Of a stretch of 50,353 bases of DNA, positions 1-50,353 are shown one piece after another (position 1 is the stretch's first letter; each line of letters begins with the position of its first letter). The position numbers and the translations under genes are program-made. The notes under the pieces were generated by a model. The model did not search any database, was not told the DNA's origin, and worked only from the letters and a program-made list of their open reading frames with translations. This DNA is from Terriglobia bacterium (GTDB taxonomy: Bacteria; Acidobacteriota; Terriglobia; Bryobacterales; Bryobacteraceae), in the NCBI GenBank assembly GCA_010084195.1, contig RGPS01000016.1:1-50353 (forward strand). The letters are read 5' to 3'.

Positions 1-81
1 CTGGCGGCGAGTGGAAAAGTCGGGAAACCGGTCTGGGGTTTTCCACTTTTCCATCCGCGGGCAGCGAGGGCGGTGGGAATG

Positions 82-112
82 TGGAACTCCCGCTGCTTTT
101 GCGGGAGTTCCA
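82..112. repeat. perfect 12-bp inverted repeat (hairpin)
   Basis: TGGAACTCCCGC (82-93) and GCGGGAGTTCCA (101-112) are exact reverse complements around the 7-nt loop TGCTTTT. It lies in the open 3' tail of the transposase frame. GTGGAAAAGT (11-20) and ACTTTTCCA just downstream form a second, looser inverted pair. This looks like a short interspersed stem-loop element or the end of a mobile element rather than coding sequence. Its family is unknown to me. Confidence 0.55.
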
Positions 113-1060
113 AGTGGCGGTGGAAAGCCCACACTTACGGTTGCGAATCCACAGGGCCGGTGAAAATTCAGATACGGGTTCAGTTGCGCTGTGTAGAATT
201 TCTGTAGTGCTTCGGCGTGTTCCCCGGGGATCTGGCCGTACCCTATAAGGTTGCGAATCACGGCTCCATTCTTCCCTTCTACCAGGGCATTGTCCTGGCA
301 TTTGCCTGCCCTGCTCTTTGTGAACTCCGCATGCAGCTTTTCCAATAGCCTGGCTACCGTCCGGTTGACGAACTCCGAGCCGTTGTCGGAGTGAAACCCC
401 AGTAGCGGAAACGGAAACTGGTGGAGCATTGCCTCCAAGACCGGCATCAAAAACGCCTCGCTGATTCTGCTGACGCAACCGATCACTTCCCATTGGGTAA
501 CGGTGTCCACTGCGTTGATGTGATAGACACCCTTGGCACCGTCCCAATCCCCCTTATGCACAGTGTCCACGCGCAGAAAGCCCGGCCTTCCCTGCGGGTC
601 CGGCTTTCGCCGTTCGCCGATTGACACAGCCGTTGGCCGGGTTGCGTCGAACGCCGCCGCCTGTCTGCGATATTCCTTGCCGTTCCTCAGGTTGTACAGA
701 TGTGCCACCGAGATTTCGGCCAGCCGTGCATACTCCGTTTGCCCGAACGGGCCGTGCGCCCGCTCCACGTCCGCCAACAGCGCGATATCGGCACCCGTAT
801 ATCGAACGGCAAAGCCATTTCTCGTATACACTTCTGGCCGTACCTGACCAGAATCCAGATACTTCCGAATCAGGCGCGTCACCTGGGAGGTGCTCAGACC
901 GGTGATCTTCTCCACCAGCGCCCCGATCAGGCCTCGTTCCTTCTTCCCCAGACGGGCGAATTCCTGCGCCACAAGAAACCGCTCCACCCATCCGTACACC
1001 TCTTGCCGGCCGGTGCCTCCAAACTCGATCCCCGCGCTCGATCCCAGAAACTCCGGGATC

Positions 1061-1080
1061 TGTTCCTGACTGTTCCTGAC
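1061..1080. repeat. 10-bp tandem duplication that frameshifts the transposase
   Basis: TGTTCCTGAC occurs twice in direct succession (1061-1070 and 1071-1080). On the minus strand it falls in codons 2 to 8 of the transposase and shifts the frame by one base. With a single copy the start ATG at 1084 reads straight into the conserved body. Confidence 0.85.
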
Positions 1081-1199
1081 TCATTCCCTCGACGTTCCGC
1101 ATGTTCACTTGCATCCGGACGCAGTTCGCCTACCCTGCCTCCAGTTTCATGCTCATCTTGTATTGGACAACTCTCTGTGAGCTAATGATTCGCCAGCAC

Positions 1200-1207
1200 T
1201 ATACAAT
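1200..1207 (+). promoter_or_regulatory. candidate -10 element for the cytochrome c/PQQ operon
   Basis: TATACAAT is the best -10-like match in the 185 bp between the transposase start and the cytochrome gene, about 60 bp before the ATG at 1270. I see no convincing -35 hexamer at the right distance. The assignment is an inference from position and the hexamer only. Confidence 0.3.
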
Positions 1208-1269
1208 AGACGGGGGTACTGTTACTCAACTCTTGCCCCCCCTGAAGCATTCACTGGAGATTGAAATTG

Positions 1270-2136
1270 ATGCGTAAGTTTGCAAAGAAATGTGCCGTCG
1301 CTGCCTCGTTGCTGACGTTCACTGCAACGCTGTCGCTGGCACAGGCCCCGGTCGCCGGACCTGCCGGAAAACCGTCGCGGAAGGCCCCGACGGGAGGCGG
1401 CTTGCTCGCTCAGGCCGGCAAAGCCGACAAGCACATTGTTGATGCCGAAGCAGCCGACCGCGGTAAGAAGGCCTACATCCAGGAATGCATTACATGCCAT
1501 GGTCCGACGGCACGCGGCGGGCAGGGCGGAAGCGACCTGGTTCGCTCGCTGGTGGTGCTGCATGACCGCTACGGCAGCGAAATTGGACCTTTTCTGAAGA
1601 AGGGACATCGGACCGAAGGGTCCCCGGCAGCCCAGTTTAGCCAGGACAAGATTGAGGACCTTGCCGATTTCCTCCATCTCAAAGTCAACGACACCATGCG
1701 GACCTCTCCGCTGTTCCGCGCTCAAAACGTCCTGATTGGTGATGCAAAAGCAGGCCAGGCCTACTTCAACGGCGACGGCAAATGCAGCCAGTGCCACTCT
1801 TCAACAGGCAATCTGAAGGGCGTTGGAGGGAAGTACGAAGCGATCGACCTCCAGCAGCGTTTTCTGTTCCCCAAACCCGCGTTTGGCCGCGGCGGAAAAC
1901 CCACCGTTGTCACCGTGACCCCTGTTACCGGCGCTGCCGTCACTGGCAACCTGGTGCAGATTGATGACTTCAACGTATCTCTCCGCGATGCCGAGGGCGA
2001 GTATCGCGCCTGGTCCCGCATCCCCGGCCTGAAGGTAAAGATTGACGACCCCTACGCCGCCCACGGCGAACTGCTGGACCGGATCAGTGACAAGAATATG
2101 CACGATGTAACGGCTTACCTGGAGACCCTGAAATGA
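1270..2136 (+). CDS. secreted diheme cytochrome c, partner of the PQQ dehydrogenase
   Basis: A 288-residue exported protein with two c-type haem sites: C73-ITC-H77 and C172-SQC-H176. The N-terminus (MRKFAKKCAV then a hydrophobic run ending in AQA) is a Sec signal peptide, so the mature protein is periplasmic. I chose the ATG at 1270, which has GGAGA at 1256-1260; an in-frame TTG at 1261 is less likely. The stop overlaps the next start (ATGA at 2133), which couples it to the PQQ dehydrogenase. In such pairs the cytochrome takes electrons from reduced PQQ and passes them to the respiratory chain. That role is inferred from family and context. The stretch between the haem motifs and the last 100 residues show no motif I know. 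Confidence 0.8.
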   Translation: MRKFAKKCAVAASLLTFTATLSLAQAPVAGPAGKPSRKAPTGGGLLAQAGKADKHIVDAEAADRGKKAYIQECITCHGPTARGGQGGSDLVRSLVVLHDRYGSEIGPFLKKGHRTEGSPAAQFSQDKIEDLADFLHLKVNDTMRTSPLFRAQNVLIGDAKAGQAYFNGDGKCSQCHSSTGNLKGVGGKYEAIDLQQRFLFPKPAFGRGGKPTVVTVTPVTGAAVTGNLVQIDDFNVSLRDAEGEYRAWSRIPGLKVKIDDPYAAHGELLDRISDKNMHDVTAYLETLK

Positions 2137-3713
2137 AGCGCCTGAAACTGTTTGCGGCCTATGCCGCCACTACCGCCCTCGTTCTGGGACAAGGGGCGCT
2201 CGACCCGGCCAAACTCCTGAAGCAGCCCACCGATTCCTGGCCCACCTACAACGGCGACCACACCGGCCAGCGCTTCAGCCCTCTGAAGAAGATCAATTCC
2301 ACCAACGTCCAGAATCTGAGCCTCGGTTTCATCTATCGCATCAACGCACCAGGTGCCACCGCCACGGTCTTCAAGGGCACTCCGATAGTGGTCAACGGCG
2401 TCATGTATGTGACGATTCCGGATCACGTCTGGGCTCTCGACGCGCGCACGGGCCGCGAGATCTGGCACCATGTTCACCAGTCCAAAGGGGGCATCCACCT
2501 GGGAAACCGAGGTGTTGGTGTCTATGGCAACTGGCTTTACTTCGAAACTCCTGACTGCATGCTCGTCTCCCTGAATCTGAAAGACGGCAAGGAACGCTGG
2601 GCGAAGTCGATCTGTGACCTGGACCAGATGTACTACGCCTCTGTGGCGCCGGTCGTGGTGAAGAACCACGTCCTGGTCGGCGTTTCCGGTGACGATCTCG
2701 ATATTCCCGGCTATTTCGAATCCAGAGACCCCGAGACCGGTGAACTGCAGTGGCATTGGTCAGTGGTTCCGAAAAAAGGTGAACCCGGCTTTGAAACCTG
2801 GCCCAACGAGGACGCTGCGGCCCACGGTGGCGGTATGACCTGGGGTGCCACCACTTACGATCCCGAACTCAACCAGATCTATCTGGGTACCGGCAATCCC
2901 CAGCCCGTAATCGCGGGCAAAGGGCGCCAGGGGGATAACCTCTACACCGCGTCCATCGTGGCCCTCAATCCCGATACCGGCAAGCTGATCTGGTACTTTC
3001 AACCCTCCCCGCACGATACTCACGACTGGGATAACAATCAGGTCCCGGTTCTTTACGACGGAGTCATCGGTGGACAGAAGAAGAAACTGCTCTCTGTAGC
3101 GTGCCGGAACGGCTGGTTCTTCACGCTGGACCGGGCAACCGGAAAGGCCATTGTTTCAAAGGATTACGTGAAAACGAACTGGGCGAAGGGCATTGACAGT
3201 CGCGGGCAACCGATTCCGAATCCCGACAAAGAACCCCAGTTTGCCGGAGCCCTGGTATCACCCAATCAGGGTGGTGCCGCCAACTGGCCCCCTCCCTCCT
3301 TCAGTCCCGACACAGGGCTCTTCTACGTGAATGCGGCCCGCGCTTTCAGCGTCTGGTATCTCTATGACACCGATGACAAGCCAGAAGGCTGGGGCGGAAC
3401 AGACCGAGGCGGCTGGTCCGAAGCTCTGCTCCAGGCCATTGACTACAAGACCGGGGCGATCAAATGGAGCCACAAATGGGAGGGCAGCGGTGGGCGTTCC
3501 GGCCTGATGAGCACCGCAGGGAATCTTCTGTTCGGCGGCGATACTTCGGGCAACTTCGTGGCCCTGAATGCCAGTACTGGTGAGCCGCTCTGGCATGCCA
3601 ACGTGGCGTCTTCGGTGGCTAACGCCCCTATCAGCTACGAACTGGATGGCAAGCAGTACGTGGTCGTCGGGGCCGGAGATACGCTGTTCGGTTTCGTCAT
3701 GAATGGAAAGTAA
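2133..3713 (+). CDS. PQQ-dependent alcohol/sugar dehydrogenase (quinoprotein)
   Basis: A 526-residue exported quinoprotein dehydrogenase of the methanol/alcohol dehydrogenase type. It has a short signal peptide, then repeated beta-propeller blades with the tryptophan-docking pattern (VWALDARTGREIWHH, SIVALNPDTGKLIWYF, ALNASTGEPLWH). The catalytic-Asp region reads SPHDTHDWD, comparable to PHDxWD in methanol dehydrogenase. The vicinal Cys-Cys pair of many members is not visible, and the protein is shorter than most (usually 550-600). No cytochrome domain is fused; the upstream diheme gene supplies it. The ATG overlaps the cytochrome stop by four bases and GGAG lies at 2121-2124. The substrate cannot be read from sequence; an alcohol or aldose oxidised in the periplasm is most likely. 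Confidence 0.85.
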   Translation: MKRLKLFAAYAATTALVLGQGALDPAKLLKQPTDSWPTYNGDHTGQRFSPLKKINSTNVQNLSLGFIYRINAPGATATVFKGTPIVVNGVMYVTIPDHVWALDARTGREIWHHVHQSKGGIHLGNRGVGVYGNWLYFETPDCMLVSLNLKDGKERWAKSICDLDQMYYASVAPVVVKNHVLVGVSGDDLDIPGYFESRDPETGELQWHWSVVPKKGEPGFETWPNEDAAAHGGGMTWGATTYDPELNQIYLGTGNPQPVIAGKGRQGDNLYTASIVALNPDTGKLIWYFQPSPHDTHDWDNNQVPVLYDGVIGGQKKKLLSVACRNGWFFTLDRATGKAIVSKDYVKTNWAKGIDSRGQPIPNPDKEPQFAGALVSPNQGGAANWPPPSFSPDTGLFYVNAARAFSVWYLYDTDDKPEGWGGTDRGGWSEALLQAIDYKTGAIKWSHKWEGSGGRSGLMSTAGNLLFGGDTSGNFVALNASTGEPLWHANVASSVANAPISYELDGKQYVVVGAGDTLFGFVMNGK

Positions 3714-3717
3714 CGGG

Positions 3718-4572
3718 ATGACCAGACGAGATCTCCTGGGGGGCCTGGCTGTTGCTGCAACGTCAGCGATGGCGCAGGCCCCGGCAGTTCCGGTTCACCG
3801 AACCGGGCGGATGAAACAGGGCGTCACCCGAGGGGTGTTCGGGCGGAACATGCCCTTCGAGGACCAGTGCCGTGAAGCTGCGCGACTGGGCTGTAAGGGC
3901 TTCGACCTGATCGGCCCCGGCGATTGGCCCATGCTGAAGAAGTATGGCCTGACTCCCTCCATGTACCCTCCAGGCCCCGGCGGCACCATTCCGGAAGCCC
4001 TGAATCGCAAAGAGAATCACGAACGGCTGGTCACGTCTCTGCTCGCAGCCATTGATGAGGCCGCAGCTAACGGCGTGCCCAACATCATCACGTTCTCCGG
4101 CAATCGAAAGACCACGGACGACCGCGAAGGTGCCGACAACTGCGTGGCTGCTTTGAACCGCGTCAAGGCCAAAGCTGAGGACAAGGGCGTCACCATCTGC
4201 ATGGAGTACCTCAACAGCAAGGTGAACCATAAGGACTACATGTTTGACCACATCACCTGGGGTGTGGATGTCATGAAGCGGGTCAATTCTCCCCGAGTCA
4301 AGATCCTGTTCGACATTTATCATGTCCAGATCATGGACGGGGACATCGTGCGGAACATTCGCGACAACTTCCAGTGGATCGGGCATTTTCACACAGGTGG
4401 AAACCCTGGAAGGCACGATATTGACGAATCCCAGGAACTGAACTATCGCTTCATCGCCAAAGCGATTGCGGATCTGGGCTTCACGGGCTACCTGACGCAC
4501 GAGTACTCTCCCGATCAGGGCCATGACCCGGTCGCGACTCTGGACAAAGCCATGGGGATCGTCGACGTATAA
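3718..4572 (+). CDS. Tat-exported hydroxypyruvate-isomerase-like TIM-barrel protein
   Basis: A xylose-isomerase-like (AP endonuclease 2 family) TIM barrel closest to hydroxypyruvate isomerases. Family features are GCKGFDLIGPGDW near the start, CMEYLNSKVNH, ILFDIYHVQIMDGD, IGHFHTGGNPGRHDI and YLTHEYSP; the Glu, Asp, His and Glu residues in these match the metal-binding positions of the barrel. The start at 3718 gives MTRRDLLGG followed by a hydrophobic segment ending in AMAQA, a classical twin-arginine signal. An in-frame ATG at 3703 lies inside the dehydrogenase gene and would only add five residues. Export next to a PQQ dehydrogenase suggests work on periplasmic sugars. The exact reaction is unknown; many secreted members are annotated only as sugar phosphate isomerase/epimerase. 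Confidence 0.75.
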   Translation: MTRRDLLGGLAVAATSAMAQAPAVPVHRTGRMKQGVTRGVFGRNMPFEDQCREAARLGCKGFDLIGPGDWPMLKKYGLTPSMYPPGPGGTIPEALNRKENHERLVTSLLAAIDEAAANGVPNIITFSGNRKTTDDREGADNCVAALNRVKAKAEDKGVTICMEYLNSKVNHKDYMFDHITWGVDVMKRVNSPRVKILFDIYHVQIMDGDIVRNIRDNFQWIGHFHTGGNPGRHDIDESQELNYRFIAKAIADLGFTGYLTHEYSPDQGHDPVATLDKAMGIVDV

Positions 4573-5529
4573 ATGTCAGGCTTAGAAAGCAGGAAAGTAC
4601 TGGTCTCGGGAGCGGCAGGGTTTCTGGGTTCCCACATGTGCGACAAGCTCCTCGTGGAAGGGGCCGAGGTAATTGCCCTCGACAATTTCATAACCGGGCA
4701 CGCGAGGAACCTGGCTCATCTGGAAGGCAAACCGGGCTTCCTGTTGATCGAACACGACATAACGAAGCCAATCGACGTTGGTCCGGTGGACTTTGTCATC
4801 AACATGGCCTCCCCGGCCAGCCCGAAAGATTACCTGGAGTTCCCCATCGAGACCCTCGACGTGGGTTCGCTGGGGACTCGCAACATGCTGGAAATTGCGG
4901 CGAAATATGACGCAAAGTTCCTCACAACCTCAACTTCCGAGTGCTATGGCGATCCGCAGGTGCACCCCCAGGTAGAGACTTATTGGGGGAACGTCAATCC
5001 GGTGGGCCCCCGCTCCTGCTATGACGAAAGTAAACGCTTCTCCGAGGCCATCACCATGGCCTACCACCGGTCGCGTGGGGTCAAGACCAGCATCGCCCGC
5101 ATTTTCAATACTTACGGGCCCAGGATGAAACTAAACGACGGGCGCGTGGTACCGGCCTTTGTGGATCAGGCCCTGCGTGGTATCCCCATCACGCTGTTTG
5201 GCGATGGTTCGCAGACTCGCAGCTTCTGCTACGTCAGCGATCTCATCGACGGGTTGTACCGCCTGCTGCTGTCTACCGAGGTCTATCCGGTAAACGTCGG
5301 CAACCCGAATGAGATTACAATCCGGGAGTTCGCCGAAGTCATCACGCGCCTGACGAATACAGCGGGTACCGTGGTTTATCAACCACTTCCGGAAGACGAC
5401 CCGAAGCAGCGTAAGCCCGATATCACCAAGGCAAGAACCCTCCTTGGCTGGGAGCCAAAAGTCGATTTGCATACTGGGCTTCTCGAAACAATTCAGTACT
5501 TCCAGGCCTTAGCGAACGCAACATCTTGA
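4573..5529 (+). CDS. UDP-glucuronate decarboxylase (UDP-xylose synthase) type SDR
   Basis: A 318-residue extended short-chain dehydrogenase. The NAD-binding motif GAAGFLG is at 13-19, the catalytic Ser/Thr region [11 protein letters not shown] around 118-128, and Tyr150/Lys154 in RSCYDESKR, followed by [11 protein letters not shown], the typical UXS signature. The enzyme oxidises and decarboxylates UDP-glucuronate to UDP-xylose in the cytoplasm, feeding cell-surface glycans. dTDP-glucose dehydratase-like paralogues are the main alternative, but the GPRSCYDE and NTYGPRM context favours UXS. The ATG follows the stop of the preceding gene without a spacer, so it is probably co-transcribed with the cytochrome/PQQ group even though its product is cytoplasmic. 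Confidence 0.85.
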
Positions 5530-5566
5530 ACCTTCATTGCGGTCGTGTCACAATGAAATTCCCCCT

Positions 5567-6088
5567 TTGGAAACCTTAAAAACTCTGATCCGCGAAGTGC
5601 CGGACTTTCCGAAACCCGGCATTCTTTTCTACGACATTACCACCCTGCTGAAGGACGCTGCCGGGTTTAAGTCGACTATTGACGCTTTTTCGTCCCACTA
5701 CCAGGACGTTGGTGTGGACGTTGTTCTCGGAATAGAAGCCCGTGGCTTCATTTTTGCGCCCGCGCTCGCCTACTCTCTGGGAGCAGGATTCGTCCCCGTC
5801 CGGAAGCCCAAAAAGCTCCCTGCCGAGACGGCTCGAATCTCTTACGACCTCGAATACGGCAGCGACACGCTGGAGATCCACAAGGATGCCATCAGCCCTG
5901 GCACCCGCGTCCTGATCGTTGACGATTTGCTGGCGACCGGGGGCACAGCCGGAGCCGTTACCAAACTGGTGGAGCAACTGGGCGGCACAGTCATTGGCGT
6001 TGGCTTCATGGTGGAACTAACGTTCCTAAATGGCCGTGACAAGCTGGCAGGCTACGACATCTTCTCTTTGCTGCAATACGACAAATGA
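5567..6088 (+). CDS. apt: adenine phosphoribosyltransferase
   Basis: Converts adenine and PRPP to AMP (purine salvage). The sequence is full length: [41 protein letters not shown] and the PRPP-binding loop [13 protein letters not shown]. With TTG 5567 the protein has 173 residues and begins like known Apt proteins ([14 protein letters not shown]). An upstream in-frame TTG at 5537 would add ten unconserved residues. No Shine-Dalgarno is visible; TTGAAC (5526-5531) and CACAAT (5549-5554), 17 bp apart, could be a promoter giving a very short leader. The next gene (ispE) starts in an ATGA overlap at 6085, and prs follows, so PRPP supply and PRPP use sit together. Confidence 0.9.
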
Positions 6089-6926
6089 CGCGCACCGCCA
6101 GCCTGCAGGCTTTTGCCAAACTAAACCTCGGGCTGCGGGTTCTGGCCAAACGGGCCGATGGCTACCATGAATTGAGGACTGTCTTCCAGACCATATCGCT
6201 GGCGGACAAGCTCGGTGTTGAGTATACGAGTTCGCGGAAAACTGAAGTGACAATTGATGGCACGCCTCATATTCCGGACAATCTGGTGGATCGTGCCTGC
6301 CGTATTCTGCTGGACGAATTGAGGATCACGGCGAGGGTGCGTTTCACGCTCAGCAAAGTGATTCCGGCCGGCGCGGGGCTGGGCGGTGGAAGTTCCGACG
6401 CTGCTGCCGTCCTGTTGAGCCTGCCGGTGCTGGCTGGTAAGCGCGTCCCGATGGCGGTTCTCAGTAATCTTGCGGCCCGGCTCGGCAGCGATGTCCCGTA
6501 CTTCCTGCACGGCGGCACGGCCCTGGGGCTGGGTCGTGGAGAAGAGCTATACCCGCTTCCGGAAGCGAAGGCGTCCAGCCCAAGCTGGATAGTTTCCAGC
6601 AGCAGGCATGGCAGGGCGAAGTGCTTCCGCCCGTGAACGATTTTGAAAGCGTGATCTTCGCCCGACACCCGGAACTGGGCAGAATTCGGAAGCGGCTGCT
6701 TGGCCTAGGCGCAAAATATGCAGCGATGACCGGAAGTGGGTCCGCTATCTTCGGTGTTTTTAACAACGCAGAGACAATTCTTCAAGCCCGGCAGGCCCTG
6801 TCCGGGGAGCACTCTTTTGCCGTCTCATTTCTTAGTCGTACCCGCTACCAGTCGTTATGGCGGCGGTCTCTAAAACCTCACTTGAAAGGTGCCGAATGGC
6901 CACCATTAAGCCTGTACGCACGATGA
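6085..6926 (+). pseudogene. ispE: 4-diphosphocytidyl-2-C-methyl-D-erythritol kinase (ispE), internal loss and frameshift
   Basis: Frame 1 from ATG 6085 gives the N-terminal GHMP kinase half: AKLNLGLRVLAKRADGYHEL, the ATP loop GAGLGGGSSDAA at about 96-107, LGSDVPYFLHGG and GRGEELYPLPEAK. It then runs into unrelated residues and stops at 6636. A second frame, open from well before 6573, carries the C-terminal half: VQPKLDSFQQQAWQGEVLPP, NDFESVIF, the third motif MTGSGSAIFG, and ends at 6926. About 20 residues between the two (the strand matching VAHPGVSIPTP in E. coli IspE) are missing. The lesion at about 6565-6600 is therefore a short out-of-frame loss, not just one base. IspE is essential where the MEP pathway is the only isoprenoid route, so this is either an assembly error or a real loss covered by another copy. 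The ATG overlaps the apt stop. Confidence 0.8.
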
Positions 6927-7867
6927 ACCCGGATCGAATCAAGGTCTTCACCGGCAGCGCCAACCAGCCTCTCACCGAAGCTGTTTGCCGGGAGTTGGGA
7001 ATCCCTCTTGGCGAGCTGAAGCTGCGGAAATTCTCCGATGGCGAAATCAACTGCCAGATTCTGGAGAACGTGCGTGGTGCGGACTGCTTCGTCGTGCAGC
7101 CTACCTGTTCTCCCGTGGAATTCCATCTGATGGAAGTCCTCTGCCTGATGGACGCGCTGAAGCGGTCATCAGCCCAGCGAATCACCGCCGTGCTCCCCTA
7201 CTACGGCTACGGACGCCAGGACCGCAAGGACAAGCCCCGTGTGCCGATTTCCGCCAAACTGGTCGCGTCCCTGCTGGAAACCGCTGGTGCGGATCGAATT
7301 ATGGCTCTCGACCTGCACGCCGCGCAGATTCAGGGTTTCTTCGATGTCCCGGTAGACCACCTTTTCTTCCGTCCGGTGATGATCGACTTCCTGAAGCAAC
7401 GGATTGTCCCCGACCTGATGGTTGTTTCCCCGGACGCCGGCGGCGTGGAGCGCGCGCGTTCCGTGGCCAAACGCCTCAACGCCCGGCTTGCCATTATCGA
7501 CAAGCGTCGTGAAGAAGCCAACGTCGCCGAAGTTATGAATGTAATTGGCAACGTTGTGGGCAAGAACTGCTTGATTGTAGACGACTTAATCGATACGGCC
7601 GGAACTCTGGTGAAGGGTGCTGACGCCCTGATGAAGCACGGTGCCGCTTCCGTTACCGCCTGCGCCACGCACGCCGTTCTCTCGGGACCCGCCGTGCAGC
7701 GAATTCAGGAATCCTGCATCACGGAGGTCATCGTCTCCGATTCGATTCCACTTACCGCAGAAGCTGCCGCCTGTGGCAAGATTCGGCAGCTATCCGTTGC
7801 CGGTCTGCTCGCCCGCGCCATTCAGTCGATCCACGAAGAAACCTCCGTCAGCATGCTGTTTGAGTAA
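6896..7867 (+). CDS. prs: ribose-phosphate pyrophosphokinase (PRPP synthase)
   Basis: Makes PRPP from ribose 5-phosphate and ATP. It is complete and typical: KVFTGSANQPL, KFSDGEINCQI, PYYGYGRQDRKDKPR, the HAAQIQGFFDVPVDHL region, the catalytic loop DKRREEANVAEVMN and the PRPP loop LIVDDLIDTAGT. The ATG at 6896 has GAAAGG seven bases before it and gives 323 residues; 6923 would give the usual core length and 6857 adds a tail that lies within ispE. It overlaps the end of the broken ispE by 31 bases. The last codons (TSVSMLFE) lie inside an imperfect duplication described separately. Confidence 0.93.
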   Translation: MATIKPVRTMNPDRIKVFTGSANQPLTEAVCRELGIPLGELKLRKFSDGEINCQILENVRGADCFVVQPTCSPVEFHLMEVLCLMDALKRSSAQRITAVLPYYGYGRQDRKDKPRVPISAKLVASLLETAGADRIMALDLHAAQIQGFFDVPVDHLFFRPVMIDFLKQRIVPDLMVVSPDAGGVERARSVAKRLNARLAIIDKRREEANVAEVMNVIGNVVGKNCLIVDDLIDTAGTLVKGADALMKHGAASVTACATHAVLSGPAVQRIQESCITEVIVSDSIPLTAEAAACGKIRQLSVAGLLARAIQSIHEETSVSMLFE

Positions 7868-8056
7868 TTCGGCCCAGCACTTGAGCCACTGAGTTATGGA
7901 TCGGCTGCACGCCCGAGACCACGTCGCGGATTCGCCGACGGGGCGTGTCAGAGCTCATCAGCGGCTCTGGCGAACAAACCTCCGTCAGCTTGTTCGGGTA
8001 ATTCGGGCCAGAACCTGGTCCACGGAGTTATTGATAGGCTGCACACCCGAGACCAC
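7842..8056. repeat. decayed tandem duplication of the prs / uridine kinase 3' junction
   Basis: 7842-7922 and 7979-8056 align over about 80 bases at roughly 80 % identity by eye; each begins CCTCCGTCAG and ends CCCGAGACCAC. Copy A holds the last codons of the living prs followed by a dead antisense tail of the uridine kinase. Copy B holds the living uridine-kinase tail preceded by a dead prs tail, which still reads EQTSVSLFG-stop at 7975-8001. Bases 7917-7950 also match the uridine-kinase region near 8160-8190, so copy A has lost an internal piece. The 117 bp between the two genes is thus a remnant of two converging genes. Confidence 0.75.
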
Positions 8057-8602
8057 CAGGTCCGCATGTTGTTCCGTCGGCCAGACGTACATCCTGGCTC
8101 CGGGTCGCACCGTTCGCTCGTATTGCTCCATCACAGACTGTTCGGTTCGTCCCCGCTCCACCACGTCGCGGCATCGCCGACGGTCGTAGCAGATTTCATC
8201 GGGGGTGCTGACGTAAATGCTCACACCCAGCACACTGCGGACGCCTGCGTCGTGCAGAGCAAAGATCCCCTCCACAATCAGGTACGGAACCGGTTCCAGC
8301 CGAGCCGTCACCGGCTCGCGGGAGTGTGTGGCGAAGGAATAGCTTGGCACCTCGACTCCCCTGCCCTGGGCCAACTCTGTCAGATGCTCGTTGATCAGAG
8401 CCCAATCCAGCATCTCTGGCACATCAAAATTACAGGCGTCGCGCTCCGCCTTCGGCAAGTGGTCCAGACTCCGATAGTACGAATCCAGGTTCAGCACCAC
8501 GGATCCCGGCAACCGCTGCGCCACCTGAACGGCCAGTTCTGTTTTGCCGGAACCGGACGGTCCGGCGATTCCAATGAAACGGGGCTTTACGGTTTCGCGC
8601 AT
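7985..8602 (-). CDS. udk: uridine kinase-like P-loop kinase
   Basis: A P-loop phosphotransferase of the uridine kinase/phosphoribulokinase family. It has the Walker A loop GPSGSGKT at 14-21, LNLDSYYRSLDHLP for nucleoside binding, NFDVPEMLDW, LIVEGIFALHD and YDRRRCRDVVERGRT. The family converts uridine or cytidine to UMP or CMP. The start ATG at 8602 gives 205 residues and lies 16 bases inside the end of the tannase gene. A longer reading from 8662 would add 20 residues with no conservation and is rejected. It converges on prs, the other nucleotide gene. Its 3' end is part of the duplicated junction, but the frame is intact to the TGA at 7985. Confidence 0.85.
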   Translation of the reverse strand: MRETVKPRFIGIAGPSGSGKTELAVQVAQRLPGSVVLNLDSYYRSLDHLPKAERDACNFDVPEMLDWALINEHLTELAQGRGVEVPSYSFATHSREPVTARLEPVPYLIVEGIFALHDAGVRSVLGVSIYVSTPDEICYDRRRCRDVVERGRTEQSVMEQYERTVRPGARMYVWPTEQHADLVVSGVQPINNSVDQVLARITRTS

Positions 8603-10149
8603 GAATAATTGGCAGCGTCGTCCGTGCTGCCGGTTCCCTTGTATTTGGCCACCTGAGGCCACGGGCAGAGCGGATGGGTTCTGGCGACGCCGGCCGCCGG
8701 GTTGGCCGGATTCTTTGGCTTCGCCGCCACCAACACGTCCGGGGCCTGCGACTGCTCAACCCAGGCTTCGAGTGCCGTGTCGATGTTGTTGAAGCGATCA
8801 CCAGCGGGCGTCCCGGCCTGGCCAAAGGAGCTCGCACCACTGCCTCCCGCGCAATGCCCCATGCCGGGCACCATGTAGAGCCGGGTGAAAGAAGCCGCCT
8901 TCTTCGAGCCCATCTTTTTCAGAACTTCGTCGTAGTATTTGACTGTTGAGGCACCCGGAATTGCGGCGTCCGACCAGCCGTGATAGAGCAGCAGCTTGCC
9001 GCCACGCTTCTGAAAAGCCGACAAATCCGGATTGGTGGCATTCAGGTGTGCGGCAGCCTTCGCATTTGCCGCCGCCAGATCCCGGTTCAGATCAAAGGTC
9101 TTGTAACTCCATGCCGGGTCGCCGTAGACGATGAATTTGAAGAAGTTCGTAGTAAATCCGAAACCGGCAGCGTCTTTTTCGGGCGCCGTTCCTGTTTTCC
9201 AGTTCGCCCAACCACCCTGGTCGGCCTCGCCGCCGTGGTTGTACCCGGGGAAACGAACTTTACCCTTCGCATCCAGAAGTGATTCGTAAGTGCTGTTCAC
9301 CGCCTTCAGCTGCGGGGCTGTGAGGCAGGCATCCGTCTCCTCACCTTTGCAGAGCAGAACCGCAGTATTGAATTTGCAGGACAGGGGATTCTCAATCACG
9401 CCGTCCTTCACCCCGTCTTTGGCATCACACTGCTCCAGCGCGGCGGCCTGAATGGCAGGCAACTTCTTCGCGCTGAAATAGCCGCCGGGTTCTGCGAGCG
9501 CCAAACGGAGGGATCTGCCACCCACACTCAGCAAATGAGTCCAGTCATAGGCGGGAGCCCCGGCAATAATGCCGTCGTAGTCCTCCGGAAACCGCTGTGC
9601 TTCCATGAGCGCCTGCCGCCCGCCGTTGGAGCAGGAACTGAAATAGGATTTCTTCGGCGCTTCCCCGTAGAAGCCGCGGATTGCAGCCTTGGCAGCCAGG
9701 GCGGTTTCATGAATGCCCCGGTAGCCGAAGTCAATCACCTTCTCCGGGTGGTTTAAGGCCCACGATGCGTTGGTACCAACCGTGTCGGCGTGCCCGGTGT
9801 CGGTTGAGGCGGTGGCGTAGTTGTTCTTAACGGCATCAATCAGGCCCGCGTAATTGATGGTTCCGGCAAAGCCACCGTTACCCACGCCGTGAAACTTGCC
9901 ATTCCAGCCTGAGGTGGGTAACCAGATCTCAAAACGAATATCGGAATCGGAGGTGGGATGGAGAGATCCGGCCAGCCTGCAAAATACCGGCAGCCCCTTT
10001 ACGGTTCTTCCTGCGATAGTCAACTCCCCGTTCTCCAGAGTCTCCGAGGTAGTTACATTACTACCTTTCGGCAAAAGGGACGTGAGGCTACCGCATGGAG
10101 CCGCGCTTGCAACCACAGTGGCAACAAACATCAAATATATTGTTTTCAT
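8587..10149 (-). CDS. tannase/feruloyl esterase family protein, secreted
   Basis: A 520-residue exported serine esterase. Signal peptide at 1-17, ending before APCGSL. The family features are GNGGFAG, the nucleophile elbow SCSNGGRQ (Ser174, flanked by Cys173), YDGIIAGAPAYDW, HGWSDAAIPG with the catalytic Asp, and MVPGMGHCAGG with the catalytic His next to a Cys; the Cys-Ser and His-Cys arrangement is characteristic of tannases and fungal feruloyl esterases. Substrates of the family are ester-linked plant phenolics, tannins or phthalate monoesters; which one applies here cannot be told. It lies just upstream of the uridine kinase on the same strand, but the functional link is unclear. The promoter should be in the 10150-10490 gap. 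Confidence 0.88.
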   Translation of the reverse strand: MKTIYLMFVATVVASAAPCGSLTSLLPKGSNVTTSETLENGELTIAGRTVKGLPVFCRLAGSLHPTSDSDIRFEIWLPTSGWNGKFHGVGNGGFAGTINYAGLIDAVKNNYATASTDTGHADTVGTNASWALNHPEKVIDFGYRGIHETALAAKAAIRGFYGEAPKKSYFSSCSNGGRQALMEAQRFPEDYDGIIAGAPAYDWTHLLSVGGRSLRLALAEPGGYFSAKKLPAIQAAALEQCDAKDGVKDGVIENPLSCKFNTAVLLCKGEETDACLTAPQLKAVNSTYESLLDAKGKVRFPGYNHGGEADQGGWANWKTGTAPEKDAAGFGFTTNFFKFIVYGDPAWSYKTFDLNRDLAAANAKAAAHLNATNPDLSAFQKRGGKLLLYHGWSDAAIPGASTVKYYDEVLKKMGSKKAASFTRLYMVPGMGHCAGGSGASSFGQAGTPAGDRFNNIDTALEAWVEQSQAPDVLVAAKPKNPANPAAGVARTHPLCPWPQVAKYKGTGSTDDAANYSCAKP

Positions 10150-10304
10150 AGGTTTTTACCTGGTCCCCTAAAGTTGGTTTATTGTTTTGTGGGAAAGCGT
10201 GCTGGATCTCGCCTCCGTGTTTCACACAGACTAAACCCACTTCAGACAGAGTACCAGGACAACTGCTGTTTCTTCCATCCCCGGAAATGTTTATTCTCAG
10301 GTTC

Positions 10305-10481
10305 ATGAAGATCGTCCAGTCACTTGCAAGGGTTGTGGTGGTTGCGGCAAGCTGCGGAACATCCGCTTTCGCCGCCGGGTAGTCGGTTGCGGCCCCCGAA
10401 GGTGCAAGCTTCGCCATTGCCGGGTTCATGCTGATTGGTATTTCTTCAGCGCTGCGCCGCCGTACTCGCCGAAGCCGCTAA
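10305..10481 (+). pseudogene. remnant of a PEP-CTERM (exosortase-sorted) protein: signal peptide, stop, sorting signal
   Basis: The ATG at 10305 opens a clear Sec signal peptide (MKIVQSLARV, then a Val/Ala-rich core, TSAFAAG) that ends at an in-frame TAG (10380-10382). Reading on in the same frame gives SVAAPEGASFAIAGFML, IGISSA and LRRRTRRSR before a TAA at 10479. This is a PEP-CTERM-type sorting tail: Pro-Glu motif, hydrophobic helix, Arg cluster. Nothing that could be a mature domain lies between. The simplest view is an exosortase substrate whose middle has been deleted and which then gained an amber stop. No strong ribosome binding site is seen. Elsewhere in the 340-bp gap (10150-10492) I see only the probable tannase promoter region. 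Confidence 0.6.
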
Positions 10482-10492
10482 CACCTGGTGCT

Positions 10493-11242
10493 TCAACTGC
10501 TCTTCTTGACCTTCACCACCGGGTCCGTCGGCCTGTAACCCAGTTCCAGACTCAAAACGTCAACCAGTTTCCCCAGCGTTTTCACCCTGGCCCAGTACTT
10601 GTCGTTCCCTTCCACCAGATGCCACGGAGCCGTTTTTGTGCTCGTCTTCAGCAACATCTCTTCCACCGCTTCTTCATAGAGCGGCCACTTTTCCCGATTC
10701 CGCCAGTCCTCGTCAGTTAACTTCCAGCTCTTGTAATGAGTTGTCCGACGTTCCTCAAAGCGATTTAACTGTTCCTCTCGGGAAATGTGGATCCAAAACT
10801 TCACCACAATCGCCCCGAAGTCCTGCAACTGGCGTTCAAATGAGTTGATCTCTTTGTAGGCGCGTTTCCACTCGTGCGACTTAGCGAAGCCCTCCACACG
10901 CTCGACCAAAACCCGGCCGTACCAGCTTCGGTCAAAGATTGCGATCTGCCCCTGCTCCGGGACCCGGGTCCAGAAGCGGTACAGGTAGTGCCTGGACTTC
11001 TCATCACCCTGCGGAGCACTGATCGGGTAAACGACGTACCCCCTTGGGTCCATCTTTTCCGTGATGCGCTTGATAGCACCACCCTTACCCGCAGCGTCCC
11101 AACCTTCAAACACAAGCACAACGGGGCGCTTCTGGTGAAAAACCTGAATTCCGAGTTCCCGCAGTTGTAGCTGGCGTCGCGCGAGTTCCGTCACGTACTC
11201 GGCACCGGGCAGGCTGAGCGAAAGATCCAGCGACTCAAGCAT
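10493..11242 (-). CDS. polyphosphate kinase 2 family protein, canonical half
   Basis: A 249-residue single-domain PPK2. Walker A GWDAAGKGG (47-55), DPRGYVVYPISAP, RHYLYRFWTRVP, Walker B with the canonical DRSWYGR (104-110), ERVEGF and the WHISREEQLNRF-type lid region are all present. PPK2 enzymes transfer phosphate between polyphosphate and nucleoside mono- or diphosphates. Its start overlaps the stop of the preceding PPK2 gene by eight bases (11235-11242), so the two are translated together. In two-domain class II PPK2 (polyphosphate:AMP phosphotransferase) the C-terminal domain is the active one, and this gene would correspond to it. A stand-alone ADP/GDP kinase or an AMP kinase are both possible. 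Confidence 0.85.
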   Translation of the reverse strand: MLESLDLSLSLPGAEYVTELARRQLQLRELGIQVFHQKRPVVLVFEGWDAAGKGGAIKRITEKMDPRGYVVYPISAPQGDEKSRHYLYRFWTRVPEQGQIAIFDRSWYGRVLVERVEGFAKSHEWKRAYKEINSFERQLQDFGAIVVKFWIHISREEQLNRFEERRTTHYKSWKLTDEDWRNREKWPLYEEAVEEMLLKTSTKTAPWHLVEGNDKYWARVKTLGKLVDVLSLELGYRPTDPVVKVKKSS

Positions 11243-12047
11243 CCTTCGCGTCCTCCTTGTCGTCCAGCCAGGCCATCGCGTTTCGAAGATCGGCGTCGGC
11301 TGCTTCTGCCGCGTCCGAGGCGGCCCGTGGAGGGGTATCCGCCCCGAGACGTTCTTCCAGCGCCATGATGATCGTTTTCAACATTTGCGCCAGCGCCCAG
11401 CGTCGCGACGTGGCCTCAATAACTGTCCACGGAGCCTCAGTCGCCTCCGTTATTTCCAGCATGTCTTCGGCAGCGGCCAGATACTCGTTGTACTTCTTGT
11501 GCCGCGCCCAATCCTCTTTGGTGATCCGCCAGGACTCCAGAGGATCAGCCGCAATTTTCTCGAAGCGCTTCTCCTGCTCCTTCCGGCTGATATGCAGAAA
11601 GAACTTGATGATCTCTGTACCGTTGTCGGCCAGCATCCGCTCAAAGTCAATGATGTCGCGAAAAGCTGCGCGCCACTGCTTTTCCGGAACCAGACCCTCC
11701 ACCCGCTCCTGAAGCAGACGGATGTACCAGCTCTGGTCAAAGATCGCCATTTCGCCGGCATTCGGGACACAGAGCCAAAACCGCCACAGCCAGGGCCGGC
11801 TCATTTCGAACGGTCGCGGCAAACTGATGGGGTGGAGTTTGAAGCCGCGGGGATCCAGTCTCTGGGTCAGCGTCGCGACGGAAGTGCCCTTCCCCGCAGC
11901 ATCCCAGCCTTCAAAGAGCACGATGGAAGACACTTTGTTGTCCCAGCAGGCTTTTTCCAGATCGTACATACGCCGCTGCAGGCCAGGCAGAACCCGGTTG
12001 AACTCTTCGGTGGAAAGCTTACGTTTCAGGTTGAGGTTTTCCAGCAT
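11235..12047 (-). CDS. polyphosphate kinase 2 family protein, degenerate Walker B half
   Basis: A second PPK2 domain: Walker A GWDAAGKGT (47-55), DPRGFKLHPISLP, RPWLWRFWLCVP, then FDQSWYIR where the family has FDRSWYGR, so Arg105 is replaced by Gln. The start ATG 12047 lies four bases after the dehydratase stop; starts further upstream lie inside that gene. A C-terminal tail of about 40 residues rich in Ala and Asp has no match to the fold. Compared with two-domain polyphosphate:AMP phosphotransferases, this gene would be the N-terminal, non-catalytic domain and the overlapping downstream gene the catalytic one. That the two form a complex is an inference. The placement in a sugar-acid operon is unusual. 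Confidence 0.8.
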   Translation of the reverse strand: MLENLNLKRKLSTEEFNRVLPGLQRRMYDLEKACWDNKVSSIVLFEGWDAAGKGTSVATLTQRLDPRGFKLHPISLPRPFEMSRPWLWRFWLCVPNAGEMAIFDQSWYIRLLQERVEGLVPEKQWRAAFRDIIDFERMLADNGTEIIKFFLHISRKEQEKRFEKIAADPLESWRITKEDWARHKKYNEYLAAAEDMLEITEATEAPWTVIEATSRRWALAQMLKTIIMALEERLGADTPPRAASDAAEAADADLRNAMAWLDDKEDAKDA

Positions 12048-12051
12048 CTGG

Positions 12052-13209
12052 TTACCAAATGGGGACGACGGCGGGCCCATCCTCCCGGAACACGTCCGCA
12101 TCCAGCCCATATCCGAAGCCGGGAGCGTCGGACAAACGCATCACGCCGTTCTGCGGGCGAGGGTCGTCGGTCAGAACCCAGTGTTTTTCAACACTACGAT
12201 AAATGTCAACATACTCAGCAAACGGAGTTAGTTCCGGCCCCAGCGTAGACAGGAAATGGTACGTGGCGGACCCCACTCCGTGGCAGACCAGTTTGGTGTG
12301 ATGGGCCTTGGCCAGGGCTGCAATCTTCGCGAGGCCGGTCGGCCCCCCGGCGCGGTAGATATCGGGCTGCACAATATCGACACAGCCCTCTTCCAGCAGT
12401 CGCTTGAAGCCCGCCAGCGTGTATTCGTGTTCCCCGCCGGTCACCATGGTGTTCACGGAATCGCGAATCCGCCGATAGCCGGCATAGTCGTCCGGCATCA
12501 CCGGCTCTTCCAGCCAGGCGATGTTGTATCTCTCCAGACGGTCATACATCCGGAGCGTATACGGCACATCCCAGCCCATGTAGATGTCGAGGGCAATGAA
12601 GGCGTCGGGCCCCAGAACTTCACGGGCACGCGCGACGGCAACTTCGTTCTTCGCCATGCCGGTCTCGCCGTGTGCCGGACCCCAGGGCACCGCGATTTTC
12701 ATGTTCTTGATGCCGAAGGCAGCCAGCGCCTCCGGGTCATAGCCGGTATAGTAAACGGGTAATTCCGGGCGGATTCGCCCCCCCAGGAGGTTAAAAACGG
12801 GTTGTCCCAGGAGCTTGCCCCGGGCATCCCAAAGCGCAATGTCCACTCCGGAAATGACCGCCTGCGTCAGACCACCGCGACCGTAGAAAATCGAGGCTCG
12901 GTACAACTGCTCCTGAATCAACTCATTTTCAAAGACAGTCCGCCCGACAATCAGCGCTCGCCATTGCTCGTCCAGCAGAACGGGAGCTGCACTGCCTTTC
13001 CCGCCGCCCACAAAACCGAAGCCACTAATCCCGGCCTCAGTCCCGTCGTCCAGGACAATCTCAATCACCGCAGCCGACATGGTTTGAAACCACGACGCCC
13101 GGGTTTCCCAATACTCCGGATACGCTGACATCGGATTCGCAATCACCGACCCTGTCAGCCAGGACTTACCCATTTTCGCGACGTGACACCGGACGTCGCG
13201 GATTTTCAC
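12052..13209 (-). CDS. enolase-superfamily dehydratase, L-rhamnonate dehydratase-like
   Basis: A 385-residue mandelate racemase/muconate lactonizing type enzyme. The Mg ligands are seen as LDIYMGWD, WLEEPVMPDD and TGGEHEYTL, and the general base region as VCHGVGSATYHF. The GGEHEYTL-GFKRLL-DIVQPDIYRAGG series is most like L-rhamnonate dehydratases. The reaction would be dehydration of a sugar acid to a 2-keto-3-deoxy acid. The gene starts with GTG, overlapping the GNAT stop (GTGA at 13206). It sits two genes after a KDPG-type aldolase, the enzyme expected to cleave the keto-deoxy product, which supports a sugar-acid pathway. The true substrate (rhamnonate, fuconate, galactonate or another) is not decided by sequence. 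Confidence 0.8.
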   Translation of the reverse strand: MKIRDVRCHVAKMGKSWLTGSVIANPMSAYPEYWETRASWFQTMSAAVIEIVLDDGTEAGISGFGFVGGGKGSAAPVLLDEQWRALIVGRTVFENELIQEQLYRASIFYGRGGLTQAVISGVDIALWDARGKLLGQPVFNLLGGRIRPELPVYYTGYDPEALAAFGIKNMKIAVPWGPAHGETGMAKNEVAVARAREVLGPDAFIALDIYMGWDVPYTLRMYDRLERYNIAWLEEPVMPDDYAGYRRIRDSVNTMVTGGEHEYTLAGFKRLLEEGCVDIVQPDIYRAGGPTGLAKIAALAKAHHTKLVCHGVGSATYHFLSTLGPELTPFAEYVDIYRSVEKHWVLTDDPRPQNGVMRLSDAPGFGYGLDADVFREDGPAVVPIW

Positions 13210-13526
13210 AGCAGGTCCTGGTATTCGGGCCGTTTGGCCATGAACGCATGGACATAGGAGCAGGTTGCCAGAACCTTGTACTTGTTCTCGCGAGCCCAGG
13301 CAAGCGCAGCGGTGGCCAGTTTGCCGGCCAGTCCCTGCCCCTGATAGTCGCTGGGAACCTCTGTATGGAAGATTTCCATCAGGCTCTCGGCCAGCAGATA
13401 GTCGAGGTGGGCCGGATTCCGCGAGGAACCAGCTTCAAAACGACACAAGGTCCGGTTGTGCCGGATCTTCAGTTCGCGCTGCTGCGGCTGGTGCTGTTGC
13501 GGCTCAGAGGCCTGTTGCTCGCTCAC
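13206..13526 (-). CDS. small GNAT-like acetyltransferase (YidJ/GNAT_acetyltr type)
   Basis: A 106-residue protein with a Gln-rich first 17 residues and then the short GNAT core of the PF14542 kind: FHTEVPSDYQGQGLAGKLATAALAWARENKYKVLATCSYVHAFMAKRPEY. The QGQGLAGKL segment is the acetyl-CoA loop and CSYVHAFM the conserved end. Acceptors for these mini-GNATs are mostly unknown. It is coupled by an ATGA overlap to the aldolase upstream and by GTGA to the dehydratase downstream. A role in modifying the pathway enzymes or detoxifying an intermediate would be speculation. Confidence 0.75.
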   Translation of the reverse strand: MSEQQASEPQQHQPQQRELKIRHNRTLCRFEAGSSRNPAHLDYLLAESLMEIFHTEVPSDYQGQGLAGKLATAALAWARENKYKVLATCSYVHAFMAKRPEYQDLL

Positions 13527-14182
13527 GCTGCCATCTCTTCGCGAGCCTTGGCGATCACGGCCAGATACTGCCGGGCGCGCGCTTCCATCTCGTCGTAGCG
13601 ATTCTCTTTGATCAGCTTGGCATCGATGAGTTCTCCACCCACCGCCACCGCGCAGGCACCGGCTTTCAGAAATTCGCCGGCAGTTTCCAGGTTGACGCCA
13701 CCGGTCGGGATCATTTCGATGTGAGGCAGCGGTCCCTTGAGCGCCTTGATGTACTTCGGGCCACCGACCGCATTGGCGGGGAATACCTTCACCACATCGG
13801 CACCTGCTTCCCAGGCGGTCAGGACTTCAGTCGGCGTCAGAGCGCCGGCACAAATCACCTTCGAGTAGCGCTTTGCCATCTCAATGGTGGCCAGTTTCAG
13901 GTTCGGGGTAACAAAGAACTGAGCCCCGGCCAGCATGCAGGAGCGAGCGGTTTCGGGGTCCAGAACTGTGCCCGCCCCAAGGACAAGCTTATCGCCGAAC
14001 TTGTCGGCCAGCTTTTCGAGAGCCTTCAAAGCGCCAGGGACGGTCATCGTCACTTCAGCAGCGCGCACGCCACCGTTATAAATAGCCTCAACGGACAGGA
14101 GAGCCGTCTCAGCGGAAGCAGTCCGGACGACGGGGACAAGGCCGATCTTCGTGATAGCGGCCAGAATTTGTTGTGCGGTCAC
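13523..14182 (-). CDS. KDPG/KHG-type aldolase
   Basis: A 219-residue class I aldolase of the Eda family. Glu43 (AAEVTMTVPGA) and Schiff-base Lys132 (VVKVFPANAVGG) match the catalytic pair of E. coli Eda, and LGAGTV, FFVTPN, CAGALTPTE and IPTGGV complete the fold. It splits 2-keto-3-deoxy-6-phospho sugar acids, or close analogues, into pyruvate and an aldehyde. It is the first gene of the five-gene minus-strand operon and starts with GTG at 14182. TACCTT lies six bases before that GTG and no Shine-Dalgarno is seen, so a leaderless message is possible. No sugar-acid kinase is nearby; the family member here may accept an unphosphorylated product, or the kinase is elsewhere. Confidence 0.85.
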   Translation of the reverse strand: MTAQQILAAITKIGLVPVVRTASAETALLSVEAIYNGGVRAAEVTMTVPGALKALEKLADKFGDKLVLGAGTVLDPETARSCMLAGAQFFVTPNLKLATIEMAKRYSKVICAGALTPTEVLTAWEAGADVVKVFPANAVGGPKYIKALKGPLPHIEMIPTGGVNLETAGEFLKAGACAVAVGGELIDAKLIKENRYDEMEARARQYLAVIAKAREEMAA

Positions 14183-14253
14183 TTTTACAAGGTATCAGGG
14201 TGGCAAACGCAGCAGATCTGATTCGGAGGCGCGGTCCAGCCAAAGTATGTAAG

Positions 14254-14268
14254 ATTGTACATGACAAT
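14254..14268. promoter_or_regulatory. inverted repeat, candidate BrnTA operator
   Basis: ATTGT-acatg-ACAAT is a perfect 5-bp inverted repeat directly before the BrnT start, in the space shared with the divergent aldolase operon. BrnA antitoxins of this type are DNA-binding proteins that repress their own operon, which makes this the best operator candidate. Assignment is by position only. Confidence 0.35.
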
Positions 14269-14273
14269 ATACC

Positions 14274-14579
14274 TTGGATGACCTGCGGTTCCAGTTCGAG
14301 TGGGATGAGGCGAAGGCCGGAACAAATTTTCGTAAGCATGGAATATCATTCCGACTGGCATCGTCTGTCTTTAGCGATCCGGCTGTCTTTACAACTGCGG
14401 GCCTTGCACACAGTGAAACCGAAGAGCGTTGGTTTTCAGTAGGCTTGGCGCAAAATGGCGTGGTTCTCTCGGTGGCTCACCTGTGGAGTATCCTGGAATC
14501 AGGGTTGGTTAAGGTTCGAATCATCAATGCCCGCCGGTCGACCGCAAATGAACTTCGTTACTATCTGGAGAGCAAATGA
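14274..14579 (+). CDS. brnT: BrnT family toxin
   Basis: A 101-residue type II toxin of the BrnT (RelE-like ribonuclease) family: FEWDEAKAGTNFRKHGISF at the start, VFSDPAVFTT, ERWFSVGLAQNGVVLSVAH and IINARRSTANELRYY at the end, which hold the usual conserved Asp, Lys-His, Arg and Arg residues. The family inhibits translation by RNA cleavage. The frame starts at TTG 14274; an ATG at 14278 is out of frame, and no better start exists before FEWDEAKA. It overlaps the antitoxin by an ATGA at 14576. An intact pair next to a stretch of broken genes is typical of a small mobile or addictive island. Confidence 0.85.
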   Translation: MDDLRFQFEWDEAKAGTNFRKHGISFRLASSVFSDPAVFTTAGLAHSETEERWFSVGLAQNGVVLSVAHLWSILESGLVKVRIINARRSTANELRYYLESK

Positions 14580-14809
14580 CAGCCCGACACCCAAACGACG
14601 ATGAAATGCCGGCTGAGATTGATTTCAGCAACGCTAAGCGAGGGCTGCATTACGTCCCCGATGGCGCGAACGTCTCTTTCCCCGCATCCATTGAGCGGGG
14701 TGTCTGGGAGTACTTCTCCCAAAAGGCGGAAAGCAGGGGAGTCGGGGTCTCGGAACTGCTAAACGATGTTCTCAAGCGGGACATCGAAATCAGCGAAGCC
14801 CTGCGATAG
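14576..14809 (+). CDS. brnA: BrnA family antitoxin
   Basis: A 77-residue partner of BrnT. It has the PAEIDFSNAKRGLHY motif typical of BrnA and a C-terminal ribbon-helix-helix-like part (SIERGVWEYFSQKAESRGVGVSELLNDVLKRD) expected to bind DNA. It neutralises the toxin and represses the operon in known systems. The ATG overlaps the toxin stop. It is intact; the following 320 bp carry only gene fragments. Confidence 0.82.
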   Translation: MTARHPNDDEMPAEIDFSNAKRGLHYVPDGANVSFPASIERGVWEYFSQKAESRGVGVSELLNDVLKRDIEISEALR

Positions 14810-14821
14810 CGGGCAAAACTC

Positions 14822-15030
14822 CCGTTTTTCAGCGCCGTCGAATTTGAAATCAAACCGGAAGCACGCTGCGCCTGAGTCCTGCTTCTGGATATCTCAGGCT
14901 CCATGGAGGGCGCGAAGATCGAGCGCTCAACGCGGACCTGAAAACCTTCCACGATGAAATCTCCAAACATTCTCTCGCCTCTCTGCGAGTGGAGGTCGCC
15001 GTCGTCACTTTTGACAGCAACAGGCGAATG
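14822..15030 (+). pseudogene. vWA-domain (YegL/TerY-like) protein fragment with a stop and a frameshift
   Basis: One frame reads FFSAVEFEIKPEARCA, a TGA at 14873, then VLLLDISGSMEGAKIE with the MIDAS motif DxSxS. It then ends, and the next frame continues with LNADLKTFHDEISKHSLASL and RVEVAVVTFDSN. Put together these follow the order of bacterial YegL-type vWA proteins (EF-NPEPRCPCVLLLDTSGSM, LN-GL, SLASKRVEVAIVTF). At least one stop and one frame change separate them, so it cannot be translated as a unit. The fragment begins right behind BrnA and the start of the gene is missing. Confidence 0.7.
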
Positions 15031-15041
15031 CCTTTGGGTTG

Positions 15042-15104
15042 TATCACATGCCGGGGAATGTCCTGGAATGGACTTCGGATGACTACAATTCGACGACGAA
15101 GGGA
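15042..15104 (+). pseudogene. formylglycine-generating-enzyme-like (FGE-sulfatase) fragment
   Basis: In a third frame the bases after the vWA fragment read YHMPGNVLEWTSDDYNS, which matches the D-x-x-GNVWEW-x-SDxY core of FGE-sulfatase/SUMF1 domains. Only about 20 residues are recognisable and neither end of a gene is present. It suggests that two neighbouring genes, a vWA protein and an FGE-like protein, were collapsed by a deletion. Confidence is limited by the short match. Confidence 0.5.
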
Positions 15105-15136
15105 TTGAGCGGGGGGCTGGCCCCCTTACTCGGACC

Positions 15137-15394
15137 CTACGAGGTAGCTTCGAGTTTGGTAACCCGGTCTGACAGTGCCTCAACTTCAACGGCCCGCAAA
15201 ACGGCGGTGTGAGTTCGCTTTCTGGCATCGATTGGGCTCGCCCATGTGTAGAACTCGGTGAGAAGGTTGGTTTCAACCCGCTCAACAGCGGCGGGGAGAT
15301 CGCTGCGAGTTGCCCGCAGCCTACCTTCCAGGCGCTGGGCGTTCTCGGCCAGTTGCTCAAGAACCCAACGTTTGTCTTCTTCTGAGAGACTCAT
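15137..15394 (-). CDS. small hypothetical protein, likely helical/coiled coil
   Basis: An 85-residue cytoplasmic protein starting MSLSEEDKRWVLEQL and ending LSDRVTKLEATS. Long charged helices with heptad-like Leu/Val spacing, and a conserved-looking middle (VERVETNLLTEFYTWASP), suggest a coiled coil. I recall similar short proteins in Solibacter-like genomes but know no function. The ATG at 15394 has GGAG nine bases before it; longer reading to a TTG at 15517 is possible but unsupported. It stands alone, convergent to the gene fragments at 14822-15104. Confidence 0.6.
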   Translation of the reverse strand: MSLSEEDKRWVLEQLAENAQRLEGRLRATRSDLPAAVERVETNLLTEFYTWASPIDARKRTHTAVLRAVEVEALSDRVTKLEATS

Positions 15395-15595
15395 GGTCAC
15401 GTGCTCCTTCTGACGTACCCGGCGCAGCTTCAGTTCGTACTCAGGAAGCATCTCCTCTGCGTCAACTTCAGAAGCGGATTTCGCCGGGTGGCGTTCTGAT
15501 TCGAATCCGAGTTCCAACGTGCACTATACGAAAAGGCAGGACCAGGCCACCGCCCCGGAATCCCAATCGGCTACATTAGCAAGTAGGGTCCACAA

Positions 15596-17107
15596 GTGAA
15601 ATCTATCCGTTTGATCGCGCCGTTGCCTGCCTTGTTGTTCGCTGCAGCGCTGCCCGCGCAGAACCTCAAAGAGTTCGAAAAGAACGTTACCGAGTTTACC
15701 CTCGCAAACGGGCTCCACTTCATCGTGCTGGAGCGCCATGCCGCCCCGGTCGTTTCGTTCCACACCTATGTGGATGCCGGCTCGGTGGACGACCCCAAGG
15801 GCCGCACCGGTGTCGCTCACATGTTCGAGCACATGGCGTTCAAAGGTACGCCCGAAATTGGCGGCAAAAACCCGGTTGCCGAGAAGCTGGCCCTCGCCAC
15901 TGTCGAAAAAGCCTACAACGATCTGGAAGCCGAAAAACGCAGGAGTGACAAGGCGACAGAAGCGAAGCTCAAGCAATTGAACGAGGCTCTCGAAGTAGCC
16001 ATCGAAAAAGCCGGCCAATACGTGGAGCCAAACCTCTACCCCAAAATCATCGAGGAAAACGGCGGTGTCGGCATGAACGCCAGCACCAGCGAAGACTCCA
16101 CCAATTACTTCTACAACTTCCCGGCCAACCGGATTGAGCTGTGGTTCTATCTGGAGTCCTCCCGCTTCCTGAACCCCATGTTCCGTGAGTTCTATAAGGA
16201 GCGCAGCGTGGTTCGCGAAGAGCGCCGGATGCGCACCGAGTCCGATCCCCAGGGCAAACTCGTCGAAGCCCTCCTCGGCACTGCCCTGGCGGCACATCCC
16301 TACCGCGTCCCCGGCGTCGGCTGGGCCAGCGACATCGAAAATCTGCGGGTGGCCGACGCCAGGGATTTCTACGAAAGATACTACGTTCCGGCCAACATGA
16401 CCATCTCGATCGCCGGTGACGTCGTCCCCGCCAGAATCAGGCAGCTGGCCACAACCTATTTTGGACGCCTGCCGAAAAAGCCCCTCCCCGTGCGCGTGGT
16501 CACCGAAGAGCCTGAGCAGGCCGGCACGCGCAGGGTGGAAATCGAATCCCCGTCTCAACCCATCGAGCTCATCGCTTACCACCGCCCCGGCCAGAATGAC
16601 AAAGATGATGCTGTTTTCGACGTGATCGACGGCGTCCTCTCCGCAGGCCGCACCAGCATCCTCTATAAAACGCTTGTTCGCGATAAGCAACTCGCCCTCG
16701 CCGCCGGAGCCGAAGCCACGCTGCCGGGAGGCAAGTATCCGGGCCTGTTTATGTTCTACCTGGTTCCCAATCAGGGCCACACCCTTGCCGAACTGGAAAA
16801 GGAACTCGATACCGTCCTTGATCAGTTCAAGAAAGACAGAGTCGATGCAACCACTCTGGCCCGAGTCAAAACCCGCACCCGCGCCGGCCTGATCCGCCAA
16901 CTCGACAACAATGCAGGTTTGGCGCAACTTCTGGCCACTTATCACGTCAATTACGGAGATTGGCGCAAACTGTTCACATCCATAGAGGACATAGATAAAG
17001 TGACCGCAGACGACGTGCAGCGCGTGGCGAAACAGTATTTCACGACGCAAAACCGGACCATCGCCCTGACTGTACAACCCGCTGAAAGTAATGGGGGTGC
17101 AAAGTGA
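15596..17107 (+). CDS. M16 zinc peptidase, catalytic subunit, secreted
   Basis: A 503-residue pitrilysin-family peptidase with signal peptide 1-22. The inverted zinc motif is H75-MFE-H79 in GVAHMFEHMAFKG, and the third ligand region is RSVVREERRMR. Between them lies a charged helical insert of about 70 residues (LEAEKRRSDKATEAKLKQL) seen in one M16B subgroup. The second half is the usual inactive M16 domain. It starts with GTG 15596 preceded by a weak AGGG. The next gene, an M16 protein without the zinc motif, overlaps by GTGA. The pair therefore resembles the heterodimeric M16B peptidases in which one subunit cuts and the other binds substrate. Periplasmic peptide or signal-peptide turnover is the likely role. 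Confidence 0.88.
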   Translation: MKSIRLIAPLPALLFAAALPAQNLKEFEKNVTEFTLANGLHFIVLERHAAPVVSFHTYVDAGSVDDPKGRTGVAHMFEHMAFKGTPEIGGKNPVAEKLALATVEKAYNDLEAEKRRSDKATEAKLKQLNEALEVAIEKAGQYVEPNLYPKIIEENGGVGMNASTSEDSTNYFYNFPANRIELWFYLESSRFLNPMFREFYKERSVVREERRMRTESDPQGKLVEALLGTALAAHPYRVPGVGWASDIENLRVADARDFYERYYVPANMTISIAGDVVPARIRQLATTYFGRLPKKPLPVRVVTEEPEQAGTRRVEIESPSQPIELIAYHRPGQNDKDDAVFDVIDGVLSAGRTSILYKTLVRDKQLALAAGAEATLPGGKYPGLFMFYLVPNQGHTLAELEKELDTVLDQFKKDRVDATTLARVKTRTRAGLIRQLDNNAGLAQLLATYHVNYGDWRKLFTSIEDIDKVTADDVQRVAKQYFTTQNRTIALTVQPAESNGGAK

Positions 17108-19191
17108 AGAAGACACTTCTACTGCTGGCGTTTTCGAGCCTGGCCGCGTTCGCGCAGCCCGCTGCTTCGTGGAAGGCCATCAAGTTCCCGCCGTTGAAAG
17201 ACGTCACCATCCCGAAGGTTGAGGAAACTACGCTCCCGAACGGGATGAAGGTGTACCTTCTGGAAAACCACGAACTACCGACAGTTCGCGGCCTGGCTCT
17301 GGTTCGCACGGGCAACCTGTTCGACCCGGCAGACAAAGTGGGCCTCGCGGGAATCACCGGTGAAAACCTCCGCGCTGGTGGAGCCGGGAAACGCACCGGA
17401 GACCAGATCGACGAACTTCTGGAGAACATTGCAGCCTCCGTGGAAAGCCAGATCGGCGAGGGTATCGGTTCCGTCAGCTTCAACGCTTTGAAGGAAGATA
17501 CGGACACTGTCATGGAGATTTTCCGTGACGTTCTCGCCGCGCCCACCTTCACGCAGGATAAGATCGATCTCGCCAAACGCCAAACCCGGAGCGGCATCTC
17601 GCGCCGTAACGATGACGCCCCCGGCATCGGCCAGCGTGAATTTACCAACATCCTCTACGGTCGCAACACGCCCTACGGCTGGATGCTGGAATACTCGACC
17701 ATCGACAACATCCAGTACAAGGACGTCACGGATTTCTACCGGCGGTACTTCTTCCCGAAGAACGTGATCGTCGCGGTGCAGGGCGATTTCAGCGCCGCTG
17801 AAATGAAGTCCCGCATCGAGAAACTTTTCGCAGCCTGGACCGTACAGCAACCTCCTGTACCCGAATTCCCGAAAGTCGCGAACACGCCCAAACCGGGTAT
17901 TTATGTTGCCACGAAGACCGATGTCACGCAGACCAACTTTGCCATAGGCCAAATAGGCGGCACGCTGAAGGACGCCGACTACCCGGCGCTCGAAGTGATG
18001 TCGGATATTCTCGGCGGGGGCTTCAAGAGCCGGCTGTTTCGCCGGGTCCGCACGGAACTCGGCTACGCCTACGGCATCAGCGCTTCCTGGGGTGCAAACT
18101 ACGATCACCCTGGCCTGTTCGAGATCACCGGCAGCACCAAATCGGCCAGCACGGTAGATACGCTGAAGGCCATCGACCAGGAAGTGCGCCGCATCCGCGA
18201 AAACCCGGTCACCGCCGAAGAACTCGAATCCTCCAAACAGACCGTCGCCAATAGCTTCGTTTTCAACTTCGATACTCCGGCCAAGACGCTCAACCGGCTC
18301 CTGACCTACCGATACTTCGGCTATCCGGACGACTTCATCTTCACCTACCAAAAGGCCATCGCCGCCGTCACCCGGGCCGATATCCAGCGCGTGGCCGCGA
18401 AGTACATTGATCCGGCGAAGTTCGTGACGGTAGCGGTCGGCAACCCGAAGGATTTTGGCAAGCCGCTGAGTTCGCTCGACCAGCCAATCAGCGACCTCGA
18501 CCTGACGATCCCGGAACCGAAGCAGGACAAAGCAGCCGGAAGCGCAGCCAGTCTCGCCAGCGGTAAAGTCCTGCTGGCGAAAGCCCGCGAGGCCATGGGC
18601 GGTACGGCGAAGTTGCAGGCCATCAAGGATCTGACCCAAATCGCGACCATGCAACTGGATGCGGCAGCAGGCGGCCTCAAAATCACCCAAACCGGGCAGT
18701 GGCTCGCCCCCGCGCACTTCCGGCAGGAGAATGTCCTGCCCTTCGGCAAGGTCATCAGCTACTCCGACGGTACAACCGGCTGGTCGGCAACCCCACAGGG
18801 TCTGATCCCCGCGCCGGAAGCGCAGTTGAAGCAAATTACGCAAGAGACCTTCCGGATGTGGTGGTCGCTGATGCTGAGCGATACCAGCGCGGACCGGACG
18901 GTCAATGATCTGGGCGGGGGCAAACTGGAAATCTCCGACAAAGCCGGACACATGGTCACTCTGGTAATTGACCCAAAGACCGGCCTGCCTGCCTCACAAA
19001 CCTATGCGCCCCCCGGCAATGGGAATGGTGCGGTGGAAGAAGTTTATGCCGACTGGCAGGAAGTCAGCGGCATCCGGCTTCCCCGGAAGATCACATTAAA
19101 TCAGGCTGGTAAGCATTTTGCCGACGTCACCGTCGTGTCCACTGCCCTCAATTCAGGCCTCACAGCAGAACAGATCTCGAAAAAGCCATGA
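17104..19191 (+). CDS. M16 family non-catalytic subunit with C-terminal LolA-like domain
   Basis: A 695-residue secreted M16 homologue with signal peptide 1-17. The zinc motif is absent: the place of HxxEH reads GLAGITGENLRAGG. The substrate-binding R/Y motif is kept in RRVRTELGYAYGISASW. After about residue 470 follows an extra domain of about 200 residues (KAREAMGGTAKLQAIKDL to the end) that looks like the beta-rich LolA/LolB fold of outer-membrane lipoprotein carriers, with GQWLAPAHFRQE, DGTTGWSATPQG and DPKTGLPASQTY. The GTG overlaps the stop of the active subunit. The added domain may hold a lipid or hydrophobic peptide next to the protease. That is an inference from fold only. Confidence 0.82.
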   Translation: MKKTLLLLAFSSLAAFAQPAASWKAIKFPPLKDVTIPKVEETTLPNGMKVYLLENHELPTVRGLALVRTGNLFDPADKVGLAGITGENLRAGGAGKRTGDQIDELLENIAASVESQIGEGIGSVSFNALKEDTDTVMEIFRDVLAAPTFTQDKIDLAKRQTRSGISRRNDDAPGIGQREFTNILYGRNTPYGWMLEYSTIDNIQYKDVTDFYRRYFFPKNVIVAVQGDFSAAEMKSRIEKLFAAWTVQQPPVPEFPKVANTPKPGIYVATKTDVTQTNFAIGQIGGTLKDADYPALEVMSDILGGGFKSRLFRRVRTELGYAYGISASWGANYDHPGLFEITGSTKSASTVDTLKAIDQEVRRIRENPVTAEELESSKQTVANSFVFNFDTPAKTLNRLLTYRYFGYPDDFIFTYQKAIAAVTRADIQRVAAKYIDPAKFVTVAVGNPKDFGKPLSSLDQPISDLDLTIPEPKQDKAAGSAASLASGKVLLAKAREAMGGTAKLQAIKDLTQIATMQLDAAAGGLKITQTGQWLAPAHFRQENVLPFGKVISYSDGTTGWSATPQGLIPAPEAQLKQITQETFRMWWSLMLSDTSADRTVNDLGGGKLEISDKAGHMVTLVIDPKTGLPASQTYAPPGNGNGAVEEVYADWQEVSGIRLPRKITLNQAGKHFADVTVVSTALNSGLTAEQISKKP

Positions 19192-20027
19192 GCACTCGTC
19201 GAGACTTCATCTCCATGGCCGGTTGTGCCGCGCTTACCCCTTTGTTGCGGGCCGAAACGCCCCAGGAGCGGGGTCGGAAAGTCATTGCCGATACCATTCA
19301 TGCCCTCGGCGGCGATGGCTTCCGTCAGATGACAACGCGGAGCGAGTCCGGACGTGCCTATTCCTTTTATCGGGAAGAAATCAACGGCTTGTCGATCGCC
19401 CGCTACTACACGAAGTACCTGCCTGCGGATGAAAAGGGGACGCTGCGCCAGTCGCAGCGCCAGAGCTTCGGCAAGAAGGAAGAGAACTGGGTCCTGCTGA
19501 CCGGAAAGGACAGTTGGGACGTTACCTTCCGGGGTGCCCGAAAACTGCCTGAGGAACGGATGCAGCAATACCGCGAATCCACCCTGCGGGATATCTTCTA
19601 CATTCTGCGGATTCGTATCGACGAGCCTGGTCTTATCTTTGAGATTCGCGCCCGGGATGTTGTGGAGAACCAGTCCGTCGAGGTGGTGGACGTCGTGGAT
19701 GCTGACAACCGTAAGCTCACAGTGTTCATCAACGCGAACACGCATCTGCCGGTAAAACAGACCTTCCAGCGCTGGGATGCCAACATCAATGACCGTCGCG
19801 ACGAGGTGACCCGCTTCACAAAGTATCGCGAAGCCGGCAATGGAGTGATGTGGCCCTACGATGTCCAACGGGAACGAGACAAAGAACGCCTGTCCCAACT
19901 TTACGCCGACAAGATCGTCATCGGCGAAACCCTCGACCCCGGAATGTTTGAACTGCCCCCGGGCATGAAGATTATCGAGAAGAAAGTCCGACAGCTCGGA
20001 CCCGTGCCTCAATCACCAGGTGGGTGA
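19188..20027 (+). CDS. Tat-exported protein of unknown function, LolA-like
   Basis: A 279-residue protein with a twin-arginine signal (MSTRRDFISMAG). The mature part is beta-rich, with KVIADTIHALGGDGFRQM near its start and NTHLPVKQTFQRWD, GMFELPPGMKIIEKK near its end. The first element resembles KAREAMGGTAKLQAIKDL, and the second resembles DPKTGLPASQTY, in the extra domain of the M16 protein just upstream. I therefore read it as a free-standing relative of that domain. It starts in an ATGA overlap, so three proteins are coupled: protease, partner and this one. Its last 56 bases overlap the end of a membrane-protein gene on the other strand. No enzymatic motif is visible. Confidence 0.7.
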   Translation: MSTRRDFISMAGCAALTPLLRAETPQERGRKVIADTIHALGGDGFRQMTTRSESGRAYSFYREEINGLSIARYYTKYLPADEKGTLRQSQRQSFGKKEENWVLLTGKDSWDVTFRGARKLPEERMQQYRESTLRDIFYILRIRIDEPGLIFEIRARDVVENQSVEVVDVVDADNRKLTVFINANTHLPVKQTFQRWDANINDRRDEVTRFTKYREAGNGVMWPYDVQRERDKERLSQLYADKIVIGETLDPGMFELPPGMKIIEKKVRQLGPVPQSPGG

Positions 20028-20547
20028 CAATGATCAGTGGCACCAGGAAGGTGGGCAGCAGGCTCAGGGGGATGTGTCGTAGTTCGTCCATCGAATGACG
20101 GTCGGCGAGCGTGAGACGCACCGCAGTAGCGACCACGAAGAGGATGTCGAGCAGGCCCAACACGTTCCAGATCCGAATAGACAAAACGCGAAACCCTGCG
20201 TTCTCGGGAATCAGCAACACCGCAATTGCGAGGGACGCGATAATGATGTCCCCCCAGCCACCCTTTACCGCGAAGTCATAGGGCAATCGCCCCTTTTCGT
20301 ACAACACCAGGAACCAGATCCCCACGAACCGGCTGACGTGGAACAGCACCAGCCAGCGGATATCACAGTTCCGGAGCGCGTCGTGCAAGGGGGGCCAGAA
20401 GAACGCGGCAAGCCCGAACCCGACAGTTGTCGCAATCAGAATAATCTGCACAACCGGGAGCGCGCTTCCCAACAGGCCGAGGCGGGCAAGCGCCACGGCC
20501 AGAAAAAGCCACGTCAGCAACAAAGTACGCAGAAAGCCCCAATTCAT
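19972..20547 (-). CDS. conserved integral membrane protein, unknown function
   Basis: A 191-residue protein with about six membrane helices and short loops. The ATG at 20547 follows AAGGAG at good spacing; longer frames upstream are not supported. Seen motifs are WPPLHDALRNCDIRWLVLFHVSRF, GGWGDI and LPTFLVPLIIVTHLVIEAR; the buried His, Arg and Asp residues may be functional, as in small membrane oxidoreductases or transport proteins. I do not recognise the family. It reads towards the M16 operon and overlaps its last gene by 56 bases. Confidence 0.7.
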   Translation of the reverse strand: MNWGFLRTLLLTWLFLAVALARLGLLGSALPVVQIILIATTVGFGLAAFFWPPLHDALRNCDIRWLVLFHVSRFVGIWFLVLYEKGRLPYDFAVKGGWGDIIIASLAIAVLLIPENAGFRVLSIRIWNVLGLLDILFVVATAVRLTLADRHSMDELRHIPLSLLPTFLVPLIIVTHLVIEARVRAVGLSSR

Positions 20548-20629
20548 CCGAACTCCTTGATTTGGCACCATTTGAACACCCCTCCAGCAGTGTGCCACAG
20601 CCGGTGTGCCGCAGGCTGCCTGAAACCAA

Positions 20630-20658
20630 TTCTCTATTTCGTCCGTCTGCGATACACT
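20630..20658 (+). promoter_or_regulatory. candidate sigma-70-like promoter for the GWxTD operon
   Basis: TTCTCT (20630-20635) and TACACT (20653-20658) are 17 bp apart, in the 145-bp space between divergent genes. The -10 matches TATAAT at four of six positions and the -35 is weak. The ATG lies 34 bp after the -10 and has GAGGGA before it. Confidence 0.35.
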
Positions 20659-20692
20659 GAAGGGTGCCATTTCTTTCAGAGGGAACAAATCG

Positions 20693-22405
20693 ATGAGTAA
20701 GCTCCGGCCCACCGCTACGACACGGCCACGATCGCTTGGCCTGTTGGCCTCGACATGCGGCTTGACGCTGATCCTCGCGGTGGCGCCTTCCATTGCACAG
20801 GACTCCAAAAAGAAGGGTGCCCCTGCTGAGAAGCGTGAAACCGTCGCCAAGCCGATGACGGAGAAGCAGCGCAAACAGAAGGAAGCGCGGCTCAAGAAGG
20901 AACTGGAAACGCCCTGGAAGAAGTGGCAGAACGAAGACGTCGCCTATATCATCACCGATGAAGAGCGGAAAGCCTTCAAGCAATTCCAGACCGACGAAGA
21001 ACGCGAACAGTTCGTGGAAAGCTTCTGGCTTCGCCGTGACCCTACCCCCGACACGATAGAAAACGAGTACAAGGAAGAGCACTACCGCCGTATCGCCTAT
21101 GCGAACGAGCACTATGCCTCCGGTATTCCTGGCTGGAAGGCCGATCGCGGTCGTATCTACATCACCTTCGGCCCCGCCGACGAAATCGAATCTCACCCCT
21201 CCGGCGGCTCTTACCAGCGGCCGGCTGCCGAGGGTGGCGGTACCACCTCCACGTATCCCTTCGAAGACTGGCGCTATCGCTACATCGAAGGTATCGGCAA
21301 TGACGTCATGATTGAGTTCGTCGATCCCACCATGACCGGCGAATACCGAATGACGATGGATCCGTCGGAAAAAGACGCCCTTTTGTACGTCCCCAATGCC
21401 GGCCTGACGCTCTCAGAACAGATGGGCCTCTCCACCAAAACCGCACGTTTTCAGCGCACCGACGGCACCCGCCTCGGCACCCCGCTTGGCGGCACCCCGG
21501 CCAGCATGAACCAGTTCAATCGCCTCGAACAGTTCGCCAAGCTGCAAAAAGCTCCGCCCATTAAGTTCAAGGATCTGGAAGCAGTCGTCAACTCCCGCAT
21601 CACCTTCAATATTCTGCCCATGTTGGTTCGTATCGACTACGTCCGAGTGACGGAAACGTCGGTGCTGGCCAACATCACTGTCCAGTTCGAAAACAAGGAC
21701 CTGCAGTTCCAGGCCAAAGAAGGTTTGCAGAAGTCCGTGATCAATATGCTGGGCCGCATCACCACCATGACGCGGCGTCCGGTCACCAACTTCGAAAAGG
21801 CGCTGGAAATTAATATCGCCCCTGAAATGCTGACTCGGATTACCAACCAGCGGTCGATTTACCAGCAGTCGGTGCCCCTCGCACCTGGCCGCTACCGCCT
21901 GAACGTAGTCGCCAAGGACGTTATCGGTGGCAACCTCAATAACTACGAAGTTGCCCTCGATGTGCCTCACTTCGACGAAGAGAAACTCGCTTCCAGCAGC
22001 CTGATTCTGGCTGACACCATCGAAAAACTGCCCACCAAGAGCATCGGTGGCGGCATGTTTGCGATTGGCGACACCAAAGTCCGGCCTCGCCTGGGAGACC
22101 GCTTCTCGCGTAACGAGAAGATGGGTATCTATTTTCAGGTGTACAACTTCCTGCCCGACGAGAAGACGCAGAAGCCCGCCGGCGACATCGCCTACGAAAT
22201 CACTAAGGTCGGGGCTACGGAAAAAGTTCTGGAGTTCAGCGAGGAAGTGTCTAAGATTCCAAACGCATCCGCCAGTCAGGTAACCATCGAAAAGCTGCTG
22301 CCGCTGAAGGACCTGGCCCCGGGAACCTACACGCTCCGTGTGAAAGCCACGGATCGTAAGGGAACTCAATCATTGCAGCTGCAGACGAATTTTACGGTAA
22401 ACTAA
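20693..22405 (+). CDS. GWxTD-domain protein, exported
   Basis: A 570-residue protein with a long N-terminal signal (residues 1-36). A charged Lys/Glu-rich stretch (45-72) precedes the GWxTD domain at about 75-240, with LRRDPTPDTIENEYKEEHYRRI, GIPGWKADRGRIYITFG and the PADEIESHPSG segment; here the signature reads GWKAD instead of GWxTD. A beta-rich region with Ig-like strands fills the C-terminus (PGTYTLRVKATDRKGTQSL). The domain is a hallmark of Acidobacteria and some Bacteroidota; its function is unknown. The gene has a good ribosome binding site and is followed after 46 bp by an outer-membrane protein, an arrangement I recall from other acidobacterial genomes. Confidence 0.85.
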   Translation: MSKLRPTATTRPRSLGLLASTCGLTLILAVAPSIAQDSKKKGAPAEKRETVAKPMTEKQRKQKEARLKKELETPWKKWQNEDVAYIITDEERKAFKQFQTDEEREQFVESFWLRRDPTPDTIENEYKEEHYRRIAYANEHYASGIPGWKADRGRIYITFGPADEIESHPSGGSYQRPAAEGGGTTSTYPFEDWRYRYIEGIGNDVMIEFVDPTMTGEYRMTMDPSEKDALLYVPNAGLTLSEQMGLSTKTARFQRTDGTRLGTPLGGTPASMNQFNRLEQFAKLQKAPPIKFKDLEAVVNSRITFNILPMLVRIDYVRVTETSVLANITVQFENKDLQFQAKEGLQKSVINMLGRITTMTRRPVTNFEKALEINIAPEMLTRITNQRSIYQQSVPLAPGRYRLNVVAKDVIGGNLNNYEVALDVPHFDEEKLASSSLILADTIEKLPTKSIGGGMFAIGDTKVRPRLGDRFSRNEKMGIYFQVYNFLPDEKTQKPAGDIAYEITKVGATEKVLEFSEEVSKIPNASASQVTIEKLLPLKDLAPGTYTLRVKATDRKGTQSLQLQTNFTVN

Positions 22406-22451
22406 AGCGACCCTGTTTTTTACGAAGGGCCGAGTTTGTGGGGAGGAGAGT

Positions 22452-24275
22452 ATGTCAGGCGCCCGGCAATTGATGGCATCCCGGTTCTGGATAGCGCCCG
22501 CCACCGCGGTTGCAGCGGTGGCCATGCTCGGAGTGTCTTCGCTCCAGGCCGGAGGCCCCATCCGTTTCGCAGGTGAAGTCAGCGGCCTTGTTATGGACCC
22601 CGCAGGGAAGCCCCAGGCCGGTGCTCTGGTCACGCTTTTCAATCGGCAAGACCGCCTTTTGCAGCGTGTTGCCACCGATTTCAGCGGTAGCTTTTCGTTC
22701 GACGACCTGCTGCCGGACGTCTATTCTGTTCAGGTCAGTTTCGCTTCTTTCATGCCTGCCATGAAAGATCGCGTTCAGGTGAAACCGGGCATGCGAAGCC
22801 TGCTGGAAATTAACCTTTCCAAAGTCTTCAGCTCGATTCAACTGGTGACCACAATCCCCGCCCCCAATGGCCTGATGAATGACAGCTGGAAGTGGACCCT
22901 CCGAACCGACTCCTCCCTTCGCCCCATCCTCCGGTTCCTCCCCGAGATAAACGCGCCAGGGAAGCCTTCTCTCGCTTCCGATACCCCACGAACCGCGATT
23001 TTCAGCAGTCCACGCGCGGTAGTCAAGATTTCGGCCTCCGACGGTATGCACACTCAGGCAGCAACCGGCGAAGCAGATCTGGGGACACAATTTGCCTTTG
23101 CCACCTCCGTCCACGGAGACAATCACCTCAAGGTTAGTGGCAATGTCGGGTACGGTGCCACCGCAGGAAGTCCCGCAGCCGCGATTCGAACCACCTATTC
23201 CCGTGACCTGATGGGAGCCACGCCCGCCTTATCCGTCACCATGCGCCAGATGGCCTTGGCGCCTCGCATGGGAGCCGGCAACTCCCCCGACACGTCACTC
23301 CCCATGCTCCGCACCATTTCGGTCAGCCTGGGAGACAAGACGCATGTAACCGATGCCATGACAGTCGAATATGGTTTTGGCCTCGACATGGTGTCGTTTG
23401 TCGAAAAACTCCGCTACTTCAGCCCGTACGCCCGCCTGACCCACGAAATCCCCCACGGTACTGCTGACATTACCTGGACTTCCGGCAATGCGCGGCCCGA
23501 ACTGGGATCCGGCATCTCGAATGCGGAAACGAACGCCGATCTCCACCGGGACTTAACCTCACTTGCTGCCATGCCCCGGGTTTCGCTGAAGCAGGGCAGG
23601 GCTCATATCCAGCGCGGAGACGATTACGAGGTTGGAGTCACCGAACGTTTCGGCTCGCGCGAGTATCGCTTCGCAGCGTATCGCGAGAGTATTTCCAACA
23701 CCACTCTCACCATCGCCAACCCGGACGGCAATTTCTTTCAGGGCGATCTGATGCCGGATATGTTCTCCCGCAGCGCACTGTTCAACGCGGGGCGCTTCGA
23801 TACCTACGGCTACCTCGCCACCGTCACCCAGGACGTGAGTCAGGACTTCAAGGTGAGCGCCAGCTTCGGTTCCAACGGCGTCATGATCCCCACCCGAAAT
23901 ATCCTGCGCTCTGCGGAAGATCTTCGCAAGGTGATGCAGGCTGGAAATCGTCCTGCCGTCACGTTCCGGGCGGCAGGCACCATCAAACAGTCGGGGACAA
24001 AGTTCGTGGCCAGCTACCAGTGGACAAATTACCAGTCCGCGCTGCCCTTACCCCAGTTCACGACTCAATCGACTCGGTCCGGACCTGGTTTGAATATCAT
24101 GGTGCGGCAGCCGATTCCCTCCCCCCCCGGTGTTCCCTGGAAGGTGGAGGCAACTGCCGAACTGCGCAATATGCTGGCGCAGGGCTACCTGGGCCTGACC
24201 ATGACAGACGGTCGTCCACTCCTTCTGGTGAATACCCCCCGCAGCGTTCGCGGTGGCCTGGCTTTCGTGTTCTAA
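22452..24275 (+). CDS. outer-membrane beta-barrel protein with carboxypeptidase-regulatory-like domain
   Basis: A 607-residue exported protein. After the signal peptide (to about residue 33) comes a carboxypeptidase-regulatory-like domain: VSGLVMDPAGKPQAGALVTL, FSGSFSFDDLLPDVYSVQVS. The rest is rich in alternating polar/hydrophobic strands and ends in GGLAFVF, a terminal Phe typical of outer-membrane barrels. No TonB plug is visible, so it is not a standard TonB-dependent receptor. A GGGGAGGAGAG ribosome binding site precedes the ATG. With the GWxTD protein just upstream it may form an envelope complex, a guess from co-location. Confidence 0.7.
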   Translation: MSGARQLMASRFWIAPATAVAAVAMLGVSSLQAGGPIRFAGEVSGLVMDPAGKPQAGALVTLFNRQDRLLQRVATDFSGSFSFDDLLPDVYSVQVSFASFMPAMKDRVQVKPGMRSLLEINLSKVFSSIQLVTTIPAPNGLMNDSWKWTLRTDSSLRPILRFLPEINAPGKPSLASDTPRTAIFSSPRAVVKISASDGMHTQAATGEADLGTQFAFATSVHGDNHLKVSGNVGYGATAGSPAAAIRTTYSRDLMGATPALSVTMRQMALAPRMGAGNSPDTSLPMLRTISVSLGDKTHVTDAMTVEYGFGLDMVSFVEKLRYFSPYARLTHEIPHGTADITWTSGNARPELGSGISNAETNADLHRDLTSLAAMPRVSLKQGRAHIQRGDDYEVGVTERFGSREYRFAAYRESISNTTLTIANPDGNFFQGDLMPDMFSRSALFNAGRFDTYGYLATVTQDVSQDFKVSASFGSNGVMIPTRNILRSAEDLRKVMQAGNRPAVTFRAAGTIKQSGTKFVASYQWTNYQSALPLPQFTTQSTRSGPGLNIMVRQPIPSPPGVPWKVEATAELRNMLAQGYLGLTMTDGRPLLLVNTPRSVRGGLAFVF

Positions 24276-24308
24276 ACCTTTCCACCAAAAGCCCGTTACA
24301 CTTGGATT

Positions 24309-25646
24309 ATGCGATCCCTCGTCCTCCTGCTTGTGGCAGCTTTCCTGTTGCCGGCTCAGGCCGTCACCTTCAACAAAGACATAGCGCCCATCATCTACCA
24401 GAACTGCGCAGCCTGCCATAGGCCGGGCGAAGCCGCCCCTTTCTCGCTGCTGTCTTATGCGGACGTCGCGAAGAAGGGCACCACGCTTGCCGGGGCAGTC
24501 GCGTCACGCTACATGCCGCCATGGAAGGCTGATCCCGCATCGTATGAATATCGCGACCAGCGGCGGCTGACCGACGCGCAGATCGCCTTGATCCAGACCT
24601 GGGTGAAGCAGGGCATGCCCGAAGGTGCCGCGAAAGATCGCACGGCCCCTCCCACCTTCGCTTCCGGTTGGCGCCTGGGCGAGCCCGACCTTGTGGTGGA
24701 GATGCCGGCCACATTTCACATCCCGGCAGAGGGTGCCGATATCTACCGCAACATTGCACTGCCCCTTGGCCTGAACGAAGACAAGTGGATCACTGCGATT
24801 GAGATGCACCCCACCGCCCGCGCTGCGGTTCACCACGTTCTCTATTTCGCAGATCCCAACGGCAAGGCGCATGACAAGTCTGATGGCCCCGAACCCGGCT
24901 TTGGTGGTATGCGCGCCGGCGGAGCCACCGTTTCACTGGGAGGCTGGGCCGTCGGCGCTCAGCCCCAGTTCTTCCCCGAAGGCCTCGCCCTCAGCGTCAC
25001 CAAAGGCTCCGACCTGGTGATGCAGTATCACTTCCACCCGACCGGCAAGCCTCTTGAAGAAAAGGCTAGAATCGGCCTTTATTTCGCGAAGAAGGCCCCG
25101 GAACGGCAAATGGTGGCTATCCAGCTTCCGCCCGTCTACTCACTCTTCGAAGGCCTGGACATTACCCCCGGTGATAAAGACTACGTCGTGAAGGATTCCT
25201 ACACGCTGCCTGCTGCCATGGACGCGGTGGGGGTGTCGGCCCACGCCCACTATCTGGGCAAGATTCTGAAGATGACCGCCACCCTGCCATCCGGTGAGGT
25301 AAAAACGCTTCTCGCCATCTCGGACTGGGATTTCGCCTGGCAAGACCGCTACTTCTTCAAGGATTTCGTCGCGTTGCCGAAGGGGACCCGTCTCGACGCC
25401 GAAGTCCACTGGGATAACTCGGCAAACAACCCGCGTAACCCGTCCAGCCCGCCGCAGCATGTCGAATGGGGCGAACAATCGAAGGATGAAATGGGAACCG
25501 TGACCCTGATTGCAGTGCCCCGCTCCGGCGAGGATCTGCCGCTGCTCCGCTCGGAAATCCGCCAGCGGACTACATCCGCCGCGACAAAGCGCGTCATGCG
25601 GGATCCGAAGTTCGCGCTCAAGCTGCGTGCCCTCATGGCGCAATAG
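24309..25646 (+). CDS. cytochrome c fused to a type II copper monooxygenase-like domain
   Basis: A 445-residue exported protein. Signal peptide 1-18, then a single haem site C33-AAC-H37 followed by RPGEAAPFSLLSYADVAK, MPPWKAD and a cytochrome-like fold to about 115. The C-terminal part follows the PHM/ascorbate-dependent monooxygenase pattern with copper-ligand candidates in AAVHHVLYF, MQYHFHPTG and AHAHYLGK. Peptidyl-hydroxylating relatives use two copper sites and an electron donor; the fused haem could be that donor. The natural substrate in Acidobacteria is unknown. TACACT at 24296-24301 lies seven bases before the ATG and there is no Shine-Dalgarno, so the message may be leaderless. Confidence 0.78.
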   Translation: MRSLVLLLVAAFLLPAQAVTFNKDIAPIIYQNCAACHRPGEAAPFSLLSYADVAKKGTTLAGAVASRYMPPWKADPASYEYRDQRRLTDAQIALIQTWVKQGMPEGAAKDRTAPPTFASGWRLGEPDLVVEMPATFHIPAEGADIYRNIALPLGLNEDKWITAIEMHPTARAAVHHVLYFADPNGKAHDKSDGPEPGFGGMRAGGATVSLGGWAVGAQPQFFPEGLALSVTKGSDLVMQYHFHPTGKPLEEKARIGLYFAKKAPERQMVAIQLPPVYSLFEGLDITPGDKDYVVKDSYTLPAAMDAVGVSAHAHYLGKILKMTATLPSGEVKTLLAISDWDFAWQDRYFFKDFVALPKGTRLDAEVHWDNSANNPRNPSSPPQHVEWGEQSKDEMGTVTLIAVPRSGEDLPLLRSEIRQRTTSAATKRVMRDPKFALKLRALMAQ

Positions 25647-25661
25647 GATGGCGCGGTAAAT

Positions 25662-26222
25662 ATGAAAGCCCTGCTGCTGCTTGCGCTGGCTGCAATAACG
25701 AACCCAAACGTTCGCGTTACCGACGTCACAGGTACCGAACGCCAGCCCCTGAAACCGGCGAGGGGCGAGACTTCAGCCATCTTCTTCGTCTCCCACGATT
25801 GCCCGATCTCGAACTACTACGCCCAGGAAATCCGCCGTATCTGTGAGCAGTATGGCGATAAAGGCCTGCGCTGCTCGCTGGTTTACGTTGACCCCACGTT
25901 CACCAACGCAGCTGCCGCAAAACACGCCGAAGAATATGCGCACGGCCCATACCCTCGCATCGTAGACCGGACCCACGCGCTGGTTACCGCAACCAGGGCG
26001 ACCGTAACCCCGCAGGTGTTCGTGATCCGGGACGACAAGTCTGTCGCCTACAACGGCCGAATCGACGACTTCTACGTGGCCCTGGGCAAGAAGCGGCGGA
26101 TCGTTACCGAGCGGGATCTCCGCGATGCGCTCGACGCGGTTTTCTCCGGGAAGACAGTCGCGAAGCCGGAGTCCAAACCCGTCGGCTGCTTCATCCCTGA
26201 TCTCGCGGCCTTCGGCAAATGA
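25662..26222 (+). CDS. redoxin/thioredoxin-fold protein, exported
   Basis: A 186-residue protein of the AhpC/TSA-redoxin superfamily. The N-terminus is hydrophobic (KALLLLALAAI), and the active-site segment reads FFVSHDCPISNYYAQEI with a single Cys, typical of a group often found beside cytochrome c-copper monooxygenase genes. Further parts are VTPQVFVIRDDKSVAYNGRIDD and a second Cys in PVGCFIPD near the end. It likely handles thiols or peroxide for the upstream enzyme. The spacing to that gene is 15 bp, and the next gene overlaps by ATGA. Confidence 0.75.
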   Translation: MKALLLLALAAITNPNVRVTDVTGTERQPLKPARGETSAIFFVSHDCPISNYYAQEIRRICEQYGDKGLRCSLVYVDPTFTNAAAAKHAEEYAHGPYPRIVDRTHALVTATRATVTPQVFVIRDDKSVAYNGRIDDFYVALGKKRRIVTERDLRDALDAVFSGKTVAKPESKPVGCFIPDLAAFGK

Positions 26223-27826
26223 GGCCCTGGCTCCTGCTCGCCTGCGCGGCGTCGCTGTCCGCACAACAGACACCCGTCATCCTGATCTCCCTCGACACCC
26301 TTCGGGCTGACCGCCTCGGCAGCTACGGCTACAAGCCCGCGAAGACCCCACATCTGGATCGCTGGGCCGGCGAAGGAACTGTTTATGAGCAGGCATCAAC
26401 CCCAGTCCCGCTGACCCTGCCGGCCCACACCGCGCTCATGACCTCGACCCTGCCCTTTGAAAATGGCGTCGAGTCCAACGCCAGTACAGTGCCGCCCGGC
26501 ATCTTCACCTTGGCTTCGTTTTTTCATGCCCGAGGCTATCGGACCGGGGCCTTTGTCGGCAGCATCTTCCTCGAAAAGCAACTCGGCCTCGACGTAGGTT
26601 TTAATACGTACGATAGTCCCTTTGACTTCGGGGCCTTCTCCCGGCTCTCCGGCGAGGCTTTGGCGGCGGGGACAGCAAAACGGGAACGCCGTCCGGGGCC
26701 GCTCGTCCTGCGGGCCGCCACCCAGTGGCTCAACGCCCAGGGAAATCAGCCGACCTTCACGTTCGTGCACCTGTTCGATATGCACAAGCCGTGGGCGCAG
26801 GCTTCGTACGACGAGCAACTGGCCGCCGTCGACACCATGCTGGGCAACTTCCGCCAGAGCCTGGAGCGCTCAGGGTTGTGGGACAAGGCGCTGGTAATTC
26901 TTGTAGCCGACCACGGTGAAGGTCTCGGCGACCACGGCGAGTCCGACCACGGCTATTTCCTGTACGAAAGCACCCTGCACATCCCGCTGATCGTGCACTG
27001 GCCGAAGTCGGACCCGACACACCCGCAGCGTGTAGCTGAACCCGTCAGCCTGATCGATGTCGCACCCACCATCGTCGAATATCTGAAGCTCCCGAAGCCG
27101 GCCTCTTTTCACGGTCGTAGTTTCCTCGACGCCGCGCCACGACCCGTTGTATCGGCCAGCGTCTACGCGCACGACAGTTTCGGTTGGGCACCGCTTCGAA
27201 GCCTGCGCCAGGGCCAGTTGAAGTACATTGATGCTCCCAGGGAAGAGCTGTACGACCTGGCTGGGGACCCTGGTGAGAAACGAAACCTGGCCGCCAACCG
27301 AAAGCCCGACGCGGCAAAAATGAAAGCCCAACTCACCCGACTACAAAAGGTTTCGTCGGCAAGCCCGGCGACGAACCGGAATGAAGCGCTGAAGTCCCTG
27401 GGGTATATCGGTCCGGGGCCGAAGGCACGTGCGGTGATGCCACCTGCGGACCCCAAGGACCGCCTGCCGATCCTGATTCAATATGATGCGGCGCTCAGTT
27501 TGATGGCGTCCGGACGAACCGCCGCCGCTGTCGCCGCCTTCCGAAAGATCCTGATGGCAGACCCTGGCAATCTCCTCGCACGTCGTGATCTCGGCGTGGG
27601 CCTCATCGAACTCAAGCGTTTCGAAGAAGCGATCTCTGAGCTCCGCACGGTAGCTGCGACCGCTGTTGAGGACTATGTAACACGCTATGAACTCGGCCTC
27701 GCGCTGGAAGCCACCGGCAAGCTGCCGGCGGCACTGGATCAGTTCCGGGCAGCCTGTCAGCTTGCAACCGGTGCCGCCCAGTGCGTTGCTGCGCTACAAA
27801 GAGTCCAGGCGAAACTCCCGAAATAG
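26219..27826 (+). CDS. sulfatase-like (alkaline phosphatase superfamily) protein with C-terminal TPRs, exported
   Basis: A 535-residue protein with signal peptide 1-16. The metal-binding pieces are SLDTLRADRLGSYGY, VADHGEGLGDHGESDHG and the DLAGDPGEKRNL end of the sulfatase fold. The nucleophile site reads VPLTLPAHTALMT: Thr66 stands where formylglycine sulfatases have Cys or Ser and the following Arg is a His, so it is not a classical formylglycine sulfatase. Thr nucleophiles occur in phosphodiesterase branches of the superfamily. From about residue 420 on there are two to three TPR units (LSLMASGRTAAAVAAFRKIL, RYELGLALEATGKLPAALDQF). The ATGA overlap ties it to the redoxin. Substrate unknown. 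Confidence 0.8.
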   Translation: MRPWLLLACAASLSAQQTPVILISLDTLRADRLGSYGYKPAKTPHLDRWAGEGTVYEQASTPVPLTLPAHTALMTSTLPFENGVESNASTVPPGIFTLASFFHARGYRTGAFVGSIFLEKQLGLDVGFNTYDSPFDFGAFSRLSGEALAAGTAKRERRPGPLVLRAATQWLNAQGNQPTFTFVHLFDMHKPWAQASYDEQLAAVDTMLGNFRQSLERSGLWDKALVILVADHGEGLGDHGESDHGYFLYESTLHIPLIVHWPKSDPTHPQRVAEPVSLIDVAPTIVEYLKLPKPASFHGRSFLDAAPRPVVSASVYAHDSFGWAPLRSLRQGQLKYIDAPREELYDLAGDPGEKRNLAANRKPDAAKMKAQLTRLQKVSSASPATNRNEALKSLGYIGPGPKARAVMPPADPKDRLPILIQYDAALSLMASGRTAAAVAAFRKILMADPGNLLARRDLGVGLIELKRFEEAISELRTVAATAVEDYVTRYELGLALEATGKLPAALDQFRAACQLATGAAQCVAALQRVQAKLPK

Positions 27827-27828
27827 CC

Positions 27829-28671
27829 CTACTCCGTGCCGTATCCGATTTCGAGGCGACGTGCCCGAATCCCGGCCCAGATCATCACAAATGCGGCCAG
27901 AAGCAACAGGTTGGCAATCGCCATGGAGGCCGGTGCCGGATCGATGTCGAAGATCAGCAGGTTCCACACACCACCACCATTGTCCTTGGGTGCAGGAATC
28001 GAAATTGGACAGACAGACTTCAGCCAGTAGATGACCGAGATTTTCTTCAGCATGGCCGGCAGGACGCCGTTGGCCGCTTCCCACAACAGAATGCCGGTTG
28101 CAGGTACCAGAGGGTTCTTGTAGCGGACACCGGCCCACAAAAAAACGCTTCCGTAGCCAAGACAGGCCAGAGCCGCCGCCAGCAAATATGAGATCAGGTG
28201 TGACAGGCCTGGACCATTAAACATGTAGGCCCAGAGCAGATCTGTCGGGTGGTGCATGAACATGCCCACCCACTGCACCAGCACCGAACCGCAGAAGATC
28301 GTAATTGCGGCCGCCAGACCTGAGATGAATTTTCCGGCAATCAGGACCTCGCGACGCACCGGACCCAGCAGGTAGAAATGCAGGCTCTTATCCAGCATCT
28401 CCCCTCGGATCAGGTTGATGAAAATACCCACGCAACCGAAGAATATCGCAATTCGGAGGTAGTAGAACTGAAAGATCCCGGCAAAGATCTGGGCATCATT
28501 TCCGAGTTGGTCCGTCTCACGAGAGAGCGAGTGTCCAATCATCGGCACCGCCGGACTCAGGGCCAGCAGATAAATCCATAGACCACGTTTGGACAGGAAC
28601 GTCCGTGCGATATCGATGCGCACAATGGCCAGAATCTGACGTTTCCAAAGGTTAAGTTGCGCTGGGTTCAT
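27829..28671 (-). CDS. ABC-2 type permease
   Basis: A 280-residue membrane protein with about six helices and the long first loop of ABC-2 permeases ([48 protein letters not shown]). It is the last gene of the sigma/FecR operon and starts in an ATGA overlap with the ATPase upstream. It ends two bases from the stop of the convergent sulfatase gene. With that ATPase it should form an exporter or membrane-remodelling unit; the substrate is not evident. Confidence 0.82.
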
Positions 28672-29606
28672 TTCGTGGATTCCTCGGTACCAATCAGGTA
28701 CCCATAGATCGACTGCGCATCGTCATCCGCCGGCGCGACAGATTCGATGGTCACCCCATTGAGGGCAATCTGGTTTAACAGCTTGTAGAAGCTGTCCGCA
28801 GAGCGGGTCCGAACCACCAGGCCGGCCCGATCCGCATGAACGCGAGCTTCCACAACCTGCTCGTGATGGAACAACTGTGAAGCCAGATGCTCGGGTTTGT
28901 CGCACCGGATCAGGACCTGCATGGGCTGCTCAGAGATTTCATCGCGTACGCCTCGAATCTGCCCCTCGGCCACCACATAACCCTGACTCATCATGATGAC
29001 CTGATCGGAAATCAGATCCACCTCGTGCAGGATGTGACTGGAAATCAGGACATGAGAACCTTCGCGCCCCAACTCCCGAAACAGCGCAATCGTCTCGGCC
29101 CGCGCCAGAGGGTCCAGACCATTCAGCGGCTCGTCCAGGATCAGAACTTTTGGACGATGCGCCATCGCCTGCGCCAGCTTGATGCGCTGCCGCATCCCTT
29201 TGCTGTAACCCGCAATCCTGCGCCCTGCGGCCTCTTTCAGGCCTACCCGTTCAATCGCTTCCCAGGCGAGGCGCTCGGTTTCAGCGGGGCTGAAGCCAAA
29301 CAGGCGCAGGTAACAATGCACAAATTCCCACCCGGTCAAACCGCGCGGGAAACCATCGTATTGTGTTGCATAACCTGTTATCCGGAAGAAGCGCTCAGGA
29401 TCATCGGGGGAGTGGCCACAGACAATAACGCGGCCACGCGTTGGCTGCAGCAAACCCGCAAGCAGGTTCATCAATGTCGTCTTGCCGGAACCGTTCGGCC
29501 CCACCAGACTGGTGATCCCCGGAGGAATCGTCAGATGGACCTTATTGACCCCAAGAACCTCACCATAGAACTTACTGACGTTCTCGAGTTGAATATCCTG
29601 CCTCAT
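28668..29606 (-). CDS. ABC transporter ATPase
   Basis: A 312-residue ATPase: Walker [10 protein letters not shown], a [18 protein letters not shown]-loop, signature YSKGMRQR, Walker [14 protein letters not shown] and switch His in [10 protein letters not shown]. The last 90 residues after about 220 form the accessory domain seen in ABC-2 exporters. It is coupled by ATGA overlaps at both ends to one permease each side. Confidence 0.88.
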
Positions 29607-30463
29607 CCGGCAACCTCGCAGACCCGCAACTTACGATTGATCAGAGCCAGCAGCATGGTGCAGAATACCAGCAGAGCCACGGCAGCCGCCCAGGGTGAAA
29701 TGGGATCATTTTCAGGCGTCTTGTGCAGGAGGCCGCCGGCAACGGTGGACAGCAGATATTGGAGATCGAGGAAATAGCCATTCCCCGTTTCCATCACGTT
29801 GTTGATAACCGCCCCGAAGCCCTTTCCGGCCGCAAACACACCCAGGATCAGGGCACCAGCCACAATTTTCCAGCGGACGAAAGCCGACATCGCCAGCCCC
29901 AGCAGCATGAAAACAGCCATCAGGATCAGGCAACTTAGTAGAGTCCCGACGCCCAGATAGAAGTTGTCGGTGAACCACGTGAACCCCACCAGCGAGCTCT
30001 GCACGGCGAACACCAGCAGGCCAGGCAACAGTGTGATAGAGGCGATCAGGCTCCCCAGCACCATCCCTTTGCCGAGGATGTATTCCGAGCGGTTGAAAGG
30101 CCGCGATAAATAGACCGACAACGCACCGTTCGTCAGGTCCGGCGCCACCAGCGAGGGTCCTACAAAAGCCGTCAGAATCCCGGCCAACAGCCCCTGCCAG
30201 GAGATGAAGTTCAGAAACAAGCTGGAATCGACTTTTAGAAACCCAACCTGTTGCCCCACCAGGGCCAGCACCGAAGCGTTCTGGTTGAGATAAAGCAGGC
30301 ACAGGAGGAGGATCGGGCCGAAGAAACAACCCACATAACCGATCAGGAGCAACCGGGATTTGAAAACCGCCTGGAAGGCGTAGCGTTGCAACACAGTAAA
30401 ACGCCACAGCGGATTCGTGAGAGGTCCGCTGTAGCCGCGATAAGTGCGTTTATAGACAGCCAT
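29603..30463 (-). CDS. ABC-2 type permease
   Basis: A 286-residue membrane protein with about six helices. The N-terminus is a long amphipathic cytoplasmic stretch ([22 protein letters not shown]) and [27 protein letters not shown] is the conserved coupling loop. It lies three bases after the first ATPase and overlaps the second by ATGA, so it probably pairs with the ATPase before it. The sequence is distinct from the other permease (27829-28671), so the operon encodes two different transporters or one hetero-complex. Confidence 0.82.
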
Positions 30464-30466
30464 AGC

Positions 30467-31384
30467 TTATTTTTCCATCGCTTTCAGGAAGATGTCTTCC
30501 AGGCTGTCACGCCGGAAGTTGAGACGGCGAAGTTGCACATCCCGATCGGCGGCGAGACGATAAATGTCCCGAACCTCAATGCCTTCGGGCAGGACGGTCT
30601 TGATCTTGCCCGGCCCGGTAATAGCGCAGGCGCAGCCCAGACGTTCAATCGCATCGGCAAAGGTGCCATCGTCGCCCTCGGTTTCCAGTTCCACAAAGCG
30701 CCGGTTGGAGGAGCGTTCTTCCTCCAGATTGGAGTAATGGACCACCTGCCCGGCCTTCAGAATCACGGCCTCTTCGCAGGTCTCTTCAATGTCGCGAAGG
30801 AGGTGCGAACAGATCACCAGGTGCATGGTCCCCAGCGCCCGCATTTCCTGAATCAGCTTGATCATACGGATTCTTGCCTGCGGATCCAGACCATTCGTCG
30901 GCTCGTCCAGAATCACCAGCTTCGGGCCGTGGACAATCGCCTGCGCGAGCTTCGCCATCTGCCGCATCCCGAGCGAATAGGCCCCCAGAACACGGTAACG
31001 GGCTTCCCCCAGACCCACATAAAAGAGCGCTTCGTGAGCCCGCTCCAGCGCGGCATCCGGGGGCAGGCCCGACAGTTCCGCAGCCATCCGGACAAAGGAA
31101 ATCGCCGGCATGTTCCCGATGAAGCTGTCACTCTCCGGCATGAAACCGATATTGGCGCGGATCTTGCGGGCATCGGTTCGAACGTCATACCCGAGAACCC
31201 TCGCCGTGCCTTCGGCAGGCTTCCAGAAACCAAGCAGGGTGTTGATGAGCGTGCTCTTCCCCGCCCCGTTCGGCCCCAGAAGACCAACCGTCTTGCCCCG
31301 GAGTTCCAGGTTCAGGCCCCGCAGAATCTCGCGTTTACCGATCTTCACCCGCAGGTTGTCCAGCTCAATTACGGGAGCCGTCAT
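30467..31384 (-). CDS. ABC transporter ATPase
   Basis: A 305-residue ATPase: Walker [12 protein letters not shown]-loop [11 protein letters not shown], signature [10 protein letters not shown], Walker [14 protein letters not shown], switch LVICSHLL. It has a similar accessory C-terminus to the other ATPase of the operon but clearly differs in sequence. The start overlaps the stop of the FecR protein by ATGA, so it is directly coupled to the regulator. Confidence 0.88.
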
Positions 31385-33870
31385 TTCTTGTTGTCTCCCG
31401 GGGTCAGCCGGAGACCACCCGGCATTGCCCCACCGGCGATCTGACTCAGCATCTTGAGCGGCCCCGAACCCGACATTCCCAACAACGACTCCAGATTCAT
31501 GTCAAAGATATTGCCCATGGTCGCCACATCGATCCGATCCGTGTGAGCCCAGAACCCGATGACATGCGGTGTATCCGCCTTTTTGCCCGCGCCCGGGGCT
31601 GGTGTTTCCACCCCCAACAAACTCATGATGGGAGCCAGAGTCGGCCCCAGGTTGTGATACACAACACCCGAGAAGTTCGTGGAAGCATCGTGCGGCAACT
31701 GCGCCCGGAAGGCTGCCGATTTCGACAGCGTGTACCCGGTCTGGCGGTTCTGCAACGAGCGGACCAACAGTTCCTGATTGGCAGCTGCGATCCAGTAACC
31801 GTCCGCAAAGGTCCAGTCGGCCTCAAACGGCACCTTTTCGAACTGGAGGCGATAGAAGGTCCGGCCCTCCACGTCGCTCTGGGTCAGCTTCAAGGCCCCG
31901 GTCCGCTCGTTCAAGCCCTTCGCATTGAACGCCGTGACCGTCTTCGAAATCGCGCCCTGCAAGCGTTCCGCGTAGTAGACTTCGGCCACCAGTTTCCAGC
32001 TGGGGAAAGGCAGCAGCGGTCCATCGAGAGCCACCGTCACCTCGCCACCGAAGGCACTGGCAATCTCCTGGCGGAGCGCCACGTCAGTCGAGTTTGTTTC
32101 TCCGCCGCCCGTCCTGGACAGCATCCCCATCAGGTCGTCCACGATGACGGCCGGGTTCTTCAGCAACAGAGATGCTGCGAAACCAGCGTCAGGCGAAATG
32201 TAGTCCATGGAACCCATCGGGCCAGGTGCGGAGAGCCACGCCGCCACACCTTGCCGATCATGAGCGAAGGTGATGGACGCCCTGTTTTCGGTATTTCCGG
32301 CGATTGTCCGGCTCTCGCCTATGGCGAACCGCGCATCGGCCAAGCCACCGATATTGGTCTTCTTGCCGGGCATCATTTGCGCCAGATCCGCACCCAGCAG
32401 CCAGGCTGCACCATTCTGGTACGACGAGCTCAGCTTCTGGTACAAGGGCGTGCCCTTGAAGCCACCGCTGATCCGCGTCAGTTCCGCAGGATCGGCAGCC
32501 GCCACGAACAACCCGTTGTCAAACCGCATATGTTTGTCGAACTCAGTCGCAGCTTCGGAACCGGCGGGAAGCTGGGACTTAAGAAAGACATCCAGTCCCG
32601 GCTTCACCAGTTGCGCCAGCACGATGGGTGAAGCATTCTTCGTCCCCGCAGGCAATGCGACCACGATCTCTTCTCCCAGGTAAGCGCTTGCCGTCTCCAA
32701 CTGGTGCAGGGTGCGCTCCAGTTCCGCACGGCGGGCCGGCGTGATGGAATTCCACCAGGCTGCCAGCGCCTCGCTGGTCTTCAGCCGTTCGTGGAATATC
32801 TGATTAGCCTGCGTGATCGTGCCCCCGATATTGGGAATGGCCGCCACAGCCACAACATCGGGCGGCAGCAGATCCAGCAGATTCGAGGTGTAGCGCAGGC
32901 CAGCGGGGGGAATGGCCGCAAGCTGCCGATTCAACGCGCTGAATTCGTTCAGCAGTTTTGCGTACTGTGCCGAATTCCGGCTCCACTCGAACGCTTCATG
33001 AATCGGGGCTCGGCCCAGTTCATTCCCTGTGGAAGTCACGTCGCCGCGGTGCAGAACCTCGTGCTTCTTGCCGTGGTCAACCCAGACGGTACCTTCCACC
33101 ACAGCCACGCGGGAGCCCTTGGTCCCGGCGTCTACCGCGAACACGGTACCCTTCACTTCCACGTTGCAATCGGCAGTGGCAACCATCAGGGTCCCGCTGC
33201 GCTGTTTCGCAGCTTCCACGATGATGTTGCCAAGCGACAGATGAACTGTAGAACCCTTCAAGCTTCTGGTAACGGAAAGCTGAGCCCTTTGGTTCAATTC
33301 AACTTTCGAACCATCGTTCAGCCGGAGGACAGCCGTCGAATTCCTCGCTGTGCGGACGACGTCGTTTTCGCCCAGTTCCGCCCCCGGAGCCAGAGGAGAC
33401 AGTACACTGCCGGTCACCTTGTAGAGGGCACCATCCACCACATCCACCGTGGCCCTCGGCCCTCCAGCTAACGACGGGAACTGTCTATAGCCCAGCCACC
33501 CTGCGGCGCCAGCCACGAACATGACGGAGGCTGCAATGGCCCAGCCGGAGTAGCGCGGGGCCGCAGACTTACGGGGCCGGAACTCGATCACCTGCCGTGA
33601 GCCCTCGCGGGCCTCGGCCAGGGCCTTGCGGCACCCGACGCATTCTCGTGTATGGACTTCCAGCAGCATTTTACGCGACGCATCCAGCGTTCCGGTCAGG
33701 TAAGCCGGGATCAAAGCTACGAAGCCGGCGCAGTCACGGATGGCACCAACAGGTTCTGCCGCGTCCATTTTAGGAAAGAGGCGGGCACGAACGCGGGCAG
33801 CGGCCTGTTCCATTTCAGCGGGATTGGGTTCGTTATTTCGGATTTCGGTCAGCAGATGGTCAAGCTTCAT
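31381..33870 (-). CDS. zinc-finger anti-sigma protein with FecR domain and large periplasmic part
   Basis: An 829-residue regulator. The cytoplasmic N-terminus has the anti-sigma zinc motif H73-TRE-C77-VG-C80. One membrane helix follows at about 108-126. A FecR-type domain covers about 140-290 ([60 protein letters not shown]). The remaining 500 residues are periplasmic, with no motif I know, in a beta-rich pattern similar to DUF3352-like proteins. Such proteins hold an ECF sigma factor inactive until a signal reaches the periplasmic part. It overlaps the sigma gene (ATGA) and is followed by the ABC genes, an operon whose likely role is signal-controlled export. The size of the sensor part is unusual for a FecR protein. 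Confidence 0.82.
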
Positions 33871-34436
33871 TTCAGGCCTCCGAGTTGTCGGATTTCGTTT
33901 TGCAACTGTTTGCGGGCACGGTGCAGCGTGACCGAAACGACCAGAGTGGAAACGCCGAACATGTCGGCAATTTCGGAATTGGAATGCCCTTCGAGGAACC
34001 GGAGCGCGAACATCTCGGCGGTTCTGCCGCCCAGTTTCGCCATCGCCATTCGCAGAACTTCGCGAAGGTCGCTCCGTTCGGCATGGTTCGCCGCATCAAC
34101 AGGCTCGGCCGATTTCTCCAGCGAGACATTCTTGCGGGACTTCAGCTCCAGCAGGTTGATGGAGGCATTCACCGCCGCTCGCCGGAGGTAACCCTCAGGA
34201 TTTTCAATCAGATCAGCCGAGATGTCTCGTCCAGCCAGCCGCAGGAAAACGGTCTGCAGGACATCCTCCGCATCGGCCGCATTGCCGGTTACGCGCCACG
34301 CCGCCCCGTAAACCAGGCGGTGGTGGGCGTCGAACAGACGCTCCAGAGCCAAGGGCCCGGAACCCAGATGGGTTGTCGGGAAGGGGACGAGATTGGGCAT
34401 AGGGTTTATTGCGTGTGCTCCAGTCGCCAGTTGCAT
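33867..34436 (-). CDS. ECF-family RNA polymerase sigma factor
   Basis: A 189-residue sigma factor. Region 2 is LFDAHHRLVYGAAWRVTGNAADAEDVLQTVFLRLA, region 4 is LREVLRMAMAKLGGRTAEMFALRFLEGHSNSEIADMFGVSTLVVSVTLHRARKQL with the DNA-binding helix. It starts at ATG 34436 or, less likely, ATG 34400; no Shine-Dalgarno is seen at either. TACCCT lies five bases before 34436. It is the first gene of a six-gene operon with its anti-sigma partner next. The 177 bp to the divergent dipeptidase gene should hold both promoters. ECF operons normally control themselves. Confidence 0.87.
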   Translation of the reverse strand: MQLATGAHAINPMPNLVPFPTTHLGSGPLALERLFDAHHRLVYGAAWRVTGNAADAEDVLQTVFLRLAGRDISADLIENPEGYLRRAAVNASINLLELKSRKNVSLEKSAEPVDAANHAERSDLREVLRMAMAKLGGRTAEMFALRFLEGHSNSEIADMFGVSTLVVSVTLHRARKQLQNEIRQLGGLK

Positions 34437-34613
34437 TCACTAGGGTAGACCGGGAGCAACGTGGATTATTACACGGCATGAAAAAAGTCCTCACCTCCTT
34501 TTTTGCCGGTTGGTAGCATAAGGAAGGCTCGTTCCTTCGACCCCTGTCGGTCATCAGTTTTCACTCCATACGGTTTCCCCCCGGAAGCAACTGCAGGGGT
34601 ACAGGAAGGTTCT

Positions 34614-35999
34614 ATGACACACACTCAGCGTAAGTTCCGCATTGCCGGTGTTACTGCGGCCATCGTCGGTCTGCTGGTTCAGACGAGTCCGGCACAATCG
34701 AATGAAGCGGCGCTCGTCGCCAAAGCCAAGGGCATTCATGATCGCGTGATCAAGCTGGACACGCACAACGATATAGATATTGCGAACTTCCAGCCGGAGT
34801 GCAACTACAAGCAGAGGCTGACAACCCAGGTGAATCTGCCGAAGATGGTGCAGGGCGATATGGACGTTTCGTTCATGATCGCCTACGTCGGTCAGGGACC
34901 GTTGACACCGGAAGGGTACGACGCCGCCTACAAGGAAGCTTCTGCGAAGTTCGACGCCGTTCATCGCTTCACGGAGAAGCTGGCTGCGGACAATATGGGC
35001 CTCGCCCTGACCCCTGCCGATGTGGTTTCCCTGCACAAGCGCGGGATGCGAATTGCGGTGATCGGCATTGAGAACGGCTATCCGATTGGTACCGACATCA
35101 AGAGGGTGAAAGAATTCTACGACCGCGGCGGGCGCTACATGTCGCTGGCACACAACGGCAACAGCCAGCTGGCGGATTCGAATACGGGTGAGGCACAGGG
35201 CTATCTCTATAACAACGGTCTTTCACCGCTGGGCCGCGAGGTGATTTCAGAGATGAATCGTCTGGGTATGATGGTCGATCTTTCGCATCCCTCGAAAGGT
35301 GCGAACCTGGAGGCGATCCGCCTGTCCAAAGCTCCCGTGATTGCTTCTCACTCGGGCGTTCGGGCCGTGGGCGACCACAGCCGTAATATGGACGACGAGC
35401 AGTTGCTGGCGCTGAAGAAGAACGGTGGCGTTATTCAGATAGTCGGCTTCGCCTCTTATGTGAAGACCGACTCTAAAGAACGGACAGCCGGGCTGGCGAA
35501 GCTTCGCGAGGAACTGGGCATCACATTTGGAGCTGGTCGTGGCGGCGGACGTGGTCGCGGTGCAGCGGTCGCTGGCTCGACTCGGGTTTGCCCCGTGGAG
35601 CATGATGACGGCAGCGCGCCGGCTGGCACCGGTGGGCGGGGTCGCGGAGGTTTTGGGCTCGATATGCTTTCCGCCGAGCAGCGCGCTACCTATGACAAAA
35701 AGATGGCGGAACTGGATGCGAAGTATCCGGCGGCGGCTCGCGCCAATGTGAAGGACTTCGTGAATCACATCGATTATGCCGTCAAGCTGATCGGCCTTGA
35801 CCATGTCGGCATCTCGTCGGACTTTGACGGCGGCGGCGGCATTGATGGGTGGAACTCCGCAGCGGAAGCGTTTAACGTGACGCTGGAACTGGTTCGGCGG
35901 GGTTACACAGAAGAACAGATCGGCAAGATGTGGAGCGGCAATCTGCTGCGGGTTTGGTCCGATGTGGAAAAAGTCGCAAAACAGCTTCAGAAGAAGTAA
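34614..35999 (+). CDS. M19 family renal-dipeptidase-like metallopeptidase with RG-rich insert, secreted
   Basis: A 461-residue exported peptidase. It has a signal peptide to about residue 26, then the M19 zinc set: H-x-D in KLDTHNDID, Glu in VIGIENGYPIG, His in DLSHPS and in ASHSGVRAV, and the Asp of GISSDFDGGG. These enzymes cut dipeptides with broad specificity, including D-residues and some beta-lactams. Residues about 306-350 hold a low-complexity insert (GAGRGGGRGRG and GGRGRGGFG flanking an acidic CPVEHDDG). I do not know this insert from the family. ATG 34614 follows AGGAAGG. No gene overlaps it; a stem-loop at 36008 follows. Confidence 0.85.
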   Translation: MTHTQRKFRIAGVTAAIVGLLVQTSPAQSNEAALVAKAKGIHDRVIKLDTHNDIDIANFQPECNYKQRLTTQVNLPKMVQGDMDVSFMIAYVGQGPLTPEGYDAAYKEASAKFDAVHRFTEKLAADNMGLALTPADVVSLHKRGMRIAVIGIENGYPIGTDIKRVKEFYDRGGRYMSLAHNGNSQLADSNTGEAQGYLYNNGLSPLGREVISEMNRLGMMVDLSHPSKGANLEAIRLSKAPVIASHSGVRAVGDHSRNMDDEQLLALKKNGGVIQIVGFASYVKTDSKERTAGLAKLREELGITFGAGRGGGRGRGAAVAGSTRVCPVEHDDGSAPAGTGGRGRGGFGLDMLSAEQRATYDKKMAELDAKYPAAARANVKDFVNHIDYAVKLIGLDHVGISSDFDGGGGIDGWNSAAEAFNVTLELVRRGYTEEQIGKMWSGNLLRVWSDVEKVAKQLQKK

Positions 36000-36007
36000 T
36001 CACCCCA

Positions 36008-36035
36008 GGGGCGGGCCTGCTGCGAGGTCCGCCCC
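36008..36035 (+). terminator. GC-rich stem-loop after the dipeptidase gene
   Basis: GGGGCGGGCC (36008-36017) pairs with GGTCCGCCCC (36026-36035), with one G-T pair and an 8-nt loop. It lies eight bases after the dipeptidase stop and before the M61 gene. There is no T-run, so it is a weak terminator or attenuating hairpin. Confidence 0.35.
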
Positions 36036-36062
36036 TTGCAAACGATTGGAAGATTCCATCCC

Positions 36063-38060
36063 GTGAAAACCTCTCATTCCCTTCGCCCGGCCCTCCCTTT
36101 CGTCGCCTCGTTGTTCTGCGTGGCGGCCTTCGCCCAACAGCCGCAGATCCGCTATGAGGTGAGCTTCCCGAATGCAGTTCATCATGAAGCAGAGGTCCGG
36201 GCTACCTTAACTCAGGTGAAGCAGCCGGAACTCAAGGTGGTGATGAGCCGGTCTTCCCCGGGCCGCTATGCGCTGCACGAGTTCGCGAAAAACGTCTACA
36301 ACGTGAAGATTACGGATGGCGAAGGGCACGAGTTATCCGTGAGCCGCGCGGACCCCTATTCCTGGCAGGTTTCGGGACACAAGGGCACTGTGGTGGTGCA
36401 ATACACGTTGTTTGGAGACCGCGCGGACGGCACGTATGACGGCATCGATGCTACGCACGCCCATCTCAATATGCCGGCGACTTTCGTCTGGGCGCATGGC
36501 ATGGAAAAGGTGCCGATGAGCTTCCGGTTCCTGCCACCGGCGGCTTCGAACTGGAAGATTGCCACGCAACTGGTGCCGGCGGGAGATGGTTCGTATACTG
36601 CGCCAAACGTAGACATGATGCTGGACAGCCCGGTGGAATTGAGCGCCCACGATCTGGAGGAATGGACGGTGGGCGACCGGCAGTTCCGTATGGCGTTGCA
36701 CCATTCCGGAACAAAAGCGGAAGCAGCAGCCTACGCAAAGATGGCCCAGGCGGTTGTCACCGAAGCCGAGGGCGTTTTTGGTGCCTTCCCGAAGTACGAC
36801 GGCGGCAATTATACGTTCCTGATCGACTATCTGCCCTATGCTTCCCGCGATGGCATGGAGCACCGAAACTCGACTGTGATTGCGGGCGTCCAGTCGCTGA
36901 AGCAGGCTGCGGCACAAAGCATCGGGACGGTATCGCACGAGTTTTTCCATTCGTGGAATGTGGAGCGTATCCGCCCCAAAGCCCTGGAGCCCTTTGATTT
37001 TGAAAAGGCCAATATGTCGGGTGAATTGTGGTTTGCCGAAGGGTTCACCAGCTACTATGGCCCGTTGATTCTGAAGAGGGCGGGACTAACCAGTGTCGAT
37101 GGTTTTTCCCGGGCTGTCAGCGGGAGCGTGAACACCGTGCTGACGGCACCGGGTCGCGAGGTCTTCAGCGTCGTGGATATGGCGAGGCAGGCTTCGTTTG
37201 TGGATGCCGCGACCGCGAACGATCCGGTGAACCGGTCGAATACGTTCATCTCGTACTACACCTACGGGGCCGCGATTGCGTTGGGCGCAGATCTGACGAT
37301 TCGGACCAAGTTCCCGCGTAAGAGTCTGGATGACTGGATGCGACAGATGTGGAAAGAGCACCCGGATGTGCAGAAGCCTTACACGCTGGAGGACCTGCAG
37401 TCAGCCCTTGGGAATGCAGTAGGTGACAAGACCTTCGCTGCGGATTTCTTCCGCCGACATGTTCTGGGCAAGGAACCGATCGGCTATGGCGCGCTACTGG
37501 AAAAGGCCGGGTTCGCGCTGCGGAAGCCACCGGGAAAACATGTTTGGCTGGGCGCTCTTGCGTACCAGATGACGGACGGGGCTATGAGTATTACGGGACC
37601 GGTGCTGCGCGATTCTCCGGCGTATGTGGCGGGCCTCGACCGGGGCGATAAGGTTCTGGAGTTCGAGGGCAAGGCCCTGAAGTCGGAAGAAGAGCTGCAA
37701 AAGTGGCTGGACGGCCACAAACCGGGCGACAAGGCAAAGCTTAAAACAGAAGGTCGGGCCGGAAAGAAAGACCTTGAGATCACCCTGACAGAATCTCCAA
37801 ACCTGGAAATAGTTCCCGTGGAACACACCGGCAAGGCAGCGACGCCGGCTCAGCTGGAGCTTCGGCAACAATGGCTGAGCTCGAAGGCTCTGCACCCGCT
37901 GCCTGAGGTGAAGAAGTATTGTCCGGTTTGCCAGAGGGCGCACGCTTTCGAGTATTCGAACTGTCCGTTTGATGGGTCGGAGTTGGGAATCGTACCCAGC
38001 GACCCCGACAAGGCACCCCGGCCCGGCGGACGTGGCGGCAGGGGCCGAGGCGGGAACTAA
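36063..38060 (+). CDS. M61 family aminopeptidase with PDZ, zinc-ribbon-like and RG-rich tail
   Basis: A 665-residue exported protease. Signal peptide to about residue 25, a beta-rich N-domain, then the zinc site H292-EFF-H296-SWNVERIRPK with the third ligand E326 in LWFAEGFTSYYG. A PDZ domain follows (about 480-575: GPVLRDSPAYVAGLDRGDKVLEF). The C-terminus has two CxxC-like pairs (YCPVCQRAHAFEYSNCPFDG) and ends in RPGGRGGRGRGGN. M61 peptidases include glycyl aminopeptidases. The GTG at 36063 was chosen over a TTG at 36036 because it gives a clean signal peptide. The Cys-rich and RG tails are additions to the usual M61-PDZ form. Confidence 0.83.
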   Translation: MKTSHSLRPALPFVASLFCVAAFAQQPQIRYEVSFPNAVHHEAEVRATLTQVKQPELKVVMSRSSPGRYALHEFAKNVYNVKITDGEGHELSVSRADPYSWQVSGHKGTVVVQYTLFGDRADGTYDGIDATHAHLNMPATFVWAHGMEKVPMSFRFLPPAASNWKIATQLVPAGDGSYTAPNVDMMLDSPVELSAHDLEEWTVGDRQFRMALHHSGTKAEAAAYAKMAQAVVTEAEGVFGAFPKYDGGNYTFLIDYLPYASRDGMEHRNSTVIAGVQSLKQAAAQSIGTVSHEFFHSWNVERIRPKALEPFDFEKANMSGELWFAEGFTSYYGPLILKRAGLTSVDGFSRAVSGSVNTVLTAPGREVFSVVDMARQASFVDAATANDPVNRSNTFISYYTYGAAIALGADLTIRTKFPRKSLDDWMRQMWKEHPDVQKPYTLEDLQSALGNAVGDKTFAADFFRRHVLGKEPIGYGALLEKAGFALRKPPGKHVWLGALAYQMTDGAMSITGPVLRDSPAYVAGLDRGDKVLEFEGKALKSEEELQKWLDGHKPGDKAKLKTEGRAGKKDLEITLTESPNLEIVPVEHTGKAATPAQLELRQQWLSSKALHPLPEVKKYCPVCQRAHAFEYSNCPFDGSELGIVPSDPDKAPRPGGRGGRGRGGN

Positions 38061-38085
38061 AGAACCAGTGCGCCGATGCCGAAGC

Positions 38086-40017
38086 CTACCTCCGACCGGG
38101 GTAACGGCGGGGCGGTGGCCCATCGTTCCGGGGCCGGAATGACCTCTGCGGGGGTGGCGGGGGCGCTTGAGCCTTGAACGGAGTCTTCAGTTCCCTCGCG
38201 GTCTCGGCGAAGAAGGCTTCCAGCAGTTCCATCGATTCCGGACTCAGATCCTTTACCAACACAGGATGCACGATGCGCCCCTTCTTGCGCAGAGCCTGGC
38301 AGGTGGCCAGGAACTGAGCCGTGTGGTAGTCGGGCTCGTATCCGGCCACGGCAAAGCGCACCTGTTTCTCGCTCAGCAGAACGATGGAGAAGCACTTGCC
38401 GTGGCCAATGATCATCTCGTGGAAGCTGTGGTTCATGGCCGGGCCTTCGTAGACGTCGGCGACCATATGGAAGCTGGACTTGAAGATCCGGTTGGCGGCT
38501 TCGTCGAGAATGGCCCGGATTTGTGTGCCTTCCTCAGAGTATCGGGTATCGCCGAAGAAAGTCAGTTCGCCGTAGTTGATCTTGTGGTGATTGAAAGCCC
38601 CGGTGATAGCGGCAGCCAGCGTTTCCGGAGTCTCCAGGCCGACTACGCCTTTCCAGCGCTTCCCTGCCCCTGCCGTAAGAGCTTTCCATGCCGAACTTTC
38701 ACGAATGCCACCGACTTCTGCGGCCTCCTTGTAGATCTCCGAAGTGATCGCCTTGTAGAGTTCGACAGCGGGTTGCGTGACGAAATTCATCTCGCGCAGA
38801 ACGCCCAGCCCAAAGACGACGTGGTGGATGAACTGCATGTAGCGCGACAGCGGTGCCTTCGCAGAAAAGGTAACGATGGCAACCGGGTATTTACCGACGC
38901 GGAGCTTGCCAATACCCTCAGCTTCGGGGTGGGGCTCGCCCTTATGCTGGATCGCCAGGAAGACACGGTCCTGTTTGGGGTCTTCCGAACGATGGTAATG
39001 CCGTGGAGCGACGCGCTCGCCGATCACGATCTTAATGCCAATCGATTCAGACTTACCGAGGCTCTCTTCAATGTCCTGCTTGGTCCACAGCGCGGCAGGG
39101 GCCCAGGATTTGGGAAGCAACAGCGTTACTTTGTCGCGTCCGGCGAGGCCATTGGCGTGGAGAAAGGCCGCAAGCTTCAACGCGTCGTTGACTTCAGCGT
39201 CGGAGAGTTGGGCACCTTCGATCCAGGGCTTGAGCGGCTGATTGGCTAAAGCGAGGGGGTACAGACTACCGCGCGTCAGGGGCGCGGAATGGCGTCCGGC
39301 AGTCGAGTTATCGTTATCCGGCTGCAGGGGAATCCGACGATAACCGCGCGGCCCGGCGAAGTTGTCCAGGATGGAACCAGGCAGGGTCAGGTAGATGAAA
39401 TTCGGCGTGGAATCGATGCCGAACTTGTCGTAGAGCCCAGCCAGTTTCTCCAGGTTGACGACAGGTTCGTACGAGGTCATGCCCATCGCCATGCCGACCA
39501 CCAGGGTGGAAGGCAGAAGTTCCGCGATGGGTTTACCGGCACGCTTCTGCATGTCGTCGACAATGGACTTGAGCTTCTGGGGATCGGTGGAGTCGAGGGA
39601 GTAAAACCGGGGCCCTCCTTTGAAGAGACCAGCGGCGTTATAGGCAGTCTTGTCCTCCATGGAACCGCCCATCCCGGCCCAAATGATGAACCGGAGGCGA
39701 GTGCCATGGGTGTCCTGGATGCGCTGGCGGATCTCTTCCACTTCGGCGGTGATTTGCGCGGCCCACTCGGGGTGCTCGGCAGCCTGCCAGGCGAGATTGA
39801 GAACGCCGAGGGAGTTTTTCGTGACCTGGCCTTCGGCGTTGATCTCCATCGAAATCGGGATAAGTGGGTCGTCAGCGGGTTTGAGGGCACTGAGGCCTTC
39901 GGTGCGGGCGCGAAGATCGACGGCGCGAACGCGGGCCATGGTGTTCTCGGACTCGAAGCGCGAAAAGGCAGCGTCGGTGTTAGCGCGTGTGGAGTCGTTC
40001 AGAATCGATAGAGACAA
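38086..40017 (-). CDS. divergent phosphoglucose-isomerase (SIS) family protein with Pro/Arg-rich tail
   Basis: About 643 residues (start TTG 40017, with GAGG five bases before it; the frame is open to TTG 40038). The first part carries a sugar-isomerase fold: RFIIWAGMGGSMEDKTAYNAAGLFKGGPRFYSLDSTDPQK is like the SIS phosphate loop of glucose-6-phosphate isomerase. Later pieces (AFLHANGLAGRDKVTLLLPKSW, GELTFFGDTRYSEEGTQIRAIL) are typical of the acidobacterial branch. Enzyme activity on glucose 6-phosphate is likely but the active-site Glu and His cannot be assigned with certainty. The last 30 residues are PPPPP and RSFRPRNDGPPPRRYPGRR, a low-complexity tail. It is convergent with the M61 gene. 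Confidence 0.65.
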   Translation of the reverse strand: MSLSILNDSTRANTDAAFSRFESENTMARVRAVDLRARTEGLSALKPADDPLIPISMEINAEGQVTKNSLGVLNLAWQAAEHPEWAAQITAEVEEIRQRIQDTHGTRLRFIIWAGMGGSMEDKTAYNAAGLFKGGPRFYSLDSTDPQKLKSIVDDMQKRAGKPIAELLPSTLVVGMAMGMTSYEPVVNLEKLAGLYDKFGIDSTPNFIYLTLPGSILDNFAGPRGYRRIPLQPDNDNSTAGRHSAPLTRGSLYPLALANQPLKPWIEGAQLSDAEVNDALKLAAFLHANGLAGRDKVTLLLPKSWAPAALWTKQDIEESLGKSESIGIKIVIGERVAPRHYHRSEDPKQDRVFLAIQHKGEPHPEAEGIGKLRVGKYPVAIVTFSAKAPLSRYMQFIHHVVFGLGVLREMNFVTQPAVELYKAITSEIYKEAAEVGGIRESSAWKALTAGAGKRWKGVVGLETPETLAAAITGAFNHHKINYGELTFFGDTRYSEEGTQIRAILDEAANRIFKSSFHMVADVYEGPAMNHSFHEMIIGHGKCFSIVLLSEKQVRFAVAGYEPDYHTAQFLATCQALRKKGRIVHPVLVKDLSPESMELLEAFFAETARELKTPFKAQAPPPPPQRSFRPRNDGPPPRRYPGRR

Positions 40018-40032
40018 GGTATCCTCAAGGTC

Positions 40033-40470
40033 GTGCAAAGTTCCAAAGTCGTGAAAAGCCCGACCAGATTTGTTAGCAGGGAAACCTTTAGTTTACTCCT
40101 CGTGGCGACAGCGCTACTCACGGGATGCGGCGACTCCGTGCCGGGAGAGCCGAAGCTGCCGCAGTCAGCGGCTCCCGGGTGGACCCGGAAGTCTCTGGCA
40201 AAAACCGCCATTCCCGCCGGGATAGAGGGCAAGGCGAAGCCTGAGTGCTGGAAGGCGGAGTACGCGAGCAAGGGCTCGGCTGAAGTAACGGCGTGTGGAT
40301 TCGCAGCGGAAGGGTCGGCGTTTGAGGCGATGCAGAAGGGCCGGGCCGAAGCAGACACCGTAAAGTTTCAGGAGGGGAAGTTCTACGTAGTCGTGCAATG
40401 GCACGATGTTTCACGGGATGAGATCACATCGCTGGTGCGAGCGGTGCAGGGAGATTTAAAGGTAAAGTAG
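40033..40470 (+). CDS. small lipoprotein of unknown function
   Basis: A 145-residue protein with a lipobox LLVATALLTGC after a basic N-terminus. The rest is a compact alpha/beta domain (EGKAKPECWKAEYASKGSAEVTACGFAAEGSAFEAMQKGR, FYVVVQWHDVSRDEITSLVRAVQG) with two conserved-looking Cys, similar to short acidobacterial lipoproteins that I cannot name. GTG 40033 and GTG 40051 are both possible; the first overlaps the divergent gene's possible start. The end overlaps a Uma2 gene on the other strand by 47 bases. Confidence 0.65.
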   Translation: MQSSKVVKSPTRFVSRETFSLLLVATALLTGCGDSVPGEPKLPQSAAPGWTRKSLAKTAIPAGIEGKAKPECWKAEYASKGSAEVTACGFAAEGSAFEAMQKGRAEADTVKFQEGKFYVVVQWHDVSRDEITSLVRAVQGDLKVK

Positions 40471-41041
40471 TTTCAAGCTGAACCCGCTCATAGAGTTCTG
40501 CCAGCGCGAGCTGGCAGCCGATGGAGGTTAGCTGGAGAATGGCCCCGGGATCAGAGATCTCGCGAAGCAGCCAGGAACCGTCAGGCTGGCGCGTGTGGTG
40601 TTCGGCGCGAATCGCATCCTGCGAGAGGAGCAGGTACTCGGCGAAGGATGGCAGACCTCGATAGTAGAGAAACTTCTCGCCGCGATCATAGCTTTGGGTA
40701 GCGGGAGAGAGCACCTCAATGATCAGGGTGGCGTCGGCCAGCGTTTCCGGGGTACCCTCGGCGAGGACATCCGGACCACAAGTAACCACGATGTCCGGAT
40801 AGGTCAGGACCTTGTACTTTTCGATATAGACCCGAATGTCATTGGCCGCCGCGCCACAAGACTTTCCACGAAGTTGTGTTGCCAGTTGCGCGAGAACGGC
40901 ACCGACGATCCAGCCGTGATTCCGACTTGCCCCGGCCATGGCCACGATGGTGCCCTGAATATACTCGGAGCGAAACTCGGCCTTGTACTCCAACCTTAGA
41001 TATTCTTCGACGCTGAAAATCGGATTGGGGAGAGATGACAT
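40424..41041 (-). CDS. Uma2 family (DUF820) endonuclease-like protein
   Basis: A 205-residue protein of the PD-(D/E)XK superfamily. Conserved pieces: FSVEEYLRLEYKAEFRSEYIQGTIVAMAGAS, NDIRVYIEKYKVLTYPDIVVTCG (PD of the nuclease motif) and LIIEVLSPATQSYDRGEKFLYYRGLPSFAEYLLL (E-x-L-S). The family is abundant in cyanobacteria and Acidobacteria and its role is not known; transposon association has been suggested. GAGGAGG six bases before the ATG marks a good start. It is convergent with the lipoprotein gene and overlaps its end. Confidence 0.82.
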   Translation of the reverse strand: MSSLPNPIFSVEEYLRLEYKAEFRSEYIQGTIVAMAGASRNHGWIVGAVLAQLATQLRGKSCGAAANDIRVYIEKYKVLTYPDIVVTCGPDVLAEGTPETLADATLIIEVLSPATQSYDRGEKFLYYRGLPSFAEYLLLSQDAIRAEHHTRQPDGSWLLREISDPGAILQLTSIGCQLALAELYERVQLETTLPLNLPAPLAPAM

Positions 41042-41058
41042 GGCAGCCTCCTCTCAGT

Positions 41059-42333
41059 TTACTGCTTTTGGTCGACTGGCGGGATGGCGCGTTCACTGAG
41101 CAGGCTGCGGGCACCGACGCGAAACGCGGGCAGCGCGGCGATGAAGGCCAGGGCCGCCACAAGGCACGTCGCGGCTCCAACCGTGATCGTCAGCGGCGCA
41201 CCCCAGCGAGCCGCTGCGAAGCCGGCAACCATCGCCCCCACCGGATTCATGCCGATCAGCATCATGGAATACACGCTCATCACCCGGCCCCGGTAGTGGT
41301 CAGGCACCATGGACTGGATCAGCGTATTGCACGAGAGTATCTGGACCATCATGGCGAAGCCGGTGAGCAAGAGCAGGGCGACGGACAGCCAGAGGTTCGT
41401 TGACCAGGCAAAGCTCGCCAGCGCCAGCGAGAATGTGACGGCGGCGGCGGACAGCCAGCGGCTGAGGCCCTCAACCTTCAGCCTGGACGCCAGCAGGAGC
41501 GCACCCGCAGTGGCACCAACTCCCGCAGACGACATCAGCAGACCCAACCCCTTCGCGCCACTGTGCAGAATGCCTTCCGCGAACACCGGCAGGAGAACAA
41601 TGAACGGCAGCCCGGCAAAGCTCAGCAGCGCGATCATACCCAGCAGGTTGCGGACCGGCATCGTCTGTCCGATGAACGCATAGCCATCACGGATATTCTG
41701 CCAGGGCGAGACTGTTACGGATTCCGGGGTGGGCACGGGTAGCAGACGGATCCGCAACAGGCCGGTGATTACGGCGAGGTAGGAAATGCCATTCAGCAGG
41801 AAGCACCAGCCTTCGCCAATCTGGGACACGATGAGCCCCGCGATCGCAGGTCCGGCCACACGGGCGAAATTGAACATGGTGGAGTTGAGCGCAATCGCGT
41901 TGATCATGTCCTCGTGGCCCACCAGTTCCTTCAGGAAAGACTGGCGTGCCGGTACGTCAAAGGCATTGACGATACCCATGAGAGTGCCGAGGACAAAAAT
42001 CTGCCAGATCTGGATTCGCCCCGACAGGGTCAGCGCGGCCAGAAGGAGGGCAATCACGCAGAAGGTCGACTGGGTGAACAGGATGATGGCACGGCGAGGC
42101 AGACGGTCGGCCAGATGTCCGGCAACAGGGCCAAGCAGGAGGACCGGGATCTGACCCGCGAAGGCGACGAGACCCAGCAGGGCGGAAGATCCCGTGAGGC
42201 GGTACACGAGCCAGGCTTGAGCGACCGACTCCATCCAGGTTCCAATGAGCGAAATGATTTGGCCACTAAAGAACAGCCGGAAGTTTCGATGGCGGAGAGC
42301 GCGGAGGATGGGGGATTCAAAAAGCAGGGGCAA
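41059..42333 (-). CDS. MFS transporter, DHA3-like drug/siderophore exporter type
   Basis: A 424-residue, 12-helix major facilitator of the EntS/DHA3 group: NFRLFFSGQIISLIGTWMESVAQAWLVYRLTGSS in the first helix, HLADRLPRRAIIL (motif A), NAFDVPARQSFLKELVG and the C-half repeat YRGRVMSVYSMML. Such proteins export drugs, siderophores or macrolide-like compounds. The stop is 17 bases before the Uma2 start, so they could share a message. A stem-loop lies just upstream of the start. Confidence 0.85.
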   Translation of the reverse strand: MPLLFESPILRALRHRNFRLFFSGQIISLIGTWMESVAQAWLVYRLTGSSALLGLVAFAGQIPVLLLGPVAGHLADRLPRRAIILFTQSTFCVIALLLAALTLSGRIQIWQIFVLGTLMGIVNAFDVPARQSFLKELVGHEDMINAIALNSTMFNFARVAGPAIAGLIVSQIGEGWCFLLNGISYLAVITGLLRIRLLPVPTPESVTVSPWQNIRDGYAFIGQTMPVRNLLGMIALLSFAGLPFIVLLPVFAEGILHSGAKGLGLLMSSAGVGATAGALLLASRLKVEGLSRWLSAAAVTFSLALASFAWSTNLWLSVALLLLTGFAMMVQILSCNTLIQSMVPDHYRGRVMSVYSMMLIGMNPVGAMVAGFAAARWGAPLTITVGAATCLVAALAFIAALPAFRVGARSLLSERAIPPVDQKQ

Positions 42334-42368
42334 AAGAACTGCTATCAGTGTAAGCCTTCACCTGAAAA

Positions 42369-42396
42369 TGGGGCGTTGGCTTTCGCCAACGCTCCA
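42369..42396 (-). terminator. stem-loop, likely terminator of the former TIGR03437 gene
   Basis: TGGGGCGTTGGC (42369-42380) pairs with GCCAACGCTCCA (42385-42396): 12 pairs with one G-T and a TTTC loop. On the minus strand it is followed by A-TTTT, so it fits an intrinsic terminator for the gene remnant ending at 42424. Like the left-edge hairpin it is framed by TGG/CCA; it may also be an interspersed stem-loop element. Confidence 0.45.
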
Positions 42397-42423
42397 CAGT
42401 GTTGTTCAGTTACTGGAGACGCT

Positions 42424-42930
42424 TACTTCACGGCCAGATCAACAGAGTTGGACGCTGAGTAGTTGGGACCACCGAAGAGTGCAATGCCGGAGGACGGCAT
42501 CTGCAGCTGTAGTTTAGCGGTACCGGCAGCCACACCAGCGGGCACGTTACGGTGATCTGGTAGACGCCAGCGAGACCGGCAATCGCTGTACCCGTAGACA
42601 CATTGGCGGTCACGCCACCGATTTGGGGGGTAACGGGGGCGGTGACAAACGGCTGGTCACGAGGAGTAATCTGTCCCGTGGCAAGTGCCGGGGTGGTCTG
42701 ACCGAGCCCGGTGGCAATGACGTTAAGCACATCGCCGGCAGCGGCGGGGTTGGTGGCCGAGATCAGCATGCCATCCGTCGCCCGAACGACGACTCGGCCT
42801 GTGGCGACAGTGAAGATAGCCGGGCATAAGCCGCTCCCGGAACGTGGACGGCGGTAGAGACGCCGCTGGCGGAAGTGACGATGACGGGCTGGCCGCCATT
42901 CAGGGTTTCAAACGCCGTGGCCCTCGAAGA
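42424..42930 (-). pseudogene. TIGR03437-type (Solibacter) C-terminal domain remnant, two frameshifts
   Basis: Read downwards on the minus strand: LNGGQPVIVTSASGVSTAVHV (first frame), then CPAIFTVATGRVVVRATDG and MLISATNPAAAGDVLNVIATGLGQ with IGGVTANVSTG and GVYQITV (second frame), then NVPAGVAAGTAKLQLQ, PNYSASNSVDLAVK-stop (third frame, TAA at 42424). Joined, they match the TIGR03437 domain, a C-terminal domain described from Solibacter usitatus proteins, in the right order. One frame change lies at about 42825 and another near 42540, where a single base seems to be missing in ITV/NVP. The 5' end of the original gene is lost near 42930, where another gene ends. Confidence 0.7.
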
Positions 42931-42934
42931 GAAA

Positions 42935-44899
42935 CTACTCCGGCCTTCGCGGCAAGACTTTGGGGAGCAGGGGTTCGAGGTCAGCCAGACGGTAGGCTTT
43001 TCCAGGCTGTGTTGTAATAAACAGCTCGTCTCCGGCAGTTCGAAGGGAACCGGGAGCAAAGCTGATTCCGCCCGCAGGCAGAGCATCGCGGCCATTTTCC
43101 TTCCCGATAAATTCGAGCCACCGCCCCGGGAGAAAACTCGCCCGCTGGCGAAGACTCTCCAGGAAATGAAATCCCTCGGCAGACCAGCCAACGGCTGCAC
43201 CTGTGGGCAGTACGAGGAAGCGGACCGGCTCTGTTGCGAGAGCGTGGCCCGTAAGGTGCGCAACGCCCGCGTGGAGTCCCGGTTTGGCAGAAGCAGCGAA
43301 GATACGGAAGGTGACGGGCCTGGACGCAGACACACCCACGGTGACATTGGCAATCTTTGGCGAAAACTCCAGACCTTCGGCTGTCACCTCCAGCTGGAAG
43401 GTCCGGATCTCCGGCGCGTTATTCCGGATCACGACCGTGATCTCCCGACCGGCACGCTGGCTCACCGGAATCGTCGCGGGATAAAGCGCGAGGCTGGAGT
43501 TCGGAGCCAGACGGACCTGAACCCCGTCACTAAAAGAAAGCACCGCAGGTTTGCGAAGGTGCGGTTGGGCGTGACTCAGGCGAATTCCATCGGCTTCAAT
43601 GGCAAGCTCGGCGGTGTCGCCATCAATGGCCGATGAAGCGGGCGTGAGGTGGAAAAGCGATTCCAGCGGTGACCTGGGGTCAGTCGGGTCGCGGGATATT
43701 TCGAGGCCGGGTAGCGGAACCAGACGCGAGCGTTGCGAAATCGCTTCCGAGGAGTATTGTGCGGTGAGGCGGTTCTCCTCCCCAATGAGCAGCACTTTGG
43801 CGCCTGGAAAAAATGCCGTGGCATCCGGCGGTTCAACAGCAATAGCGATGCGAATGTGACGTGAGGGTGCCTGACCTGCCGGAATGGTGAGTTTCAGGCG
43901 TTTGGTCGCCTCGTCCCAAACGAAAGGTGCCAGTTTGCCGCCGGCGACGAGAGGGCCGGAAGGCTGTCGCGACAACTGAAGAAGGGCCTCTCCCGCAGAG
44001 GGCGCGTAGTACTCCATGGCGAGAATGCCGTTCTCGTACTCCATGGCGGTCAGTTCCGCAGTGGCGTAAATGAGATGGTCCGGCGTCGCGAAGGCACTGC
44101 ACGCACGGCAGAGGGGCCCCGCCATCAGCGGAATGTTGACGGGAAAGCGCAGCGACCCGTGGGCCGGCACGGTAACGCCAGGCAGAGCGATGAAACGGTG
44201 GACGGCTGAATAGGCGGCACGAAGATCTCCATGCCACGCCGTCCTTGCAACATTTTCCACTTCCACGAAGGAAGCGCCCGTGGGGGTTTGGAATTGGCGG
44301 ACGGACAGGATTGGCACCGGCGTCACGGGCTGGGCACCGGGAGCGAACCGCAGACCGACACGAAGATGGCCCCAATAGCGGGTAAGTTGGGCGCTCCGTC
44401 GAAGCGTAAGGGCGGCGGGACGTTCGGTACCATCCATGCCGAAGGCACCGGCACGAAAGGTGGGGCCGCTCAGGGTATCGAAAACATCGGTCCAAAGAAC
44501 CGCCTTCGACGAAGTGAGGAACTGTGTATTGACCCGCTTCAGAGCGTCGGGCGCAAGGGCAGAAACGCGGAGCGGGGGCCCGGGAAGCGGCGGGGTTAAA
44601 GGGCCTCCGTGAGGGCGCGTCAGAGCTTCCATCGAAGCCGGAACCGGACCCTGCAAATCGGCTTCCAGGTTTAGGCTGCGGACAGTCCGAATGAGAGCGG
44701 AGAGTTCGGCGGGGTCGCCCGACGGGGCAAGACTGATGTGGGTAATGCCCGTACTCTTGAGCCAGAGGAGGCTGCGTTCGCGCAGGTGGGTCGGGATGGA
44801 GGCCCAAGGGAATTCAGCAGCTTCCACCCAGCCAGGCGGCGGGATGGCGGCAGGTGCGAGACAGCAGAACAAAAGAGCCAGCAGGCTTGCCCGGCGCAC
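42935..44899 (-). CDS. large secreted protein of unknown function
   Basis: A 654-residue exported protein. The GTG at 44899, one base after the stop of the DnaC-like gene and with AAGGAG six bases before it, gives a clean signal peptide (RRASLLALLFCCLAPAA). The mature part has WVEAAEFPWASIPTHLRERSLLWLKSTGITHISLAPS near its start, a glycoside-hydrolase-like beginning that is not matched later. The second half is a series of beta-sandwich-like segments (LRFPVNIPLMAGPL, REITVVIRNNAPEIRTFQLEVTAEGLEFSP). I cannot assign it to a family. It is the last intact gene of the carboxylase operon. Confidence 0.6.
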   Translation of the reverse strand: MRRASLLALLFCCLAPAAIPPPGWVEAAEFPWASIPTHLRERSLLWLKSTGITHISLAPSGDPAELSALIRTVRSLNLEADLQGPVPASMEALTRPHGGPLTPPLPGPPLRVSALAPDALKRVNTQFLTSSKAVLWTDVFDTLSGPTFRAGAFGMDGTERPAALTLRRSAQLTRYWGHLRVGLRFAPGAQPVTPVPILSVRQFQTPTGASFVEVENVARTAWHGDLRAAYSAVHRFIALPGVTVPAHGSLRFPVNIPLMAGPLCRACSAFATPDHLIYATAELTAMEYENGILAMEYYAPSAGEALLQLSRQPSGPLVAGGKLAPFVWDEATKRLKLTIPAGQAPSRHIRIAIAVEPPDATAFFPGAKVLLIGEENRLTAQYSSEAISQRSRLVPLPGLEISRDPTDPRSPLESLFHLTPASSAIDGDTAELAIEADGIRLSHAQPHLRKPAVLSFSDGVQVRLAPNSSLALYPATIPVSQRAGREITVVIRNNAPEIRTFQLEVTAEGLEFSPKIANVTVGVSASRPVTFRIFAASAKPGLHAGVAHLTGHALATEPVRFLVLPTGAAVGWSAEGFHFLESLRQRASFLPGRWLEFIGKENGRDALPAGGISFAPGSLRTAGDELFITTQPGKAYRLADLEPLLPKVLPRRPE

Positions 44900-44900
44900 G

Positions 44901-45662
44901 TCAGCTCCTTTGTTTCCGGATCCGATAGTCCTCAATGAGGGGCATTTTGATAACAAGACACATTTCAAACAGACGTGAACGTGCGCGGGCTCCGATGCGT
45001 TCCGTCAAAGTGGTTCGATGGTCCACCAAACCGGTACCGGATTTCTCGTACGTAGCGAAACCGGCGTCGGCATCAATCAGATTGGTGGTCGCGATCAGCG
45101 GTTTGCTGTTGTTGCAGCGGTGGGTAATGATGGACGTGACGGTATCCTCCACCCAGTCGGTAACGCGGTGGGCACCGAGGTCGTCCAGAAGCAGCACTTC
45201 GCGTTCGAGAGCAACACGGTAGGCTTCTTTGTCACCCAGATTGGATTCTTTGTCGTAGCCGGAGCGGATTCGGTCCAGCAGATTCTGGTAGTCGAAGAAA
45301 AGGCCTTCAAAGCCCTTGCCCAGCAGAGCGCGAAAGGCGGCTACGGCAAGGTGCGTCTTACCCGTGCCCGGCGACCCCATGAGCAGAAGGCCGGGGCGTT
45401 TCGTATTGGGGAATTCGCGGGCATAGCCACGCACCTGCAGGAAGACTTCGGTGAGTTCCCGGTAAGCGATGGGGTTATCCCGGGGCAACAGGAAGTTTTC
45501 GAAGGAGGCGTTCGCGTAGAGAGGCGGGATGGCGGACTCGCCAACCAGCCGGGTAGCCCGCTCCGTGGAGACGCAGTGGCAGCGGACGGCTCCGGAGAGT
45601 TCTTCGCGTTCGACGATCTTCCATCCGGTTCCGCCGCAATCCGGGCACAATGGTGGGGTCAT
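44901..45662 (-). CDS. DnaC/IstB-like ATPase with N-terminal zinc ribbon
   Basis: About 253 residues. N-terminal CPDCGGTGW and RCHC form a zinc-binding ribbon. Then an AAA+ ATPase of the DnaC/DnaI loader kind: Walker A MGSPGTGKTHLAV, LFFDYQNLLDRIR, Walker B LLLDDLGAHR, sensor IATTNLIDAD and the RIGARARSRLFEMC arginine-finger region. In Acidobacteria without an obvious DnaC this may be the replicative helicase loader; transposon-linked IstB proteins look alike, but no transposase adjoins it. ATG 45662 has only a weak ribosome binding site. It lies 13 bases after the biotin carrier gene, an unusual operon partner. Confidence 0.75.
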   Translation of the reverse strand: MTPPLCPDCGGTGWKIVEREELSGAVRCHCVSTERATRLVGESAIPPLYANASFENFLLPRDNPIAYRELTEVFLQVRGYAREFPNTKRPGLLLMGSPGTGKTHLAVAAFRALLGKGFEGLFFDYQNLLDRIRSGYDKESNLGDKEAYRVALEREVLLLDDLGAHRVTDWVEDTVTSIITHRCNNSKPLIATTNLIDADAGFATYEKSGTGLVDHRTTLTERIGARARSRLFEMCLVIKMPLIEDYRIRKQRS

Positions 45663-45675
45663 GTCTTCGCTTTGA

Positions 45676-46131
45676 TTATCCCGCCTCACCTGTTGTCGCC
45701 TCAACCACTGCGAGTACAGTTCCGGCCGCTACACCTTCGTTCTCGGTCACGGCGAGTCGCGAAACCACGCCATCCACGGGGGATTTGAGTTCATTCTGCA
45801 TCTTCATGGCTTCGATGACGACAATTCCCTGCCCTGCTGTAACCATGTCCCCCACGGCAACCAGGATACGTACAACCTTGCCCGGCATGGGGGCCGTTAT
45901 GTTGGCCCGCCCCCCGGCTCCGGCTAGAGCGGAGGAACGCTTCCATTGCCGCAGGTCCTCCGTTGCGTACCGAACGGGGTGGCCGTCCACTTCGATACGA
46001 TCTGCCGTGACGCGAATTTCGAAGGACGCACCAGCCTGCAGGATGCTGTAGACACCGGGTTCGCACTCGACGATGCTGACATCACCAGCCGGGTCCACCG
46101 GGAGGCCGTTGATCAGGATCCGCTGGCTCAT
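45676..46131 (-). CDS. biotin carboxyl carrier protein-like subunit
   Basis: A 151-residue protein with a biotinyl domain: PMPGKVVRILVAVGDMV and IEAMKMQNELKSPVDG, where Lys110 in EAMKM would carry biotin. The N-terminal 65 residues (ILINGLPVDPAGDVSIVE) look like the linker domain of acyl-CoA carboxylase alpha subunits. It starts in an ATGA overlap with the carboxylase. Together the two genes form a split alpha subunit of an acetyl/propionyl-CoA carboxylase type enzyme; the carboxyltransferase beta subunit is not in the window. Confidence 0.85.
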   Translation of the reverse strand: MSQRILINGLPVDPAGDVSIVECEPGVYSILQAGASFEIRVTADRIEVDGHPVRYATEDLRQWKRSSALAGAGGRANITAPMPGKVVRILVAVGDMVTAGQGIVVIEAMKMQNELKSPVDGVVSRLAVTENEGVAAGTVLAVVEATTGEAG

Positions 46132-47627
46132 CAGAGAAGCTCCTGAAGTCCGGCGGCGCGCCAGCGGGAGGCCGGGGGGGCAGTTTCGGCAGAAAGGGGT
46201 TTGGTGCGCACCGAAATGGCTGCCGCTGCGATGGCAGGAATATGGTCTTTTGGCGGGGGCTTGAAATCCGGCTGAGTCTTCAACAAAGCATCCAGATACC
46301 CTGTATGCAGATCGCCCGCTACAAAATTCGGTTCCTTGAGAATGAAGCGGAAGAGAGACAGGTTCGATTCGATGCCGCCAATATGGTACTCGGACAGCGC
46401 CCGCAGCATTCTGGCGATGGCGTGTTCGCGCGTATCGGCCCAAACGATGAGCTTGGAGAGCAGGGGGTCGTATTCCAGGGGAACTGTCCAGCCGGGGTAG
46501 ACTCCGGAATCGAGGCGAACGCCGGGGCCGGAAGGTTCAGCCAGCGTCGTGATACGCCCCGGAGAAGGAAAGAAATTATTCGAGGGGTCTTCAGCGTAGA
46601 TGCGGCACTCGATGGCGGCACCGCGCAGGGCAACGTCGGCCTGCGTGAAGGGCAGCGGTGCCCCCCCTGCCACTTCAAGCTGGAGGCGGACAAGATCCAG
46701 ACCTGTCACCAGTTCCGTCACCGGGTGCTCCACCTGGAGGCGGGTATTCATTTCCAGGAAGTAGAATTCCCCGGAATCGGTCGCCAGGAACTCCACGGTT
46801 CCGGCGTTGAAGTACCCTGCCGCGCGGGCAGCCTGAACGGCGGCTTCCCCCATGCGTTCGCGGAGTCCGGGGTGGCGCGCCATCAGGGGTGAGGGTGATT
46901 CCTCGATGACCTTCTGGTGGCGACGCTGAACCGAGCACTCCCGCTCGCCCAGATGGACCAGATTCCCGTGGTGATCACCAAAGATCTGGATTTCAACGTG
47001 ACGAGCGTTCTCGATGAGCTTTTCGACGTAGATCCGACCGTCCGAAAAAGAGCGGAGGGCTTCGCTGGACGCGGCATCGAAGGAGGAACGCAGATCTTCG
47101 GAACGGTCAACGCGGCGCATACCTTTGCCGCCGCCCCCGGCGACGGCCTTGAGCATGATGGGAAACCCGATAGTCCGCGCAATCTCTGCAGCTTCGGCGA
47201 CGTCCGTGACGCCCTCTTCGGTCCCGGGCACAATTGGTGCCCCGCCGGACTTGGCCACACGCCGGGCGCTGGTCTTCGAACCCATCAGGGAAATCGACTT
47301 CGAAGACGGCCCAATGAACGTAATGCCCGCAGCCTCACAGGCTTTGGCGAAGGCGGCATTCTCGCTGAGGAAGCCGTAACCAGGGTGGATAGCATCGGCA
47401 CCGTGGCGGCGGGCGGCCTCCAGAATCCGGTCGATGTTGAGATAACTTTCGGCGGACGGGGAAGGCCCGAGATACGCCGCTTCGTCGGCCTTGCGAACGT
47501 GGAGCGCGGCGCGGTCGGCATCGGAATAGACGGCGACCGAGCGAAGGCCCATTTCGCGAATGGTACGAATGACGCGAAGGGCGATTTCACCTCGGTTCGC
47601 GATCAGAATTTTGCGGGGCAGCGCCAT
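46131..47627 (-). CDS. biotin carboxylase subunit (acyl-CoA carboxylase type)
   Basis: A 498-residue ATP-grasp biotin carboxylase. It has KILIANRGEIALRVIRT, HPGYGFLSENAAFA, the ATP-binding Gly-rich loop VAGGGGKGMR, RHVEIQIFGDHHGNLVHLGERECSVQRR and FLEMNTRLQVEHPVTE. It carboxylates biotin on the adjacent carrier protein, here for acetyl-, propionyl- or methylcrotonyl-CoA. It is the first gene of the minus-strand operon and overlaps the carrier gene by ATGA. A 42-bp region with a palindromic -10 lies between it and the divergent protease. Confidence 0.88.
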   Translation of the reverse strand: MALPRKILIANRGEIALRVIRTIREMGLRSVAVYSDADRAALHVRKADEAAYLGPSPSAESYLNIDRILEAARRHGADAIHPGYGFLSENAAFAKACEAAGITFIGPSSKSISLMGSKTSARRVAKSGGAPIVPGTEEGVTDVAEAAEIARTIGFPIMLKAVAGGGGKGMRRVDRSEDLRSSFDAASSEALRSFSDGRIYVEKLIENARHVEIQIFGDHHGNLVHLGERECSVQRRHQKVIEESPSPLMARHPGLRERMGEAAVQAARAAGYFNAGTVEFLATDSGEFYFLEMNTRLQVEHPVTELVTGLDLVRLQLEVAGGAPLPFTQADVALRGAAIECRIYAEDPSNNFFPSPGRITTLAEPSGPGVRLDSGVYPGWTVPLEYDPLLSKLIVWADTREHAIARMLRALSEYHIGGIESNLSLFRFILKEPNFVAGDLHTGYLDALLKTQPDFKPPPKDHIPAIAAAAISVRTKPLSAETAPPASRWRAAGLQELL

Positions 47628-47653
47628 GTTTTTGATACGGAGGTCCGGGCTTG

Positions 47654-47663
47654 ATTGTACAAT
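47654..47663. promoter_or_regulatory. palindromic -10 motif between divergent genes
   Basis: ATTGTACAAT is its own reverse complement, and holds TACAAT on both strands. On the plus strand it ends six bases before the protease ATG (47670), which fits a leaderless start; on the minus strand it would start transcription about 20 bases before the carboxylase ATG (47627). No good -35 is seen on either side. Confidence 0.4.
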
Positions 47664-47669
47664 TCCGGC

Positions 47670-48281
47670 ATGGTGATTTTGCAGCTTGCTTTGTTGTTGC
47701 TCCTTGCCGGGTGCTCAGCCTGGGCGGAGGAATGGACGTACTGGATTGATCCCTGTACACCTGAGGCAGAAAAGGCCACGGCGTGTAAACCGGGTGACCC
47801 GGAACTGGGCAAATGGGCCCTGGAGGCCTGGGCTCGGGAGTCCGGCGGCGGCATTACCTTCCGCGCCAGCCCCACAGAGGCGCACGCCCGGCTCAGGATC
47901 CACTGGGCGAACGGCCAGGGAAGTCTTTACGGTGAGGCCGTTCCCGTGGAGGTGGATGGCCAACGGGGAGCCGACATTTACGTTCTGCCGGACACGAGGA
48001 TGCTGGGTCGCGAAATTGCCACGGCGACGCGAACCGATGAAATGCTGCGCGATACCGTTGTGTACCTGACCTGCCTGCATGAAACGGGCCACGGGATCGG
48101 GTTTGCGCATACGGCGGCGTTCGCCGACATCATGTACAGCTTCCGCTTCGGCGGAGACATTAACGAGTATTTCGGGCGTTATCGCCGCTCGCTAAAGAAG
48201 CGCGGCGACATTGCAACGAGGGCGGGAATTTCTGAGGCCGACCGGGCAGTCCTGAAGGCCAGATATCCTGCAAAGGAATGA
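47670..48281 (+). CDS. metzincin-like zinc protease, exported
   Basis: About 203 residues, with a hydrophobic start (LQLALLLLLAGCSAWA) that could be a Sec signal or lipobox (LLAGC). The zinc motif is H137-ETGH141-GIGFAH147, HExxHxxGxxH, followed 8 residues on by the Met-turn IMY (Met155), which places it with matrixins. Small size and DPCTPEAEKATACKPGDPELGKW near the start are typical of short bacterial matrixin-like proteins. The ATG has no Shine-Dalgarno. The stop overlaps the next gene (ATGA). Confidence 0.78.
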   Translation: MVILQLALLLLLAGCSAWAEEWTYWIDPCTPEAEKATACKPGDPELGKWALEAWARESGGGITFRASPTEAHARLRIHWANGQGSLYGEAVPVEVDGQRGADIYVLPDTRMLGREIATATRTDEMLRDTVVYLTCLHETGHGIGFAHTAAFADIMYSFRFGGDINEYFGRYRRSLKKRGDIATRAGISEADRAVLKARYPAKE

Positions 48282-48978
48282 AAGAACTTTCGGGCAGGAC
48301 GGCACTGATTACGGGTTCCAATCGCGGGATTGGCCGCGCGATTGCGAATCGGCTGGCGGAGGATGGGGCGCGCGTGGTGTTGTGTGCCCGCGATGAGGCT
48401 ATGCTGGCCGAAGCGGTGGCGGAGATTCGCGCCGCCGGGGGCGAGGCTGCCGGCATTGCGCTGGATCTTCGACTGCCGGAATCAGCCACGCGGGCGGTGC
48501 AGGCGGCGCTTGACGCGTTCGGGTCGCTCGACATTGTGGTGAATAATGCCGGGGCGACAAAGCGCGGCGATTTCCTGACGCTGACCGAAGAAGACTGGAT
48601 GGATGGCTATGCGCTGAAGATGTTCGGCGCGGTGCGGGTAACGCGGGCGGCGTGGCCGTATCTGAAGGCCGGCAAGGGTGCGGTGGTGAATATTTCGGGG
48701 TCGGGGGGGCGGACTCCTGGCGCTCAGTTCACCATTGGCGGGTCAGTAAATGCGGCATTGTTATCGCTGACGAAGGCGCTGGCGGAACTGGGGCTGCAGG
48801 ATGGGGTGCAGGTGAACTGCATCAATCCAGGTCCGGTGCGGACGGCTCGGAGAAGATTACCCAGGTGGGCGAGCCCGAGGATATTGCGGGGCTGGTGGCG
48901 TTTCTGCTGTCGAAGCATGGGCGGTACGTGCATGGGTCGTTAATTGATGCCGACGGCGGCAGCACGAAGACGGTTTAA
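48278..48978 (+). pseudogene. short-chain dehydrogenase/reductase, frameshifted with internal loss
   Basis: The first frame from ATG 48278 gives the NAD(P) site TGSNRGIGRAI, VVNNAGATKRGDFL, VVNISGSGG and ends its likeness at CINPGPVRT (about 48845). It then runs into unrelated residues and stops at 48943. The next frame holds the C-terminus KITQVGEPEDIAGLVAFLLSKHGRYVHGSLIDADGGSTKTV and ends at 48978. About 20 to 30 residues that normally connect the two are missing, so it is again a short out-of-frame loss. The segment FTIGGSVNAAL lacks the usual Tyr-x-x-x-Lys, which suggests it was already an atypical SDR. It may be dead or an assembly error. Confidence 0.72.
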
Positions 48979-48984
48979 GTTTCT

Positions 48985-50232
48985 CTACGGAATTACCGCT
49001 GCGCTAACCATTTCCAGAACCCTGCGCACGCCGTCATCCACGCCAATCGGGCCGTCTGAAAACTGCGTGTGCGGTTCGGCTTTCCATTGATCTCGCGACC
49101 CGTCATACGGGTAATCCTGCTTCAGCCCCGTGGCTGCAGGGTCATACTGCGTGTCGTTGCCGGCCATCTTGTAAATCACCATATCCAGCGAGGGAATCAC
49201 GTAGATCCCGAAGCCTCCCCCACCTGACTTGAAGTAAGCGTCTTTCGGTGCCCCGGCCACATGCCCGTCCGCATTGTTCTCGAAGCTCAGGCTGTAGGGT
49301 GCGTGCTTCTGATACGGCGAAGGATGGGAAAGCTTGTCCACATACCCGGACGACAGGATCTGCTTCCCAGCCCAGGCACCCTTGTGCAACAGCAGGTACC
49401 CGAAGCGTAAAGCATCTGTGGCATGAACCGCTACGCCCCCGCCCCCGGGGTTGTGCGGGAGGGCATTTTGCCCGGCACGATTCTGCCAGCCCCACTGGCC
49501 GAAACCGAGAGGCTGGCCAAGTTTCTCGTCCAGATAGTCGCGAACTTCCTTGCCCGTGATGTTACGAACCACCATGGACGCAACATGGGGTGAGCTGGAG
49601 GCATACGAATAACCGCCTCCGGGCACCGTCCAAAGGGGGGTCCGCAAAGCCGTCATGTCCTGATCGAGGCCGGGCTGAACCGGCTTTGCGAGCGCCGGGA
49701 GCGGACTCGGGATATTGTTGACGAAGCCGGGATTGCTGCCCTCGCCACGAAAGCCGGCCGCCATGCTGAGGAGCTGCCCAAGGTTGATCTCCGCTTTGGC
49801 TGCGTCATCGAGCGGAAGCGCCTGCGGCAGGTACTTCTGCGTGAAAACCTTCTGGTCGAGGCCTTCGGGGAAGTCGGCCTTGCGCTCGTCCAGCATGATA
49901 CCGGCCGCGACCGACACGAAGGCCTTGCCGACCGACGCCATCGTCGGATTCGCGTTCCGATTGCCCTTACCGTAATAGCGTTCGTACACCAGATAGCCAT
50001 GTCGCACCACGAGCAGGCCACCATGCTGGCTGGAGCGTCGGGCATAATCGAAAGCCTGTTCCAGACGCCGCACATCCACCGCAGCAACTTTGCGGGCCGC
50101 TGCCGCGTCTTTGGCTTCCCGCCAGCCGCCTTTGGCGTCCGACGGGGGGAAGTAGTCCTGGGCGGAGGGGGCCGCAAACGGGAGCAGGAAGAGGGCCGAT
50201 AAGAAAAGGGCTCGCATGGTCATCAGTGGCAT
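48985..50232 (-). CDS. serine hydrolase, class C beta-lactamase/esterase family, exported
   Basis: A 415-residue protein with a signal peptide to about residue 24. The penicillin-binding-protein-like motifs are S-x-x-K in TMASVGKAF, a YSYASSS segment in place of Y-x-N, and a Gly-rich stretch near the end (KSGGGGFGIYVIPSLDMVIYKMAGND). Such proteins are mostly D-aminopeptidases, esterases or of unknown use rather than true beta-lactamases. ATG 50232 is the longest start; 50223 and 50217 are also possible. It is convergent with the SDR. Confidence 0.82.
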   Translation of the reverse strand: MPLMTMRALFLSALFLLPFAAPSAQDYFPPSDAKGGWREAKDAAAARKVAAVDVRRLEQAFDYARRSSQHGGLLVVRHGYLVYERYYGKGNRNANPTMASVGKAFVSVAAGIMLDERKADFPEGLDQKVFTQKYLPQALPLDDAAKAEINLGQLLSMAAGFRGEGSNPGFVNNIPSPLPALAKPVQPGLDQDMTALRTPLWTVPGGGYSYASSSPHVASMVVRNITGKEVRDYLDEKLGQPLGFGQWGWQNRAGQNALPHNPGGGGVAVHATDALRFGYLLLHKGAWAGKQILSSGYVDKLSHPSPYQKHAPYSLSFENNADGHVAGAPKDAYFKSGGGGFGIYVIPSLDMVIYKMAGNDTQYDPAATGLKQDYPYDGSRDQWKAEPHTQFSDGPIGVDDGVRRVLEMVSAAVIP

Positions 50233-50290
50233 TCTATCGCTTGGCTGCCTGGCGGGGAAGCCGAGGAGAATAATCGCTGGCCCGATGTGG

Positions 50291-50353
50291 GGCCAGGCTG
50301 GTGAGGCCAGGCTGGTGAGGCCAGGCTGGTGGGGCCAGGCTGGTGAGGCCAGG
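50291..50353. repeat. 14-bp tandem repeat, runs off the window
   Basis: GGCCAGGCTGGTGA is present at 50291, 50305, 50319 (last base G) and 50333, and a fifth copy starts at 50347. The array lies upstream of the serine hydrolase. The unit is not palindromic, has no spacers and continues beyond the end. It could be a minisatellite. Confidence 0.85.

Follow-up and report, generated by a model that had tools for sequence, protein, structure and literature searches.

An overlapping gene pair in Acidobacteriota, probably a two-gene counterpart of two-domain class II PPK2

The closest described relatives of the genes discussed here are the two-domain class II PPK2s, or polyphosphate:AMP phosphotransferases (PAPs), such as PA3455 of P. 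aeruginosa (PDB 3CZP) and the PAP of A. johnsonii. Two PPK2 domains follow one another in a single chain; the N-terminal one is termed inactive, with its role unstated, in the part of PMC8776046 that deals with these proteins. The same part of that source gives Gly as the class II signature residue, against Asn or Glu in classes I and III, and records that single-domain class II enzymes exist too (PMC8776046). The first-pass annotation of this DNA, which had described known class II PPK2s as fusions of two domains, was thus right that fused members are known and too narrow for the class as a whole.

We have followed up two adjacent genes, called A and B here, in a 50,353-nucleotide stretch of Terriglobia DNA (the window). 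They are orthologous to the two PAP domains and stand in the same order. B is canonical and carries the class II Gly, like the C-terminal half of PAP; A is altered, like the N-terminal half. They differ from PAP in being two genes, without a covalent linker, and from PA3455 in that its N-domain has lost the Walker-B Asp, which A keeps. We consider it probable, at roughly two chances in three, that the pair is a two-domain class II PPK2 encoded by two genes and works like PAP. A search of open-licence full texts found no two-gene or split class II PPK2. The features on which the argument turns are these:

11235..12047, minus strand: gene A, 270 aa, PPK2-fold protein, N-domain orthologue of two-domain class II PPK2
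10493..11242, minus strand: gene B, 249 aa, class II PPK2, C-domain orthologue, catalytic residues complete
11235..11242, minus strand: 8-base overlap ATGCTTGA, the start of B within the end of A
11252..11258, minus strand: AAGGAGG, Shine-Dalgarno-like, within the end of A, 9 bases 5′ of the B ATG
11733..11735, minus strand: Gln105 codon of A, which reads FDQSWY; the site is Arg in 120/120 C/B domains
10928..10930, minus strand: Arg105 codon of B, which reads FDRSWY
11553..11555, minus strand: Ile165 codon of A, at the lid Arg site (FtPPK2 R178), lost in 121/122 N/A domains
10748..10750, minus strand: Arg165 codon of B, in the lid R-X3-R motif (FtPPK2 R178)

(N/A denotes PAP N-domains together with A proteins, C/B the C-domains together with B proteins.)

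Both proteins belong to PF03976 (PPK2), scoring 215.8 (A) and 290.2 bits (B) against a cut-off of 22.3. They are about 42% identical to each other and are the sole PPK2 matches in the window's genome (6.5 Mb, 94% complete). The eight shared bases, and the DQSWY of the first gene against the DRSWY of the second, are as the first reading of the sequence had them. For A, a start at 12047 is favoured over the longer ORF start at 12110, as 17 of 18 A genes, the window's among the 18, begin with MLEN or VLEN and the remaining one with MLEK. A GGAG- or GAGG-like stretch precedes B, as judged by eye, in most of 17 stretches from the window and its relatives, and the overlap probably couples the translation of B to that of A. 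Among relatives the junction varies: the genes overlap by 8 bases or by 1, or are 2 to 19 bases apart. A programmed frameshift joining A and B is unsupported, since the frame relation differs among relatives.

Annotation by score misses such a pair. Under the PAP model TIGR03708 (cut-off 547.65) neither protein passes singly, A alone reaching 351.9 bits and B alone 382.6, and the two read as one chain reach 724.3 and pass. The pair fails the one-protein cut-off by construction, for the model describes one polypeptide and here there are two reading frames with an 8-base overlap. Its domain order, N-type and then C-type, is that of A-B when the types are assigned by descent; by score, A and B each match the C-half of the model best. 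NCBI's second PAP model, NF050016 (PolyPhAMPPhtase, cut-off 800), gives the joined read 461.1 bits, which is below threshold. The joined chain is a reading device, in which the code word TGAG is taken as E at the A stop.

The same joined chain was modelled with AlphaFold2 from an alignment of the window's joined read and 39 naturally fused rows; two alternative alignments were left unused because MAFFT had placed lone A rows on the B half. The model has a mean pLDDT of 90.5 and a pTM of 0.85, with residues 237-265 (the tail of A) below 50. Its best Foldseek match is 3czp (504 columns, TM 0.84/0.92), and VIA-align places 454 residues on 3czp_B at 2.1 Å with a Z of 40.9. Both domains fit at once, and the predicted arrangement is therefore that of PA3455. 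The complex model proposed at first pass was thus made as a one-chain prediction, in which A-B can be accommodated in the PA3455 arrangement. That arrangement may also have been carried over from PA3455, an old PDB entry, or be generic to PPK2 dimers.

The case for descent comes from trees of up to 261 domains. In a FastTree of 261 rows, first and second domains separate (123 and 122 rows, including three contig-end pieces) with supports of 90 and 91. A quick IQ-TREE search on 133 rows likewise keeps 60/60 first domains apart from 60/60 second ones (SH-aLRT 90 and 83). A careful IQ-TREE analysis of 61 rows, selected mostly for intact motifs, gives 100/100 for the N/A clade, 93/91 for the C/B clade and 100/100 for the whole two-domain set. 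The single-domain class II enzymes (B. cereus 9GIA, L. fusiformis 9H8J), which share the fold and the class II signature with B, fall outside that set; the class I and III enzymes, with the same P-loop fold and motifs as A and B, are separate as well. Dropped before the 261-row tree were two copies of the window (L001, L002), pieces shorter than 170 aa, 17 canonical PAP loci of L034-L054, and L063, L066, L102 and L154, which lie on the same contigs as L006, L016, L153 and L097, respectively.

Topologies that break this pattern fare badly in the AU test. Forcing all split A and B proteins into one clade costs 85.9 log units (p = 4.9e-9), uniting A and B of the window's type costs 166.3 (p = 3.5e-44), and placing A with B and C costs 68.8 (p = 5.9e-4). 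As a check on shared loss of catalysis as the driver, 66 motif and lid columns were removed, leaving 184. With classes I and III also left out, the two clades persist (N/A 99/94, C/B 97/92), and a joint A+B clade is rejected for all split pairs (p = 0.002) and for the window type (p = 2e-4). When the class III outgroup is kept in the stripped alignment, its long branch attaches within N/A, so that the root falls inside that group; all C/B rows and 11 other single-domain rows then form one clade (99/95) with no A in it. Judged by these alignments, A shares its descent with the N-domain of two-domain PPK2, and B with the C-domain. The phylogeny suggested at first pass thus placed A with the N-domains and B with the C-domains, those of PA3455 included, and the outcome that would have spoken against the idea, both genes falling with single-domain classes, did not occur. 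That the gene order repeats the domain order of the fused protein stands on the same trees, in which upstream genes are N-type and downstream genes C-type.

The residues agree with the trees, in a way that shifts attention from one motif to another. B has D49, K53, D104, R105, the class II Gly of DRSWYG (G109), R161, R165, K171 and R183. A keeps D49 and K53 of Walker A and D104 of Walker B, has Ile at the class II Gly site, and shows Q105, I165, E171 and H183 where catalytic PPK2s have R, R, K and R. A and the N-domains deviate together at sites that are almost invariant in 135 catalytic rows. Arg165 is kept in all C/B domains (120/120) and in 16/16 single-domain rows of classes I-III, in none of 62 fused N-domains and in one of 60 split A proteins; in its place, 113 of the 122 N/A rows have a hydrophobic residue (L85, I18, M10). 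K171 (FtPPK2 Lys184) is found in 0/122 N/A rows and in 106/120 C/B rows, 13 more of which have Arg, and R183 in 0/122 and 119/120. By alignment, Arg165 of B is the second Arg of the lid R-X3-R and corresponds to Arg178 of FtPPK2, which the relevant part of the FtPPK2 report puts near enough for interaction with polyphosphate (PMC4748334). The sole N/A row with Arg165, gene A of L153 (G061), still has neither K171 nor R183.

The Walker-B change noted at first pass did not hold up as the shared lesion. In the 122 N/A rows the site of Gln105 reads R56 H22 G16 Q15 T6 S4 D1 L1 K1; the 17 canonical PAP-type N-domains have G13 S3 D1 there, and the other fused N-domains keep Arg in 35/45. The DQSWY of A is thus not the decay seen in the fused protein, and Gln as a shared inactivating change was rejected. 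The lowest parsimony count has Arg at the root and 25 changes, so that loss of this Arg is recurrent. (Three contig-end pieces, L077, L141 and L161, are excluded from parsimony and residue counts.) All four Walker residues survive in 30 of the 122 N/A domains, and Arg165 is lost in all thirty, which makes the lid change the most general mark of an N-type domain. Among fused proteins, L091, L095, L097, L100, L103 and similar ones keep DRSWY in the N-half; descriptions of the N-domain as inactive may have been drawn from proteins in which that half is more decayed. The lid, in which a single change distinguishes almost all the N-type domains examined, thus replaces the Walker-B motif as the place to look.

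From these residues we infer that the lid change stops catalysis in A, a loss read from residues alone in a protein that keeps Walker A and the Mg-binding Asp. B would be expected to phosphorylate nucleoside monophosphates from polyphosphate. A is nevertheless a maintained gene to judge by its codons, with a dN/dS of 0.009-0.13 in eight genome pairs of the genus (first 236 codons), which indicates purifying selection. B has 0.005-0.05 where computable in the same pairs; A is somewhat higher and far below 1. The ratios are rough, with dS near saturation in most pairs, one B value missing and the tail of A left out.

The pairing is kept in relatives. An A orthologue at 55-100% identity occurs in 18 of 61 genomes (the window's own and 60 relatives); a complete B lies directly downstream in 16, and in the other two the start of B is present and the contig end cuts it. 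The pair is therefore not a chance neighbourhood. It is patchy all the same, as it is present in 10 of 19 genomes of the window's genus. In a sample of 297 genomes of the phylum, 76 matched TIGR03708 at 1e-70 and 52 exceeded its cut-off; 13, the window's included, have two separate half-length rows and were all classed as split, as were G065, G075 and G150. The same split pair, which the first-pass annotation had proposed to seek in Acidobacteria, is thus there, and in Chloroflexota too: a scan of named genomes gave 79 loci, and among the two-domain ones the split form occurs in Acidobacteriota and Chloroflexota. Fused forms with an A-like N-half occur in Acidobacteriota, Chloroflexota, Bacillota, Planctomycetota, Gemmatimonadota, Calditrichota and others. 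The tree rows comprise 62 fused N-domains and 60 split A proteins (46 from the window's phylum, by name or kinship, and 14 from Chloroflexota). A full B row follows A in 58 of the 60, and in L004 and L020 the contig ends after the start of B. Loci were chosen by similarity to A or TIGR03708, so the numbers per phylum should not be taken as a census. In assembled metagenomes, a frameshift or stop inside a fused gene may in some cases have been called a split, with L155, L156 and L186 as candidates.

B genes lacking an A were sought in a class sample centred on Chloroflexota (120 genomes, 16 matched), which gave three strong C-type-looking rows without a listed partner. In one, G431, a divergent A adjoins the C-type row, and the other two, G398 and G430, are placed beside single-domain class II; G414 has an A-type fragment where its contig stops, and six weaker rows (240-245 bits) lay outside the follow-up. 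Lone rows in the phylum sample were a single-domain protein in G148 (L160) and a row in G196 that begins at a contig end (L161); here a 160-residue piece in G160 and ten weaker rows (240-252 bits) lay outside the follow-up.

To call the pair "split", as was done at first, is apt insofar as the trees make it the two-gene counterpart of the fused enzyme; the direction of change is not given by the trees. On four subtrees (N/A and C/B from each of two trees) a fused ancestor needs 5, 6, 6 and 6 changes and a split ancestor 6, 6, 6 and 5, a tie. Fused loci are nested among split ones. For the L098/L101 type and for L157 the mixed group has support above 90 in the first-domain and second-domain halves of the 261-row tree alike; for L093 and L088 the support is weaker. 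By the usual fusion argument, such neighbouring lineages, one with the pair joined and the other with it separate, suggest that the two proteins act together also where they are separate. That the pair is the ancestral tandem state that preceded fusion, and not a split fusion, is a tentative reading to which we give a little less than an even chance. Tandem duplication should yield separate genes first, and the nesting points the same way; the tied counts do not favour it, and the fused forms are taxonomically wider, in a sample picked by similarity to A.

The surroundings of the pair are of two kinds. In the window, A and B lie at the end of what had been described as a sugar-acid operon:

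12052..13209, minus strand: enolase-superfamily (MR/MLE) gene, upstream neighbour, its stop 4 bases before the A start
13206..13526, minus strand: GCN5-related N-acetyltransferase, upstream neighbour
13523..14182, minus strand: KDPG/KHG aldolase, upstream neighbour

The genes upstream of A are spaced by overlaps or 4-base gaps. All three are upstream in 4 of the 18 A-bearing genomes (the window's, G003, G011 and G016). In G015 (L164, about 7601-7644) the aldolase, the acetyltransferase and A-B are kept and MR/MLE is absent, either by loss from the operon or because the gene was gained elsewhere. At the other 13 context loci the retrieved flank, in some cases a short one, had none of the three genes. 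The sugar-acid home is not typical of the pair, being seen in 5 of 18 A-bearing genomes with the window included.

Looking more widely, the longest ORF upstream of A was examined in 26 loci and ten of the proteins were scanned for domains. PPK1 is upstream in L069, L073 and L175. In L084, a distant relative, A is preceded at 9 bases by the end of an MR/MLE gene separate from that of the window; in L072 the gene that ends 17 bases upstream of A encodes a MOFRL/DUF4147 protein, which we take to be of the glycerate kinase type. These two loci keep the sugar-acid home from being dismissed. Other upstream proteins are an MFS transporter (L071) and cytochrome c (L166), with MacB/FtsX (L173) and DUF3604 (L070) farther off. 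In L081 (1348-3918) a protein with CYTH, Ppx/GppA_III and CHAD domains ends 22 bases before A, a mix that suggests polyphosphate binding or regulation.

With the PPK1 of the window's genome as query, 9 of 60 split loci show PPK1 next to the pair, a count in which L074 and L076 are near-identical and for which 1.5 kb on both sides was available in only 22 of the 60. Eight are on the same strand, upstream in L069, L073 and L016 (the contig of L175) and downstream in L074, L076, L079, L080 and L087; L159 has it on the opposite strand. PPK1 also adjoins the fused L088, L121 and L062. It is upstream in Acidobacteriota loci and downstream in Chloroflexota loci and L088, as if an operon for making and using polyphosphate existed in two gene orders. 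From its recurrence we take polyphosphate metabolism to be a recurrent home of the pair and the sugar-acid home to be local. In the window's genome PPK1 is on another contig (833.9 bits), and no Ppx/GppA match was found in this 94% complete assembly, where a control search matched 10 of 14 known genomes; the A-B pair may thus be a main way to draw on polyphosphate.

Under the reading we prefer, PPK1 would make polyphosphate and B would transfer its phosphate to AMP or another nucleoside monophosphate. Together A and B would form a heteromer, its domains arranged as in PA3455; within it A would transfer no phosphate and serve as a structural or regulatory partner of B, perhaps holding polyphosphate or nucleotide near the B active site. 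A bolder version, on which our judgement is evenly balanced, is that Acidobacteriota and Chloroflexota have an obligate heteromeric PPK2 in which A is a lid-dead pseudokinase required for, or controlling, B, often in one operon with PPK1; that the pair may be a living pre-fusion form of two-domain PAP; and that the hydrophobic residue at 165 is a gained N-type function, not mere decay. If so, the change of Arg165 to L, I or M would explain why the N-half is retained. With the halves separate, the activity of B can be measured in the presence or absence of A, and mutations can be confined to A, so that the role of an N-type domain becomes directly testable.

Other accounts of the pair have to be set against this one. 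A and B could be two independent homo-oligomeric PPK2s that share an operon, A having another substrate or direction. The three Walker residues that A keeps under selection, the thirty N/A domains with all four, and the homotetramers reported for other PPK2s in the relevant parts of two papers (PMC4748334, PMC12257356) are what one would expect of such enzymes. We nevertheless think this unlikely, as A is without the lid residues R165, K171 and R183, is never without B in examined loci where the contig allows, and is fused with B in many lineages. A recent duplication of B, specific to the lineage, could have produced an A that resembles fused PAP by chance, which would suit the 42% identity and the preference of both proteins for the C-half of TIGR03708; this was rejected by the AU tests given above, with and without the catalytic columns.

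Nor does A look like a decaying remnant of a fused enzyme. The loss of the Walker-B Arg and of lid residues could be so read, but the frame is intact in 18/18 A genes of the window and its relatives, A is retained over two phyla, and a pseudogene is rejected by the dN/dS values; we regard this as extremely improbable. Service to the sugar-acid pathway of the window's operon would account for the tight junction with MR/MLE and for the similar neighbours in L084 and L072. Against it are the rarity of the full set among A-bearing genomes, the persistence of A-B in G015 without MR/MLE, and the other close upstream genes, namely PPK1, MFS, cytochrome c and CHAD proteins, so that it seems to us improbable.

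Two further features of the window lie apart from the pair. At 6085-6926 on the plus strand an IspE-like GHMP kinase is divided between two overlapping ORFs, an N-part at 6085-6636 and a C-part at 6621-6926 (Pfam GHMP_kinases_N and _C). The IspE gene is usually essential, and the break is possibly a frameshift or an assembly error. At 14274-14579, also on the plus strand, there is a gene for a ribonuclease toxin of the BrnT type (PF04365), which belongs to a type II toxin-antitoxin family.
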